Origin: Phlegmacium glaucopus
Lineage: Eukaryota > Basidiomycota > Agaricomycetes > Agaricales > Cortinariaceae
Direction of reading: 5' to 3'
Length of the DNA: 64,000 nucleotides
Assembly: GCA_015039465.1 (NCBI GenBank)
Contig: MU130497.1
Location: forward strand, 437,878 to 501,877
The notes under the pieces were generated by a model that was given only the letters and a program-made list of their open reading frames with translations, did no database searches and was not told the origin of the DNA. A program made the position numbers and the translations under genes. Below are positions 1 through 64,000 of the stretch, in pieces. Position 1 is the first letter of the stretch. Every line of letters begins with the position of its first letter.

Positions 1-31
1 TCTTCGGATGAACTGTAAAGTCATCAACAAC

Positions 32-609
32 TAGTGTTTGGAAGTCCAGTTGCAGGACTGGAAAAAGACTGCAAAAAGACCAGACCAGACTGCAAAAGAC
101 CGGACCAGCAGTCCGGTTTTTTGGTTTTTGAGAATCAAAGACTGGTAAAAGACCAGTCTTCGGTCCTAGGACCGGTCTGAACCGGTAGTTTTGTAGCCCT
201 TATTTTTCCCTTTCGAACGAGATAAAGACCGTATTTATTGGTCAAATATTCACTGAGAAAAAAATAAAACAGTAAAAATGTACACAAAATAGTAGGAAAC
301 CAATAATATCACCATAAAATTGTCAATTCCCAACGGAATTTAACGTTCTTGAGCTTATTCTAAAGGTATAGATCACATCTACATATTTTTCTGATGTTAT
401 ATATGAAAATATGACCGGTATTTGTCAAAAGTCCGGCCCTGGACAGTCTTGGACCAGGACTGGTCCAGGACTGCAAAAAACCGATGTGGACCGGTCCTAA
501 TCGGTCCAGTCCGGTCTTTTGACCTTCTAGAAGCTAAGTGGACCGGTTGCGGTCCCGGTCCTGTCCAAAAATACCAAAAAACCGGACTGGACCGGACTTC
601 CAAACACTA
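32..609. mobile_element. hAT-type MITE, family A, copy 1
   Basis: A 578-bp non-coding element with terminal inverted repeats TAGTGTTTGGAAGTCC and its complement. It is flanked by a perfect 8-bp target duplication TCAACAAC (24-31 and 610-617), which with the TAGTG ends is the hallmark of hAT transposons. The inside is full of short GTCCGGT/ACCGGAC-like motifs near both ends. Two other copies lie at 4898-5489 (opposite orientation) and 59072-61611 (split by a later insertion). Short open frames inside are by-products of the repeat. No transposase is encoded, so it depends on a hAT enzyme elsewhere in the genome. Confidence 0.93.
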
Positions 610-619
610 TCAACAACAC

Positions 620-915
620 CTTTCTTTCCAAGGTTGGATGCAACAATCTTCGGATGAACCCCCTGTCCAAAGTATACCACATTATGTGAGTGAAAAAAAA
701 AAATCAGAATTTTGGCTAATGCAGTCACTGATTGCAGATCAGGACATGTCACAATCTTCTGATAAGCTTCATCTTCCTTGCGAAGTCGATCTTCATAGTT
801 TGCTACACATGTCTTTTTCTCAGCATTCGTAATTGCCATTAACTCAGAGGCTTGGGCAGCAGCTGTAGCCGCTTCTGCCTTATCTTGTTTAACCTTGGCA
901 GGTGTTCAACGTGTG
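620..915 (-). pseudogene. unidentified minus-strand coding remnant
   Basis: Reading the minus strand from about 905 gives an open frame rich in Ala, Lys and Glu that passes through KAEAATAAAQASELMA, then ANYEDRLRKEDEAYQK, and loses coding character near 700. The composition suggests a helical or coiled-coil segment. No start, no domain and no partner exons can be seen, and the fragment abuts MITE copy 1. It is probably part of a decayed gene or of transposon cargo. Confidence 0.3.
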
Positions 916-1025
916 GTATTATCAAGGAGGGTGTTGGTCAGTTTTTGGTTAGTGACTGCATTGCATTTTGGTCAAGTGGCCATTGGGAAGAGAGGAGAAT
1001 GATAAGAAATGAAGATGAGCAAGTT

Positions 1026-1853
1026 TTTTTTTTGTTTGGCTCGTTGCTAAGTTGATGACTGACTCTTCATTCTCTGTATATTTTAGAATTGTTACATTCC
1101 GTCATATGTTACTCCGGTCCAGCTCCATCAGAGCTGTCTCCGGTAGTCCGTACTCCGTACAGTGCCTTCCCTTATATCCCGAACTACTCTTCCTATGTTC
1201 AACTCCAAGACCTTTTCCGTCTCATTCCGGCTCCTCCATCTAAACTCCAAACCCGTTACCACTTCTTTGCCACTACCACTATTCTTTGTCATCATCCTTC
1301 CCACCATCAGTCAGCATACCTGCCATGGATTATTCACCCAAGAATGCAGGACCTTTCCGGGAGCAGAACGCAGCACTTATATTTATATTTTATATTTCGG
1401 TTGCTATTCTATTTATTATTTAAGTACTCAAAACTTGTATGTTTTCCTCAGTTCGAATATCAACTTTGTTTCCTCCTCTTGTTCATCCTCTAAGTCACTG
1501 AGGTCTTCCGTCTTATTCCTTTCTCTTCCGGTTCCAAAATCAGGACACTATAGGAGCTGGGCGGCACAGCACACACGCTGAGGCCAATGTCCTTTCCGCT
1601 TACTTGTTCCGGTTCTGTTCCGTCCATTCCGGAGTAACTCTGACATGACTTCCTTGTTTTAAACTTAACAAGAATGCAAATTTCTCCATGAAGCAATAGG
1701 CTGTTTGTGTCGGCAGGCCTCTTCAAATTTTTTGTTTGGCTCGTTGCTAAGTTGATGACTGACTCTTCATTCTCTGTATATTTTAGAACACACATTTCTC
1801 CATGAAGCAATAAGCCATTTATGTCAGGCCTCTTCAAATTTTGTTGCACATTC
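1026..1853. repeat. tandem duplication of ~115 bp, first copy split by a solo LTR
   Basis: The segment beginning TTTGTTTGGCTCGTTGC and ending near GCCTCTTCAAATTTT occurs twice in tandem (about 1026-1089 continuing at 1671-1730, and about 1730-1850). In the first copy the solo LTR at 1090-1670 has inserted after AGAAT. The shared 58 bp at 1028-1086 and 1732-1790 are nearly identical, so the duplication is recent or well conserved. Confidence 0.8.
1090..1670 (+). mobile_element. solo LTR, family 1, copy 1
   Basis: A 581-bp segment starting TGTTACATTCC and ending AAACTTAACA (TG...CA), flanked by a 5-bp target duplication AGAAT (1085-1089 and 1671-1675). These are the properties of a retrotransposon LTR left after recombination between the two LTRs of a full element. 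A second copy of exactly the same length lies at 61897-62477 and is highly similar throughout, including the CTCCGGTAGTCCGTACTCCG stretch. No internal retroelement domain is present next to it. Confidence 0.9.
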
Positions 1854-4352
1854 TATGCTGGATGCTCCCAGCGATTTCGGAGTCAAGCAGGCCGTACAAA
1901 TCATGTCTGAACTTTCCACATGAACCACAATATTGTCCAATCTAACACAAACCCCAATCTGCCAAACAATGGGCCACCTCTCCCAGAAGACAATCAATTA
2001 TTATTTTACACCAATGAAATTCAAGACTTAGACTTTCAAGAACCATGTGGGGATTCTCAAAGCCAATCAGCATCACCAATACCAGACTCGGATACGCCTG
2101 TTTAAGTTGATAGGTCCTCGCCACTTAAACCAACCAGGAACTATCACCCACATTTGACTGGTACGTTTCTAGATCCTTGAGCTTTCTGCTCAAATTCCAC
2201 TGGCTTGAGATTGGTTGAATTTATTATCTTACTAGGTCTTCCTTGTGATGCACAAGGCAGATATCTACTTCCTGGGGATCCACCAGAGCGCAAAACGGCT
2301 AATACTTGGGATTGGGACCCATTCAATGATGAAGTCCAGTTTTGGATGGGTGATTTCTTGTATCGGAAGACTGAGATGTCTGCAGGAAACATTGATGAAC
2401 TAATGGATATTTGGGCATCTTCCAGAGCAGAAGATGACAAATCAAGCCCTTTCACCTCACACAAACACATGTATGCAATGATCAATGTGATTCCCCATGG
2501 CGATGCTCCTTGGTCATCCTTTACAGCCTCTTTTGTTGGCGACATCCAAATCAACACACCAGCTGGCAAACTGCTGACTACAAGGTCTGGTATCGTGATC
2601 CAAGCACAGTCATCAAGAATATGCTCGCCAACCCCAACTTTCACCCAGATTTTGACTATGTGCCCTTTGTGGAACTCAATGATGCTGGCGAGCGCCAGTG
2701 GAATGAATTTATGTCAGGAAATTTTTGCTGGAGACATGCTGTAAGTCTACAATCCTATGTATCAATTCCTAGCTGCAACAAAATTATAGGATAGTATTTA
2801 TCAAGCCGACAAAGACACTGAAGGGGCGATGTACTGCCCTGTTATTTTGGGAGCCAATAAGAATATCACCTGCTTTACTTATCAATCAGAAATGTTCACA
2901 ACACCATTCACCGTGCTCATCGTAATGCTGTTGTACCAATAGCATTTCTCGCAGTACCAAAAAGTATGTTACTAAACAACGATTCAATTGTTCAAAACGT
3001 TAATGACCATTTGAAGGTGAACGAAAACATGATAATGATGCTTCATTTCGCAAATTCAAGTGCCAACTATACCACTCATCTTTTTCAACCATATTGAAGT
3101 CCCTTTTACCAGGAATGACAACCCCGGTGATCCTCTGCTGCCCTGATGGTCACTATAGACGAGTCATTTATGACCTGGCCACGTTCATTGCTGATTACCC
3201 CGAGCAGGTGTATTTGGCAGGTACAGTTTAAGGGTGGTGTCCAAGGTCATTGATTAGCTCTTTTATCTTATATTCAACTGAGATACCCCTTTTAGGTGTA
3301 CTGCCTTACCCGATGACCTTGATGGAGAATGTGGGCGAAGAACTCGGGAATTCATGGAGGACTTATTAGATACATTGGACTCAAAAACTTTGTGGGATGA
3401 ATATGGGATTGATAGTGATGTTCGGGTGTGTCAAGGATTATTTATATTTGCTGTCAAATGAGTCTAACGTGACACTTGTAGCCTTTTACCTATGACTTTC
3501 CCCAAGCTGACATTCACGGAATCCTCACCCCGGACCTGCTCCATCAGCTTATCAAAGGCACATTTAAAGACCACCTCGTAACCTGGGTCAGTGACTACCT
3601 CACTCTTGAACATGGTGAAGCTCGTGCAGATTTGATATTAGATGACATTGATCGAAGGTAAGCTATCCTGCTCTGGCTCTTTCTGCAAATTCAGAATTTA
3701 ATAAAGTACAGAATTGCAGCCATGCCACTCTTTCCTCATTTACGATGTTTTCCTCATGGTTGTCAGTTCAAACAATGGATGGGTGATGACTCAAAAGCTT
3801 TGATGAAAGTGCGTATACAATCTCATGTCACCCATCTCATGTTACTTATTGTTATGAAAGGTGTATGTCTCGGCAATCTGTGGACATGTGCCTGACAAGA
3901 TCACCATGGCTATTTTGGCTTTTGTGGATGCCTGCTACCTCACTCATCGCTCAGATATCAGTGAATCAACACTGAAGACATTCAACAATGCACTCGCCAA
4001 ATTTTATACTTATCATGAGATATTCAAAAGAACAGGTGTTCAGCCAAATGGTTTCTCCCTTCCTCATCAACACTCCCTCTCACACTACCATCATCTCATC
4101 CAGGAGTTGGCGCTCCGAATGGCGTATGCTCTTCAATCACAGAGTCTCGCCATATCACGGTATAAATTGTTGTGAGTGTTGTATATAAACACCAACCAGA
4201 GAGCAGTGGACCAGTCTTTAGGTCAAGAGACTCCCTGTTATTCGTTTAGGGAAGGCTTAGCCTTAGACTTGTAACACACAGAGGTAGGGGGAAAGAATAG
4301 AGATGAGAAGGATGAGGATGAAGATCTTAGAAGGTAACTGAGGTATAGGACG

Positions 4353-4548
4353 AGGATGAGGATGAATCAGAAAGAGTCTTCAGTAAGACTATAGCAGTAG
4401 ACAATTGGTTGACAGTAAGGGACTGAAAAAGCAAACTCAGATGGATTAAGGAGGAGGATGAGGATGGATAAGAAAGAGTCTTCAGCAAGACTATAGCAAT
4501 TGACAGTAGAGGACAGTAACAGATAGAAGGTTGAAAAAGCGAACTTGA
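4353..4548. repeat. imperfect direct duplication, ~100 bp x2
   Basis: Two adjacent copies share GAGGATGAGGATG, AAGAGTCTTCAG and AAGACTATAGCA in the same order, starting about 4353 and 4457. The surroundings are purine-rich and AT-poor in pyrimidines on the plus strand. No coding capacity is apparent. Confidence 0.65.
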
Positions 4549-4897
4549 GGGAGGAATTCACTGGAATTCCACTGAGAGGATGACTGTGGGGAGTAAGAAT
4601 GAATTGGGAGAAACTACCTATCCTGGTACAAAAGAGCAGTATTTATACCCTAAGGATGAGGCTATGTAGAACAATAAAAAAGAAAGAAATACACGCTGTC
4701 AAAGGAAGAATGATGAAGAGAGGACAGCTGTGAGAAGAAAAGAACAATGGAAAAGAAAAAGGAACAATAAAAGAATCTGTAAAGTGTCAAAGTGCGAGAG
4801 AAAAGAAGAGAAGGCAGTGTACACAGTCCAATAGAAAAAATATATCGACTCCATAGGCGTGTGGTCATGTCAAATATGTGAAAGGTCCTGAGTCAAC

Positions 4898-5489
4898 TAG
4901 TGTTTGGAAGTCCGGTCCAGTCCGGTTTTTTGGTATTTTTGGACAGGACCGGGACCGCAACCAGTCCACTTAGCTTCTAGAAGGTCAAAAGACCGGACTG
5001 GACCGATTAGGACCGGTCCACATCGGTTTTTTGCAGTCCTGGACCAGTCCTGGTCCAAGACTGTCCAGGGCCGGACTTTTGACAAATACCGGTCATATTT
5101 TCATATATAACATCAGAAAAATATGTAGATGTGATCTATACCTTTAGAATAAGCTCAAGAACGTTAAATTCCGTTGGGAATTGACAATTCTATGGTGATA
5201 TTATTGGTTTCCTACTATTTTGTGTACATTTTTACTGTTTTATTTTTTTCTCAGTGAATATTTGACCAATAAATACGGTCTTTATCTCGTTCGAAAGGGA
5301 AAAATGAGGGCTACAAAACTACCGGTTTAAACCGGTCCTAGGATTGAAGACCGGTCTTTCGAGACTGGTCTTTTACCAGTCTTTGATTCTCAAAAACCAA
5401 AAAACCGGACTGCTGGTCCGGTCTTTTGCAGTCTGGTCTGGTCTTTTTGCAGTCTTTTTCCAGTCCCGCAACTGGACTTCCAAACACTA
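4898..5489. mobile_element. hAT-type MITE, family A, copy 2 (inverted)
   Basis: A 592-bp copy of the same MITE as 32-609 but in the opposite orientation. It has the same TAGTGTTTGGAAGTCC inverted ends and a perfect 8-bp target duplication GAGTCAAC (4890-4897 and 5490-5497). It is nearly identical to copy 1 over its whole length, which argues for recent movement. It sits inside the foreign DNA that interrupts the Plavaka transposase. Confidence 0.93.
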
Positions 5490-6640
5490 GAGTCAACACT
5501 TGAAAGGCGCAGCCTTGTTCCCAAGAAAATACTACTTGCCCATGATCCCATGTCGCGCAGCCTTGATAACACTTGACACACTGCGAGAATAATCCTCTGC
5601 TGCTGATTCATCTGCAATTCCTGCTTAGTCGTGATCCTCCTGGACTTCCTAAATTGTCATAAAGAGGGTGGGAAGGCTTCAGGTACCACGTGAATGATGG
5701 TTTTGGCAGTGAATGATAAGATAAGAGGTAGATAATTGAGGATAGGGGACTGAGTGAGATCCAGGAGTGAGGGATGGCAAGATAGATAGCTGAGGGGAAG
5801 ACTTGTGGGTCCATAGCCACAACAACAATGACAAAGCCTTTTACATAATGGGAGATGTAGTTGATGCATCCATAAAGGGGCCGTTCTTAAAATGATGGGC
5901 CAAAGATATGATCAAACGCGAGCCGATGACCGATGCAAATAGTAGATTGATCACTTTGTTGAATCGCTAGCCAAGGAACAAATGGATGGTAGATATTTAG
6001 GAGCATGTCAATAGTGTAAATGATTGAGAGCATAGTGGAAGACATTGAGGATATGATGAGCGATGAGGATGATAATGTTGAATGAATGATTTTGTTGACC
6101 AGGAACGCGATTCAGGGCTGCTTCCAAAATAGGTAAGTGAATTCAAAGTCCGCTTATTTTCATGATGGCAACTTTTAAGCTTTGTTCTCACACTACCAAT
6201 CAGTATTGGTGCATGATAATGGCTGTCAAGAAGCCCTGGCAATGTTCCAATTGTTATGAAGCATTGGGTCAAATGCTTCTCACAAATCAACGCCTTGACA
6301 AGCTCATGGCAGCCGCTGTTGATCTTGTCAATCGAGGCATGTTGCTGCCGGCCTCCCTTCATCCTCAAGAAGCCTTGAATATTGCCACTCGTCAATCAGA
6401 TAAGCGAGAAGCAGGTAATGATCCAGATGGTAATGAGTCTAATGACAAATCAGCAGTGGACCTGCCTAGGGTGGAAATGGTGCAGGGTAATGTTGTGTTG
6501 GCTCGAACTCGTAGTGCGTATGGCATTCATTAATTCATTGATTTTAATTGAATTGATGAATATTTCATAGTTTGTAATTATCCACGAGACCTCGCTGGCC
6601 TTGCCTTTCATATTAACCAGCCTCACCTTCCTGAATTAAC

Positions 6641-7861
6641 TAGGGATGCCGAAGTTCAGTCCGGTTCAGTTCGGGACCCATTTTCTCAGAACCAGAACCA
6701 GAACCACTTAGGAAAACTAGAACCAGAACCAGAACCAGAACCAGTTTGAACCATAAGAACCAGTTAAAAATAGACTTTTGTTAGGATATCACCAATTAGA
6801 CAAGAATTTTTCATTTTAAGTTTTATTTTCTAAAATTACACCTTATTTATAAATATATCCTAAAAGTTGAGGCCAGAAGTTTGTAGTATTGGTGTTATAA
6901 CCATGACATCACTAATAGCAAACATGAAAAGAAAAAATACTATTGTTAGGTAACACTCAGTTTTCCATCCAATCAGTCCAACTCCTGACTTTCAGTCTTT
7001 CACATGAACACCCAGACCCAATGAGCTTCATACCCAAGCCCAAACCTAATTCCAAAACTGTAAATTCCACCTCACCAACAAACTTAGTTCCCCTCTCATT
7101 TCTACTCTTCATTTTCATTTGGCCCCAACTTTCACCCGAGTACCTGAACATGACCAGTTCAGCCCAAACTCTAAATCATTTTTTATAAAAGGTCTAAATT
7201 GGTTACCTCTTATTCCAGATAAATCAGTGCAAGGTAAAACTAATAATATTAATAATGAAATACAAACTTGTCATTTTTCATTTATTCTGGTATTGTACCA
7301 CTTATCATTTTATTATTTTCACATGACACTATTTGATTATTTATTTTCCATAACTCCATTATCGTTATATTAGTATTTAAATCCCCCCTCACTTTAGCAG
7401 GGATCCTTATCCTTTCCTCTTTGGATCCTCTGCTAGGTGACAACTATAAATTGTATTCTTGCAATATGAGTATATTAATAACATGGTAAACCTGAAGTTA
7501 TAAAGTCAATGAGACATGTTATTGATTATGTACTATGCCAGACCAAAGAATGATGTACTTCTGATTGGAAATATATAGTGTTGGTGACTTGAATAAATAT
7601 TTTCATTATAGATACAGGTAGTGGGTCATTTAACATGCAAATAAGTAGATATCTTACTTAAGTATTTGCCTTGGGATAAAGTGGTTCAGAACCAGTTTGA
7701 ACCGGTTCAGAACTGGTTCTCAGATTTCTGGCCAATCCAGAACCAGAACCAGAACCAGATGGCTGGGGGTGAACCAGAACCAGAACCGAACCAGAACCGC
7801 GGTTCGGTTCAGCTGGTTCTGGTTCTCTGGACCGGTTCAGAACTGAACTTCGGCATCCCTA
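6641..7861. mobile_element. hAT-type MITE, family B, containing a solo LTR
   Basis: Inverted ends TAGGGATGCCGAAGTTCAGT and its complement, with an 8-bp target duplication GAATTAAC (6633-6640 and 7862-7869). Both flanks carry repeated CCAGAACCAGAACC / GGTTCTGGTTC sub-terminal motifs. The element interrupts a transposase exon: coding sequence runs straight across the target duplication. Its own interior is interrupted by the LTR at 6944-7442, leaving about 717 bp of MITE. No transposase is encoded. Confidence 0.92.
6944..7442 (+). mobile_element. solo LTR, family 2, copy C
   Basis: A 499-bp segment starting TGTTAGGTAACAC and ending CTGCTAGGTGACA, with 5-bp target duplication ACTAT (6939-6943 and 7443-7447). 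It shares the TGTTAGGKRACAC start, the pyrimidine-rich middle and the AGCAGGGATCC...GGATCC...CTGCTAGG block with related LTRs at 55114-55619 (minus strand) and 61815-62810. Confidence 0.82.
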
Positions 7862-8211
7862 GAATTAACACGCCATTTTCTTTTCAAGCAATTGAACCCC
7901 AACACATCTGCCGAGGATGTTCTCATAGATGATTACCCATCAATTAACAGCAAGATTTTGGTTGGATTTTGGTTTATCATTTGGCCATCACTTCTTTTTT
8001 TGCTCCAAGTGATGAATGTGGACTTCATGGCATGCGGAGGGAGCACATCTGTGCTTGTCCACTTTGGCGAAAGAAAGCACCGAGACATGACTGTGCCTTT
8101 GTAATTGAGAATGAAGATAAGCCTGGGATGAAAGGTATGAGTGTTGTCCGTGTACAGCTTTTTTTTCCTTTCACCATGAAGGATCGTACTATCCATGTGC
8201 ATTGGTGGAAT

Positions 8212-8655
8212 TAGTGATGTGAAAGGCTCGGCTTCAAAGCCGCAAGCCGTCGAGCCGAGCCGAGCCATGGGAAAGCCGTACCAACGGCTTGGGCTTCAGA
8301 TTTTTCAGGCCGTGAGCCGCGGCTTAAGCACGGCCTGGGTCTGAGCCTCGAAATTCGCATTTTTGGCAGTCTTAAGGGGGGAATTTGAACTTTTGATGAC
8401 TTAAAACAGCACTGTAACAGAGTGTAATTGATAATATTACCATTGATAGTCATTTATGGTCATTTTTTAGTTTGATTTCATACAAATTTTGTTGCCCTCA
8501 TGTTCTCCCTTACCTTCTAACCGTGTGGGAAAAAGCCGCGGCCTGAGCCCCAGGCCGAGCCCAAGCCGTGCAAAGTTTTGGCCTACGGCTCAGGCCTGGC
8601 TTTTTAGAGGCCGTGTCAAGCCTAAGCCGAGCCGAGCCGAGCCGTAACATCACTA
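8212..8655. mobile_element. GC-rich hAT-type MITE, family C
   Basis: A 444-bp element with ends TAGTGATGT...ACATCACTA and a perfect 8-bp target duplication GGTGGAAT (8204-8211 and 8656-8663). Both sub-terminal regions are crowded with AGCCGAGCC / GGCTCGGCT and GGCCTGAGCC motifs, unlike the surrounding AT-rich DNA. It splits the transposase coding sequence between VHWW (8200) and the following WYSMRGRSRDP block (8664). Non-coding. Confidence 0.9.
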
Positions 8656-8920
8656 GGTGGAATGGTACTCAATGAGGGGGCGATCACGCGATCCAGTGAG
8701 CGGCATGTGGAAAGTATGCCCTGATATTCGCCAGCATGAGCGTCTATGTTCCGTTATTCATCTTGATACATTTCTCCGAGGGGCTCACCTTTTACTGGTC
8801 TTCGGTAACCAATTTCTTCCTGTCAACTTTCACTATACACATTCTCTTGATGCTTTTGCTGCTTACTACTAGTATGTAAATCAGTTTGCTGATCACCATA
8901 CACATGAAGTTGTATTTTAA

Positions 8921-9370
8921 TTTCTAATGGTATATTTTATTCTGTAAACCACATGAAATTGTTAGTGTGTGCATTGGCCATTGCGAAGCGAGACACATAT
9001 GCAAGTGGGTGATTAGCAGGTGAAAAATAGCCAATGGTGAAAATGGGCAGGCTCGATAACCGGGCCCAAACAGCCTTGCTCTAGCACTCTTACTAGGAAT
9101 GCTGGTTAGGACTAGAAATTTTTGGTCATAGTAGATACAGTAATTCTATGGATACTATCGTTTTACAGCTTTTCCACCCGGGCTATTAGCATGCTATTTT
9201 GCTGATGGGTCTCTGGCTAGAAACACAGTCTCATTCTCCTCTTCATAACATGTCAAGCGGTCGTCTATGGGTTTGACAATGCAGATATCTGCAGGATGGA
9301 ACATTCTTTGATTCAGAGAATCGAAAGATGGTGATAAGTAAATTCAGGTAAATTCATGGCGGAATATTTT
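8921..9370. other. intergenic, nothing recognised
   Basis: No gene, repeat with recognisable ends or RNA signal was found here. Short open frames lack coding character. Confidence 0.5.
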
Positions 9371-9724
9371 GAACGTCAACAGTAGTCAACGCTGATACCG
9401 GAGTCGCACATGAAACTGGATACAAGAAATTGGAAAAAAAAAATAAGGGAAAGGTGTATATATGTACCTTGTACAAGGTATACTTCGTCATTAATTCGAG
9501 CGAATGCGAAGTAGTGATTGCTCGTATGAGAGTTTACAAGTCCTATATTGCATTTCGACAAAGGGTCTATAGGTGAGAATCGAAAATGACAACAAGGGAA
9601 TTAATGTGAAAGGGTCTTATTACTTACCCATGGGTTTCGATTCCCCTTCGTAGAAGGAACTGAGTCACTTTTCGAAATATCCCCAACTGCTTCTCGTCCT
9701 CTACGTTCATGTCCATCATGGTCG
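9358..9724 (-). CDS. possible small multi-exon gene, unidentified
   Basis: On the minus strand a frame beginning MMDMNVEDEKQLGIFRK (ATG near 9722) runs to GIETHG and meets a canonical donor GTAAGT at about 9630. An acceptor CTATAG follows about 60 nt later, and further exon-like stretches (containing NHYFAFARINDEVYLVQ, then VSALTTVDVQNIPP before a stop near 9358) are joined by a second intron. The N-terminal RKVTQFLLRRGIETHG resembles the start of a permease-like protein, but that is weak. Two reading frames are possible after the first intron, so this may be a decayed 5' fragment and not a working gene. Confidence 0.25.
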
Positions 9725-9969
9725 TTGATTTTTCCCCTGCCAGGGTCGTATACCATTAGACTCAGAGTCTGCCATGGCAGTTGAGGGTGAAAGCGTTAAA
9801 ATTAGAAAGGGAAGAAATTGGTAAGACTCATGACGCGTTTCAAAGGTGTCCGGGACAACTTCGGCACAACTTGTCCCGAAAACTTGAGAGCGAGATCGGT
9901 ACAAGTGATATTGGAGTATATTTGAAACTGACAACATTATGCCATGTTTGGCTTATTCATAAATGGACG

Positions 9970-11992
9970 CACTAAGAGTCGATCGAAACGGAAGCAGGAT
10001 ATCATTCAGATTCATCAGTCTCCGAAATCCCGCTACCGCCACCTTGGAGAACGCTAAAATCTCCACACAGTCTTCCCTAGCAAATCCGCATGTCCAGCCG
10101 AGCCATTGTTAACAAGCCTCTTTTCCCGCTCAAACTTGCCTACTTCCTCATCGCGAATGAAGTTGACAATAACCATTGGGCAGGATGGATGTGATGAGGG
10201 AATGTTGTCGTAAAATTCAGGTGCTAAGGCTCCGAAGGCAGACAGACGTGCCCATCCATGGTATAGAAGGAAAATCGTCATGTTCGTTATCATATCCACG
10301 GGCCGCTATTCTTTGTCAACATATTCCATTTTTTCTTGTTTGGCGACCCAAGTAGATTGGTTCGAGTAGACCTCGCAAAAGGGAGACATGCAGAGCTACT
10401 ACGTTGGTTAATCAAATCTGCTTTAGATGCCAAGTAGCCGAAGAATAGGTAGCTGCCCTGTCACATCGCTATCTACAGGTAGGACATCAGGATACGGGAT
10501 GTGGAAAGCAACAAATAGGAAAGCACACAAACCTGGATAACGATTAGCGGCTCTTTTGACTCCCTTGCCTCCAAGCTCAGCTCAACATCAATATTTCGCG
10601 GGTGCTAGATCCTTCATGGCGGCGCATTGTAACTTGAGATCGAGAGACATCATAGCAGCAGTTTGAGATGTCGCCGAAGCCTCGACAATGACTGAGAAGA
10701 GAACGTACATCTGTAACTGGATAACGACGGAATTGGTCGATAGTGTGGTAAAGCTTGACATAAAGAACTCTTCGAGCTTCACTTTTCGGAAGTTGGTCCT
10801 GAATTACCAAGGTTTTCGTAAAGTTGTTTCTCTGTTTCTATATAATTCTCATCGGAGAGTTATAGTTGAGAGCTTCAAGATCTTCAATGGTAGTTCGCGT
10901 TCTATACGCAAAAATAATAAGGAATGGATTGCGAGGTTAGGAACGGAAGATATACCTTGCCAGGCATCAAGTTGCGTTCCGTCAATCGTATGACCACGTC
11001 TTCCGAACCAAGTACACCATCCAGTTAGTCCTTCAGTCATTCGATTTCGAAGTCAGAAATAAGAGTCTCTTCGTAGGATGCTTTTGATAATGTAAGGCAT
11101 CAGTTTACACTTTCAATGGATCAGGGGGGGATGGAAAACATACGTTCAAGTTTCTCAACAGTGGCAACATCCCCTTTCGATTCCGGATATCCGTTCACGA
11201 TGTTCTTGATCCATTTCTTGCGTCGTGTCTCGCAACCTGAGAACCAAAGAATGTTGGGGAGTGGAATAACAATCGGTATGAGAAATGCCATACCATGAGA
11301 GTCTCTTTGAATCGTTCATGTTGTTTCTCGCAACAGACAATATCTCCATTCAACTCTGCCCCATGTGCCCTCCTCTCTCGCGCAAATCGCGCAACCCCCC
11401 GATCTAACATTTCCAGTTGTTGTTATGCATCAACAAGGCGGTTTTCGGCGAGTTGCGATAGTTACACCAGTGAGCTTGTCCCGGAGTTTTCTGAGTTTGG
11501 CTTGAAACTTAGGCAAGAAAAATTCAAATTCAGCGTGACGTTCTTCGAGGTCTCAGATGAGTTTCGCGTGGTATACTGGGGCTTCGAGAACGCGGACCTT
11601 TGCGCATACTTCTTCGCGTGGAAGCTGCGAATTAAAAAAGAAAGGTAGTCAATCAAGGTTTTTTTTTATATTAATATATGTACCACTGAGAGACGGGGGA
11701 CGAGAGGCAGGTTTGCACTCGGAGGTGGAGAGGCGAAAAACTCGAGTTTCGTCCGATGGCCAAGGTACTCTGACTCTGAGTGGTGATCACGATGTTGTCG
11801 CAATACAGATGAGGAGGAAGCACTGGATAGAAGATTGGTCCAAGCACTGCCGGTCAGAATCAGTGATGTGAGTGCTGGAGTATGCTGCCTCTGGACTCCA
11901 TATAAATGGGAGATGACGCGTACAAGTTGTATACTAGGTAACCATTGTTGAGTTATGTAATCAGGAGCTTCTTTCTTATCGACCACATTCAC
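9970..11992 (-). pseudogene. decayed multi-exon gene, coiled-coil type, unidentified
   Basis: On the minus strand, exon-like frames are separated by good GT-AG introns. They contain EFEFFLPKFQAKLRKLRDK (near 11500), FARERRAHGAELNGD then CCEKQHERFKETLM (about 11390-11300), ETRRKKWIKNIVNGYPESKG (about 11240-11170), SYEETLISDFEIE and GVLGSEDVVIRLTERNLM (about 11090-10970), then TTIEDLEALNYNSPM. Charged, helix-forming composition suggests a coiled-coil protein. In-frame stops occur between KLI and DLEERHAEF and twice after SDFEIE, and frames shift further downstream to about 9970, so the gene looks dead. I cannot name the family. An ATG-started frame at 11992-11666 may be its first exon. Confidence 0.5.
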
Positions 11993-12021
11993 CGCTCAAA
12001 CTCACCACCCAATTCAACAAT

Positions 12022-15000
12022 ATGAAGCGCATTTTCAACAAATTTGTCAAGCCCAAGAAACCAAAATCTTCATCTCTGACCATCAACGATGCTCTGGGTT
12101 CAAGCCCTAAACCAGCAACTTCGACATCGACAATCACAACAACCACTGCTCACTCCATGCCATCCGTTCCTGTTAGCGCTGCTGCTGAAAGCGCACAAGT
12201 TATTCAAGTCGCTGGCGTTACTGTGAGCGTTCAAGTTCGCCCATCGTATCCTCAAGTATTTAATCATCGTCATCCATCAGATTGTCCATGACCTCGCAGT
12301 CTCTACTTCGGCTTCTGCTCTGGTACTGGATGATCTTGCTCCTATAAGCGTTCCAGACACTGGCGTTCATGTGAGTGTTCAACTTACCCCATCACATCCA
12401 TAATTACTCACTGGCAATCCTCATCGTCGATCAGACTACGCATGAACTTCAAGTCTCCACTTCGGTTTCCACTTTGGCGGTTACACCTGTAGCCCGTCCA
12501 GAAGGAAATTCGCCCTCCTCGTCTGATGCCGTAATGCAAGCTAACTTGAGATCCACTGAATCCGAACAAAATCCCTCTGTGAGTTGCTTACACCAGGTGT
12601 TCTCGGCTTTCGCTAATGATCAGCAGGCTCAACAATCTGTCTTGGGTGTCTTTGCGAATGCCCAGAATATCCTCATCACTGGCGGCACTTTCGTGAGTCT
12701 TTCTCATTGGTTGTGGGTATAATCCAGCAATAATTGTACATACAGAACATTAGTCTGCCTGCCAACAGTGGTGAAAGGCAGATAAATATCCTTGTGACTC
12801 AAAAACCTAACTCCAGTCCAATCTTTACTGGACGGCAAGATGTACTTGATAAACTTTGGACGATTTTTGTTCATCATAATACAAGTAGACTGATGCCAAG
12901 GTGCTCATGTCTCCTCTGGGGACTGGGAGGGATTGGCAAGACCCAGATTTCTCTCAAGTTCATAGAGGAAATGTCTGACCAGTAAGGGTTCTTAATTTGC
13001 CATTCACAACATTAGATTCATTTCTTGTTAGTTTTTCACATGTGTTCTGGATTGATGCCTCCTCACAGGAGAGCATGAAAATGTCTCTCAAGGGTATATC
13101 TACCCTTCCTGCTGCACAAGATTCTGGAGTGGATGGCTCAGTTGAGTCTGTCCTCCAGTGGATATCTTTTCTCCAAGAAGAATGGTTGATTGTGTTTGAT
13201 AATGCTGATGATCCTCCTCCAGAGGTGGTGGCCAAGTTCTTCCCTCCAGGTGACAGAGGGAATATTCTAATTACTAGCAGAAATCAATCCATGGGAAGGA
13301 TTGTATCATTTGAGAACAAAATTGAGATCCATGAAATGGAGGAGGCAGATGCTATAACTCTACTTCTTAAGGCTGGCTGTTTGGAGCCATTGCCTGAGCA
13401 TCTACAAGCTGCTAAAAAGATTGTGACTGAACTTGGCTGCATTCCTCTTGCTGTTAATCATGCTGGTGCCTACATTGAGGCTGGGAGATGTGATATTGAT
13501 AAATATCTGAGACAATTCTCAGTACATCGTCATGCTCTTATGTCAGATGCTACATTCACAGGAGCATCAAAGTATGATAGAACAGTGTATGGGACTTGGG
13601 ATCTGTCTTTCAAAGAGATAGAAAGGAGGGCTGGTGGACATTCCACTGCTGGAGATGCACAGGCAGCACAGGCTGCAATCCTAATTCTTCAAATATGTGC
13701 TTTCTATCATCATAGCAATATTTCTAAAGAGATATTCCAATCTGCTGCTGAGGAGGCCATCAAACATGTTGTTGATAGTGACATAGCTCAAAGGTTGCCT
13801 CAGGCAGTCACATTACTAGATCATACTCTGCTTAGCCTGGACAATGATGGTCACTGGGATGACTTCATCTTTGGACAAGGAGTTAGTATTCTCCTCTCTT
13901 TCTCCCTGATAAAAAGAGGACAGCCATCTAAAATGTTATCTGTTCATCCTCTGGTGCACTACTGGAGTGGGGAGAGAATGTTAAAGTCTGAGCAGCAAAG
14001 AATGTGTGAGATGGGAAGCATAATCTTGTCATGTGCAATTCCATGGGGATTTAAAAGTGAGGATTATGCACTGCGACGGTTGATTTGTCCACATATTAAG
14101 GCAAATGAATTACATGGAAGGGAGGTAGGACTTATCAAGCAGTACTATGATGATAAATGGACCAAATTTGCACTAGTAATGTGGGAGAATGGAGACTGGG
14201 ACAATGCAGAGCAGCTGGAGGTTCAAGTTATGGACATGAGAAAGAAGGTGCTTGGTGCAGAACATCCAAACACCCTCACCAGTATGGCAAATCTAGCAAG
14301 CACATACTGGAATCAGGGAAGGTGGAATGAGGCAGAGCAACTGCAGGTTCAAGTTATGGACATGAGAAAGAAGCTGCTTGGTGCAGAACATCCAGACACC
14401 CTTACTAGTATGGCAAATCTAGCAAGCACATACAATGATCAGGGAAGGTGGAATGAGGCAGAGCAACTGGAGGTTCAAGTTATGGACATGAGGAAAGAAG
14501 CTGCTTGGTGCAGAACATCCAGACACCCTCAACAGCATGACAAATCTAGCAGGCACATACAGCCATCAGAGAAGGTGGAATGAGGCAGAGCAGCTGCAGA
14601 TTCAAGTTATGGACATGATGAAGAAGCTGCTTGGTGCAGAACATCCACACACCCTCAGCAGTATGGCAAATCTAGCAAGGACATACAGGAATCAGGGAAG
14701 GTGGAATGAGGCAGAGCAGCTGCAGGTTAAAGTTATGGACATGAGAAAGAAGCTGCTTGGTGCAGAACATCCAAACACCCTCAACAGTATGGCAAATCTA
14801 GCAACCACATACCATCTTCAGGGCAGGCAGAATGAGGCAGAGCAGCTGGAGGTTCAAGTTATGGACATGAGAAAGAAGCTGCTTGGTGCAGAACATCCAG
14901 ACACCCTCACCAATATGGCAAATCTAGCAAGCATATACAGGCATCAGGGAAGATGGAATGAGGCAGAGCAACTGGAGGTTCAAGTTATGGACATGAAAAA

Positions 15001-16784
15001 GAAGGTGCTTGGTGCAGAACATCCAGACACCCTCATTAGTATGGGACATCTAGCAAGCACATACCGGAATCAGGGAAGGTTGAATGAGGCAGAGCAACTG
15101 GAGGTTCAAGTTATGGACCTGACAAAGAAGTTGCTTGGTGCAGAACATCCAAACACTCTCACCAGTATGGCAAATCTAGCATCCACATACCATAATCAGG
15201 GAAGGTGGAATGAGGCAGAGCAGCTAGAGGTTCAAGTGATGAACATGACAAAGAAGCTTTTTGGTGCAGAGCATCCACACACCCTCTTAAGCATGGGCAA
15301 ATCTAGCAAGCACATACAGGCATCAGGGAAGGTGGAATGAGGCAGAGCAGCTAGAGGTTCAAGTTATGGACATGACCAAGAAGCTGCTTGGTGCAGAACA
15401 CCCACACACCCTCATCAGTATGGCACATCTAGCAAGCACATACAGCAATCAGGGAAGGTGGAATGAGGCAGAGCAGCTGGAGGTTCAAGTTATGGACATG
15501 ACCAAGAAGCTGCTTGGTGCAGAACATCCAGACACCCTCACCAGTATGGCAAATCTGGCAAGCACATACTGGCATCAGGGAAGGTGGAATGAGGCAGAGC
15601 ATCTGGAGGTTCTAGTTATGGACATGAGCAAGAAGCTGCTTGGTGCAGCACATCCATACACCCTCACCAGTATGGCAAATCTAGCAACCACATTCAGGGA
15701 TCAGGGAAGATGGAATGAGGCAGAGCAGCTGGAGGTTCAAGTTATGGACATGAGGAAGAAGCTGCTTGGTGCAGAACATCCAGACACCCTCACCAGTATG
15801 GCACGTCTAGCAAGCACATACTGGCATCAGGGAAGGTTGAATGAGGCAGAGCAGCTGGAGGTTCAAGTTATGGACATGAGGAAGAAGCTGCTTGGTGCAG
15901 AACATCCAGACGCCCTCTTTGGTATTGGACATCTAGCAAGCACATACAGGCATCAGGGAAGGTTGAATGAGGCAGAGCAACTGCAGGTTCAAGTTATGGA
16001 CATGAGAAAGAAGCTGCTTGGTGCAGAACATCCAGACACCCTCACCGGTATGGCAAATCTAGCAAGCACATACAGGCATCAGGGAAGATGGAATGAGGCA
16101 GAGCAACTGGAGGTTCAAGTTATGGACATGAGGAAGAAGCTGCTTGGTGCAGAACATCCAGACACCCTCACCAGTATGGCAAATCTAGCAAGCACATACT
16201 GGAATCAGGGAAGGTGGAATGAGGCAGAGCAGCTGGAGGTTCAAGTTATGGACATGAGAAAGAAGCTGCTTGGTGCAGAACATCCAGACACCCTCACCAG
16301 TATGGCAAATCTAGCAAGCACATACAGCCATCAGGGAAGGTGGAATGAGGCAGAGCAGCTGGAGGTTCAAGTTATGGACATGAGAAAGAAGGTGCTTGGT
16401 GCAGAACATCCAAACACCCTCATTAGTATGGGAAATCTAGCAAGCGCATACTGGAATCAGGGAAGGTTGAATGAGGCAGAGCAACTGGAGGTTCAAGTTA
16501 TGGACATGACAAAGAAGCTGCTTGGTGCAGAACATCCAAACACCCTCACCAGTATGGCAAATCTAGCAAGCACATACAGCCATCAGGGAAGATGGAATGA
16601 GGCAGAGCAACTGGAGGTTCAAGTTATGGACATGAGAAAGCAGCTGCTTGGTGCAGAACATCCAGACACCCTCAACAGCATGGCAAATTTAGCAATCACA
16701 TACCATCTTTAGGGCAGGCAGAATGATGCAGAGCAGCTGAAGCTTGAAGTCATCAACATAATGAAGAAAATAGGAAGAGACTGA
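12022..16784 (+). pseudogene. NLR-like NB-ARC protein with 20 TPR repeats, frame broken
   Basis: Modelled exons are 12022-12222, 12281-12370, 12435-12692, 12746-12981 and 13032-16784. Restoring the frame would give about 1,511 residues. The N-terminal ~180 residues are low complexity (MKRIFNKFVKPKKPK...) and end with NILITGGTF. The NTPase has a P-loop GLGGIGKT (about 12920), a kinase-2 strand EEWLIVFDNADD (about 13180), ILITSRN, a GLPL-like CIPLAVNHAGAY and an HPLVHYW motif (about 13945). Twenty 42-residue TPR-type repeats (NEAEQLEVQVMDMRKK, GAEHPDTL) follow. Proteins of this architecture are fungal STAND/NLR-like receptors thought to act in non-self recognition or cell death. Lesions: one extra base near 14493, one near 15295, and CAG to TAG at 16710 in the last repeat; the original C terminus VINIMKKIGRD ends at 16784. 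If the extra bases are assembly errors, the gene would be nearly intact. Confidence 0.85.
14200..16730 (+). repeat. 20 tandem 126-bp TPR-coding repeats
   Basis: The 126-bp unit codes for 42 residues and recurs twenty times without spacer, followed by a partial unit. Most differences are confined to a few positions, for example DTL/NTL/HTL after AEHP and YW/YR/YS/YH before the QGR motif. Such homogeneity suggests unequal crossing-over or gene conversion. CpG is almost absent: I count eight in 13032-16784. Confidence 0.95.
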
Positions 16785-17384
16785 AGTGGCCCAATCATCA
16801 AAGTATACAGGTATTTTGTACTGTATCTCATTTATCTTCAATTTCAATTTTGAACACAGAAAATGAAAGAAAGACATACTTCTAATAGAAGCAGAACATA
16901 CTCTCCCTTTCAATGCTAGCATTCAAGTCACAACTAAAAATAAATATCTCAAGGTGCAATAAACATTCAGGCCATGACCTACTTAATCATACTTGGACAT
17001 GCCTCTAATATGATTGCCAATTGGTTATGTGCTGCAAACTGAAATCAGTTGTCATTGTAGTGTCATACAGTATTATGGTTACAGTGTTACTTGTAAGTTG
17101 TCACTCTAGACCAAAGTGTGGTGGATGCCAACTATTTGGTTTGGTCACAATACTCAAAAAGAAGGTGAAAGGGATAAAATATATATATTAAAAAGTAAGA
17201 CTTGTATTGCCATGCAATGCAGTGGCCTGCAACCCTAGTAAAAGGACATCAAAGCCTCATGGGGTTTTCAATCTGGTCTTTAACTCTTTCTTCCATTCAG
17301 GTAACTTCATTGTTATTAAGATTCACTTGCACAAAATGTCCAGATGCTTTATTGCTCATGCTCATTGCATCTCTCATGGCACAG
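16785..17384. other. intergenic, nothing recognised
   Basis: AT-rich, CpG-poor DNA between the NLR-like gene and the TYR1 remnant. Short open frames on both strands show no recognisable product. The proximal part may be the 3' region of the NLR-like gene. Confidence 0.5.
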
Positions 17385-18465
17385 GTCACCCATTTTCACC
17401 CTCTAGCATCAATTTGGAGAGTTTTGTCACACTGGCAGCATAATGGTCTATCTGGATACAGGCACTAGGGTAGAGAATAGCAAGACCAGCATAGACATAC
17501 CATGCATTAGAATAGATGTGGAGGGTTAGGTTAACTTTGCAGTTTCTATCACACCAGCACAGTCTTTGTTCCCAGGGACAGGATTGGGTTGAACACCAAG
17601 TGGTGCCCATACTAGAAGGCCACATTAAATCCTTACAAATGGTTGTGGTATTAATTCATACCTGAGGAAAGTAGCATGGGTTACAGCCTGTGTGTTTACT
17701 GTGATTCTGTCGTGGTCGTCATAGGAGAGATAAACAAATCTTGATCTCAATAGACGCAGAGTGGTTTCAACAAACAACCGTGCCTGATTCGATGCAACAT
17801 CTATGTCGAATGATTACCTTGATTATAAAACACTACGAGGCTTCACAGGATTACGGTTCACCAAAGGTTAACTAAATGGGCTCACAGTCACAGTAGGACC
17901 GAGAATGGCATCAGGCGATTCTGGGAGATGCTTTTCAAAAGCAACTTGCTCAGGAGCTTTCACAGAAGTCTGCCCCGCAACAACTTAGTAGCTAAAGTTG
18001 GAACAATGAGAAAAAGACAAGCGCTAAAGAGAAATGCCAACGTACAAGGGCTGTGTTCTGCACCCATTTTATAAATGAACTCTGCTTCCACTGAATAGAT
18101 AATAACATCAGAGGACCGTGCCACAACATGCCCGTCTTGCATGGGGTAATATTAGGTTAGTCTGGAAGACGTCCGTTAGTGTTTGCAACTGAAATGATGG
18201 AGTTGACTGTACCTGCAGAGTCCTTTTGAAAGCCTGAAATTTCAGAGGAAGATCATAGACGTTGATTCTAAAGCCATGGCTTAGAAATCTCGTCCTTGTG
18301 CTTCAACAATCCACGCACTTTCGCCAACCGACATCACTTAAATGTTTGGCGTACGTTTTCCCTATAGCACCCATCCCTATGAAACCGATAGTTGGTTGGT
18401 CACTAAAGCGAAGAAGTGGTAACATGGGGAGAAATGTTCAAGGGAAGCGTTGACCACTGTCGAGG
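17385..18465 (-). pseudogene. TYR1: prephenate dehydrogenase (TYR1) pseudogene
   Basis: Minus-strand fragments match fungal NADP-dependent prephenate dehydrogenase, which makes 4-hydroxyphenylpyruvate for tyrosine synthesis. In order they are: TIGFIGMGAIGKTYAKHLSD with the Rossmann GxGxxG (about 18390-18325), INVYDLPLKFQAF (about 18270), DGHVVARSSDVIIYSVEAEF (about 18130-18070), GQTSVKAPEQVAFEKHLPE (about 17980-17925), RFVYLSYDDHDRITVNTQAV (about 17735-17680), then MGTTWCSTQSCPWEQ and HIYSNAWYVYAGLAILYPSA (about 17610-17440). The blocks are in different frames with stops between them, the stretch between SPDAILGPTVT and the next block is degraded, and the C terminus fades near 17385. A working TYR1 should exist elsewhere because the enzyme is normally essential for prototrophy. 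The name rests on remembered family sequence. Confidence 0.82.
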
Positions 18466-18489
18466 AACTCATCGAAGGAGCCAAGGATC

Positions 18490-19255
18490 ACATCAGTTGT
18501 TGAACCAAACAAACGTCGAGAAAATCTCTGGAGTAAGTAGACTACGAATTTGAAAATGAGAGAGTTGTAAAGACGTTTTCAGACCAAATCCACTGACAAG
18601 AATCGGTTGTTTGTCCGACCCTGGTCCTAAACCGAAACAACTGCACCAATGATGAAAGTAAATCCATAAACGCACTTCAGCCGCCCGGCACGTTGGTGCT
18701 AACATCCTATTTCCTTCAATGTACTAGTTCTAAACCTGTCCTTGTCCAAGACATTTGCAAGGGCCTCCATTGAGCCTTCAGCGAGTTGTTGTCGAGCCAC
18801 CACATCAAATTGCATTCCAGCTCGATTATTTCAACCTTATTGTCGGTGTCGGCAGATACCTGAACTAATATATGCAATATTTCGGCGAAATGGCCCCCAG
18901 GCTGGAATGGAACTTGCGAAAACTGATGATAAATTTCAGACAGCGTACTTGTTAATGTCGATTAGGACTGAGGATGAGCAGAACAAAAACCAGATTCAAG
19001 CGTGGGAGTGATAGCGAGATTGGGCCAAGCAACTTGAATGAGAAATGACGGCGATGGTATGCCGCGCAGATGCAACCCACGTAGTTCTGACGAGACACCA
19101 TTGGAATCGACGTCTACGCAAGACAGTGAGATGCGTCAGTCCGAGAGGAGTTGGAAATCTACGAAATAAATTCGCGGCTTGAAGCTTGAAGAGTGGGGTA
19201 AGGCTTATTTGTTCCGGTAACTTGCACGTGACAAACGCGTCTCTCTTCATGTGAC
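18490..19255 (-). pseudogene. unidentified decayed minus-strand coding remnants
   Basis: Minus-strand frames with amino-acid-like composition occur here, such as ARQQLAEGSMEALANVLDKD near 18810-18750, which looks like a helix-rich protein end. The pieces cannot be joined into one frame and no domain is recognisable. The region lies between the TYR1 remnant and the RING/RRM gene, whose promoter must lie in its right end. Confidence 0.3.
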
Positions 19256-19334
19256 GTGATGGAGCGCGTTGGGGCTTTTCTTTGTCACGGTTGAATTAAC
19301 GTCACAGCGTCTCTTGGTTCTTGTTTCTGACGGG

Positions 19335-22300
19335 ATGTCGTTCTCTGTCCCGACGTCGCCTGCCATGTCCCGCTCAACAAAAGCGCAGCCAGTCACTCCT
19401 CAGCGTTTGCCCCGACAGCAGCCCCGTTCTCAGATATTGTACAGGTCACCCCTTACACCCTCAACAAGTCCCTATACACCCCTTAGTCTGCGTTCAATAG
19501 ACTCGACAGGCTCGTCAACTTTGACGACACCGGATAATATTGCAATTAACGTGAAAAAACGCCTCAATTTCTCCTCTGTTTCACCCGATGGGGGACGTAA
19601 CTTAACCTCATCTAAAGATAAGAGCCTTGCAGACATCGCAGACAATTGGAGGTCTCGTGCAAACGAGAATGGAATCAAAGTTTCGTTCTCAAATGATGAT
19701 TCTAACTATCAGGCGGACAGTTGTGAGCGCATATATTTGCTCATGTGCCGTTTCATTGACTAACAATGCGCATATAGCTAGTGATATGTCCATCTCTGAT
19801 GTCGCCAATGACTCTAGCGTTCTCTCAACAGAACAAGGTATAATTTTTTTTTGTCAAAATTTGCTGCATATATGCTGACCTTAGTCTAGCCCTTCTTTCA
19901 GCACCAGCTCTCTCAAATCATCGACGACACTATAGTGTTCCAATCACTGGGAGGCCAAGAGCTCAGTCCAATGTCTCTATGCCCACCTCGCGAACGCAAC
20001 CCTTTTCGCCTATAACTACACGCTCCGCTGGTCGTCTGCCGCAGACGATATCCCCTCTGCAACCTCGCCGCAACAATTCGTCCTTCAATCACTCGGTAAA
20101 CTTAATGTCCACTCCACCCCCCAATCGCGCTCTAGCTAGGCAGCTAAAGCTTAAAGGAAGTTTGACCGATCCCGCGCAACCAAGAAGGCGCGAAGCCTTT
20201 GGAGCTGTACGTTTGTCTCCTTCTCTTACTGCATTCCGTTCAGAAGCTCAAGTATTTTGTCCATTATTAAGCTTTCTATCTCATCACAAAATGTTGGACA
20301 TCGAAACCCAAACATGAGCATAACATTAGAACCTGATACTTCTCTCGACTTATTTGACATTGACGAAAATGATGAGCAAGACTACCCAGGCCCGGAACTC
20401 GAAGATTCCTTTTCTCGTAGTCTCCACGCTCACAATGCAACCACATTCGGATACCCAACCTTCAAGCCTCATCAGCATGGACATCAACCGGTTTATTCGA
20501 GCTCAGTGACTTTTGCTGATCCTTTCCAACCCATGGGGGTTGCCCATGGTCTCTCGAGCGGACATGTTCTTGGCAGCATCGCGGAAAGCGTTGAACAACA
20601 TTTTCATGCAACCCGCCAGCAACCCATCTATAACCCGTTTTATCAAGACCGTCATCAGCACCCGCATGATTTCTTTTCGCAGGCCACTCGTGCTCAACCT
20701 CAATATGGCCAGAGCATGCCTCATGCGTATCCCACTCCGTCCTTCGTGCCCCTTCCTCAAGCATCTATGTTACCATTCCACGCTGCTCCAATGCAACCCA
20801 AACCAACTCAGGAACGAGCCTTCGTTGCCCCAAGTATCCGACCGCTCACTCCTGTCATGCTTTCGGAGCAATCTGCGCCTCCTTCCGATTGTTCCGTTTG
20901 CCTTGCGCCACGCCCTTCTACCCTTGCTATCTTACAGCCTTGTAAACATCCTCTCTGTTCTGGGTGTTTAACAAGTGCGTTGAACATCGTTGGCGAAAAA
21001 GATATGCAATGCGCTGTCTGCAAACAAAGTGTCGCCGACTTTAAATTAGTAATTGGATCAACCAAAGGAGACATAGGAGGCGCTTCTCGTGCGGACGCAG
21101 AACAGACAAGGATCGAGGCAATCAAACCGTCTCATAACGAGAAAACTGGGTCTGATATGGCAGGCAAATCGTTCATGGACCCACTTCTTTCAGTTTCTCC
21201 TGGCAGTTCGACTACTTATGATCATGAGAACTCAAGTCGTAGCGTAGGAGACCTGGACAGCGCGTTTGAGTTTGGCCTTGATTTTGGTGAACTCCGCGCT
21301 TCTACCCCCAAAATAGAGCACCAAATGCAGGATACCTGTCCATCGGCGATGACTGGCCAACGAGAGATAGTTAAAGGAGAGAATTACGTCGTCTTGAGAA
21401 TTGATAATGTTCCTTGGGTAAGATCCCATTTCATTTGTTGATTTTAAGCCAGATGTTGATTGATTGACGTTTGTGGTTGTTCTACAGGATATTACCCCAA
21501 CTCAGATCATTAGATGGCTTCAGCAACCGGTGGAGAGGGTTCATGTACTCCTGGATGGGAAGGGTAAGACGCTCAGTCATGCCTACGTTGAAGTTAAAGA
21601 CCCTGCCATTGCTGGGGCGATCCTTAGAGGCGAGGCCCAGCCTGTGGGTCCCACCGGTAAAAAAGAGAGAGGCAGCGTGCTCGGTCGAGGACGACGAGCT
21701 CGTGGTGTCACGATAACTAGGAGCGGACAACAAGAACTGATGACCGATGTTCGTCGGCTTTCCCCTTCTTTTATGTATGAATAAAAGCTCACAACCTCTT
21801 TCTCAATAGTTGTTCCCTCATTGGCGTGGACGTTTTGCCGGTTCCAGGCCTTCGCTTGCCGGACTTGAAGGCGATAGAATCATTGGCGCTTTGGAAGGAG
21901 GCCTTTTGACTGAAAATGAAATTTCTGGGTTGCTGCATCTCATTCGGGAACCTGATGTCTGTCATTCGTTTCATTCCTTCGATCGTTTTACGTGAGCTGA
22001 CGATTCGTTTTGTTGACTTTCAGTCACATTTTCTGAAAGTGCCATCGCTGCCTTTCCATTCTCTCATCAGCTTGTTGACTAAGTTCCCTGTTGATGTGGA
22101 TAGTCGTGTGTTTTGGTCGACAGGAATAAGGGATGCGTTGTTTGGTATGTTTTTTTCATGTTCTTGTTGCTGGAGATTGAGTTCGATTTCACCTCAACTT
22201 CTGATTTTAGATGGTGCATATAGTGAGTAGCGACTTTCCCTTGTTCACCGGTATCTTTGGCTAAAGCAGCGTCCTCTTTCTCAGCTGCCCTTCAGAACCT

Positions 22301-22783
22301 CCTGCCCCGGGTGGAGAAAGCAAAGGAGCAGTCCGCTTCTTCTGGACATCAGGAAGAGGAATTCACGATGGAACTAGTCATCAGTCTTGTACAAAGCGCG
22401 TTAGATTGCAGAGGTAATCATTTCCAGGTCTTTACTCAAAGTCCAGCCGTTCTGACTGCCCGACAGCCTTCACAGCACATCAAATCCGGAGCCTCGTCGA
22501 GTTCTCGGAAGCACATTTCTTACCACTGCCAGATAGCGACTTGTCTCTCCTGTCTGAATCCTCCGACTTTGTTTCACGTAGCGGATCTAGTGGACCGAAG
22601 ACACCTGCTAGTTCCCAAGAATACGACAACGCTGGGTTTTATTACAACACCAACCGGCAGATGCTGAATAAGTCGCAAAATAGGAGTCACGTCGACGGTT
22701 CTCTGCAAGATCTTGCCAAGGAGTTTGGTGTTGATGCTCACGTTGTGCAGGCGTTGGTGCAACGGCTGACTGGGATGTGTTGA
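19335..22783 (+). CDS. RING-finger and RRM-domain RNA-binding protein
   Basis: A multi-exon gene. The N-terminal part is Ser/Pro/Thr-rich (MSFSVPTSPAMSR...), then comes a His/Gln-rich region. A C3HC4 RING follows at about 20889-21025: CSVC, CKHPLC, SGC and CAVC provide the zinc ligands. An RRM-like domain starts at ENYVVLRIDNVPW (21384) and continues after an intron (about 21419-21488) with DITPTQIIRWLQQPV, VLLDGKGKTLSHAYVEV and AILRGE. Later exons hold LFPHWRGRFAG, LPFHSLISLLTKFPVD and a helical C terminus ending QRLTGMC. This suggests a ubiquitin-ligase-like RNA-binding regulator. At least nine small introns are visible; the one(s) between FGA (20208) and PDTSLDLFDID (20332) are not settled. 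An in-frame ATG at 19269 is an alternative start. CpG content is normal, unlike the flanking pseudogenes. Confidence 0.8.
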
Positions 22784-24545
22784 AAATTTTTTTCTTTAAT
22801 TCTTTTGGCCTGCCTCCGTCCCATTCACGAATTATTACGCACTCTGAAGATCTTTTTCTTTTTTCCTGATTACTTCCATTATTACCAACCTTGCATCGCA
22901 CAAATTCTGTTCCTTTTTCACGAGGACCGCGCTCTTTTTTCTCATGTCTTATTTTCTCCTTTCTCATTCCAGTCTGCCGCTGTCCTCGTCGTCCCAGCGT
23001 TCCCCTTGCACGCCACGCTATTCACACTCGCTCTCTCGTTCTGCTGTCGCCTTTCACGCAAAAGTTTTTCAATCGTCCGCTGTGCCTTCTTGTTTTCGAA
23101 AATTCCTCCTTTCTCTCCTTAAATTGGCATGCTGGCCTGCTTTCAAAGATCACCGAAACTGCAATACCACTCAACTCCACAATATCGCCTCTCCATTCCT
23201 GAAATCAACATCCATTATTTTCCGCATTACTTTCTTCTTCCTTAACGCACTAGTTGTGTTTATTCTGTCGTTGTCAATTTTACTTTATGTTATTCATTTA
23301 ACTCTCTTTGTTAATCGTACCACAACACTCGCCTCCTGTTTACCATTTTGATATCGACTCCTCCATGCCGCTCTTGTTTTTTTTTGCCTTTCTTTATGCC
23401 TTCCGTCATGGTTTACCCTCGTTGTCCCCTCACACCATCACTATCATTGAAAGCAATAAATTACTTTTGTACATTGTATTATTTGAAGAACTCTATGTGA
23501 GCCTTGTACCTAGATGCTGACTTGCATTTCGGTAGCTCGTACTCCAATCTCTATACGTGCATCCAACGTTCGACGTTCAATGTTGAACCTTGTACCTTGC
23601 AAAACAATTGATTTAATAGGGTAGTATATGTACAGCAGGACAAGTGCGATCGATAAACAAGGCATTCTTTTTTATAGCGTTGTTCCATTTGTGTTCAAAT
23701 GTACGAAATATCTCTGAAAGACGAAAAGCATAGTACATGATATTAATCGCACACCTGACCACTCCCCGAGATCATGGGGCTCAGATCGCGTTTGTTGGGA
23801 TTGGGGCAAGGGGGACACAGGGCGGCTCAGACACATATGCCTATGTAATGACCATTGTCAATATAATGATACGACGGTGTCGAAACTAGGAGAGAAGTAC
23901 TTATATATGTAAATAAAACACTATCTGGAAGTGTTGTGGATCCTGACCATCTCTTTTTTGGGTAGTAAGCCCATTCTTTTATGCCGGTAGAATTGAACTC
24001 ACCAGCGGCGCTGTTTCCATGAACAACATCGATTTCTTGTTCTTATATTGCCGAGCCAAGTGATTCGGTAGTTCTTGTATTTAAATATAGAGAGACTTGA
24101 TTGGTTGATGATTATTACGTAACTTTCAAGCACGTGGATGATTTAGCCTGTTTTCGGATCCCCACCAACCTTGGCCACACCGAAATGGCCTCCCGTTCTT
24201 GGTTTTCTCATTTACAGCACGCTTGATATCTGCCCGGATCCACCCTCCAACTGTAGGATTTATAGCTTCTGGATACATAGGCATTCAGAGCCCCTCATCA
24301 TCAATAACGGAAATCAGGAGAACTTCAGCCACCAATTGAGTTGCCGTCACAGACATTTCTATTTGAGCAGGCATGTCGGCCAAGCCACCTACGAGACCAA
24401 ACGTATACGCTCCTGGAACACAATTGGTACGCGACAAGGTCAGGATTTTCGCCAGATTCACTGTGACTGTGGCTGAAGAGTATGATAGACGAGTTATGGC
24501 TTAATTCCAACGCCCCCTTCACCAACGCATGCCTTACCAGGCTTA
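22784..24545. other. intergenic: 3' region and upstream region, no gene seen
   Basis: 22790-23470 is strongly pyrimidine-rich on the plus strand and gives several overlapping but featureless open frames; it is probably 3' untranslated and spacer DNA. 23520-24540 shows no coding signal. The last few hundred bases must contain the promoter of the gene starting at 24546. Confidence 0.5.
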
Positions 24546-26576
24546 ATGTCTCCATCAAACTCGACCTCTAATTCGTCGAGCTCACCGCCGGAACCAGCCA
24601 CTCCACCTCGCGCGCGAACTCGTTATCCTGATCTTGGCCGTGTTCCCCTACATCGAAGAGGCACCTCAAAGACATATGAACGTTTAGAAGATCTCCTCAA
24701 AGAAGCGGGATACAAGGAGACCCGCGTGTTTACACCAGAGACAGAGCGCTCTGACTCAGGTGATGGTACTGGAGGAAACCAGGAAAACCGTTTGAGTGTA
24801 AGGGATGGTATGGATGCTGTCGTAGGTTTCTTCGCGGGGCTTCTACCTGGCGCAATGACAAGCAAGACATCCTTGGAGCCACCTGGGAGTGGCGGTCCTG
24901 CCCAGCTAACGACTTCACTGCAAGATTATTCGCCTCCGGTCTCCCCTCTTACGACTCGCACATTGCAGAGGCAAGTTGTTGAAGTGGGATATGATCTTAC
25001 TGAACCGCCCACCCCTACCACCATGACTTCGTCCATCGAAAGTTTAGGAGAGCATACCCCAAGGTCGAATCGCCACCACGACTCCAGAATTAATAACAAT
25101 TCTGCTAGTACTGTTAATCCACATGCCCCTCGAACATATCACTCACAGCGTCCACCTCTACTCCACCGTACCTCGAGTCAGGTCTCTCACACCTCTCAGC
25201 AGATGCAGAAACAACCGTCTCGAAGTTCTCTGCATCATCAAGCTATACAGCACCATTCTAATATTGTCTCACCACATCCATCACGGGCGGGCGCTTATGT
25301 CCGACATGTGCCCTCTACTTCTTCTATGCCACCGAGGCCTAATTCAACGCCTGCACATTTGAGTAAACCTACCATCTTTGTCAACGACAGTGATAGTAGC
25401 AGTGCTCATAGTCTTCGCGGTGAAGATTCCGATCAACCTCCACTCCCCCCATCTTGGCTTGGAACTGTTGCTCGTGCAGTTCTTTTTGGTGGCAATGGAG
25501 CTTACATTGGCGGCCCATCGAATTTTATCCAGCATGAGCCGCCCAGAAGTTCTTCGTCTCTTCGACCCGCTAAAGCCCAAGTTTTGCGAACCACCCGTAG
25601 TTCTTTGTCCCAAGTGTCGTCTCGAAGATCCAAACAGCACCGACCGTCAACGAATAGAAGAAGTGGATTATCAGATCAGACAAATACCTCAGCAACGCCT
25701 ACATCGAGTAGAAGCGCTTTCCTTTTACCTCCCTCTTTGGTTTCTCAGATTGAACGAGGCAGGTCAGGAAGGAGTGAAGGAGAAGTTTCAAAGACGAGAG
25801 TTGTATGCAGAAGCGCGCCTGGGAGTCGAAATGGATCTGTTACGCGTAGTGGTGATAATGATGATGGCAAAGAAAGATGGAGGAAGATCTCTAGGAGGAA
25901 GGAAGAGAAGGGCCGTTTACCAAGTCTTGCCAGGACCCGGGTTGAAGGCGACGTTTGGGACCGAGGGAGGAGTGAAGCTCGTACCCGAGGCAAGAATGGT
26001 GGCTCAGATAACTCCAACCGGTATCTGAGTGGCTGGGGTGCCGATGCAAATTCAGAAGCTGGATCAAGCGCAAGCTCAGAAGAAGAAGAAGATGGGGAGT
26101 TGGATCTAGCTCGTATCCTCGTTCCACCGAAACGACAGAACTCGATAGTGAGCTTAAGGAAACACCTTACTTCTGAAGCTGGTGGGCCTAGACCAAGTGC
26201 TCATTCGTCTTTGAAGAATTATGCGGCTAGAGCGGGATCCACTGGTAGACGTGCAGGGCGGGGAATGAATGTCACTGCCCAAAGTAATGGCGGCGATGGG
26301 AGTCAAGTCAAACGAAATCGGGTACCTAGCATCTTGCAACGTCGCCAACAGAGTGAAGAAGATTGGGATGGAGAAAGCCAAGAAGAGTGGGGTGGTGGTT
26401 GGGTGAGAAAGGGTGCTGGAAATCGAGAGTCGGAAGATGATGATATGGATTCTTTCGTTGGATTTTTTGGGGAAGGCAGGACGAGTTTGGTGGGGACTTC
26501 TAAGAGCGGCGGCACTGGCAGGAATCGATTGGGGTTTAACGGCACTTGGGGGTTGATAGGAGGCAACGGCTCATAG
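24546..26576 (+). CDS. conserved low-complexity fungal protein, function unknown
   Basis: A single uninterrupted frame of 676 codons beginning MSPSNSTSNSSSSPPEP. The most protein-like part is near the N terminus: RYPDLGRVPLHRRGTSKTYE, RLEDLLKEAGYKETRVF and DGMDAVVGFFAGLLPG. The rest is Ser/Arg/His/Pro-rich and probably disordered, with an acidic Glu run (EEEEDGELDLARILVPP) near residue 520 and Gly-rich patches at the end. There are no membrane segments or catalytic motifs. I do not recognise a characterised homologue. The long intact frame and normal CpG content support a real gene, possibly a nuclear or cytoskeletal scaffold, but that is only a guess from composition. Confidence 0.72.
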   Translation: MSPSNSTSNSSSSPPEPATPPRARTRYPDLGRVPLHRRGTSKTYERLEDLLKEAGYKETRVFTPETERSDSGDGTGGNQENRLSVRDGMDAVVGFFAGLLPGAMTSKTSLEPPGSGGPAQLTTSLQDYSPPVSPLTTRTLQRQVVEVGYDLTEPPTPTTMTSSIESLGEHTPRSNRHHDSRINNNSASTVNPHAPRTYHSQRPPLLHRTSSQVSHTSQQMQKQPSRSSLHHQAIQHHSNIVSPHPSRAGAYVRHVPSTSSMPPRPNSTPAHLSKPTIFVNDSDSSSAHSLRGEDSDQPPLPPSWLGTVARAVLFGGNGAYIGGPSNFIQHEPPRSSSSLRPAKAQVLRTTRSSLSQVSSRRSKQHRPSTNRRSGLSDQTNTSATPTSSRSAFLLPPSLVSQIERGRSGRSEGEVSKTRVVCRSAPGSRNGSVTRSGDNDDGKERWRKISRRKEEKGRLPSLARTRVEGDVWDRGRSEARTRGKNGGSDNSNRYLSGWGADANSEAGSSASSEEEEDGELDLARILVPPKRQNSIVSLRKHLTSEAGGPRPSAHSSLKNYAARAGSTGRRAGRGMNVTAQSNGGDGSQVKRNRVPSILQRRQQSEEDWDGESQEEWGGGWVRKGAGNRESEDDDMDSFVGFFGEGRTSLVGTSKSGGTGRNRLGFNGTWGLIGGNGS

Positions 26577-27654
26577 CCGCAGAGATGCCCAAAAACTTGG
26601 AGAATTTATCTATCCATGTCCGTCGTCGTCGTCGTCGTCTATTGCGCTTTTAAGACCGAGCGTATGGACTGGCTGGTACGACTCAACAACAACATCAACC
26701 AACAATCATTGAAAGAAATTTGTAATTTTATCTCGACAAACTCACAACCATATCAAAAAATCGCAAAGCTAATATCATTATGCACCACACGACCATCTTC
26801 ATTACGAAAAAAATAAAAATTAACTACCTATCTTTTTTTGTTTTATTCACGGTTTCCCCTTTATCCTATTCATATATGTTGAAACATAATGACCCCTTTT
26901 TTATGCTCTGATGTCTTTTATTTCTCTTTTGTTCTCAATTATGCGGCTACCTCTTTATTTAGTCAATGTAGACACTTTCGTTTCTTTTTGATTATGGGGT
27001 ATATATATATACATATTACTTTGGGTTCGGTTTATCGTTATTGCCTTTGCCAGACGTATTTGTCTCTGGAGGCTCTTGGCGAGAATCCGACCCTCCCTTA
27101 GATCGGATCCACATTACATTATGCGGTTGGTAAAAGGGTATTCAGGGGGGGTGTTTATATCGACGGAGTCGACTACTAGTGTGAAGGAAGAATTTATATG
27201 TAATTCGTTGACAAATACACTCCTACATATATCACTGTTGGAGAGCCTCTTCCTTTGCAAAAAAAAGACTAGAATGTTAAAGGAAAGTCCAACGATGGTT
27301 ATATATCTATATGCTACCCGACGCGCCCATCCATGGCGCCAGTCGCCTAAAGACCGCGCTACTTTTGTACACCTCATAAATTAACATTATTAGATATCAA
27401 ATTAGGATCGGTATACCACGAATGTTCATGAAAACATTCTAATATTATTTATTCTACTTATAATCTATCCAAAAAAAAAGTTCAACAGACCACCACCGGC
27501 TGAATAAGTAGCGATTCCACTGAGTGGCATGGAATGAAACTTTTTGACGCATGCGTTGCCTCTTTTTTGATGGGGAATGGGCTTCCCAGAGTGCATACTG
27601 TAGGAAGTGATGTCGGAATCCAAATTTAGCTGTCAAATCTAATCTAATCTAGAT
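26577..27654. other. intergenic, no gene seen
   Basis: AT-rich spacer with a short GTC microsatellite (about 26620-26640). No open frame with coding character. It precedes the left border of the segmental duplication. Confidence 0.5.
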
Positions 27655-28150
27655 GGAACTATGGAGGAGCCCTCGTTCCCCGGGCTTGCTCATCGCGGAC
27701 TGAAGTATTCACTATTCACTTCCTAGCATGCTTAGATCAATCCACTGGCAGCCATCTTCACTTTCAACACGGTTATTGACTCCACCCAACCCCAAAGTGC
27801 ACTGCCCTTCATTCTCAAGAATCTCAGCTTTGCCAACAGCCTGGGAGGCACCAACTTTATCGGCTCATAGTTTCCGAAGACGATGACCTGAGTCATGATC
27901 CGATTGCTTGGAATAGATGATCGGCTGTGCCTGAACAGGCTATCCATGCTGTTTTCGTCGTGTGTTAGAATTCTGGCCGGTGGTACTGAATGAATTTTCG
28001 ACAAATGGCTACACTAGACGGAAAATGTTTCTCCCGGTGATTTTTAGCGCCTGGTACAAATTTAGACAACAGGCACCGCTGATTTTTAATCGTCATCTTC
28101 ATTATGAAAGACCCAGGTCGGTGTATCGTCCCTCGGATCACTGAGAACCG
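27655..28150. repeat. segmental duplication copy A, left arm
   Basis: Homologous to 32412-32845: both start with AGCCCTCGTT, TTGCTCATC and GGACTGAAGTATTCACT, and run through AGAATTC and GGCCGG to GGTCGGTGTATCG. In copy A the arm continues after a short gap into the promoter arm at 28230; in copy B about 2 kb carrying a membrane-protein gene lies at that point. Confidence 0.8.
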
Positions 28151-28229
28151 CGTTCTCACGTTTTAGAGCCAGCTAATGCATACCCCGCACCTATCGCTCC
28201 TAGTCAAAGGAAACATCGACAAGGTCTCG

Positions 28230-29615
28230 TTATCTGAGAAGAATCTTGGCAGGGTTGCTGGACGCGCGTATAATCTCGGCTTCGACTAGTCTCCATTACC
28301 TGAACACTGTCCAGTATCAGGAATCAGACTGATTCAGATGCAATACAAATCAAAGTTTGCGGTACCAGAGAGGAGTAAAGACCTAAATAACTAGATTAAT
28401 GATGATAGACGTCACTGACTCACTGCGTTCTTTTCACTGGCCACGGTCTTCAAATAGACTGAAAGAAGCTTTGTTAATGCCAGAAAGACTTGGCGTACTA
28501 TAAGTATTTGTCAGGTAGGAAAAATTATCGGGCTGTGAGCTCCGCAGGCTCTTCTCGGATCCGTTTCATCCATAATGATTTTATCAAGGCTTGAGGAATT
28601 TTAATGGGCACAAGGCTCAATGGTTCAACCGTTCAACGTTTAGTAACCAGTGCTCAATATACGTTGAACCGTTACTTCTATACGGACTGGGGTTCGGCAT
28701 GTAAGTCACAATGAGGAGGACCTTCCTGACTTCTACGAACCCAAAGTTTATCTAGTATATGCATGAATCCCGTGACCATTTATTAGACGGACCTTACTTA
28801 TTACTATCAGCTCCGATGTTCCAGCATTGGAGAGTGTTAGCAGCGGGCGTTCAACATTAATACACCTAGTTCTCGACAGTTTGGCTTGCGTGTTATTTAG
28901 CCGCATTCACAGTAGACGAAACCGGTCGATTTCGAGGCCGGTGGTTGAGTAAACGAGACCCAGACGAGACCTGATGGTTGAATTTCGGCTTGTACGGCCC
29001 GGGCGCCGGTTGGCGGAGCTTGAATTCAATGGTGCGCTTGAGACTGGTTGAAATTAGTCTCATTCCTTATCAAAGCACCGCTGAGCAGACACCATATTAC
29101 TAGCTGACAAAGTAAGTTCTGATCTTCGGAGAAGACTGAGTACGGCGGAGGTAGCTAGAACGGATTTTGTAAGGCAGTGGTTTCGAGTCGACGAAAGCCC
29201 TCATCAGGTCCACTGGATTACTCGGAAAATCAAAGGGAGTGATAGCTGGATCCTGTACCGAAAATCGCTGAATCTCGAGACCCAACGAACCTGGTGGGCA
29301 GGTGAACTGTCAGGAGGTGGAAGAAGCTTCAATCCTAGATCGATGATCGACCTTAGCTTTTGCTATATATGACATCCCCGTTGTTCCGATAGGTTTTTTA
29401 AATCTCCGCTGTGATCCCTTTACTTACCACAAACGGATGGGGAACCTTCTACCAAAGAAACTCATTCGAGACCGATCTCGAAAGCCGACCATTTTCTCTA
29501 CTTTAATGCGGCTATCTTAAATATGTAACCGGGGTTGGGCACTGGTTGCACTGGTTGTACATAGTACATACCACCTTGGCATACAATATTTAAAGGGTAC
29601 CAGTATCATGGTCCA
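28230..29615. repeat. segmental duplication copy A, promoter arm
   Basis: About 1.4 kb upstream of the FAD oxidase gene, homologous with small indels to 34878-36262. Shared landmarks include TTGCTGGACGCGCG, the sequence around TACGTTGAACCGTTACTT, CGGCCCGGGCGCCGGT, and the core-promoter stretch GGTTGGGCACTGGTTGCACT followed by CATATTTAAAGGG-like sequence 30-60 bp before the start codons. This arm presumably drives the oxidase. Confidence 0.88.
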
Positions 29616-29644
29616 TCCACATCCCAAATCAACATTGAATCCTG

Positions 29645-31854
29645 ATGTCGTCTGCTCTCACAATAGCATTGCTTGCTTGTAGTGCATGGTCTGGCCTAGC
29701 GTCAGTTATTGACAACAACGACCGGTCATCATACTGTCGAAATATTCCAGGCGATCCTGGATTTCCCACCAACACCCAATGGGCAGCCCTCAACACCACC
29801 GTTTCAGGAAGACTCGTGAATGTCGTACCTTTCGTTGAGTTTTGTACTGCTCAAGGAGGGTGTACGGCACAACAATCTGGTAGTTCAGTTTTTCGAGCTG
29901 GAGTCCCTGGTGCAATGAATCAAGTAAAGCTGTTCCCTCCCTCCTTTGATTTCTGCGTTCAATCGAAACTGACACATGGTTTATTGTAGCCGAATTGGGA
30001 ACAGGTTGGACTTTCTTTTCATTATGGTTTATATTTCAGTTTATCATCTGGATATGTAGGACTTTGATTCAAACCCACCATCTCTTTGTGAACCGACATC
30101 CCCATCAACCTGTGGTCAAGGAGATGTCCCAGTTTTTGGTATTCTCGCCGAATCAGTCAGCGACATACAGGTAAAAAATTTCTGGGACTCCGTTTGATTT
30201 ATCACTCCAATTGACCACAACGATAACTTCAGGCTGGAGTAAACTTTGCCAGGACTAACAACCTCCGTCTGGCTGTGAAAGCTTCTGGACACGACTACCT
30301 AGGACGCTCAACTGCGAAAAACTCTCTTCTGATCTCCACGCATAAACTACAGAACTCTTCTTTCACCGACAATTTCATTGTCGGCGGACAGAGTCTTGGT
30401 CCTGCCGTGACTCTTGGGAGCGGCATCCCCTTGTCCGCGATGTACTCACTAACCAAAGCTCACGGTAAGATTGCCGTTGGTGGTACCGCCTCTACTGTCG
30501 TACCTTCCGGAGGATATGTCCAAGGAGGTGGTCATTCCGCGCTGTCCCCGACTTTGGGTCTCGCTGCCGATAACTGTATTGGTATCTGACCCCTCGGTAT
30601 TATATATCATGTCTCTTTTATCAACGCTCCTTGTTTTTAGAACTCAGTGTGGTCATTGCCGATGGCAGCCTTGTTACAGCGAATAGCGTTGAAAACTCTG
30701 ACCGTACGTTAGGATTTTATCATCTGATTATTATATATGATTGAAATTCTTTCATAGTCTTTTGGGCTTTGCGGGGTGGTGGAGCCGGAAGCTGGGGTAT
30801 CATTGTATCCGCTACATTCAAGACCTTCCCAACCTTTGACGCTGCCATCTCTTTCTTGTCAATCACCACAAACACCCCAGCCCAAATGGCTCAAGTCGCT
30901 CAGGTCCACGCAGAACATATATTCGACTTGGACGCTCTTCGAGGAGGTCAATACTTCTATATTTCAGCCCTAGGCGTATTCCCCCCTTCCCTCGTCTCTC
31001 CAGCTTTGAACACTGGGGTTCCTACTATGGTCGTCAACTCATATTTCCCCAACGCTTCTCTTGCTCAAGCTGCGGCTGCTTTGCAACCTTTCATTGATGA
31101 TGTCCAGAAAGTACCTGGTGTTACTCTTACGCAACGGAATGTTTTGCAAAATATCAATGATGCTCTTACTGCCGCGGATGATACTGTGGGTATTAACCTG
31201 GTAGTTGGGTCTCGACTTGTACCTGCGTCGGCGTACAAGAACGCTACTCTTGTCGGACAAGTGTATTCACAACTTTTGGATGCAGGAGCGTCGCTGTAAG
31301 TTTACTATCCTCTTTTTATGTTTATTTTACCTAATGCATTTTTGATAGTATCCTTGGTCATCTCGTAGCTGGAGGTAAGATCGGCCCCCCTAAAGTTAAC
31401 CAGAATTCTTTTTCTTTTTGCTCACTTGAATTGTTCAGGACAAGTCGCTGAAAATGCGAATGTGGACAACGCAATCATTCCAGCTTGGAGAACTGCCAAA
31501 ACACATGTACGGCCTTTTCTTTATATATATATATAAGTCTCATTAATTCCTTAGATGATTTTGGACAATACTTGGGCGGACCCGGCAACCATTCCACAAG
31601 TACAAGGTAATCTAACCTTGTTCAGACGAACACAATTACCCATTCTCGAACAACTTTCGGGACCGAACGCCGGGGCGTACTCGAACGAAGCGGATACTCT
31701 CGAAGCCAACTTCCAAACCACGTTCTTTGGGCCTAATTACCCGAGACTCTGTGCTATCAAGGCCAAGTTTGACCCGACTGATCTTTTCATTGTTAAGGCT
31801 GGAGTTGGTAGTGAAAGATGGGATTCGGACGGTCTGTGCAAGGTGGAGTACTAA
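29645..31854 (+). CDS. secreted FAD-linked oxidase (berberine-bridge-enzyme-like)
   Basis: The N terminus MSSALTIALLACSAWSGLAS is a signal peptide. The FAD-binding (PCMH) domain includes LAVKASGHDYLGRST, where the His of SGHD is the usual 8-alpha-histidyl FAD attachment site, IVGGQSLGPAV, and GYVQGGGHSALSPTLGLAAD. That last loop lacks the Cys that gives a second FAD bond in plant BBE, so mono-covalent FAD is likely. A substrate domain follows, starting FWALRGGGAGSWGIIVSATF, and the C-terminal BBE segment is NYPRLCAIKAKFDPTDLF. About eight small introns were read, including a 15-nt exon at 29990-30004. All joins keep the frame. Such enzymes oxidise carbohydrates or secondary metabolites outside the cell; the substrate is unknown. 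The gene lies in duplication copy A; copy B keeps only its last codons (37797-37858). Confidence 0.88.
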
Positions 31855-32110
31855 AGAACGGACATTGGTTGTAACATTTAAGATGTGATTCCTTTTTTTG
31901 AGCGGGCGAGGGTCGGTCATATATAAGGTATCGACTTTTCGTTGTAGTTTTACTCATAATATCATACATACAATACTTTTCTTCCGAGTAACTTCTCTCG
32001 AACATATTTTCTTTAATACTCCCCCCTTTCTTTGTTTTTTGTGTATCATTAGATACTTTTGATATGTTTATACATATACACTATTACTGTAGAGTCGAAT
32101 ATGTTTAGTT
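31790..32110. repeat. segmental duplication copy A, 3' arm
   Basis: The last oxidase codons and 3' region are homologous to 37797-38115. Shared blocks are GGAGTTGGTAGTGAAAGATG, TAAGATGTRATTC, ATATAAGGTRTCGACTTTTCG and GTATCATT(A/C)GATACTTTTGAT. The rest up to 32411 holds no gene. Confidence 0.85.
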
Positions 32111-32411
32111 ATTGCGTGGTTATTGATGATGTTTTTTAAGCGCGGTCGCCGATTGATTTTCCGAAAATAAATTTTGTCGCATCCGAGTTTTGGTGTCGAA
32201 AATTTGTGAGATGCTGTAAGCTATATAGGGCTTGATGCATTGATGATAATGGAATAATGGCAAGATATTCACTTTCTGTAGTCTGAGCAAGACCTGAGCC
32301 TGGTGAGCTCGATTGATAAAACACTTTTTTCCGCGTCAGAACCAGGTCCAATGCGATGGAGAAATGTTCCTAATTGCAAGCATATTTGTATGGGCGTCAT
32401 CTTATCCGATA

Positions 32412-32845
32412 ATAGCTAGCCCTCGTTACTCTGGCTTGCTCATCACGGACTGAAGTATTCACTCGCTTCTTAGCATACTCATTTCCCAACAGCCCGGGAA
32501 CCACCAACTTCATCGTCTCACAGTTTCCGAAGCCAATGATGACCTGAGTCATCATCCAATTGCGGGATTGAATAAATGATAGGCTGTGCCTGTGCCTGAC
32601 GTGTTGTTTTCGTCATGTTAGAATTCCAATTTCCGGCCGGTAATGAATGAATTTTTAACAAAGGAGGCTACATTACTGCATTACGATGCACGGAAAACAT
32701 TTCTCCGGCTGATTTAGCGCCTTGTACAAATTTAGGCGACCGGCACCAATAATTATAGCCGATTGCATCGTCATATTCATTATGAAAAACCCATATGCCC
32801 ATGGCGCAGGAGTCAGGGGAAGATTCGCTTCAGGTCGGTGTATCG
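32412..32845. repeat. segmental duplication copy B, left arm
   Basis: Homologous to 27655-28150 with several small deletions. Homology breaks after GGTCGGTGTATCG, exactly where the inverted repeat at 32846-32900 begins. Confidence 0.78.
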
Positions 32846-32900
32846 AGGACCCCGGTCAATAGCAGAAACAGTCAGTGGCAGTGCTATTGACCGGGGTCCT
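32846..32900. repeat. perfect 19-bp inverted repeat at duplication breakpoint
   Basis: Arms AGGACCCCGGTCAATAGCA (32846-32864) and its exact complement (32882-32900) flank a 17-nt spacer. It could form a stem-loop. It lies at the point where homology between duplication copies stops and the inserted segment starts. Confidence 0.9.
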
Positions 32901-33047
32901 GTTTGGGTCCTGTAGCAGGACATCCCAAATATGGAAATTCTCACAGGCCTATCATGCGTCAACTTTGTCAAGTCACTGAGTCGACGACGAGTCCGGTCAT
33001 GACAAGCCTGAGATAGACTCATCATACATACCACCACCTCATGCGTC

Positions 33048-34310
33048 ATGGTTAGTATTGGGCTAGAAACAACCTTCATTGGATTATGTCTCCAAGGCTT
33101 CTTCTACGGTATGATAAACTGTTCTATCGCCCTTTCACGGCACCTGCTAAAGCAGTCCAACGATATTCCGGCCTAGGTCTCTATACTGCCATTTTCGCCA
33201 TGTATTTAGAATACTATGCAGCAAGAGAAAACACCTGCAGGTCGATAACTATCATTTTCTATGCTCACAGTACCCTGTATGTCTTTACTGTGGCTACCTT
33301 CGCCCTCAATATAGCCATAACTATAATCGAGGTGTGTCACCATTTCGTCAGTAACGATAACAATACTCTTTGCGCTAATCAGTTGTACAGACTGAGACCG
33401 TGAATACCTTGGTCCTGTACTACATCTATGTGATTACAATCGTAATATACGGATTCTGCGACTTCATCTCTCAAGCTATCCTAGTACGCAGAAACCCCGT
33501 GCCTATAATTCGTTTTATTCATCCAGACATTCAAAGGTCTACCGTTGCTGGATTGTGTGGGGTTACAATACCTATGTCGTGATCATTCCTGCCATCTTGA
33601 TATTTGCATTCCTACGTAAGTCAAGTAATATCTTTATTCACTGGCTGACTTCACTGGCAACTTACTGTTCAGCTATTTGGCTATCGATTGTCGGCTCAGT
33701 GTACATTGCAAACAACCAACTTGCAACTGCTAAACAGGACTGGGCGTACAAGGTGGTTCCGACATGTCTCGGCATGTCCTTGACCGTGAATGCTCTCGTT
33801 ACGGGCTTAATCGCGTTCAGGATCGTCAAGGTGTACTGCCAAGTCAAGCCCATTTTGTATGGTAAAATGTTGGGCACCAGTTCCGAGTGCAGGCTTCGAT
33901 CCATCGTATTTATAGTAATCGAATCTGCCATGGTATTGTTTGCCTTCCAAGTGGTTTGGGTCGTTTGCACCATTGTGAAGGCAGACGCTGCCAGTGACGT
34001 TATTAACGTGATTGTTGGTACTCACCAAATGCTTATTGTGAGTCCATTGCTACGTCTTATGTCATTGATATCATAATGATTGGGCCTTGGCTAGGGCATA
34101 ACACCTACAATCATCCAAGTGCGGGTCTCAATGGGATTGTCTTTCCATGACGAGAAATCCATGGTACTATCCATGGTAGAAGGCGCTGGCAGTGTACACT
34201 TCACGCCTGATAATAACAATCCGGATTCAAATTCGGAAATTGTGTCTGAGAACAGACACGATGGTATTGGCTTTCGACGAAGTATTGATATTGAGGTTGT
34301 AGAGAGATGA
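33048..34310 (+). CDS. multi-span integral membrane protein of a fungal 7-TM family
   Basis: The start MVSIGLETTFIGLCLQGFFYG is followed by an intron (33109-33176). Further exons then encode GLYTAIFAMYLEYYA, FYAHSTLYVFTVATFALNIA, LVLYYIYVITIVIYGFCDF, VYRCWIVWGYNTYVVIIPA, WLSIVGSVYIANNQLATAK, LGMSLTVNALVTGLIAFRIV, FIVIESAMVLFAFQVVWVV and, after the last intron, GITPTIIQVRVSMGLSF. This alternation of about seven membrane segments, with the YRCWIVWG motif and the GITPTII...VRVSMGLSF tail, is typical of a large uncharacterised mushroom family (DUF6533/6534-like). A role in sensing is often guessed but not known. The gene sits inside about 2 kb absent from duplication copy A, between the two arms of copy B. 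Confidence 0.8.
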
Positions 34311-34877
34311 ATATATAATACAATGACAGTGTCGGATCCAGCGCTAGAAAGTCAAAAAGTGATCGTGATCATAAGCCGAATCAACATCACGTTGTTAAAC
34401 TGTTGTTAAGCGATGAAAGGTGGGGAGGGGTTAGTCTCCCGTAGGCAACTCCGATGATGATGGTGATGACAGTCGATCTCCATCATATGGAGTAGTCGCG
34501 CACCTCCAAAAAAACATGATCACGTGCTGTTCCCACGGTCGCGTCATTTTCACTAATTAGTATTGCCGATGATGATTTATAACGCGTTTACCGGGAAGAT
34601 CAGACACAGCAGTCCTTCTGGATGGAGGATTTGCTGCAAAATCATCCAAGAAAGGTTCCCTTTTGGACCTCATGAGATGTAATTTGCATTCGGAGTTGTC
34701 CCAGGCTGAAAAGAGTGAGAGGGTGTCCCAAATGACATTGGAGTCATGTTTGGTGTATACTGAGGGTGTTCATCGCGGGACATGGCTGCGGATGCCTTTT
34801 ACTATTGAAAACTGACGCGTCAGTGGTCACGTCTCGTCGATTAGCGTGTTTCTCACTCTCATATGACTTAAACGTAG
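34311..34877. other. spacer, no gene seen
   Basis: 3' region of the membrane-protein gene and the right part of the segment absent from copy A. No coding signal recognised. Confidence 0.5.
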
Positions 34878-36262
34878 GAGAAGAATCTCGGCAGAGTTGC
34901 TGGACGCGCGTGTAATCTCGGGTTCAACTAGTCTCCGTTACCTGAACACTGTCCAGCATCGATAATCAGACTGATTCAGATGCAATGCAAATCAAAGTTT
35001 ACTGCGGTACCAACAGAGAGGGGTAAAGACCCAAATAACTAGGTTGGATGCAATAGCAATGGTGATAGACGTCACTGACTCACTGCGTTATTTTCACTGG
35101 CCACGGTCTTTAAATAGACTGAGAGAAGCTTTGTTAATGGAAGGACTTGGCGTAGAAGTATGTGTCAGTACGACCTGGGTATGATTATCAGGCTGTGAGC
35201 TCCGCAGGCTCTTCTCGGATCTGTTTCATCCTTTGAAATCCATAACGATTTTATCAAGCCTTGAGGAATTTTAATGTCCACAAGGCTCAATGTTCAACCG
35301 TTCAACGGTTTTGTGCCCAGTGCTCAATATACGTTGAACCGTTACTTTTAGACGGACTGGGGTTTGGCATGTAAGTCAAGGTGAGGAGGGCCTTCCTGAC
35401 TTCTACGTACTCAAATTTTACCTAGTATGTGCATGAATCCCATGACAATTTAATAGACGGACCTTACTTATTGGTACTATCAGCTCCGATGTTCCAGCAT
35501 TGGAGAGGTGTTAGCAGCGGGCGCTCAACCTTAATACACCTAGTTCTCGACAGTTTGGCTTGCATGTCGTTTAGCCGCATTCACAGTAGTCGAAACCGGT
35601 CGATTTCGAGGCCGGTGGTTGAGTAAACGAGACCCAAACGAGACCTGATCGTTAAATTTCGGCTTGTACGGCCCGGGCGCCGGTCAGCGGAGCTTGAATT
35701 CAATGGTGGTCCGCTTGAATTAGTCTCGTTCCTTATCAGAGCACCGCTGAGCAAGACATCACCATATTACTCGCCGTACTCCTCTATGGTAGCTGGAACG
35801 GATTTTATAAGGCAGTGGTTTCGAGCCGACGAAAGCCCTCATCAGGTCCAGATTACGAGCCTATTACTGAGCCTGACTTGGAAAATCAAAGGGAGTAGCT
35901 GGATCATGTGCCGAAAATCGCTGAATCTCGAGAGCCAATGAACCTGGTGGGCAGATGAACTGTCAGGAGGTGGAAGAAGCTTCAACCCAAGATTGGTGAT
36001 CGACCTTAGCTTTTGCTATACATGACATCCCCGTTCCACTCAGGCTGCACCCGTCTCGAGTCAGGGTTTCAGTGATGGGTTTTTTGAATCTCCGCTGTGA
36101 TGCCTTTACTTACCACAAACGGATCGGGAACCTTCCGAGACCGATCTCGAAAGCCGACCCCCCTTCGAATGCGTATAAATATGTAACCGGGGTTGGGCAC
36201 TGGTTGCACTGGTTGTACATAGTACATACCACCTTGGCATACCATATTTAAAGGGTGCTAGT
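34878..36262. repeat. segmental duplication copy B, promoter arm
   Basis: Homologous to 28230-29615 (see that entry). It ends just upstream of the start codon at 36297, so the secreted-protein gene appears to use the same promoter sequence as the oxidase. Copy B carries an extra ~50 bp near 36035-36085 and small indels. Confidence 0.88.
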
Positions 36263-36296
36263 ATGTCCAACTTCTGTGAAGTTACTTGTCATCAAT

Positions 36297-37241
36297 ATGA
36301 AGTTTTCGATTGCAATTTCTTTCGTCCCTATCTTTTTGTCTGGCTTGACACAGGTGTCCGCCGCTGCCACTCCCCACCTTACTCGACGCGCAGGTGGCGG
36401 TAACGGAGGCGGTGATGCTCAAACGTCTCTGAGTAGGTGTTGTAGTTACGACTTTATAACCTTGCGTTAAACTCCCTTTAGCCCTCGATCCTGCGGTCAT
36501 TGCTCCCGGATTTGCGAATAACGGACAAGATGTTCCGTACAAGATTATTCTCCAGGTCAAATGGCGTCACTTACATCGACGAACAATTTCATCAACTTTT
36601 GTCTGACTGTTCCCAACTTCCCCCTTACGAATGGGAAGCAAATTGCTACCGGTTCATGCAATCCTGCCCCTATGGGAACCATCCCGTCAAAGGACAATAT
36701 GCCATCCTCCAAGTTCACGAACCCCAAGAATGGTGACACCATCGCAGCCAACTCCGCGTTTACCATTAGCATGGCTATCAATAACATGCAGACTGGTGCC
36801 TTCGTCAACGCCGAGGAGAACTACTTCGCAGCTCCGCAACAACTGAACGGACAGGGTCAAATCGTTGGCCATTCGCATGTTGTCGTCGAGACTTTGCAAG
36901 CTCTTGACCAGACTACCCCAACCGACCCGACTAAATTTGCTTTCTTCAAGGTATATTGCCACAGATTCTATAGCAGGTTTTCAGTTAAAAAAGAGACCAG
37001 GGATTGAACGGTGCCGCTCAAGGAGGTATTCTCACAGCTGATGTAACTGCCGGTCTTCCCGCTGGCGCCTACAGACTCTGCTCGATCAACACTGCTACAA
37101 ACCATCAACCAGCACTCGTTCCTATTGCTCAACACGGAGCTCTCGACGATTGCGTCTATGTATGTTTAATCCATCGTTCGGAATCTCCTTTTCTCTAATA
37201 ATCTTTGACAGTTCACTGCATCTGATGGCGGGGGCAAGTAG
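36297..37241 (+). CDS. small secreted protein of an agaricomycete family, possible frameshift
   Basis: MKFSIAISFVPIFLSGLTQV is a signal peptide, followed by a short dibasic (RR) and Gly-rich linker. After an intron at 36433-36481 the second exon reads LDPAVIAPGFANNGQDVP. The main domain, in another frame, runs QMASLTSTNNFINFCLTVP, GKQIATGSCNPAPMG, MPSSKFTNPKNGDTIAANSA, NYFAAPQQLNGQGQIVGHSH and TPTDPTKFAFFK. After an intron come GILTADVTAGLPAGAYRL and NHQPALVPIAQHGALDDCVY; the last intron ends at 37211 and FTASDGGGK closes at 37241. Two in-frame Cys pairs are visible. No canonical intron joins GQDVP to the QMASL frame (36535-36560), so one base seems lost or gained. The family is widespread in mushrooms, with no known function that I can state. 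Confidence 0.68.
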
Positions 37242-37796
37242 AAAAGAGCGTGGCATGAGTGTGCTCATGCGTATAGGTGCGTGTAAGTACGTGCCACGCA
37301 GCGCACGCATGAGACACGTAGTGCGTGCAAATTCTTTTCGTGCGTGCGTTGTGCGAGCAATGAGTGATCATTGTTAGTATAGTTCAATTAGAGTGTAGAT
37401 ACTAGGTACTATTAGGACTAACACTCTGAATATAAATTTCATACACTCGTATATGTTTATAAATCATGATTTCGGTTTCGTTGGCTTCTTCTTGATTCGG
37501 GACGAGGTTTTTCTGCGACGACATGGAAAGATATCTGGGACAAAATACCAATAAATATACTTGAAAAATCCTGATAGGCAAAGGTCAACAATACTGTACC
37601 ATTTACACGTTGCACAAACGTTCGATTCATGTACTAGTAGCCAATCTGTACTTGATTGCAACATTTCGAAATGTAACATCAAAGGATTCTATTCTCCTAA
37701 TACTTTCAGGATGATTGAATGAGGCCCGAGCGCTGTCCATTACAGCCCTTTGCAAAAAGGTTGGCGGTCGCCGATTGGAAACAAAACAGACCCTAA
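37242..37796. other. 3' region, no gene seen
   Basis: Contains short GTGCGTGC/CACGCA-rich sequence (about 37255-37360) downstream of the secreted-protein gene. No coding signal recognised. Confidence 0.5.
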
Positions 37797-38115
37797 GCTA
37801 GGGTTGGCTGGAGTTGGTAGTGAAAGATGGGATTCAGATAGTCTTTGTAGGGTGGAGTACTTAGGAGCGGACATTGTTGGTAGCATTTAAGATGTAATTC
37901 GTTTTTTTGAGCGGAGGAGGGTCGGTGATATATAAGGTGTCGACTTTTCGTTGCAGTTTTACTCATAATATCATACATACAATACTTAAGTTCTTCCGAG
38001 TAACTTCTCTCGAACAGTTTTCTTTAATACTCCCTCCCTTTCTTTGTTTTTTGTGTATCATTCGATACTTTTGATATGTCTATACATATACACTATGACT
38101 GTAATAGCTATAGAT
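37797..38115 (+). pseudogene. 3' remnant of a second FAD oxidase gene
   Basis: Reads LAGVGSERWDSDSLCRVEY, matching the C terminus of the oxidase at 31800-31851, but the original stop has changed and the frame runs on a few codons. The homologous 3' region then continues to about 38115. The rest of the gene is missing from copy B. Confidence 0.88.
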
Positions 38116-38406
38116 TCGATTGTTTAAAGATATACGGTTACTTATCACAAATCACGAAGTGCTTGGCCTTGAGGATTTTTTTCGTACAAGGTACCATGGT
38201 ATCAGGAGGAGCTCCCAAATCAACTTTTCGCACAGAAACAGTAGCACAAATTTGAAATTTCACTGAGAGACGCATTATCATCGAACCAAGTGATTATTGA
38301 TCGCGAGAACCTTGGTTCTGTGTAAGCGACGCCAAACAAACGCAAGTCGTCCACCTTTCAGAAGACGCGGCGTTCCGTTTGGATTCAACAACACACACTA
38401 TTCGAT

Positions 38407-40289
38407 ATGATTCAAACAGGTCTTATCCCAACTGCCCATAGCGATCTCATCACAGACGCGTCGTATGACTTTTATGGACTTCGGTTGGCAACTTGTAGCC
38501 TGGATCAACGGTATGTGAACCAAAAACCTATACACGACCCCATCTCACTAAGCAATTATTTTGATATTTAAAATAGAATAAAAATCTGGCAAGTGGATGA
38601 TAATAATTGTTGGCATGTTGAAGATGACTGGAAGGTCTGTGGATACCCTTTAATTTAATTTTTTTTTTTTCATTTTGCTGAAACACGTTATCAACATGTG
38701 TGTATATATATAGGCCCATGATGCAGCTATATCCAAAATCGCCTGGGCCCATCCAGAATTCGGATCTATTATCGCCTCTTCATCTTTTGATCGTACAGTT
38801 AAGATATGGGAACAGACTTCAAATGGACGATCGGAAGCTTCTCAACAAGCCTCTTCATCATCAACAACAGCTCTACCCAACGGCGCAACGACTCAAACTC
38901 AGCAAACTCAACAACAACAACAACAACAACAACCTTCTGGCCCTATAAATTCTCGTTGGGTAGAAAGAGCAGTGTTGTCAGATGCGAAAGGGACAGTAAG
39001 AGCCGTCGAGTTTGCACCACATCATTTTGGTTTGAAATTGGTGTGTTTGAATTTTCATACTTCGTGTTCCTTCTTTTTTTAAATGATGTATTTTGATTAG
39101 GCAACGATATCAACCGACAATGTATTAAGAATCTACGAATGCATCGAACAACCTTCGTTAACTTCCTGGCAATTAATCGACGAACTAGACGTACAAACGG
39201 TGGCTATAGCTCCTTCCTCTGGATATCTTTCACGCGCACATACTATCGCGCTTGCTACTCCTACCCAAACACTCGCCACACTTGATGCGGCTTCTGCTTC
39301 TCTTGTCACTCAGGCACTTCAACAAGGACTACAGCAGCAGCAGCAGCAGCAGCAACAACAACAACAACCACAACCACAAGGTGCTCCTGGTGGTGCTCAA
39401 TCACGTCCTGGGTTGGGAAATAGGGAAGCAGATGGTGGATGGTGTATTTCGTGGTGTAAAGATCATTATTGGGGAGAAATAATCGCTGCTGGATGTGGTA
39501 CGAAGGGGATTATCAAGGTTCTTATTCTACATCATACTTTTTTTATTGAATCCTTTTCCAACTCATTTGCTTAATAGATTATACAGTTAAACGCACGTCG
39601 TTCAACTACTCTTCTTACTCTCAACTCGGCACCAACCAACCCAATCATATCTGGTATCAGCGCATCCTTAAACCCGCCGCCAACACTATCAACAGAATCA
39701 ACAACTGTCCCACAAACTGCAAACCCCACTAACCCCGCCACCATCTTAAACCCCCCAAGTACCAACACAATCGCAGCTTCCGCCATTACCTCTGTGTCAT
39801 GGGCACCTTCATGTGGTCGTTCCTACCACCTCGTAGCAACAGGTGGCCGCGATGGACATGTAAGGATATGGAAAATCAAGCCTGGATCAGATGATTTAGA
39901 TAATGAAGGAATGATGAGTGATGGTGATAGTGAAGAGACCAAGTGGACAGCGATATCGGTTGCTGATTTTGATCAACACAAGTCAGTTTTTGTTCCCCCC
40001 TCAATCGATTCGAATTTAAAAATCAAATTTTATCCAGATCGGCAGTAGGCAGAGTCGAATGGAACGTGACTGGGCAAGTCCAACTACTGAAATAAAAGCT
40101 ACTATCTCCCCCACTAACCTTTCACAATTATATAGAACTATACTTTCATCGGCAGGTAACGACGGTCGTGTTCGTTTATGGAAAGCTACAGCAGGTAATG
40201 TTTGGAGACCAGCTGGGAGTGTGGGTGTGGAGCAAACCGAGGAAGCTATTCAGCAGTCGGAACATAAAGATGTTGAGATGGAATCCTAG
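38407..40289 (+). CDS. SEH1: nucleoporin SEH1, WD40-repeat protein
   Basis: Exons read as 38407-38510, 38577-38634, 38714-39040, 39101-39517, 39578-39981, 40038-40073 and 40136-40289; all joins keep the frame. The start is MIQTGLIPTAHSDLITDASY, and WD40 blades include IKIWQVDD, AHDAAISKIAWAHPEFG, ASSSFDRTVKIWE, VRAVEFAPHHFGLKLAT, NVLRIYE, ATGGRDGHVRIWKIK and LSSAGNDGRVRLWKATAGN. This fits Seh1, shared by the Y-shaped nuclear-pore scaffold (Nup84/Nup107 complex) and the SEACIT/GATOR2-type complex at the vacuole. Low-complexity Gln runs and Thr/Asn/Pro-rich loops make it longer than the yeast protein. The sixth intron begins with GC instead of GT. Sec13 is the nearest alternative, but the order of blades favours SEH1. 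Confidence 0.85.
39329..39375 (+). repeat. CAG/CAA microsatellite coding poly-Gln
   Basis: A run of (CAG)n then (CAA)n inside SEH1 exon 4 encodes about a dozen glutamines. A shorter CAA run lies at about 38905-38930. Length variation between strains is expected. Confidence 0.9.
40074..40135 (+). other. GC-AG intron in SEH1
   Basis: Between GTGACTGG and AACTATACTTTC the only frame-keeping splice uses GCAAGT as donor and TATATAG as acceptor (62 nt), giving WNVTGTILSSAGND, which continues the WD40 blade. The +4 to +6 bases match the strong consensus typical of GC donors. Confidence 0.85.
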
Positions 40290-42888
40290 AGGCTCTCTCT
40301 TTGCAAATACAGTCATCGCTTTTTGATATCTTGCGATCTCTTTTTGGGAAAGTAATTGCGATTCGTACCTTGACAGGCGCAGCAAAATGACTAAGGTATT
40401 CGGAGCAAATCGTTGTCAGATGGCAAGCCGCAAGCCTCGGAAGGCGTAAGAAGCTTTTGGCCCATAAGTATATACTCTTTGCAAAGCGGTTCAAACATGG
40501 ATAACCTTCCGAGTTAATCGCTCAAGAGATCCCCATTGCATCCGCAACTTTGATGAACCAACATTGGCGCCGGATAATAAACTAGGAAACATGTTCGCCT
40601 GACTATTTTAGTTCCTGTGCTCAAACAGAACTGACAAACGGTTGACAGATCAGAAAATCGGAAAAGGGAAATGGAAAGGGGGGGGGAAAAAGACATATTC
40701 AACCCATGACATCCTTAAATTTAGCGTCTAACCTTCCGGGCCAATGGCTCAAGAGGGTAAATTTGATCCCCATTGCTCTCTCATAGCATCCGCAACTTTT
40801 GATGAAGCCAAGCACCATTGGCGCCGCATGATAAACTAGGAAATATGTTCGCCTGACTATTTTAGTCCCTGTGCTCAAACAGAACTAACAAATAGTTGAC
40901 AGATGAAAATCGGAATTTCGGAAAAGGAAAGTGGAAAAAGGGGGAAAAGACATACGCAGTAGTATTCAGCCATGACATTTTTAATTTAGCGTTCACTTCT
41001 TGCCGAGGCGTTGACTGTTGTTGGTATCAATTGACGTCAGCATCAATTGCTTCTCTCGTACAACCCATATTCGAACCCCCAGCATACACCAGCGTTAATC
41101 AATACTTCAGCTTTCTTGCCTCTCATTTCGTGTTGGGTAATAACACAAGGAAGAGCGATATATTGGATAGTTGGAATCAAAAAGTCCATGGACGCCCTCC
41201 GAAACGAATAAACAATATCAACACGCATGTATGAGCTTTTTTCTTTTTTCTTTTTTTGCAAATTCTTCTTTATATTCGAACGGCTGCTATAAATCACCAG
41301 AATGATAAATATCCAGGTTCCTCACAGAACACATTCTCCATGTATTTTTGGCCCAGCGCACCCAATTACGCACCAACGGCACCACCCAGCACACGCATAA
41401 ATTAGCGCGCGCCACAATACGTTCGACATTTCATAAACAATCACACCGGATAATTTAAAACAAAGAATTGGCAGTTTTTCGATTTCTTCTTTGTGCAGGA
41501 CGAGCGGTTTCTCCGACTCCCTATGTAATCTAATCAATGATCATATATTTTTTAAAATAAGTCACGTTACACCTACCAGCGTATATATCGTCGAAATATA
41601 TAGGTCGGTAACGGGCCTCTGAGAGAGGATGGTGCAGTATATTTATCTGAGTCACGCGAGGCTTAAGAGGAGGTAGTGGTGGTAAGTCCATAGCCGCCTA
41701 ACCGTTTAACGATAAGAATAGCTTCTAGATGTTCAAGACTTCGAAGAATGTTTATCATTACTACGATTGATACTTTATATACTACAGATTATCAAACTAG
41801 GGAATGAATTCTACGTTCAACATGAAAAATGTTGAAACCGGGTTATATCTATAAACATGACAACCTCAAAAATGGCAAAAAAAAAGTTTACAGTGGTGAA
41901 AACGCACCTCGTTGTAGATATATAGTATAACCCGTAACCAGTTGGGGGGCTCTACCCCAACCAGACTACGCGACAGATGGTGGACGAGAACCGTAACTCG
42001 TCGTCGCGATAGGCATCTACACCCTTTGCTCGAGCACATTGATGTTGCTGCCGGTGTTGAGCCCACTGCTGCTACATCTGCAAGCACTTTGACATTGTTC
42101 AAGAGCCCTTCCACAACTGACAGAAAATGATCGTCGAACAAGGGATGAATCGACGTCTGGGGCTCTCTCGACAAAAGTGGTGGGGAGCGGCGAAGACTGG
42201 TGCAAGTGTGGCACTAAGTGCAGAGGGGGGGAGTGAAATTTGGACCATTCACCATTGTCGATGATAATCAGTGACAAGCACGATGATTTGTGGGAGGATA
42301 ATAAGATAGAGCTCACCTGCGATTATAAAAAAATTGAGGAAAGTATACGCCCAGCACACACAATACGCATCACGCAGTAAATTAGCGCCTTCGACGTTTT
42401 CACAATCAATCACACCCGGATAATTCCGCGGTCACACTGGCAACTCATTCCGAAAATATCGCCAAGCTGGCTCCACGCCACAATTAAATTCACATGTAGT
42501 ACATACGAATTATCACACCATCGATATCCAAGGTTGCAGGATCCAGAAGATTGTTTCCCATCGATACCCGTTATTCCGATGATACTACGTTACAATACCG
42601 ACGCGAAACGTATGCACAAGTATATTAATTAGTTCATTACCACCACACATAAACAGTAAAAACAGGACTGATATTGGATGGTATAAAGAGTGGAGGGGGT
42701 GCAACGATTACCAAGGCAAAGGATGTACATACGCTTATATATCTCTATATATATAGACAGACTTGAGAAAGTTAAGTAGAATACACAGAAAATTAATTAG
42801 CGAGCCATTTCAAAAATAACAGGAAGAAAAGAAAAAAAAACCAAAGTAACATATTCAAATAGCTAAGCCTCTATACTGCCAGATTTTT
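40290..42888. other. convergent intergenic region with diverged duplications
   Basis: Lies between the 3' ends of SEH1 and the helicase. 40502-40700 and 40738-40965 are imperfect direct repeats sharing CAACTTTGATGAA-like, TATGTTCGCCTGACTATTTT and TGTGCTCAAACAGAACT blocks. 41385-41470 and 42345-42440 share CCCAGCACAC, TAAATTAGCGC and AATCACACC(C)GGATAATT. No gene was recognised, although several unremarkable short frames exist. Confidence 0.65.
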
Positions 42889-45509
42889 TTAAAAGAACTC
42901 ATCGTAGCTGGAGGATGATTTGTCACGACTACCTCCCCTACTACCGCCTTGCCTACTGCCGCTACCACCATAGCTTGGTTTATCATCGCGAGAGCTATAT
43001 GTGGAGGATGTGTTACCGCTTCGAGGAGTAAAAGGTCGAGAGCCATAAGAAGATGTGCTACCACTTCGAGGAGTATAGGGTTTTGAGTCACGAGAGCCAT
43101 AAGAGGATGTGCTACCACCACTTCGAGGAGTATAACTGTTTGAATCACGAGAGCCATATTGAGAGGAGGATGCTCGAGGAGTAGAGCTGTTTGAGTCACG
43201 GGAGCCATATGAGGAGGATGCTCGAGGAGTATAGCTGTTTGAGTCACGGGAGCCGTATGAGGAGGATGCACGAGGAGTATAGCTATTTGAGTCACGGGAG
43301 CCGTATGAGGAGGATGTGCGAGGAGTATAGTTTGAGTCACGGGAGCCGTATTGAGAGGATGATCGAGGAGTATAGCTATTGGAGTCACGGGAGCCGTATG
43401 AGGAGGAGGAGGATCCATAGCCGCCTGACCGTTGACCATAAGACGAGCCGCCTGTACCAGTCCTCGAAGCCTGGCTCCCGCGTCCTACCCAGCTGGCGCG
43501 TGCAGATCCATAAGAGCCCGTTCCACGGTTAAACGAGCGATTATTGTTACTACCACCGCCCCCTAATAATCCTAACCTCATTTGCGCTCCATGGGGAACG
43601 ACAGGTGGCTGGTCCAATCCGAATACTTCCTGAGTCCAAGCCTGCAGACCAGAAACTACTTCATCCTTGTTCAAACCCAATTCACCAATACGGCCAAGGT
43701 AAAAGCCAACTTGGGCCATGAAAGTTTCATGAGGAGCATCCGGGTCCACAGCCTTTGCGGTAATCCGACAAGTAGGGTCGATCTCGGCCAATCGAAGTGA
43801 GTAGATGGGTTCCTTGCCTGGTCCAGCGTTTTCCGCATCCTTTGACATTGCGAGCTCCTTAGTCTGTTCTTCCAAGGCACTCATAGTGAGAGGTTTGAGA
43901 GGCATGCTGCGAAGTTGTCTTCTCATGAATCCCATCTCCCAGGAACAGAGTACTAGATCTCCACGACCCGTTTTGTTGTCTCCTCGTCCAGTACGTCCTA
44001 CTCGATGGATATACATATCACCACTCGCTGGTACACCCATCTGGATGACACGAGATACTCCGGGATAATCGACTCCACGAGCAGAAACATCGGAAGTAAC
44101 AAGGATAGCTGCGCCAGACGTATCATTCCTGAAGTTCTTGGAAACCGCCATTCGCCTGTCCATATCCCGCTTGGAGTGCATCTCGTACACCTTGGTCTTG
44201 TTACCAGAGGGGAGAATCTTAGGCCCCGCTTTGACGAGGAAGGAAGAGAATAATTGTACACTCCTCGTCGTAGAAAAGAAAACGATGATTTTGGATTTAT
44301 TTCCCAAGGAGAGTTGATCATGTGTGATCAAACGAAGGAGATGAGGGAAGAATTGCGAAGGGTCTGAAAGGATGGTGTGGTATTGCGGGATGTGATCATG
44401 CACCGGTGAGTCGTCCTCAGAAACGCAGTTGATGTATTTGTGGCCGCTTGATAGGGTGGAAAGGGCCACCTGGCGAATAGCTGGAGAGACGGTGGCAGAG
44501 AACAGGAATGTTTGACGTTCGGGAGAGTTAGGCAGGTATGACTTGATGCTTTCGATGTCATCTCTAAAACCCATGTGAAGTAGAGTGTCCGCTTCATCAA
44601 GAATAAGCTAATTTAGAAAGATTTTAGTTTTAGGTGTCCAGCGAAAGGAGAAGAGAGAAAAAAAAGACTAACCACTTGTGTATGTTTCATAGCAGCAGAA
44701 AATTCCGGTTCTGATTCGAGGAGATCCAATACACGACCCGGAGTGCAGACAACGATGTCTTTGCGACCTTGCCAGTCCCTGATTTGCCTAGCCCTGCTTT
44801 CACCTCCAAGAAGAACACGAACTTGAAACCCGACATGCTTTGCTGTCAAATTGGTAGCTTCAACTGCGATTTGGGTTGCAAGCTCTCTTGTAGGACTGAC
44901 GATAAGTGTGCCAACACGTTCAGTAGCATAGCGGTTTATAGCTTTAGCCTTGAACTGGGGAGTAACAGTGATGCCGCTGTCGGTTAATGAACTCTCGACA
45001 TGTGCGTCGATGGCTTTTAATCGAGCCTCGATAGCGGGAATGAGGAAACCCATAGTTTTACCGGTTCCTGTTTTGGCTTTGACAAGTAAATCCCGAGGCT
45101 TGTCTTTTGTACGGAGAGTGGAAGGGTCGTATGGCAGGGCAAGGTCAGGGAGGAGAGGAAAAATGCGTGCTTGGACGGGCGACATATGTGTGTGCTTGAT
45201 AGCTTTTAGAGTGTTTGGGTGTAAGACACCTTGAAGAGTCTCGAATGAGGTGGGATCAAGGCCTTGGTCGCTTTCCAGACTCTCCTCGTTTTCTATGGGT
45301 TGCGTTGCGGTAGATGCATGCCGTACTAGCAATGCTAGACGAGGTTGAACTAGGAGCAGGTAAGTCTTCGTCAATATAGTATAAGATTTTTTTTGCTTAC
45401 GACGCGTTCTTGAAGTGCAGACGACAAACGAGCGACGAAGAACCGGAGCAGAACGAACTGCTCTGGCTGGACAGGCCTTAGCAGCCAGCGCTCTTAATGC
45501 ATATGCCAT
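42889..45509 (-). CDS. MSS116: mitochondrial DEAD-box RNA helicase, Mss116-like
   Basis: Exons 45401-45509, 44673-45349 and 42889-44607 on the minus strand. The start MAYALRALAAKACPARAVRS is basic and free of acidic residues, a likely mitochondrial presequence. Helicase motifs: HMSPVQARIFPLL (Q-like), AKTGTGKT (motif I), PTRELATQ (Ia), TPGRVLDLL (Ib), LDEADTLLHMGF (II, DEAD), LFSATVS (III, SAT), IIVFFSTT (IV), VTSDVSARGVDYPGV (V) and YIHRVGRTGRG (VI). The C-terminal ~150 residues are Gly/Ser/Arg-rich, with about ten YGSRDSNSYTPR-type repeats and an RGGSRGGS patch for RNA binding. This layout fits Mss116/Cyt-19-type group I/II intron chaperones. The symbol is by similarity; another mitochondrial DEAD-box paralogue is possible. 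An in-frame ATG at 45587 is less likely because it would add an acidic/aromatic leader. Confidence 0.85.
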
Positions 45510-45614
45510 TGTTGTTGAAGCCACGAGCAGAGGGCTTGAGCGGCCTTTGAACTGGAATTTTTCAAAAAAAATGTGACCATAACCCAAAAAGGCAATCCAG
45601 TTATTCCATCAATG

Positions 45615-46045
45615 CATACCCTAGTTTCTCTGTGTAACTATGTCATGGAAGGCTGTCGCTTTCCCTGTATCGCGCCAGGCTGCTCACCCTGGAATGGACC
45701 AAATTTTGGACCTGATATCTGCCCAGATTGTATCGAACTCTTGAAGCCTTACCTCTGATTAATCATATACGCAGGTGGAGGGCTTTCCGGATATCCCCCC
45801 CCCTTGTTACTCATCTGAGAGAAGAGTTTTCTCGTATTCCACACAGTGGCTCTCCTTCCTTGGAAAGTCTGGTACTTATATGGATATGAAACAAATCTTG
45901 AACTGGCGCAGAATGAAATGTTCTGGCTGGACAGGTTTTATAAATTAGCGGCCACCATTCTTAAAGAAGATGCCACTGTTGTTGAGGCCACGAGCAAAAA
46001 AAGCGGCCTTGAATTTCTTTTTCTTGAAAGAAAAACTCGAAAAAG
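45615..46045. repeat. tandem-duplication remnants of helicase 5' end and F-box-like gene
   Basis: 45615-45895 is a degraded copy of 46405-46680 from the F-box-like gene (shared GACCTGATATCTGCCCAGA, CTTTCCGGATAT and CTTGTTACTCATCTGAGAGA). 45925-46045 is a degraded copy of the helicase first exon and leader (compare 45440-45570: GCTCTGGCTGGACAGG, GCCA(C/T)TGTTGTTGA(A/G)GCCACG). The order helicase 5' end, F-box fragment, helicase 5' fragment, full F-box gene shows one tandem duplication followed by deletions. Confidence 0.82.
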
Positions 46046-46176
46046 GCAATCCGGTATTCGAGTATAAAAATGCGCCATGCATATACGCCAGTTGTCGCAT
46101 CCCCCCCAAGATACTTTTATAGGTATTCATACTAGAAACTACATCCCGTCGTCCACTGAATATCAATTTAGAACCC

Positions 46177-47622
46177 ATGGCCTGGCCCATTGCTAAACCT
46201 AAATTCCAATTTAACCACCAGATCAGCCCGGAATGGAGGGTCGACAGCATACCTCTCAGATTTCCGAACGCAGCTCACCATGACTATAACCCCATGCATA
46301 TCAAAGATGGAATCATAAATATTAATATCAAGCGGGACAGACTCACGGGCTACCTCTACCCTTCGCTCGATTCCTTGACTCAGCGCCTTCAGAGAAATAC
46401 GACGTATCCCCTCTGCGTAACAATCTCCTGGAAGGCCATTGCTTTCCCTGAATCGCGCCTGGCTGCTCCACCCTGGAATGAACCAATCGGACCTGATATC
46501 TGCCCAGACTGTATCGAACCCTTGAGGCCTTACCTCAACCTTTTGATTAGTCATATAGGCAGGTGGAAGGCTTTCCGGATATTCGCCCCCCTTGTTACTC
46601 ATCTGAGAGAAGAGTTCTCTCGTATTCCGCGCGGTGGATCTGCTATTTTGGAAAGTCTCGTACTTATGGATGTGGAACAAGACGCTGAGATTCAGTGTCT
46701 ATCCACTCTGTTGTTGACTATCGTACAATATGGTGAAAACTTCCGAGAACTTTTTTTGCTTGACAACCATGATAGGGCGGTGACTGGTGTCGTTGCCTAT
46801 CCATCTTCATTGTCAATCAATAGGACCTTCTCTCTTGTGCCTTACGATAGGCTGACAACTCTTCGAGTGGATTATAAACTCTCCGCGATTGATGCTTTGC
46901 GGTTCCTCACCAGAGCTGGCAGGCTGGAAGTGTGCGCATTCTTCAACATTATAGGTCCCACTGTTTCAGGCCATGTGGAGGCAGTGACTTGTAACTCATT
47001 GAAGTACTTGAAGCTCTCCAACTACGAAGGAGACACTGCCGATTTCAAAACTACAGGAACCATCCACTCTCTTATGAAGAAAATATCGGCACCTTGCCTT
47101 AAAAAGCTTATCCTCGAATGTGAGGACGAATGGGACGCGGAGGCTTTCACCACTTTCATAACTCAATCATCCTGTGTTCTCATTTCGCTCCATATCATTA
47201 ACATGGGGATCAACGCAGGAGAACTAGTATCTTGCCTCGAACTCGCTGGAGACTCCCTGATTGAACTACTATTGAAACAAAGGGATGAAGAACCCCAACT
47301 CGGAAATAATTTGTTGACACCGCATTTTATAGACTGTTTCAGCTACTACGAGCCGCAAATGCATGATAGCGACAGAGCTTGCTTATGCCCAATGCTCAAA
47401 GTCATCTCGATCGGCGATCTAAGCTTGGATGGATCCGGAGAATTTGGACGTGCATTGTCCACTCGTGTAGGAGTGACACCATTACTTGGAGTGCAAATTT
47501 TGTGCACTGATATCGCCAGGAGGGGAGCATATATAGAGGAGATGGATGTGAGTTCTTTGCGGCAACTTAAGACGAAAGACATACAGGTGTATCTTGCTAG
47601 AGATCCTTGTGATGGTTTATAA
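46177..47622 (+). CDS. F-box/LRR-like protein, F-box not visible
   Basis: A single-exon frame of 481 codons starting MAWPIAKPKFQFNHQISPEW. It has the pattern of agaricomycete F-box family proteins after the F-box: PLCVTISWKAIAFPESRL, LLISHIGRWKAFRIFAPLV, then irregular leucine-rich strands such as YDRLTTLRVDYKLSAIDAL, VTCNSLKYLKLSNYEGD and LKKLILECEDEWDAEAFTTF. Such proteins pick targets for SCF ubiquitin ligases. No LPxE-type F-box is visible in this frame, so the 5' end may be truncated by the rearrangement at 45.6-46.0 kb or start in another frame. Normal CpG content. Confidence 0.6.
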   Translation: MAWPIAKPKFQFNHQISPEWRVDSIPLRFPNAAHHDYNPMHIKDGIININIKRDRLTGYLYPSLDSLTQRLQRNTTYPLCVTISWKAIAFPESRLAAPPWNEPIGPDICPDCIEPLRPYLNLLISHIGRWKAFRIFAPLVTHLREEFSRIPRGGSAILESLVLMDVEQDAEIQCLSTLLLTIVQYGENFRELFLLDNHDRAVTGVVAYPSSLSINRTFSLVPYDRLTTLRVDYKLSAIDALRFLTRAGRLEVCAFFNIIGPTVSGHVEAVTCNSLKYLKLSNYEGDTADFKTTGTIHSLMKKISAPCLKKLILECEDEWDAEAFTTFITQSSCVLISLHIINMGINAGELVSCLELAGDSLIELLLKQRDEEPQLGNNLLTPHFIDCFSYYEPQMHDSDRACLCPMLKVISIGDLSLDGSGEFGRALSTRVGVTPLLGVQILCTDIARRGAYIEEMDVSSLRQLKTKDIQVYLARDPCDGL

Positions 47623-48063
47623 ATGATATTCGTTCTTCACAAATCTATCTCAAAGAAATGATTTTTTATTCTTCGACTATGTCGTCCTGTCTTCAGATCG
47701 TAAATGTCCCTGCATAATTACAAAGAATGAAAAGGATATCTAGAGTTAATATCAAGGAAACATGTTATTTCTATCTTTATGCCAGTGCGGCTCAGGGGCC
47801 TAAGGGGTCATCACGATCGCAATCAACTTCTTTTCAAAGCCCTGGGCATTGCACGCGAGCCAATGGAGCTAAAGAAGCACGTTCAACAGGTTAGGAAGCC
47901 AATATCAATGTCTTCCTGAAAGCTGACAGAGACGCCTGAGGCAGGAATATGATCGGCAAGCCACACGTATCGTGTTAATCTTTATTCCACCAACTCAAAC
48001 GTTAGTTCTATTCCTTTGGGGGTTCATAGCATGAGATAACAAACCTGCAGAACAATTTGTCCC
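47623..48063. other. convergent intergenic region, no gene seen
   Basis: Between the 3' ends of the F-box-like gene and GPI3. No coding signal or repeat recognised. Confidence 0.5.
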
Positions 48064-49888
48064 CTAAGTTTGCTCTGGCATCCACTGCGTCGCCACAGGT
48101 TTCTCCTTAGTCAGTTTCTCATTTTCCACAAGCTACGGCAAAAGTTAGAATATAACGAGGAACAATGGGAAAAGGTCAAACCTCCGCAAACACAGCTTGG
48201 TTCCAGTGGTGATGGACAAAATGCAGATCTTCCCTAGGCATCCACCATTCGAGGAACAGGAAGAATAAGCAATCTACGAGGAGGATGGTTGTATAGATGG
48301 GGCCAGCGAATGGTCCTAGATCCATGGTCCTAGAAATACTGATAAAGATAACATCAAAAGGCGAAAACAAATCAACTCGCACCGTTGAATCCGCTCCATA
48401 AGGTCCATTTGTCTCGACTTTAACACGGCGTCATAGACTTTTTCCGTTCGTGAGGTTACTTCTTCCCAGTTGTAAAACGTCTTGATGCGCTCGTGAGCTT
48501 GAAAAGGGTCGTGTTTCCCCCTCTTTATGATGTCAACAGCCTCTGATATTGCCCGAATAACATCTGACATTTTTTCAATAAGTTCAAGAAGATAGTATAA
48601 CATAATATAGAATTACCCTCTTCGTCAGGTTCGGCAAAGCTGATCATGTCTTCAGGCAGAATTTCGGGAACGCCTCCGACTCTGGTAGAAACGACATATA
48701 GTCCCGCACATGCTGCTTCTAGGATGGCAATCCCAAAGGCTTCCGTGAGCGATGTGTTCATGAAAATCGACCCTCGAGAGAGCACCTAGAAAGTATGGAA
48801 GTTTTGGAGAAAGAAAAGAAAATTAGGAATCAAAACGTACGGAAATAACGTCTTTATGGCGAATAGGACCGAGTAGTTCAATACGGTCTTGTAGTAAATG
48901 TTTCTCTCGCATTTGCAGAAGGTCGATGAGCTTAGGGCCATCGCCACCTGTTGTGAAGGAGTGACAACAGCAATTAATAAAAGGCTCAAATGATAGAAAG
49001 AGAACGTACCAACAACAAAATTAACGTTAGGGAAGCGGGCACAAATTTTTGGTGCAGTGGCTACCAAAAGGTCTATACCTTTTCGATAGGCCAACCGCGA
49101 CAAGACGACAATTGTGACTGCAAGATGTCAAAGTAGTTGTCGATTGAAGAAATTTTAGTCCCTTAACTGGTATCGGTTGACGGCTGCACGCATGGCTTGA
49201 ACTGCTCTGCAACAAGCGCATTTGGAATAACGTATAAATTCCGACGAACTTCAAGGATGTTTGGATCTTCTTCGGAATGCTCGAAAAGTTGGCCTCTAAG
49301 GACTGTGTTCTCCCGGCTACAGTAAGTCGTGTATATCAACAAAAATATGGGTTCTAATCGGTAAGGACACATACCCTGTATGAGAGACGCAGATCACTGC
49401 ATCTACATTCTTCAAAGTCCCCACCATTAGCTTGTTCGTCAAGATGCTAGCAGCATCATCGAATCCAAATAAACTGTGATCCGTAAAGACAGTCCGGATC
49501 CCCATGAGGTGTGAATGCAGGATGGCTTCGTGTCCGATTGAGGAGAGACTTCCATGTGCATGGATGAGGTGTATATGTTCACGTAACAGGATGGTACGCA
49601 GATACGGCAGTGAGGTGAGAAAGTTCGGAAGAGTTGCTGAAGAGGCGATTGGAAGGAATGGGATGTAGTATACTTTCAAGGCGGGTAATAGCCAACGGAT
49701 TCCAACCCGGTCGGGTGAGTGACTGTGGGTAATGACAATGACCTATATGCGACACGTCAGACGGATAAAAGTTCGCAAGAAAGGTGTGTGTGAAATACTT
49801 TATGGCCTTTATGAATTAAATTCGCGCTCAGCATGTAGATATGATTTTCAACCCCACCCACTGCTGGGTGGAAGAAATCCGATATCAT
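48064..49888 (-). CDS. GPI3: GPI-GlcNAc transferase catalytic subunit (GPI3/PIG-A)
   Basis: Minus-strand gene starting at 49888. [20 protein letters not shown] is the invariant N terminus of GPI3/PIG-A. After introns come [116 protein letters not shown] (the GT4 EX7E region) and [13 protein letters not shown]. Near the C terminus a membrane anchor [20 protein letters not shown] is followed by [19 protein letters not shown]. It moves GlcNAc from UDP-GlcNAc to phosphatidylinositol on the cytosolic ER face, the first step of GPI-anchor synthesis. At least seven small introns are visible, and length fits the family. An upstream in-frame stop supports this start. A CpG-decayed partial copy lies at 56252-56790. 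Confidence 0.92.
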
Positions 49889-50095
49889 TCTATGTATCGA
49901 GATATTTTAGTGCTCATACGGAAGGGCAAGAACGGCTCACGCAATGGATATCGGTTCCATAGCTCCTAAATAATAGATAGTGCTGCTAGTCTCGTAGTAC
50001 GAGCGTCACACCGCGCTACACGATTTCGGAGTTTCAACCGTCACGTGTAACAGTGGTCCTTATCGTTGTTCACATCTACGAGAGCGTCTTTCGCC
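49889..50095. promoter_or_regulatory. divergent promoter between GPI3 and the GTPase gene
   Basis: Only 207 bp separate the two start codons, so both transcripts must start from this interval or use a shared bidirectional promoter. No clear TATA box is seen. A CACGTG E-box-like core lies at about 50041-50048. Confidence 0.6.
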
Positions 50096-53000
50096 ATGTC
50101 TACTTCATCGGAACCCCAACTCACTCCTGAGCAGATTAAGAAACTGCAGGCAAAGTTTGCTCGATTCCGTATCCTCGTGATTGGGCGAGCCAACGCAGGC
50201 AAGACAACAATCCTGCAAAGACTCTGCAACACTACAGGAGAACCTATGATCTTTAGTCCGAATGGTCGAAAGGTGAGGCATATTGTGAAAGTTCGTGCCA
50301 GATGCTGACATCCATGCCCATGATCTCAGATCAAGTCCTCGGTCCTTAATCCATCGATGGGGGTAAGCAGTTTCTTTACTAGTATTGGGGTTATAGTTCA
50401 ATCAATATCGTCACACCACAGCGTGGAGAGCATGACATCAAGAATCAAATGATATTTAAGAGCAATCCTGGTTTTATCTTTCATGATGCCCCTGGTTTTG
50501 AAGCTGGCAGTGCTCAGGAGTTGAAGATGGTACAGGAGTTCATTAAGGAGCGTTCGAGGGCAAGGAGTGTCAAGGAGCAGCTTCATGCAATCTGGTGTGT
50601 TGGTACTCGCCTTAGAGAACAAATTTCTTGACAGAAAAATGTTTTGCGTAGGTACTGTATCCCAACGAGTGATGATCGGCCAATCACGGCAGCGGAAAAG
50701 AAATTTTTCATTGAATGTGGGACAGGGCTTGGTATGTGTACTATCTTACCAATATGTTACCGTGAAAAATAAGGCCATGAAGTGCCAGTGATTGTTTTGT
50801 GGACGAAGACCGACTCTCTTGATGTTGCTAAAATCAAGCAACTCATGAAGGAAGAAGGTAATAGTAGGGCTGAGGCAATGCAACAAGCTCCTCAAAGAGC
50901 TTGGACTGATTTTGAACAGAGTATTCATCAACAGTTTGAAGAATTTAAATATCCACCAAAGGCATATGTTGTCTTTCGAAGTAAGTGTTATACTTGTTAA
51001 AAACTATTTGGCTAATTGTGTGACATAGAGATGCATGAGCCTGGAGCTGATTGTAAAGACTTGATTGAAAAAACAGCAGCTGCACTGTCTAGTGAAGAAT
51101 TACAACAACTCTTTCTTTCAACACAGCAAAACAATATGGAGGTGTGTATTAAATATGGGGTTAAAAGGTTGGGAACTATGATATTTTTAAACTCTGACAT
51201 TAACATAACTCCTAGACTTTTGAACCAGGCGGGATCAACAATTTTTAAAGGAAATTGGGTATATATCATGGTATTTGCTCTGACATATTTTCCACAAATT
51301 GTAGTATGTCTTTGAGAAGACTAAAGAATCCATTAACAACTGATTTATTTTGTAGGGTGTTATCTTAAGCATTTAGTGCTCAACACTTTGGACTGACATA
51401 TACTACAACAGTATGTGTGTACAAAAAGAGTCATCAATATTTATGTTGCTTGTTACCTGAAATTTTTTGACAGATTGTAAGTGCAGGACCTTCTTGATTT
51501 GCCTCTAGCTTACTCTTTTTGACAGTATGTAAGTGCAAGACCATCTTGATCTGCCTTGACTCTAGCTTACTCTTTTGACAGGATGTAAGTGCAAGACTAT
51601 CTTGATCTGCTTTGACCCTAGCTTACTCTTTTGACAGGGAGTAAGTGCAAGATCATCTTGATCTGCCTTGACTCTAGCTTACTCTCTTGACAGGGAGTAA
51701 GTGCAAGACCATCTTGATCTGCCTTGACTATAGCTTACTCTTTTGACAGTCTGTAAGTGGAAGACCATCTTGATCTGCCTTGACTCTAGCTTACTCTTTT
51801 GACAGTCTGTAAGTGCAAGCCATCTTGATCTGCCTTGACTCTAGCTTACTCTTTTGACAGTCTGTAAGTGCAAGACCATCTTGATTTGCCTTGACTCTAC
51901 CTTACTCTCTTGACAGTGGGTAAGCGCAAGACCATCTTGATCTGCCTTGACTCTACCTTACTCTTTTGACAGGGAGTAAGTGCAAGACTATCTTGATCTG
52001 CTTTGACTCTAGCTTACTCTTTTGACAGGGAGTAAGTGCAAGACCATCTTGATCTGCCTTGACTCTAGCTTACTCTTTTGACAGGATGTAAGTGCAAGAC
52101 CATCTTGATCTTGATCTGCCTTGACTCTAGCTTACCCTTTTGACAGTTGGTAAGTGCAAGATTGTCTTGATCTACCTTGACTCTAGCTTACTCTTTTGAC
52201 AGTGGGTAAGTGCAAGATCATCTTGATCTGCCTTGACTCTAGCTTACTCTTTTGACAGAAGGTAAGTGCAAGACCATCTTGATCTGCCTTGACTCTAGTT
52301 TACTCTTTTGACAGTTGGTAAGTGCAAGACCATCTTGATCTGCCTTGACTCTAACTTACTCTTTTGACAGTCTGTAAGTGCAAGACCATCTTGATCTGCC
52401 TTGACTCTAGCTTACTCTTTTGACAGAAGGTAAGTGCAAGACCTTGATCTGCCTTGACTCTACTTTACTCTTTTGATAGGATGTAAGTGCAAGACCATCT
52501 TATCTTCCTTGACTCTACTTTACTCTTTTGACAGTCTGTAAGTGCAAGACCATCTTATCTTCCTTGACTCTAGCTTACTCTTTTGATAGAAGGTAAGTGC
52601 AAGACCATCTTGATCTGCCTTGGCTCTAGCTTACCCTTTTGACAGTTGGTAAGTGCAAGACTATCTTGATCTGCCTTGACTCTAGCTTACTCTTTTGACA
52701 GGAGGTAAGTGCAAGACTATCTTGATCTGCCTTGACTCTAGCTTATTCCTTTGACAGGATGTAAGTGCAAGACCATCTTGACCTGCCTTGACTATAGCTC
52801 ACTCTTTTGACAGGAGGTAAGTGCAAGACCATCTTTATCTGCCTTGACTCTTGCTTATTCTCCTGACAGTCTGTAAGTGCAAGACCATCTTATCTTCCTT
52901 GGACTCTAGCTTACTCTTTTGACAGTTGGTAACTGCAAGACCATCTTGATCTGCCTTGGACTCTAGCTTACTCTTTTGACAGTTGGTAAGTGCAAGACCA

Positions 53001-54404
53001 TCTTGATCTGCCTTGATTCTAGCTTACTCTTTTGACAGTCTGTAAGTGCAAGACTATCTTGATCTGCCTTGACTCTACTTTACTTGTTTGATAGTTGGTA
53101 AGTGTAAGACCATCTTGATCTTCCTTGACTCTAGCTTACTCTTTTGACAGTTAGTAAGTGCAAGACCATCTTGATCCTGCCTTGATTCTAGCTGATTCTT
53201 TTGACAGTTTGTAAGTGCAAGACCATCTTGATCTGCCTTGACTCTAGCTTACTCTTTGACAGAATGTAAGTACAATACCATCTTGATCTGCCTTGACTCT
53301 AGCTTACTCTTTGGACAGAGGGTAAGTGCAAGGTTATCTTGATATGCCTTGACTCTAGCTTACTCTTTTGACAGAATGTAAGTACAACACCATCTTGATC
53401 TGCCTTGACTCTAGCTCACTCCTTTGACAGTTGGTAAGTGCAAGACCATCTTGATCTGCCTTGACTCTAGCTTACTCTTTTGACAGGAGGTAAGTGCAAG
53501 CACAGACAAGTCTTGATTATTCTGTCACCCTCTTTTATTCATATTTGGACAGATTGTAAGTGCACCAATTATATCTTCATTTCTGCTAACCTAATTGGCA
53601 TATATTTTGCACAGTATGTATGTTGATTATGTAATGTTATTTATCAATTACTCCATGACTTACATTTCTCAACAGCAAGTATGTGCAGTAATTTCTGATT
53701 TGTCTTGTTTTCTGCTTATCTATGTAATACCTTTGCTTACAGATAGTAAGTACAATTACTCTTAACTTCTCTTTTTCATCTCTGTAATAAATATCATTTG
53801 GTAATTTTTTTTCCCTCATTCTCATCTCTGTACTGACTTGTTTTATCTAGTTTTTATATATTTTGATGTACAGCATTCTTTCTCCAAAATTATGTCACCC
53901 ATTGTGAGTGTTTGCTCTTTGGCACTACAACTGGCAAAAGTGGCTCATTTCATTCATCTTCCAAATTTTTTCAAGCTTTCCAATCTATCTACCGAATTCA
54001 ACTTAAAAGAAGCTACATACTGTGCAATTGGCATGCATCCAATTCAACCTTTTTCACACCCTCCACAATACTGACTTTTACTATTAGTTGCAGCTATTAT
54101 TGGCCACTTGTCTTTCTTCCTTTCTCAAAAATCACCAAGCACAAAAGACTCTTTACAAAGAGCTGTTCAAATTTATCAGCAATCAACTTGTGATGCCTCT
54201 GTCAAGCAAGCCATTGAAAGGATTTTTGAACTTGAAAATATTTCCAAAGGCCCTCAGGCAACAAGTCATGTCAAACATACATTCCCAAATCCTTTCAAAC
54301 GCTTCTTGCACGTTGATGATGTCAATTGTGAATTACTGGTTGAGGAGGCTATACAGACTGCATTGAATAATCTCTTGTGTATGGATTCAATTCTTGTTTG
54401 TTGA
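50096..54404 (+). CDS. G-domain GTPase with a single-codon microexon array
   Basis: Exon 1 (50096-50272) encodes MSTSSEPQLTPEQIKK and the G1 loop GRANAGKTT (residues 30-38). Exon 2 (50330-50362) gives IKSSVLNPSMG. Exon 3 holds the G3 motif DAPGFEAGS (residues 92-100). Later exons carry HAIWYCIP and the G4 motif WTKTD (164-168), then a helical region ending at STQQNNMEVCIKYGVKR and LLNQAGSTIFKGNW (residue ~284). From 51279 to 53873 about 45 introns surround 44 three-base exons. The gene resumes at 53874 with HSFSKIMSPIVSVCSLALQL and, after an intron ending 54097, IIGHLSFFLSQKSPSTKD to the stop at 54402. This C-terminal helical part fits the same agaricomycete GTPase family, in which it normally follows directly. 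Total about 480 residues if all microexons are used. The splice joining GVKR to LLNQ uses a weak GTTGGG donor and is my least certain join. Function unknown; AIG1/septin-like superfamily P-loop. Confidence 0.78.
51279..53873 (+). repeat. tandem array of ~45 introns separated by 3-nt microexons
   Basis: The core unit is 56 nt: GTAAGTGCAAGACCATC, then TTGATCTGCCTTGACTC, then TAGCTTACTCTTTTGACAG (donor, YTNAY branch-like sites, pyrimidine tract, acceptor) followed by three variable bases. I read 44 triplets: TCT x7, TTG x7, TAT x4, GAT x4, GGA x4, AAG x3, GAG x3, ATT x2, TGG x2, AAT x2, and GGT, TTA, TTT, AGG, CAA and ATA once each. None is a stop. Outer introns (51279-51525 and 53500-53873) are diverged in sequence and length, yet each is still followed by exactly three bases and a new GT donor. 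All are phase 0. CpG is essentially absent. Confidence 0.9.
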
Positions 54405-55108
54405 TGAGTAGTACTAATTGGGAACTGTAGCAGAGAAATAAGCCATTGCTTTATACTGCATACTTAAATCATCATACCTGTTATGAACAATTCTTTTTAT
54501 TTTCCTAAACTCCACCGAACACAATGCCATTTCCTCTACACATGCACCACATCCTCTTTTCATTTCTGTTTACTCATGTTCACCTTATCTTTTTCATTGT
54601 TTCATTGACATGTGTATGACTCATTGCATGAGTCGTTTCTATTTTTGACATATGACTCACCTTTTACTTGTGGACAACTCATACTATATGTGACTCATCC
54701 TTTTCATATAAATACTGTATTTATTACAACTGTATTCTCTAGCTAGTTCTTGAGAATCATACTTGGTTATCTTACTCTTAATCTCTCTCAAACTCTTGAA
54801 GACAATACCTTGAGATGACCTCTTGGCATTCTTCAGAGCTCACTATTATGAAGAACTGATTTTATACAACTGTCTACAGTTAGAACCATCTGAACTGTTT
54901 GAAGTTGTAACAACACCCCTCTAGGCAAAAAAACCAAAAAATAGAGAAAAAAAAATTCTTGTGGGCAGTGTGGGGAAGAGCTCAGAAAGGAATCATGGTA
55001 TACTGGATATCATTGCTTGTAGTTGTAATATGTGGAATGGAAGTATATTGTTTGCACAAATGAAAAATTGAAATTAAACAGACAGAGATATTGTCTTTAT
55101 GGTGAATA
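54405..55108. other. AT-rich spacer with a possible solo LTR
   Basis: 54479-54912 begins TGTTATGAACA and ends GTTGTAACA, with a TATA-like CATATAAATACTG in the middle, as in retrotransposon LTRs. The flanks ATACC/ACACC match only 4 of 5, so this is tentative. Several TGACTCAT-like octamers occur at 54615-54695. No gene was seen. Confidence 0.4.
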
Positions 55109-55113
55109 CCTGC

Positions 55114-55619
55114 TGTTAGGGCAACTGCAGTACTGACTTAGTCAGACTAGCAGGGGATCCAAAGTTAATAATATTTATAAGTAATATGTTACATCAACTC
55201 ACCTAGCAGGGGATCCAAAGAGGAAAGGATGGGGATCCCTGCTAGGATGGTGTGGTATTTAAGTACTAATATGGACATAATGGAGATATGTAAATAAATA
55301 AAGAAATGGTGTGATAATAAAGATAATAAAAATGGTGTCATGTGAAGATAAAATAAAATAATAAAATAAGAAGTCGAAATTGGATCAGGAGTTGGGCCGA
55401 TTGAGATTCGGGAGTTGCACTGGGACCAATTGTGATTCAGGAGTTGAATCGGTCAGTTTGGGTTTGGGTCAATCTTGTCGGTGAGGTGGAACATACCGAG
55501 TCATGCTCAGGTCTTGATTCTGGAGTAGAATCAGGAGATGGTTTGGAGTCAGGACTGGGGTAGGGTTCACACCTGATCAGGAGTCGGTGCTTCAGTCAAA
55601 AATCCGGTGTCCCCTGACA
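55114..55619 (-). mobile_element. solo LTR, family 2, copy A
   Basis: 506 bp, minus orientation. It starts (minus strand) TGTCAGGGGACACC and ends GCCCTAACA, with a 5-bp target duplication CCTGC (55109-55113 and 55620-55624). It carries the GGATCCCCTGCTAG blocks of the family. It has inserted into the dispersed repeat that continues at 55620. Confidence 0.85.
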
Positions 55620-56242
55620 CCTGCGGTCAGGACAGACCACAAGTAGTTATGTAGTGTATGGGGTTGATGTAGTTCTCTTTGATAGGTGAAAGTGAGCTTT
55701 TATGAGGTGTGAAGGTTTGCTTTAAAGTGCGAGATAATGCACAGAAAAAGTGAAGTTTGCAGGATGATTTTCAAGGAGTGCAAGAGTAGCTTAGTACAAT
55801 GTTCCAAAGGTGGGATCAAAACTGTGGTAATTTTGTCTGTTCTCCTCTGTTGCTTTACATTACTTGCTACTGCTAATAATATAGTAACTAGCAAATAGCT
55901 AAGTGCAGAAAGGAAACAGAAATGTAAAATGCGGGTTAAAGCGGAGTCACATGGATCTGGTAATTTGGTAATGAAACATAGGAGATAAGAGCCAAATAAA
56001 AGGAGACAAGATAAAAATAAAGGTGATGAGTAATAAAGTCACCTGAGTGGCCCTCATTGGAGTTGTGTTTAAATATTGCAAGAACAGCTGGCAACTGCAA
56101 ATGATAATGCAAATGTTGGTGATGACTGCAAGTATCTGCAATGATCTGCAATGATCTGCAAGTATCCACAATGATATGTGAGCATCTGCAAGTATACTGT
56201 GAAGGTTGTGAAACTGCAAAAATGGTGCATTTACATCCCTAG
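55620..56242. repeat. dispersed repeat D, copy 1
   Basis: About 600 bp nearly identical to 62876-63520, for example GGGGTTGATGTAGTTCTCTT, GAGGTGTGAAGGTTTGCTTT and ATAATATAGTAACTAGCAAA. The right part has repeated GCAATGATCTGCAAGTATC units. It ends GTGCATTTACATCCCTA, whose complement TAGGGATGTAAATGCAC looks like a hAT end. Non-coding. Confidence 0.82.
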
Positions 56243-56251
56243 ATGTCTCCT

Positions 56252-56790
56252 GGGTCCTATCACTGTAAAGACAGTCTGGATCCCCATGAGGTGTGAATGC
56301 AGGATAGCTTCATGTCCAATTGAGGAGAGGCTTGCATGTGCATGGACAAGATGTATATGTTCATGTAACAGGGATGATACACAGATACAGGAGTCAGGTG
56401 AAATTTTTTGGAAGAGTTGCTGAAGAGGCAATTGGAAGGAATGGGATATAGTATACTTTCAATGTGGGTAATAGCCAATGGATTCCAACCCAGTTGGGTG
56501 AGTGACTGTGGGTAATGAAAATGACCTATATGCGACATGTGACATGTCAGATAGATAAAAGTTCCAAGAAAGGTGTGTGTGAAATATTTTATGGCCTTTA
56601 CAAATTAAATTCATGCTCAGCATGTAGATATGATTTTTGACCCCACCCACACCCACTGCTGGGTGGAAGAAGTCTGATATCATTCCAGGTATTGAGATAT
56701 TTAGTGTTCATATGGAATGACAGCCTGACAGGAATGGCTCATGCAATGAATATTGGTTCCATAGCTCCCAAATAATAGATAATACTTTCT
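56252..56790 (-). pseudogene. truncated, CpG-decayed copy of GPI3 5' region
   Basis: Same strand as GPI3 and collinear with 49480-49985: start region [10 protein letters not shown], first intron, and the exon with [19 protein letters not shown] and MGIQTVFT. Because the intron is kept, it arose from DNA and not from mRNA. It includes part of the divergent promoter (GGTTCCATAGCTCC) and ends abruptly at both sides. Most parental CpGs are TG or CA here. It cannot encode an enzyme. Confidence 0.9.
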
Positions 56791-59063
56791 TTTTATTCAG
56801 AGGCAACCCTGCAGGACATCAAGAAGTCAGGACCATAGACAGTCCTTAGTCTCCTGCAGATAAAAATATCCAGAAACCCAGGTTTCTCCTCAAAGTCACT
56901 TGTTGGCACTCAATCGGCAGTCCATATTTTCCCTTCCAACATTCAAAGTCCAACCAATGATCAGTTGGCTGCAAACTAATTCATGACATAGTAGTGCAGC
57001 TGCAGGGGACTATCTTGTATTTGAATCCACATATTTCAGCTCTAATATAACTAGATACTCTCCACCCAATATTTCATAATCTGTGGACTACTATTGACCC
57101 TGGAGGATCAAGGGACAATTCACAAAATATATCATAATTTATATCACACATATAATGTTTGAATATATAGATACTTTGTTTTCCATGTTCAGAGCCTATT
57201 AATATTATGCACACATGTATGTTATCCAGATGGTGATGGACAGGGTGAAAACTTCAGTCCACACAAGGTTACACAAGGCAAGATGCTCCAGGGACAGCAG
57301 ATCCAATCATGAGAAGGGTAAGTTGTAGAAATTTGGTTGTCAGGTTTAAAGAATATGCAGTTGTGAGAGAACTATAACTCAGTAGTGTAGTGCAATGATT
57401 GGATATCAGGTATATTGGTTTAAACCAATGAGGATCAACCTCAATGGTTTACAGTTTATATACATAGAAAATGTGGCTATACTTATCTATGAGTCATATC
57501 CAACATTGGTCTGATATCAAAACTAATCAAATGATGCAATATCATGCAATACTGATACAATCAGATCAATATTTCCAACATAAGTGGCATTGAATGTTGG
57601 GCATGTAGAGATCAAGATAAATATTTTGAAAGGACTCAGCACTCAATGTTCAACCCTCAACCCCCAATTGAAGTTATTGAATGATATGCTATGTCTAGCT
57701 GGCATGAGTTTGGCATTATTATTGAACCCCAACCTGGGGGGTTTATGATAACATATACAAACAACCTTGCTCAGCTCAGGGGGGGTTTCTTCCCAATATG
57801 TTTGAAACCCCCATCAGCAAACTCCAATTTTTGTCATAGTGACAAAAATTGGAGTTTGCTGATGCTGAGTTTCTGGATAGCTTTATCCACAGTGTTGTGC
57901 AGTCATGACCAGCCAGTTTTTGATGACCAGTTATAGTCATGACTGGGTCATGACCAACCATAACCACAGTCATCATCAGCAAACTAGGCTCAACTAAGCC
58001 ACCTCTCAAAACATAAGAGGGGCTTATAACAAAGTCTGCATTTCATCAGGGCAGTGCATAGTTTTGGGTAAATGGATTTATAGTGTCCTGTGAGGTGACT
58101 TCTGAGGTCAACATCATAGACAGAATATGTTTAAAGGCATGCTAGGAATATAAATCTCAATTCTTTGTATTTTTCAAGTTCACACAGGTGGGGCAAGCCC
58201 TCATTCAAAATGATGGCTCATTTTTTATTCCTTGTCACGCTATCATAGTCCGGCAATAAAAAATTGTAATCATTTCCATCAAAGACTACCTTTTTTATCT
58301 AATGGTTGTGACCTGGGTGGTGCACTGCCCTGCCATGTGACAGACTTTCAGACAAGACTGTCCACATGTGGACAATCTTGGTACGAGACTAATCAGCAAA
58401 CTCACTATGACTGTTAGAGGAGGTAAGAACCTGGGAATCAAGTTGAATTCTAAGGTTCTTATCTTCAATAAGCACCTTGTACCTATATACTACACACATG
58501 TGAAGCTGCAACTAAATATGGCTAAAGCAAATAGAAGGCATAAGGCATGTACAATAACAAGAATAGAACTGACATCTGTACAATGTCATCGGTGAAGGGT
58601 CAATTACTACAACAATAAAGGGATGTCCACAAGGAGCAGGAAGGGGAATGTGGTATGTAATATGATTGTAGAGTAAATGGTGAAAGTAATAGCAATACTA
58701 AGCATACCTAGTGTTGGATACAATGTGTATCCCCCGACAACAACAAAAATCAGAGTTTGCTGATGATGGCTGATGGCAACCAGCTAAGTGTAAGCTGGGG
58801 TGGCCAGGCCTTATCAGTTGATTGGGGTAGATAAAATATGGCGTCATCCTTTCTCATCCTTTCCAAAGGCCAAAGCTGACTCCTAAAGGATCACATGATG
58901 CAACATGCACAACTGAAAGCACAAATCTGTGATGAACATCTACAAGGCGACTCAATGTGTAAGCATGCTAAGCAGCATTTCTCCTCCATAAAGGATTGCC
59001 AGCAAGCCAATGCCCAGACCACCACTGCAGCAAACCCATCCTTGAGCAGTATGGCACTGGGCT
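56791..59063. other. CpG-poor intergenic DNA, no gene seen
   Basis: AT-rich DNA without coding frames of interest. It holds the palindrome at 57812-57864 and dispersed AGTTTGCTGATG motifs (also at 57970 in inverse and 58755), perhaps ends of an unrecognised element. Confidence 0.45.
57812..57864. repeat. 53-bp perfect palindrome (25-bp arms)
   Basis: CATCAGCAAACTCCAA continuing to TTTTTGTCA, then TAG, then the exact complement of the 25-base arm. It could extrude a hairpin. The same AGTTTGCTGATG core recurs within 1 kb. Confidence 0.93.
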
Positions 59064-59142
59064 CTCAAGGGTAGTGTTTGGAAGTCCAGTTGCAGGACTG
59101 GAAAAGACTGCAAAAAGACTGGACCAGCAGTCTGGTTTTTTG

Positions 59143-61170
59143 TGTACTTTACAGTCCCCCACGTTGTCTGGCCGGAGTCCAGCGGACTCCACTAAAATTC
59201 CAGTAAAAGTCCGGTGAGAGTCCGGTGAGAGTCCGGTCAGAGTCCGGTGAAAGTAGAAAAATGCCTGGACTGTATCTCTGGTCACAGTCCGCCGGACTTT
59301 TGATAGAATTTAGGGTTATATTTAGATTTAAAGGTTAGGCTTAGGGTTATATTTAGATTTAGGGCTTAGGATTAATATTTAGGGATGGGGATATTTTCTG
59401 TCTGCGCGGTGATAGGACTGAAAGTTGAATACCTATGGATTATTCAATTTTTCATAATATTATTCTTCAATTGAATCAACAAGATCAATAACCCAACCAT
59501 GAATTAATCTACAAATTGATATTGAAAGGGTCAAAAGTGTTGACTACACTTGTTGATTAAACTGGAAATTGCATAGTAATAAATGTTAAAGCAGCAGATA
59601 ACTATGATCTGAATTGATCTATTTATCATACTGTTAAATAACACTACAAAAAGTTCAGACTCTAACCATACAAAATCCATAATGGTCAAATGAACTACTT
59701 GCAATCTAAAGTAACTATCAAAGTCTACAACTATGAAGGATTGTTATACAAGTCCTAAGGATAACATCAGTAAATCAAATATCAATAAAAGGTCCTAATA
59801 ATGAAGCATGTGATATCATGTGACATCATGTGACATCATGTGATACCATGTGATACCATGTGACATCATGTGACATTTTGTGACATTATGAAACATATGA
59901 CATCATAAAACAATGATCAGTCATCTAGAAACAAGACATGACATCATAAAACAATGATCAGTCATCTAGAAACAAGACATGACATCATAAAACAATGATC
60001 AGTCATCTAGAAACAAGACATGACATCATAAAACAATGATCAGTCATCTAGAAACAAGACATGACATCATAAAACAATGATTTATCATCCAAAAACAAGA
60101 CATGACATCATAAAACAAAACATGACATCATAAAATAGCATCAGTAATCATAAAACATAGACATGACATCACAGACTCTTACCTAATTTTGTTTCTCATT
60201 TATGTATAAAAGTAGCTAGAAAGCACCAGTAAAATTAGTGAATTTGCACTCTTCCTTTCTTTCCCAAGTTTCAGCGCTCTGAATTGGCACAAGTTAGAAT
60301 TGGAATTACAAGTGGACTTGCTTTGCTTCACTCAGTTCAAAGGGTATTAAATCCTAAAGGGGCTTACCTTTGTTCTGTGTAAACCAAGAATATTAAATCC
60401 TTTAGGGACTTGTCTTGGAAGCAAGGATATTAAATCCTTTGTCAGAGTCTGAGGATAAAACCTTGTACTATAAAGCTGTCTCACAGTCTGCCTCAGGGAC
60501 TTTAAATCATTTGTTGTGGATAGTCAAAGAATATTAAACCCTAAAGGGGCTTGTCTTTGTACTACCAAAATTGGTTATCATATAGACAAAGGATATTAAA
60601 TCCTATAGGGACTTGCCTTTGTTCTATCAAAAAGCACTATATAATAGTCTAAGAAATTGGACTATAAACTTGTTATCAGAATCATAGTCTAGAACATTTG
60701 GACTTTAAAAGTGTATTGTTGTTTTATTCAAGAGTATACTGGTTATACTTTCAAGGAAACCCCAACTTGCACAAAAACAGAGTTTGTTGGTCATTAAAGT
60801 TACTGGTTTCTGGATTTGTTGTAGACAATTCCTAAAATAGTAATCCTTTGATTACCATATAAAAACAAACTCAACCACATCAGCGGTAGCGCATTCTTAG
60901 GTTAGGAGGGGATACAGGCATGTTTTGTACTTCCACCGGACTTCTGCCGGACTTCCACCAGACTTCTGCCGGACTTCCACCAGACTTCTGCCGGACTTCC
61001 ACCAGACTTCTGCCGGACTTCCACCAGACTTCTGCCGGACTTCCACCAGACTTCCGCCGGACTTCCACCGGACTCTGACCAGACTCTGACTGGACTGTTC
61101 TGGAGTCTGGTGGAGTCTGGTCAGTCCAGCGGAATTCTGGCCAGACAATGTGGGGGAGTGTAAAGTCCTC
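59143..61170. mobile_element. 2.0-kb non-autonomous DNA element nested in MITE copy 3
   Basis: 2,028 bp bounded by a 9-bp target duplication GGTTTTTTG (59134-59142 and 61171-61179); undisrupted MITE copies have this sequence once. Its ends share ACTTTACA(G/C)TCCCCCAC in inverse orientation. Sub-terminal regions are packed with AGTCCGGTGAG (left) and ACTTCCACCAGACTTCTGCC (right, about 22-bp repeats at 60940-61070). A 9-bp duplication points to a Mutator-like or related superfamily. No transposase frame. A related end is at 63521. Confidence 0.85.
59820..60135. repeat. short satellites inside the nested element
   Basis: First a ~10-bp ATGTGACATC repeat (59810-59890), then about five copies of a 42-bp unit containing GACATCATAAAACAATGATC and AGTCATCTAGAAACAAGACAT (59900-60110). 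Farther right (60340-60620) a looser ~60-bp period contains ATTAAATCCT...GGGGCTTGTC(T)TTGT. Confidence 0.9.
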
Positions 61171-61814
61171 GGTTTTTTGGTTTTTGAGAAGCAAAGACTG
61201 GAAAAAGACCGGCCTTCAGTCCTAGGACCAGTCTGAACCAATAGTTTATTTTTCCCTTTAAACAAGATAAAGACTGTATTTATTGGTCAAATATTCATTG
61301 AGAAAAAAATAAAACAGTAAAAATGTACACAAAATAGTAGGAAACAAATAATATCACCATAAAATTGTCAATTCCCAGTGGAATTTAACGTTCTTGGGCT
61401 TATTCTAAAGGTATAGATCACATCTACATATTTGTCTGATGTTATATATGAGAATATGACTGGTATTTGTCAAAAGTCCGGTCCTGGACTGCAAAAAACC
61501 GATGTGGACCGGTCCTAATCGGTCCAGTCCAGTCTTTTGACCTTTTAGAAGCTTAGTGGACCCTGTCCAAAAATACCAAAAAACTGGACTGGACCGGACT
61601 TCCAAACACTACTCAAGGGTGATTGTATTGAAGGATCCACATCATCCACCAACTCTACATCTCAATCTTCACCAAACGTTCACACATCACCTTCAGCACC
61701 TGATCCACAAGGCTCCACATTCAGCAGTTTTGTTAATCAGCAAGTGACTTGTGACAGCAACAGGAACTGGTCACTGAAGATGACACCGATAGTGAGCTGC
61801 TCTTCAATGGTACC

Positions 61815-62810
61815 TGTTAGGGGACACTTGATTTCAAGCCCAACTCCCAACTCCCAATCAGACCTGAACCCAATCTCACACCTGAACCTGACTCAATGTT
61901 ACATTCCATCTTACGTTACTCCGGTCCAGCTCCGTCGGAGCTGTCTCCGGTAGTCCGTACTCCGTACAGTGCCTTCCCTTACATCCCGAACTACTCTTCC
62001 TCTGTTCAACTCCGAGACTTCTCCATGTAATTCCGGTTCCTCCGTCTATACTCCAAACCTGTTATCACTCCTTTGCCACTACCACTATTCTTTGTCATCA
62101 TCTTTCCCATCATCAGTCAGCATACCCGCCATGGATTATTCACCCAAGAGTGCAGGACCTTTCCGGGAGCAGAACGCAGCACTTATATTTATCTTTTATA
62201 TTTCGGTTGCTATTCCTTTATTTATTTAAGTACTCGAAGCTTGTATGTTTTCCCTCAGTTCAAATATCAACTTAGTTTCCTCCTCTTGTTTTCCTCTAAG
62301 TCACTGAGGACTTCCGACTTGTTACTTTCTTCTTCCGTTCCGAAATCAGGACACCTTAGGAGCTGGGCGGCACAGCACACACTCTGAGGCCAACGTCCTT
62401 TCCGGGTTACTGTTCCGGTTCCGTTCCGTCCGTTCCAGAGTAACTCCGAGGTGACTCCCTTTGTTTTAAGCTTAACACTCAACTCCCAAACATCTACATT
62501 CCACCTCATCAGCAAACTTGATTGCTCTGAACCAATCAGGCCCAACTCTACCACAACTCCCAATCGGACCTGACCCAAACCAAACTTACAACCTTGTAAT
62601 TATTATTTCATCATTTTACATGACACCACTTTTATTATTTTATTCTCATATCATTTATTTATTTATTTTCATATGTCCATTATGTCCATATCTGTACTTA
62701 AATACCTGCCCACCTTAGCAGGGATCCCTATCCTTTCCTTTTAGGATCCCCTGCTAGGTGAGTTAGTTATAGTCACATTTATAATATATTAATTTAGGAT
62801 CCCCTGCTAG
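61815..62810 (+). mobile_element. LTR family 2, copy B, interrupted
   Basis: Starts TGTTAGGGGACACTTG and contains the family's AGCAGGGATCC...GGATCCCCTGCTAGG blocks at 62717-62810. The solo LTR of family 1 (61897-62477) lies inside it. The right end is lost: after CTGCTAG follows TAGTGATGCCGCAGTCC, which looks like the end of a family-B-type hAT element. Confidence 0.7.
61897..62477 (+). mobile_element. solo LTR, family 1, copy 2
   Basis: 581 bp, the same length and orientation as 1090-1670, TGTTACATTCC...AGCTTAACA, with 5-bp target duplication CTCAA (61892-61896 and 62478-62482). It is inserted in LTR family 2 copy B, so it is the younger of the two here. Confidence 0.92.
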
Positions 62811-62875
62811 TAGTGATGCCGCAGTCCAGTTCCAAACTGAAGTTCAAACCTGAACTTTTGAGAACTGGTGATGTA

Positions 62876-63520
62876 CCTGCGGTGGGGACAGACCGCAAGT
62901 AGTACATAGTTTGTGGGGTTGATGTAGTTCTCTTCGGTAGGTGATAGTGAGGTTTTATGAGGTGTGAAGGTTTGCTTTAAAGTGCAAGATAATGCACAGA
63001 AAACACAAAGTTTGCAGGATGATTTTTGAAGGAGTGCAAGAGTAGCTTAGTATGATGTTCCAAAGGTGGGATCAAAACTGTGGTAATTTGTCCATTCTCC
63101 TCTGTTGCTTCCCCTTACTTGCTACTGCTAATAATATAGTAACTAGCAAATAGCTAAGTGCAGAAAGGTGAAACAGAAATGTAAAATGCGGGTTAAAGCA
63201 GAGTCACATGGATCCAGTAATTTGGTAATGAAACATAGGAGATAAGAGCCAAATAAAAGGAGACAAGATAAAAATAAAGGTAATGAGTAATACAGTCACC
63301 TGAGTGACCTTTATTGGAGTTGTGTTTAAATATTGCAAGAACAGCTGGTAACTGCAAATGATAATGTGAATGTTGGTGATGACTGCAAGTATCTGCGATG
63401 ATCTGCAAGTATTCTGCGATTATGTGCAAGTATGTGCAATGATCTGCAATGATCTGCAATGATCTGCAAGTATCTGCAATGATATGTGAGCATCTGCAAG
63501 TAATACTGTGAAGGTTGTGG
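62876..63520. repeat. dispersed repeat D, copy 2
   Basis: Matches 55620-56215 closely. It is cut at GTGAAGGTTGTGG by the element end starting at 63521. Confidence 0.82.
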
Positions 63521-64000
63521 TGTACTTTACACTCCCCCACGTTGTCCGGTGGACTCCGGCCGGACTCCGCTAGTCCGGTGGAAGTCCGGTGGACGTCCAC
63601 CGGACTCCACTAAATTCCACTGGACTCCGCTAAAAGTCCGCTAAAAGTCCGGTCAAAGTCCGGTGGAAGTCCGGTGGAAGTCCGGTCAAGCAAAAATGAC
63701 TGGACTGGCATGTCCGGTCAGAGTCCACCGGACTTTGACCGGACTTTTAGCGGACTTTTAGCGGACTTTTAGCGGACTTTTTATAATTTCAAGGAAGTTG
63801 TATAGCTGATGCCTGCTGACTAACATTATATCTATATGTATATATGATTTATTTATTTGTTCAGCTTCTGTTACATGTGTATGTATGTACAATTTATTTA
63901 TTTATTTATTTATTCAGCATCACTATGATCATTGTCATTTTTATTTTTTTGTTGCTTGATAACATTTCTTGTTTGATAAAAAAGCATTATATGTATAAAC
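63521..64000. mobile_element. left part of a second 2-kb-type element, runs off the window
   Basis: Begins TGTACTTTACACTCCCCCAC, matching the left end of the element at 59143, followed by dense AGTCCGGTGGA / GACTTTTAGCGG sub-terminal repeats to about 63780. The right end is beyond the window. Confidence 0.75.

Follow-up and report, generated by a model that had tools for sequence, protein, structure and literature searches.

A GTPase gene of Phlegmacium glaucopus, lying in the 64,000-nucleotide stretch of DNA analyzed here (the window), hosts an array of predicted exons that are each three nucleotides long. Very probably, 42 such units are joined by splicing, one codon after another, to give a hypervariable linker, which would connect the G domain to a likely helical C-terminal domain. 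Paralogues bear similar arrays at the equivalent position of the gene. The first-pass annotation knew of no described gene with such a run of exons, and our own search agrees: among the best matches in the open-access literature, at the level of titles and abstract openings, no description of single-codon exon arrays was found (preprints and most subscription journals fell outside its scope).

All exons lie on the forward strand. Exon 1 (50096-50272), with an open frame and GT-AG junctions, contains the start of the G domain with its P-loop GRANAGKTT, and resembles P0002. Frame and junctions also define exons 2 (50330-50362), 4 (50652-50731) and 6a (51029-51167). Exon 3 (50422-50594) carries the G3 region and exon 5 (50783-50980) the G4 motif TKTD; with dN/dS values of 0.31 (exon 3, window against 21 loci) and 0.19 (exon 5, window against 23 loci), these G-domain exons are under purifying selection. 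A 48-nt intron upstream of the array (51168-51215), skipped in the annotated paralogues P0002 and P0010, leads to exon 6b (51216-51303), the final long exon before the array, which is supported by frame and paralogue comparison and ends in ..YFPQIV. Downstream of the array come a first C-terminal exon (53874-53903) encoding HSFSKIMSPI, the equivalent of DSISKIMSPI in P0010, a second one (53976-54030), placed by frame and by similarity to P0010 and followed by an inferred GC-AG intron, and the last exon (54094-54404), which encodes the C-terminal domain up to the stop TGA and has a dN/dS of 0.56 (window against 26 loci). The spliced frame is uninterrupted over 469 amino acids. The protein is an MMR_HSR1-type GTPase, with P-loop, G motifs and a Pfam match above the cut-off (9.6e-6; 26.1 bits against 21.9). 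It has 1460 homologues; among the 120 matches listed, those that carry an organism name come from mushroom-forming fungi; a PDB sequence search with the G domain gave no match.

The array opens with an intron of 108 nt (51304-51411) and closes with one of 128 nt (53746-53873). Between them, from 51412 to 53745, lie 42 single-codon exons (TAT ATT TAT GAT ... CAA ATA) and 41 introns of 49 to 64 nt, most often 53. AG precedes and GT follows each of the 42 triplets. A strict motif scan of 51201-53920 found 40 units at spacing 3, one at spacing 9 and none at spacings 0 to 2 or 4 to 8, and a splice-site parser, its site profiles trained on spacing-3 units and exon length left free from 1 to 30 nt, assigned exactly 3 nt to 37 of 37 internal exons. 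Tandem repeat detection (TRF) delimits a repetitive core at 51499-53500, with a 56-bp period (53-nt intron plus 3-nt exon) and 35.7 copies. The existence of single-codon units between their own AG and GT signals, claimed in the first-pass annotation, is thereby borne out; of the 44 triplets it counted, 42 are well supported and the total of 44 is not. Its upstream boundary has to be moved: the TGG placed at 51278 actually lies at 51256-51258, and the supposed first intron (51259-51303) is coding, reading ..WVYIMVFALTYFPQIV up to 51303 with full-length coding matches in paralogues, so that the first donor is at 51304. Within the 108-nt intron, a further triplet, GGT (51356-51358), is doubtful as an exon: exactly 3 nt separate AG from the motif G[TC]TATCTT in 8 of the 12 loci that have this motif, and a different number in 4.

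The sequence search listed 64 places; sorted visually, they form about 40 clusters, and the analysis covered 34 of these. The main statistics cover the window and L009-L036, that is 29 loci and 30 arrays (L025 being split in two); L001-L008, which overlap with these loci, were left out, and L037-L055 were handled separately. Over the 30 arrays, 1383 of 1395 parsed mini-exons measure 3 nt, and another 8 measure 6 or 9 nt (exons of up to 30 nt were sought), which brings the multiples of one, two or three codons to 1391. As to the last 4, we judge from their sequence that three have a GC donor 3 nt past the acceptor and one a mis-scored acceptor. When these 29 loci were simply scanned for GACAG-N-GTRAG, there were 820 occurrences at spacing 3 and none at spacings 1, 2, 4 or 5.

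Stop codons are avoided in these triplets: 2 are present among 1407 array codons, against 130.5 expected (s.d. 8.3; minimum of 99 in 2000 shuffles). TAG triplets number 2 for 76 expected, CAG 9 for 14, and GAG 139. The CAG triplet is likewise a competing acceptor. Several GT-containing triplets are depleted as well, as splicing predicts. Stops were found in L023, whose gene has further stops, in L036, in L050 (a TGA between exact introns) and in L047, a degenerate array that also has 2-nt spacers; an apparent TAA triplet in L033 proved to be an artefact, caused by overlap in the regular-expression matching. Among 1177 units identified through the intron core alone, changes were found at G1 in 7.6% and at G53 in 9.5%, against 17.3% for a core G, whereas those at T2 (11.3% versus 7.5%) and A52 (11.8% versus 10.6%) were not rarer; at least one of these four positions was changed in 22.9% of units versus 43% expected, indel shifts counted.

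The likely mechanism is as follows. Each short intron would be recognized via intron definition and removed in turn, every removal leaving one codon and exposing the next donor. As all units are, we infer, in phase 0, any of them may be omitted without loss of frame, and choice among cassettes could add in-frame isoforms, in principle up to 2^42 for the window gene. The arrays probably expand as tandem units with near-identical introns, and the triplet between introns would be shifted to other sense codons, either by codon-targeted mutation or by strong diversifying selection together with homogenization of the introns. With age, the introns would drift apart but retain their splice sites, and the exons would remain 3 nt long. 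The outcome would be dozens of paralogues that have a conserved G domain in common and differ completely in their linkers. Such linkers probably serve in recognition, in the manner of hypervariable regions in immune proteins or in self/non-self proteins.

The array is more than an inherited repeat, because its triplets are far more variable than its introns and because stop codons are avoided. In comparisons restricted to 53-nt introns, neighbouring units have an exon identity of 0.36 for an intron identity of 0.83 (594 pairs). Pooled over the eight arrays selected as youngest, a choice that inflates the ratio (L041 and L046, being older, were omitted), the rate of change was about 32 times higher in triplets than in introns. 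Such an excess, and the spacers of 4 nt (L037, L039, L048 and L049) or 2 nt (L038) that break the frame in young arrays and that selection for good codons should disfavour, count against diversity arising by no special mutation, with recombination within the array keeping introns alike and selection retaining new codons. We nevertheless give this explanation nearly an even chance. In its favour, codons have been retained in the block duplicates of older arrays, which leaves unsupported the idea that codons change fast in all arrays: outside L025, which supplies 35 of the 44 pairs (again 53-nt introns), both codons are equal or one base apart in 8 of 9 pairs. Similarly, L035 and L036 are 98% identical along 738 downstream bases yet share only the last array units, and L049 has 21 exact introns with merely 3 codon types between them, obtainable by few changes plus copying.

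Another origin, compatible with codon-by-codon splicing, would be the insertion of identical mobile introns into an ordinary exon, between codons that were already diverse. The introns are indeed star-like around one consensus: with distance, their similarity drops no further than from 0.833 to 0.803, and it is equal within loci (0.833) and between loci (0.827), and exactly identical introns sometimes stand beside differing codons. Insertion should, however, often yield exons longer than one codon (6 nt, 9 nt and upwards), where 8 of 1395 were seen; recognizable block duplications take their codons along; and in intron family D all 33 codons flanked by exact introns end in T, few types recurring, as copied units predict. 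We consider this origin rather unlikely.

The same design recurs in distant paralogues, with introns unrelated to those of the window: family B, of 73 nt (L045, L046, L050), family C (L047, L052, L055) and family D, of 67 nt (L048, L049). L051 has 11 AG-NNN-GT units, for 0.2 expected from shuffles, and none at spacings 0-2 or 4-6; no tandem repeat was detected in it, and its introns have a mean identity of 0.58, against 0.54 when shuffled. Triplets between non-repetitive introns are evidence against a satellite removed as one intron. The L051 gene is putative as an intact gene, with a match of 39% over 46 residues. The consensus of the A introns, with at most 3 mismatches, has 366 matches (8 for the reversed control); among the matches listed, the contigs also bear matches to the G-domain exon, except C128, which has an assembly gap upstream. 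Whole-genome patterns for families B and D gave 100 and 61 matches for 30 and 45 in reversed controls, which are unexplained, and these counts were not used.

Linkers are also present in homologous proteins. Uninterrupted ORFs on contigs of 1.1-2.3 kb (P0021, P0094, P0119, P0122, P0124) have a linker at the place of the array, followed by the C-terminal part; given the short contigs and uninterrupted frames, these 'jgi'/'lgn' sequences are probably transcripts. P0094 and P0122 are alike at 64 of 79 residues before the linker and 82 of 90 after it, and the linker itself is unalignable. P0106, on a contig of 1695 bp, is identical at 353 of 354 residues, as far as WFPNTK, to the gene model P0108 of Pisolithus tinctorius, which is probably from the same gene; beyond that point P0106 has a 44-residue linker and P0108 jumps to the C-terminal part. 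Eight linkers, known as protein, of putative 3-nt-exon origin and cut out by eye, were compared in composition with the mini-exons: four (P0021, P0094, P0063, P0014) resemble them beyond every control segment, and 4 of 4163 G-domain segments are at least as similar as P0007; P0119 (95 of 3915), P0047 (144 of 4309) and P0106 (529 of 3811) do not stand out. Assembly of the linker one codon at a time, as first proposed, is thus favoured on several counts: stop avoidance, the exact 3 nt, the contrast of hypervariable triplets with conserved introns, the return of the design with unrelated introns, one non-repetitive array, and the linkers of transcript-like ORFs.

Within the family, gene models end at, or skip, the place of the array in Phlegmacium, Suillus, Laccaria, Pisolithus and Serendipita, the arrays outside Phlegmacium being putative. 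Several models extend a few residues past the G domain and then end, and P0004, which has no G-domain introns, continues with ..LVVCV into the apparent first intron of the array, which some RNAs may therefore retain. Such proteins would fit a regulatory role of the array, in which expression is delayed or blocked because splicing is slow or incomplete, and the sequence of the added codons is irrelevant; codons without effect should not outpace their introns in change, and we find this role improbable. Least probable of all is the removal of 51304-53873 whole, as one intron made of satellite DNA with untranslated triplets, which the first-pass annotation had named as the simplest rival: the frame is preserved either way, and the models P0010, P0092, P0123, P0082 and P0108 cross the site without a comparable linker, but a single intron leaves unexplained the avoided stops, the length of 3 despite varying intron lengths, the hypervariable triplets among conserved introns, the same design with unrelated or non-repetitive introns, and the linkers of transcript-like ORFs, one of them missing from the model of what is probably the same gene. 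An ordinary satellite diverging regardless of splice sites and frame fails on exon length, stop avoidance and the repeat-free L051.

Introners, or introner-like elements, are many near-identical introns within one genome, as in the array; known introners are scattered among genes and are not known to leave rows of consecutive 3-nt exons. Recursive splicing is a stepwise removal that regenerates a donor, a feature the array would share, at sites that leave no exon or a skipped one. The combinatorial potential of the array recalls Dscam-type clusters, whose exons differ in being full-size and mutually exclusive. Micro-exon genes (MEGs) of Schistosoma consist largely of very short exons, 3-81 bp (PMC10526429), and the array likewise has many very short coding exons in multiples of 3. 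MEGs are reported to have mixed exon sizes, introns of up to 5 kb and secreted products (PMC10526429), in contrast to nearly all exons of one codon, copied introns of about 53-73 nt and a GTPase gene here; the MMR_HSR1 match and the homologues listed, from mushroom-forming fungi, rule out membership of the schistosome family. Xlr2 of Trichoderma shows that a very short exon can be functional in a filamentous fungus, with one microexon acting as a switch; the opening of its abstract mentions no array (PMC11121469). A paper on dog PICALM names one three-nucleotide exon, connected with a single-codon insertion; it is a one-codon exon as here, but no array (PMC4148152).

If codon-by-codon splicing holds, the spliceosome builds a protein segment across some 40 successive exons, which would test models of intron and exon definition, and a new route to diversity would exist, the intron providing the copy-number machinery and the 3-nt exon the variation. 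Since 3-nt exons escape usual annotation, the real proteins of the family may be widely misdescribed. Tentatively, and as a possibility short of even odds, mushroom-forming fungi may have an immune-receptor-like system comprising dozens of GTPase genes; in these, single-codon splice cassettes would multiply and codon diversification would be aimed at the triplet, giving an expandable hypervariable region; should the linkers recognize something, this would open a new front in fungal self/non-self or pathogen recognition. In the predicted structure of P0021, confidence is high for the G domain and the C-terminal domain and low for the linker, and the top-ranked folds for this model, a G domain plus a helical domain, are immunity-related GTPases (Irga6/IIGP1, GM4951) and the dynamin-like BDLP. 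A search with the C-terminal region of P0021 returned itself as sole match, and one with that of P0094 returned four proteins, itself included.

The window lies on contig C171 of a 60.5-Mb genome; the GTPase gene starts at window position 50096 on the forward strand. Its GTPase domain (Pfam MMR_HSR1, E 9.6e-6) is spread over seven exons, with the last residues, ..YFPQIV, at 51303, and the C-terminal part follows in three exons at 53874-53903, 53976-54030 and 54094-54404, the last two presumably joined from a GC donor. Between these parts lies an array of 42 triplets (51412-53745), every one of them directly flanked by AG and GT, and separated by introns of 49 to 64 nt with a mode of 53. TRF reports the array core as a 56-bp tandem repeat in 35.7 copies. 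After predicted splicing, the frame is open across 469 amino acids. We infer that the array is spliced, that all its codons are included and that they are translated; splicing would proceed stepwise, each step leaving one codon.

The same architecture recurs across the genome. A search with the window array found 64 places, about 40 clusters when grouped by eye, and array statistics were drawn from the window and 28 paralogous loci. A splice-site parser that did not fix exon length, and whose site profiles came from spacing-3 units, assigned 3 nt to 1383 of 1395 mini-exons in 30 arrays, and 6 or 9 nt to eight; visual inspection suggested that the remaining four are GC donors or a mis-scored acceptor. 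A plain scan of the same loci for GACAG-N-GTRAG gave 820 occurrences at spacing 3 and none at spacing 1, 2, 4 or 5. Parsed introns measured 43 to 135 nt; 34 of 1425 reached at least 100 nt, and 14 of those 34 contain AG-NNN-GC. When units were found through the intron core, conservation at the splice sites was mixed: G1 and G53 are better conserved than neutral, and T2 and A52 are no better conserved than neutral, which counts against codon-by-codon splicing. Single 4-nt spacers (GAGA, TGTG, GCAT, GTCT) occur in the young arrays L037, L039, L048 and L049, and a single 2-nt spacer (AT) in L038; if spliced in, these would shift the frame, and they too count against it.

An alternative, raised in the first-pass annotation, is that the array is a satellite spliced out as one intron. 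This alternative does not predict what is seen in L051, a putative and possibly not intact gene located via a weak match to exon 6. There, 11 AG-NNN-GT units are present against 0.2 expected from shuffles, no spacing other than 3 occurs among 0 to 6, mean intron identity is 0.58 versus 0.54 when shuffled, and a search for a tandem repeat found none. We regard this array, with 3-nt units retained among non-repetitive introns, as the most telling: its single-codon exons seem to have outlasted the repeat. Distant paralogues likewise keep the single-codon design with unrelated introns: these are 73 nt long in L045, L046 and L050 and 67 nt long in L048 and L049, and L047, L052 and L055 have yet another type. 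In L049, 21 introns are exactly identical and the 20 intervening codons are all GCT, GAT or TAT; L053 has 7 AG-NNN-GT units. Reversed-pattern controls over the whole genome gave 30 matches for the 73-nt intron and 45 for the 67-nt intron, far above chance. A broken GTPase fragment (L054, C9:157380-158600) has no array in the stretch read. It continues into an open frame of unrelated sequence that contains GSAGTGKTTLA, similar to a P-loop, and that we take to resemble an NLR-type NTPase.

Stops are avoided in the mini-exons: 2 of 1407 codons are stops, both TAG (L023, L036), versus a mean of 130.5 and a minimum of 99 in 2000 shuffles permuting each codon position within each array. The gene exons of L023 also contain other stops; the stop in L036, and further ones in L050 and in the degenerate L047, count against the coding reading. 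TAG could be avoided because it creates a second acceptor, but CAG, which would do likewise, is only mildly depleted (9 versus 14 expected), and GAG is frequent (139). Several triplets containing GT are depleted, as expected if donors need to remain unambiguous. C stands at the third position in 0.2% of the 1407 codons, from 30 arrays with window-type introns; since a CpG would result where C precedes GT, this may reflect deamination or splice-site preference.

Between conserved introns, the codons are hypervariable. Among 594 pairs of neighbouring units with 53-nt introns, identity is 83% for introns and 36% for exons. Intron relations are star-like around a single consensus; similarity declines with distance only from 0.833 to 0.803, and is about the same within loci (0.833) as between loci (0.827). 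In the youngest arrays, several introns in a row can be exactly identical beside differing codons (for example ATT TTG GAG TTT GAG GAT in L039). Across eight young arrays, the codons (315 nt) require at least 52 changes and the introns (8049 nt) show 41 distinct ones, an excess of codon change of about 32-fold that is inflated by the selection of these arrays for youth. In older arrays, block duplicates retain their codons in 8 of 9 pairs outside L025, so that codon diversity seems to arise in young arrays or at array formation; it would come from targeted mutation or, alternatively, from selection with recombination. In L039 (C220:189400-194000), an inverted second gene copy adjoins the first and there is a 386-N assembly gap; N are also present in L037 and L040, so the assembly may represent these youngest arrays only in part.

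Homologous proteins were considered as a set of 123, comprising 120 listed of 1460 G-domain matches and three proteins from a later search; 16 of them appear transcript-like, judging by short contigs and uninterrupted ORFs. Among the 107 genome-derived proteins listed, 26 stop no more than 35 residues from where a WFPH-type motif starts, 7 continue 36 to 89 residues past it, 6 continue at least 90, and 68 are without the motif; for the 16 transcript-like proteins listed, the same classes hold 6, 1, 6 and 3. A linker is present in P0021, P0094, P0119, P0122 and P0124, and the inspected genome-derived models that have a C-terminal part (P0010, P0092, P0123, P0082, P0108) are without a comparable one. 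P0094 and P0122 are identical at 64 of 79 residues before the linker and 82 of 90 after it, the linker itself being unalignable. As far as WFPNTK, P0106 matches P0108, a gene model from Pisolithus tinctorius, in 353 of 354 residues; past this point P0106 reads DLPPYEQPQYQQQ.., 44 residues to the protein end, and P0108 goes straight to the C-terminal part. The two are probably the same gene, with the linker in the transcript-like sequence and absent from the model. Linker composition is like that of window-type mini-exons in P0021, P0094, P0063 and P0014, and nearly so in P0007; no resemblance was found in P0119, P0047 and P0106. P0004 seems to retain the first array intron, which counts against the codon-by-codon reading.

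Purifying selection acts on the G-domain exons, with dN/dS of 0.31 and 0.19; exon 6, treated as a single piece, has a ratio of 0.59 and the last exon one of 0.56. In the structural model of P0021, the G and C-terminal domains are confident and the linker has a pLDDT of about 40-61. Immunity-related GTPases ranked highest among its fold matches, but with high rmsd, and most of their rows differ little from the EngB and septin rows. The hypervariability and the family size suggest a recognition role for this GTPase family.

In the open-access papers covered, no prior description of single-codon exon arrays was found. The nearest known cases there are the micro-exon genes of schistosomes (PMC10526429), one isolated microexon in Trichoderma (PMC11121469) and an exon of three nucleotides in a dog gene (PMC4148152).

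Elsewhere in the window, ORFs rich in TPR_10/TPR_12 at 12997-16750 contain 20.2 copies of a 126-bp unit at 90%, making another strongly repeat-built protein. An ORF at 20257-21441 has a RING-finger match barely above the cut-off (zf-C3HC4, 6.2e-5), and DEAD-box helicase pieces (DEAD, Helicase_C) on the reverse strand at 42889-45587 overlap a 48-bp tandem repeat (43123-43407). A segment may have been duplicated between 55980-56195 and 63237-63502, since both places share one 21-bp repeat consensus and have 10-bp units that resemble each other. At 59199-59254, 60929-61074 and 63596-63781 there are minisatellites of 11 to 22 bp, mostly with a CCGG-type core.
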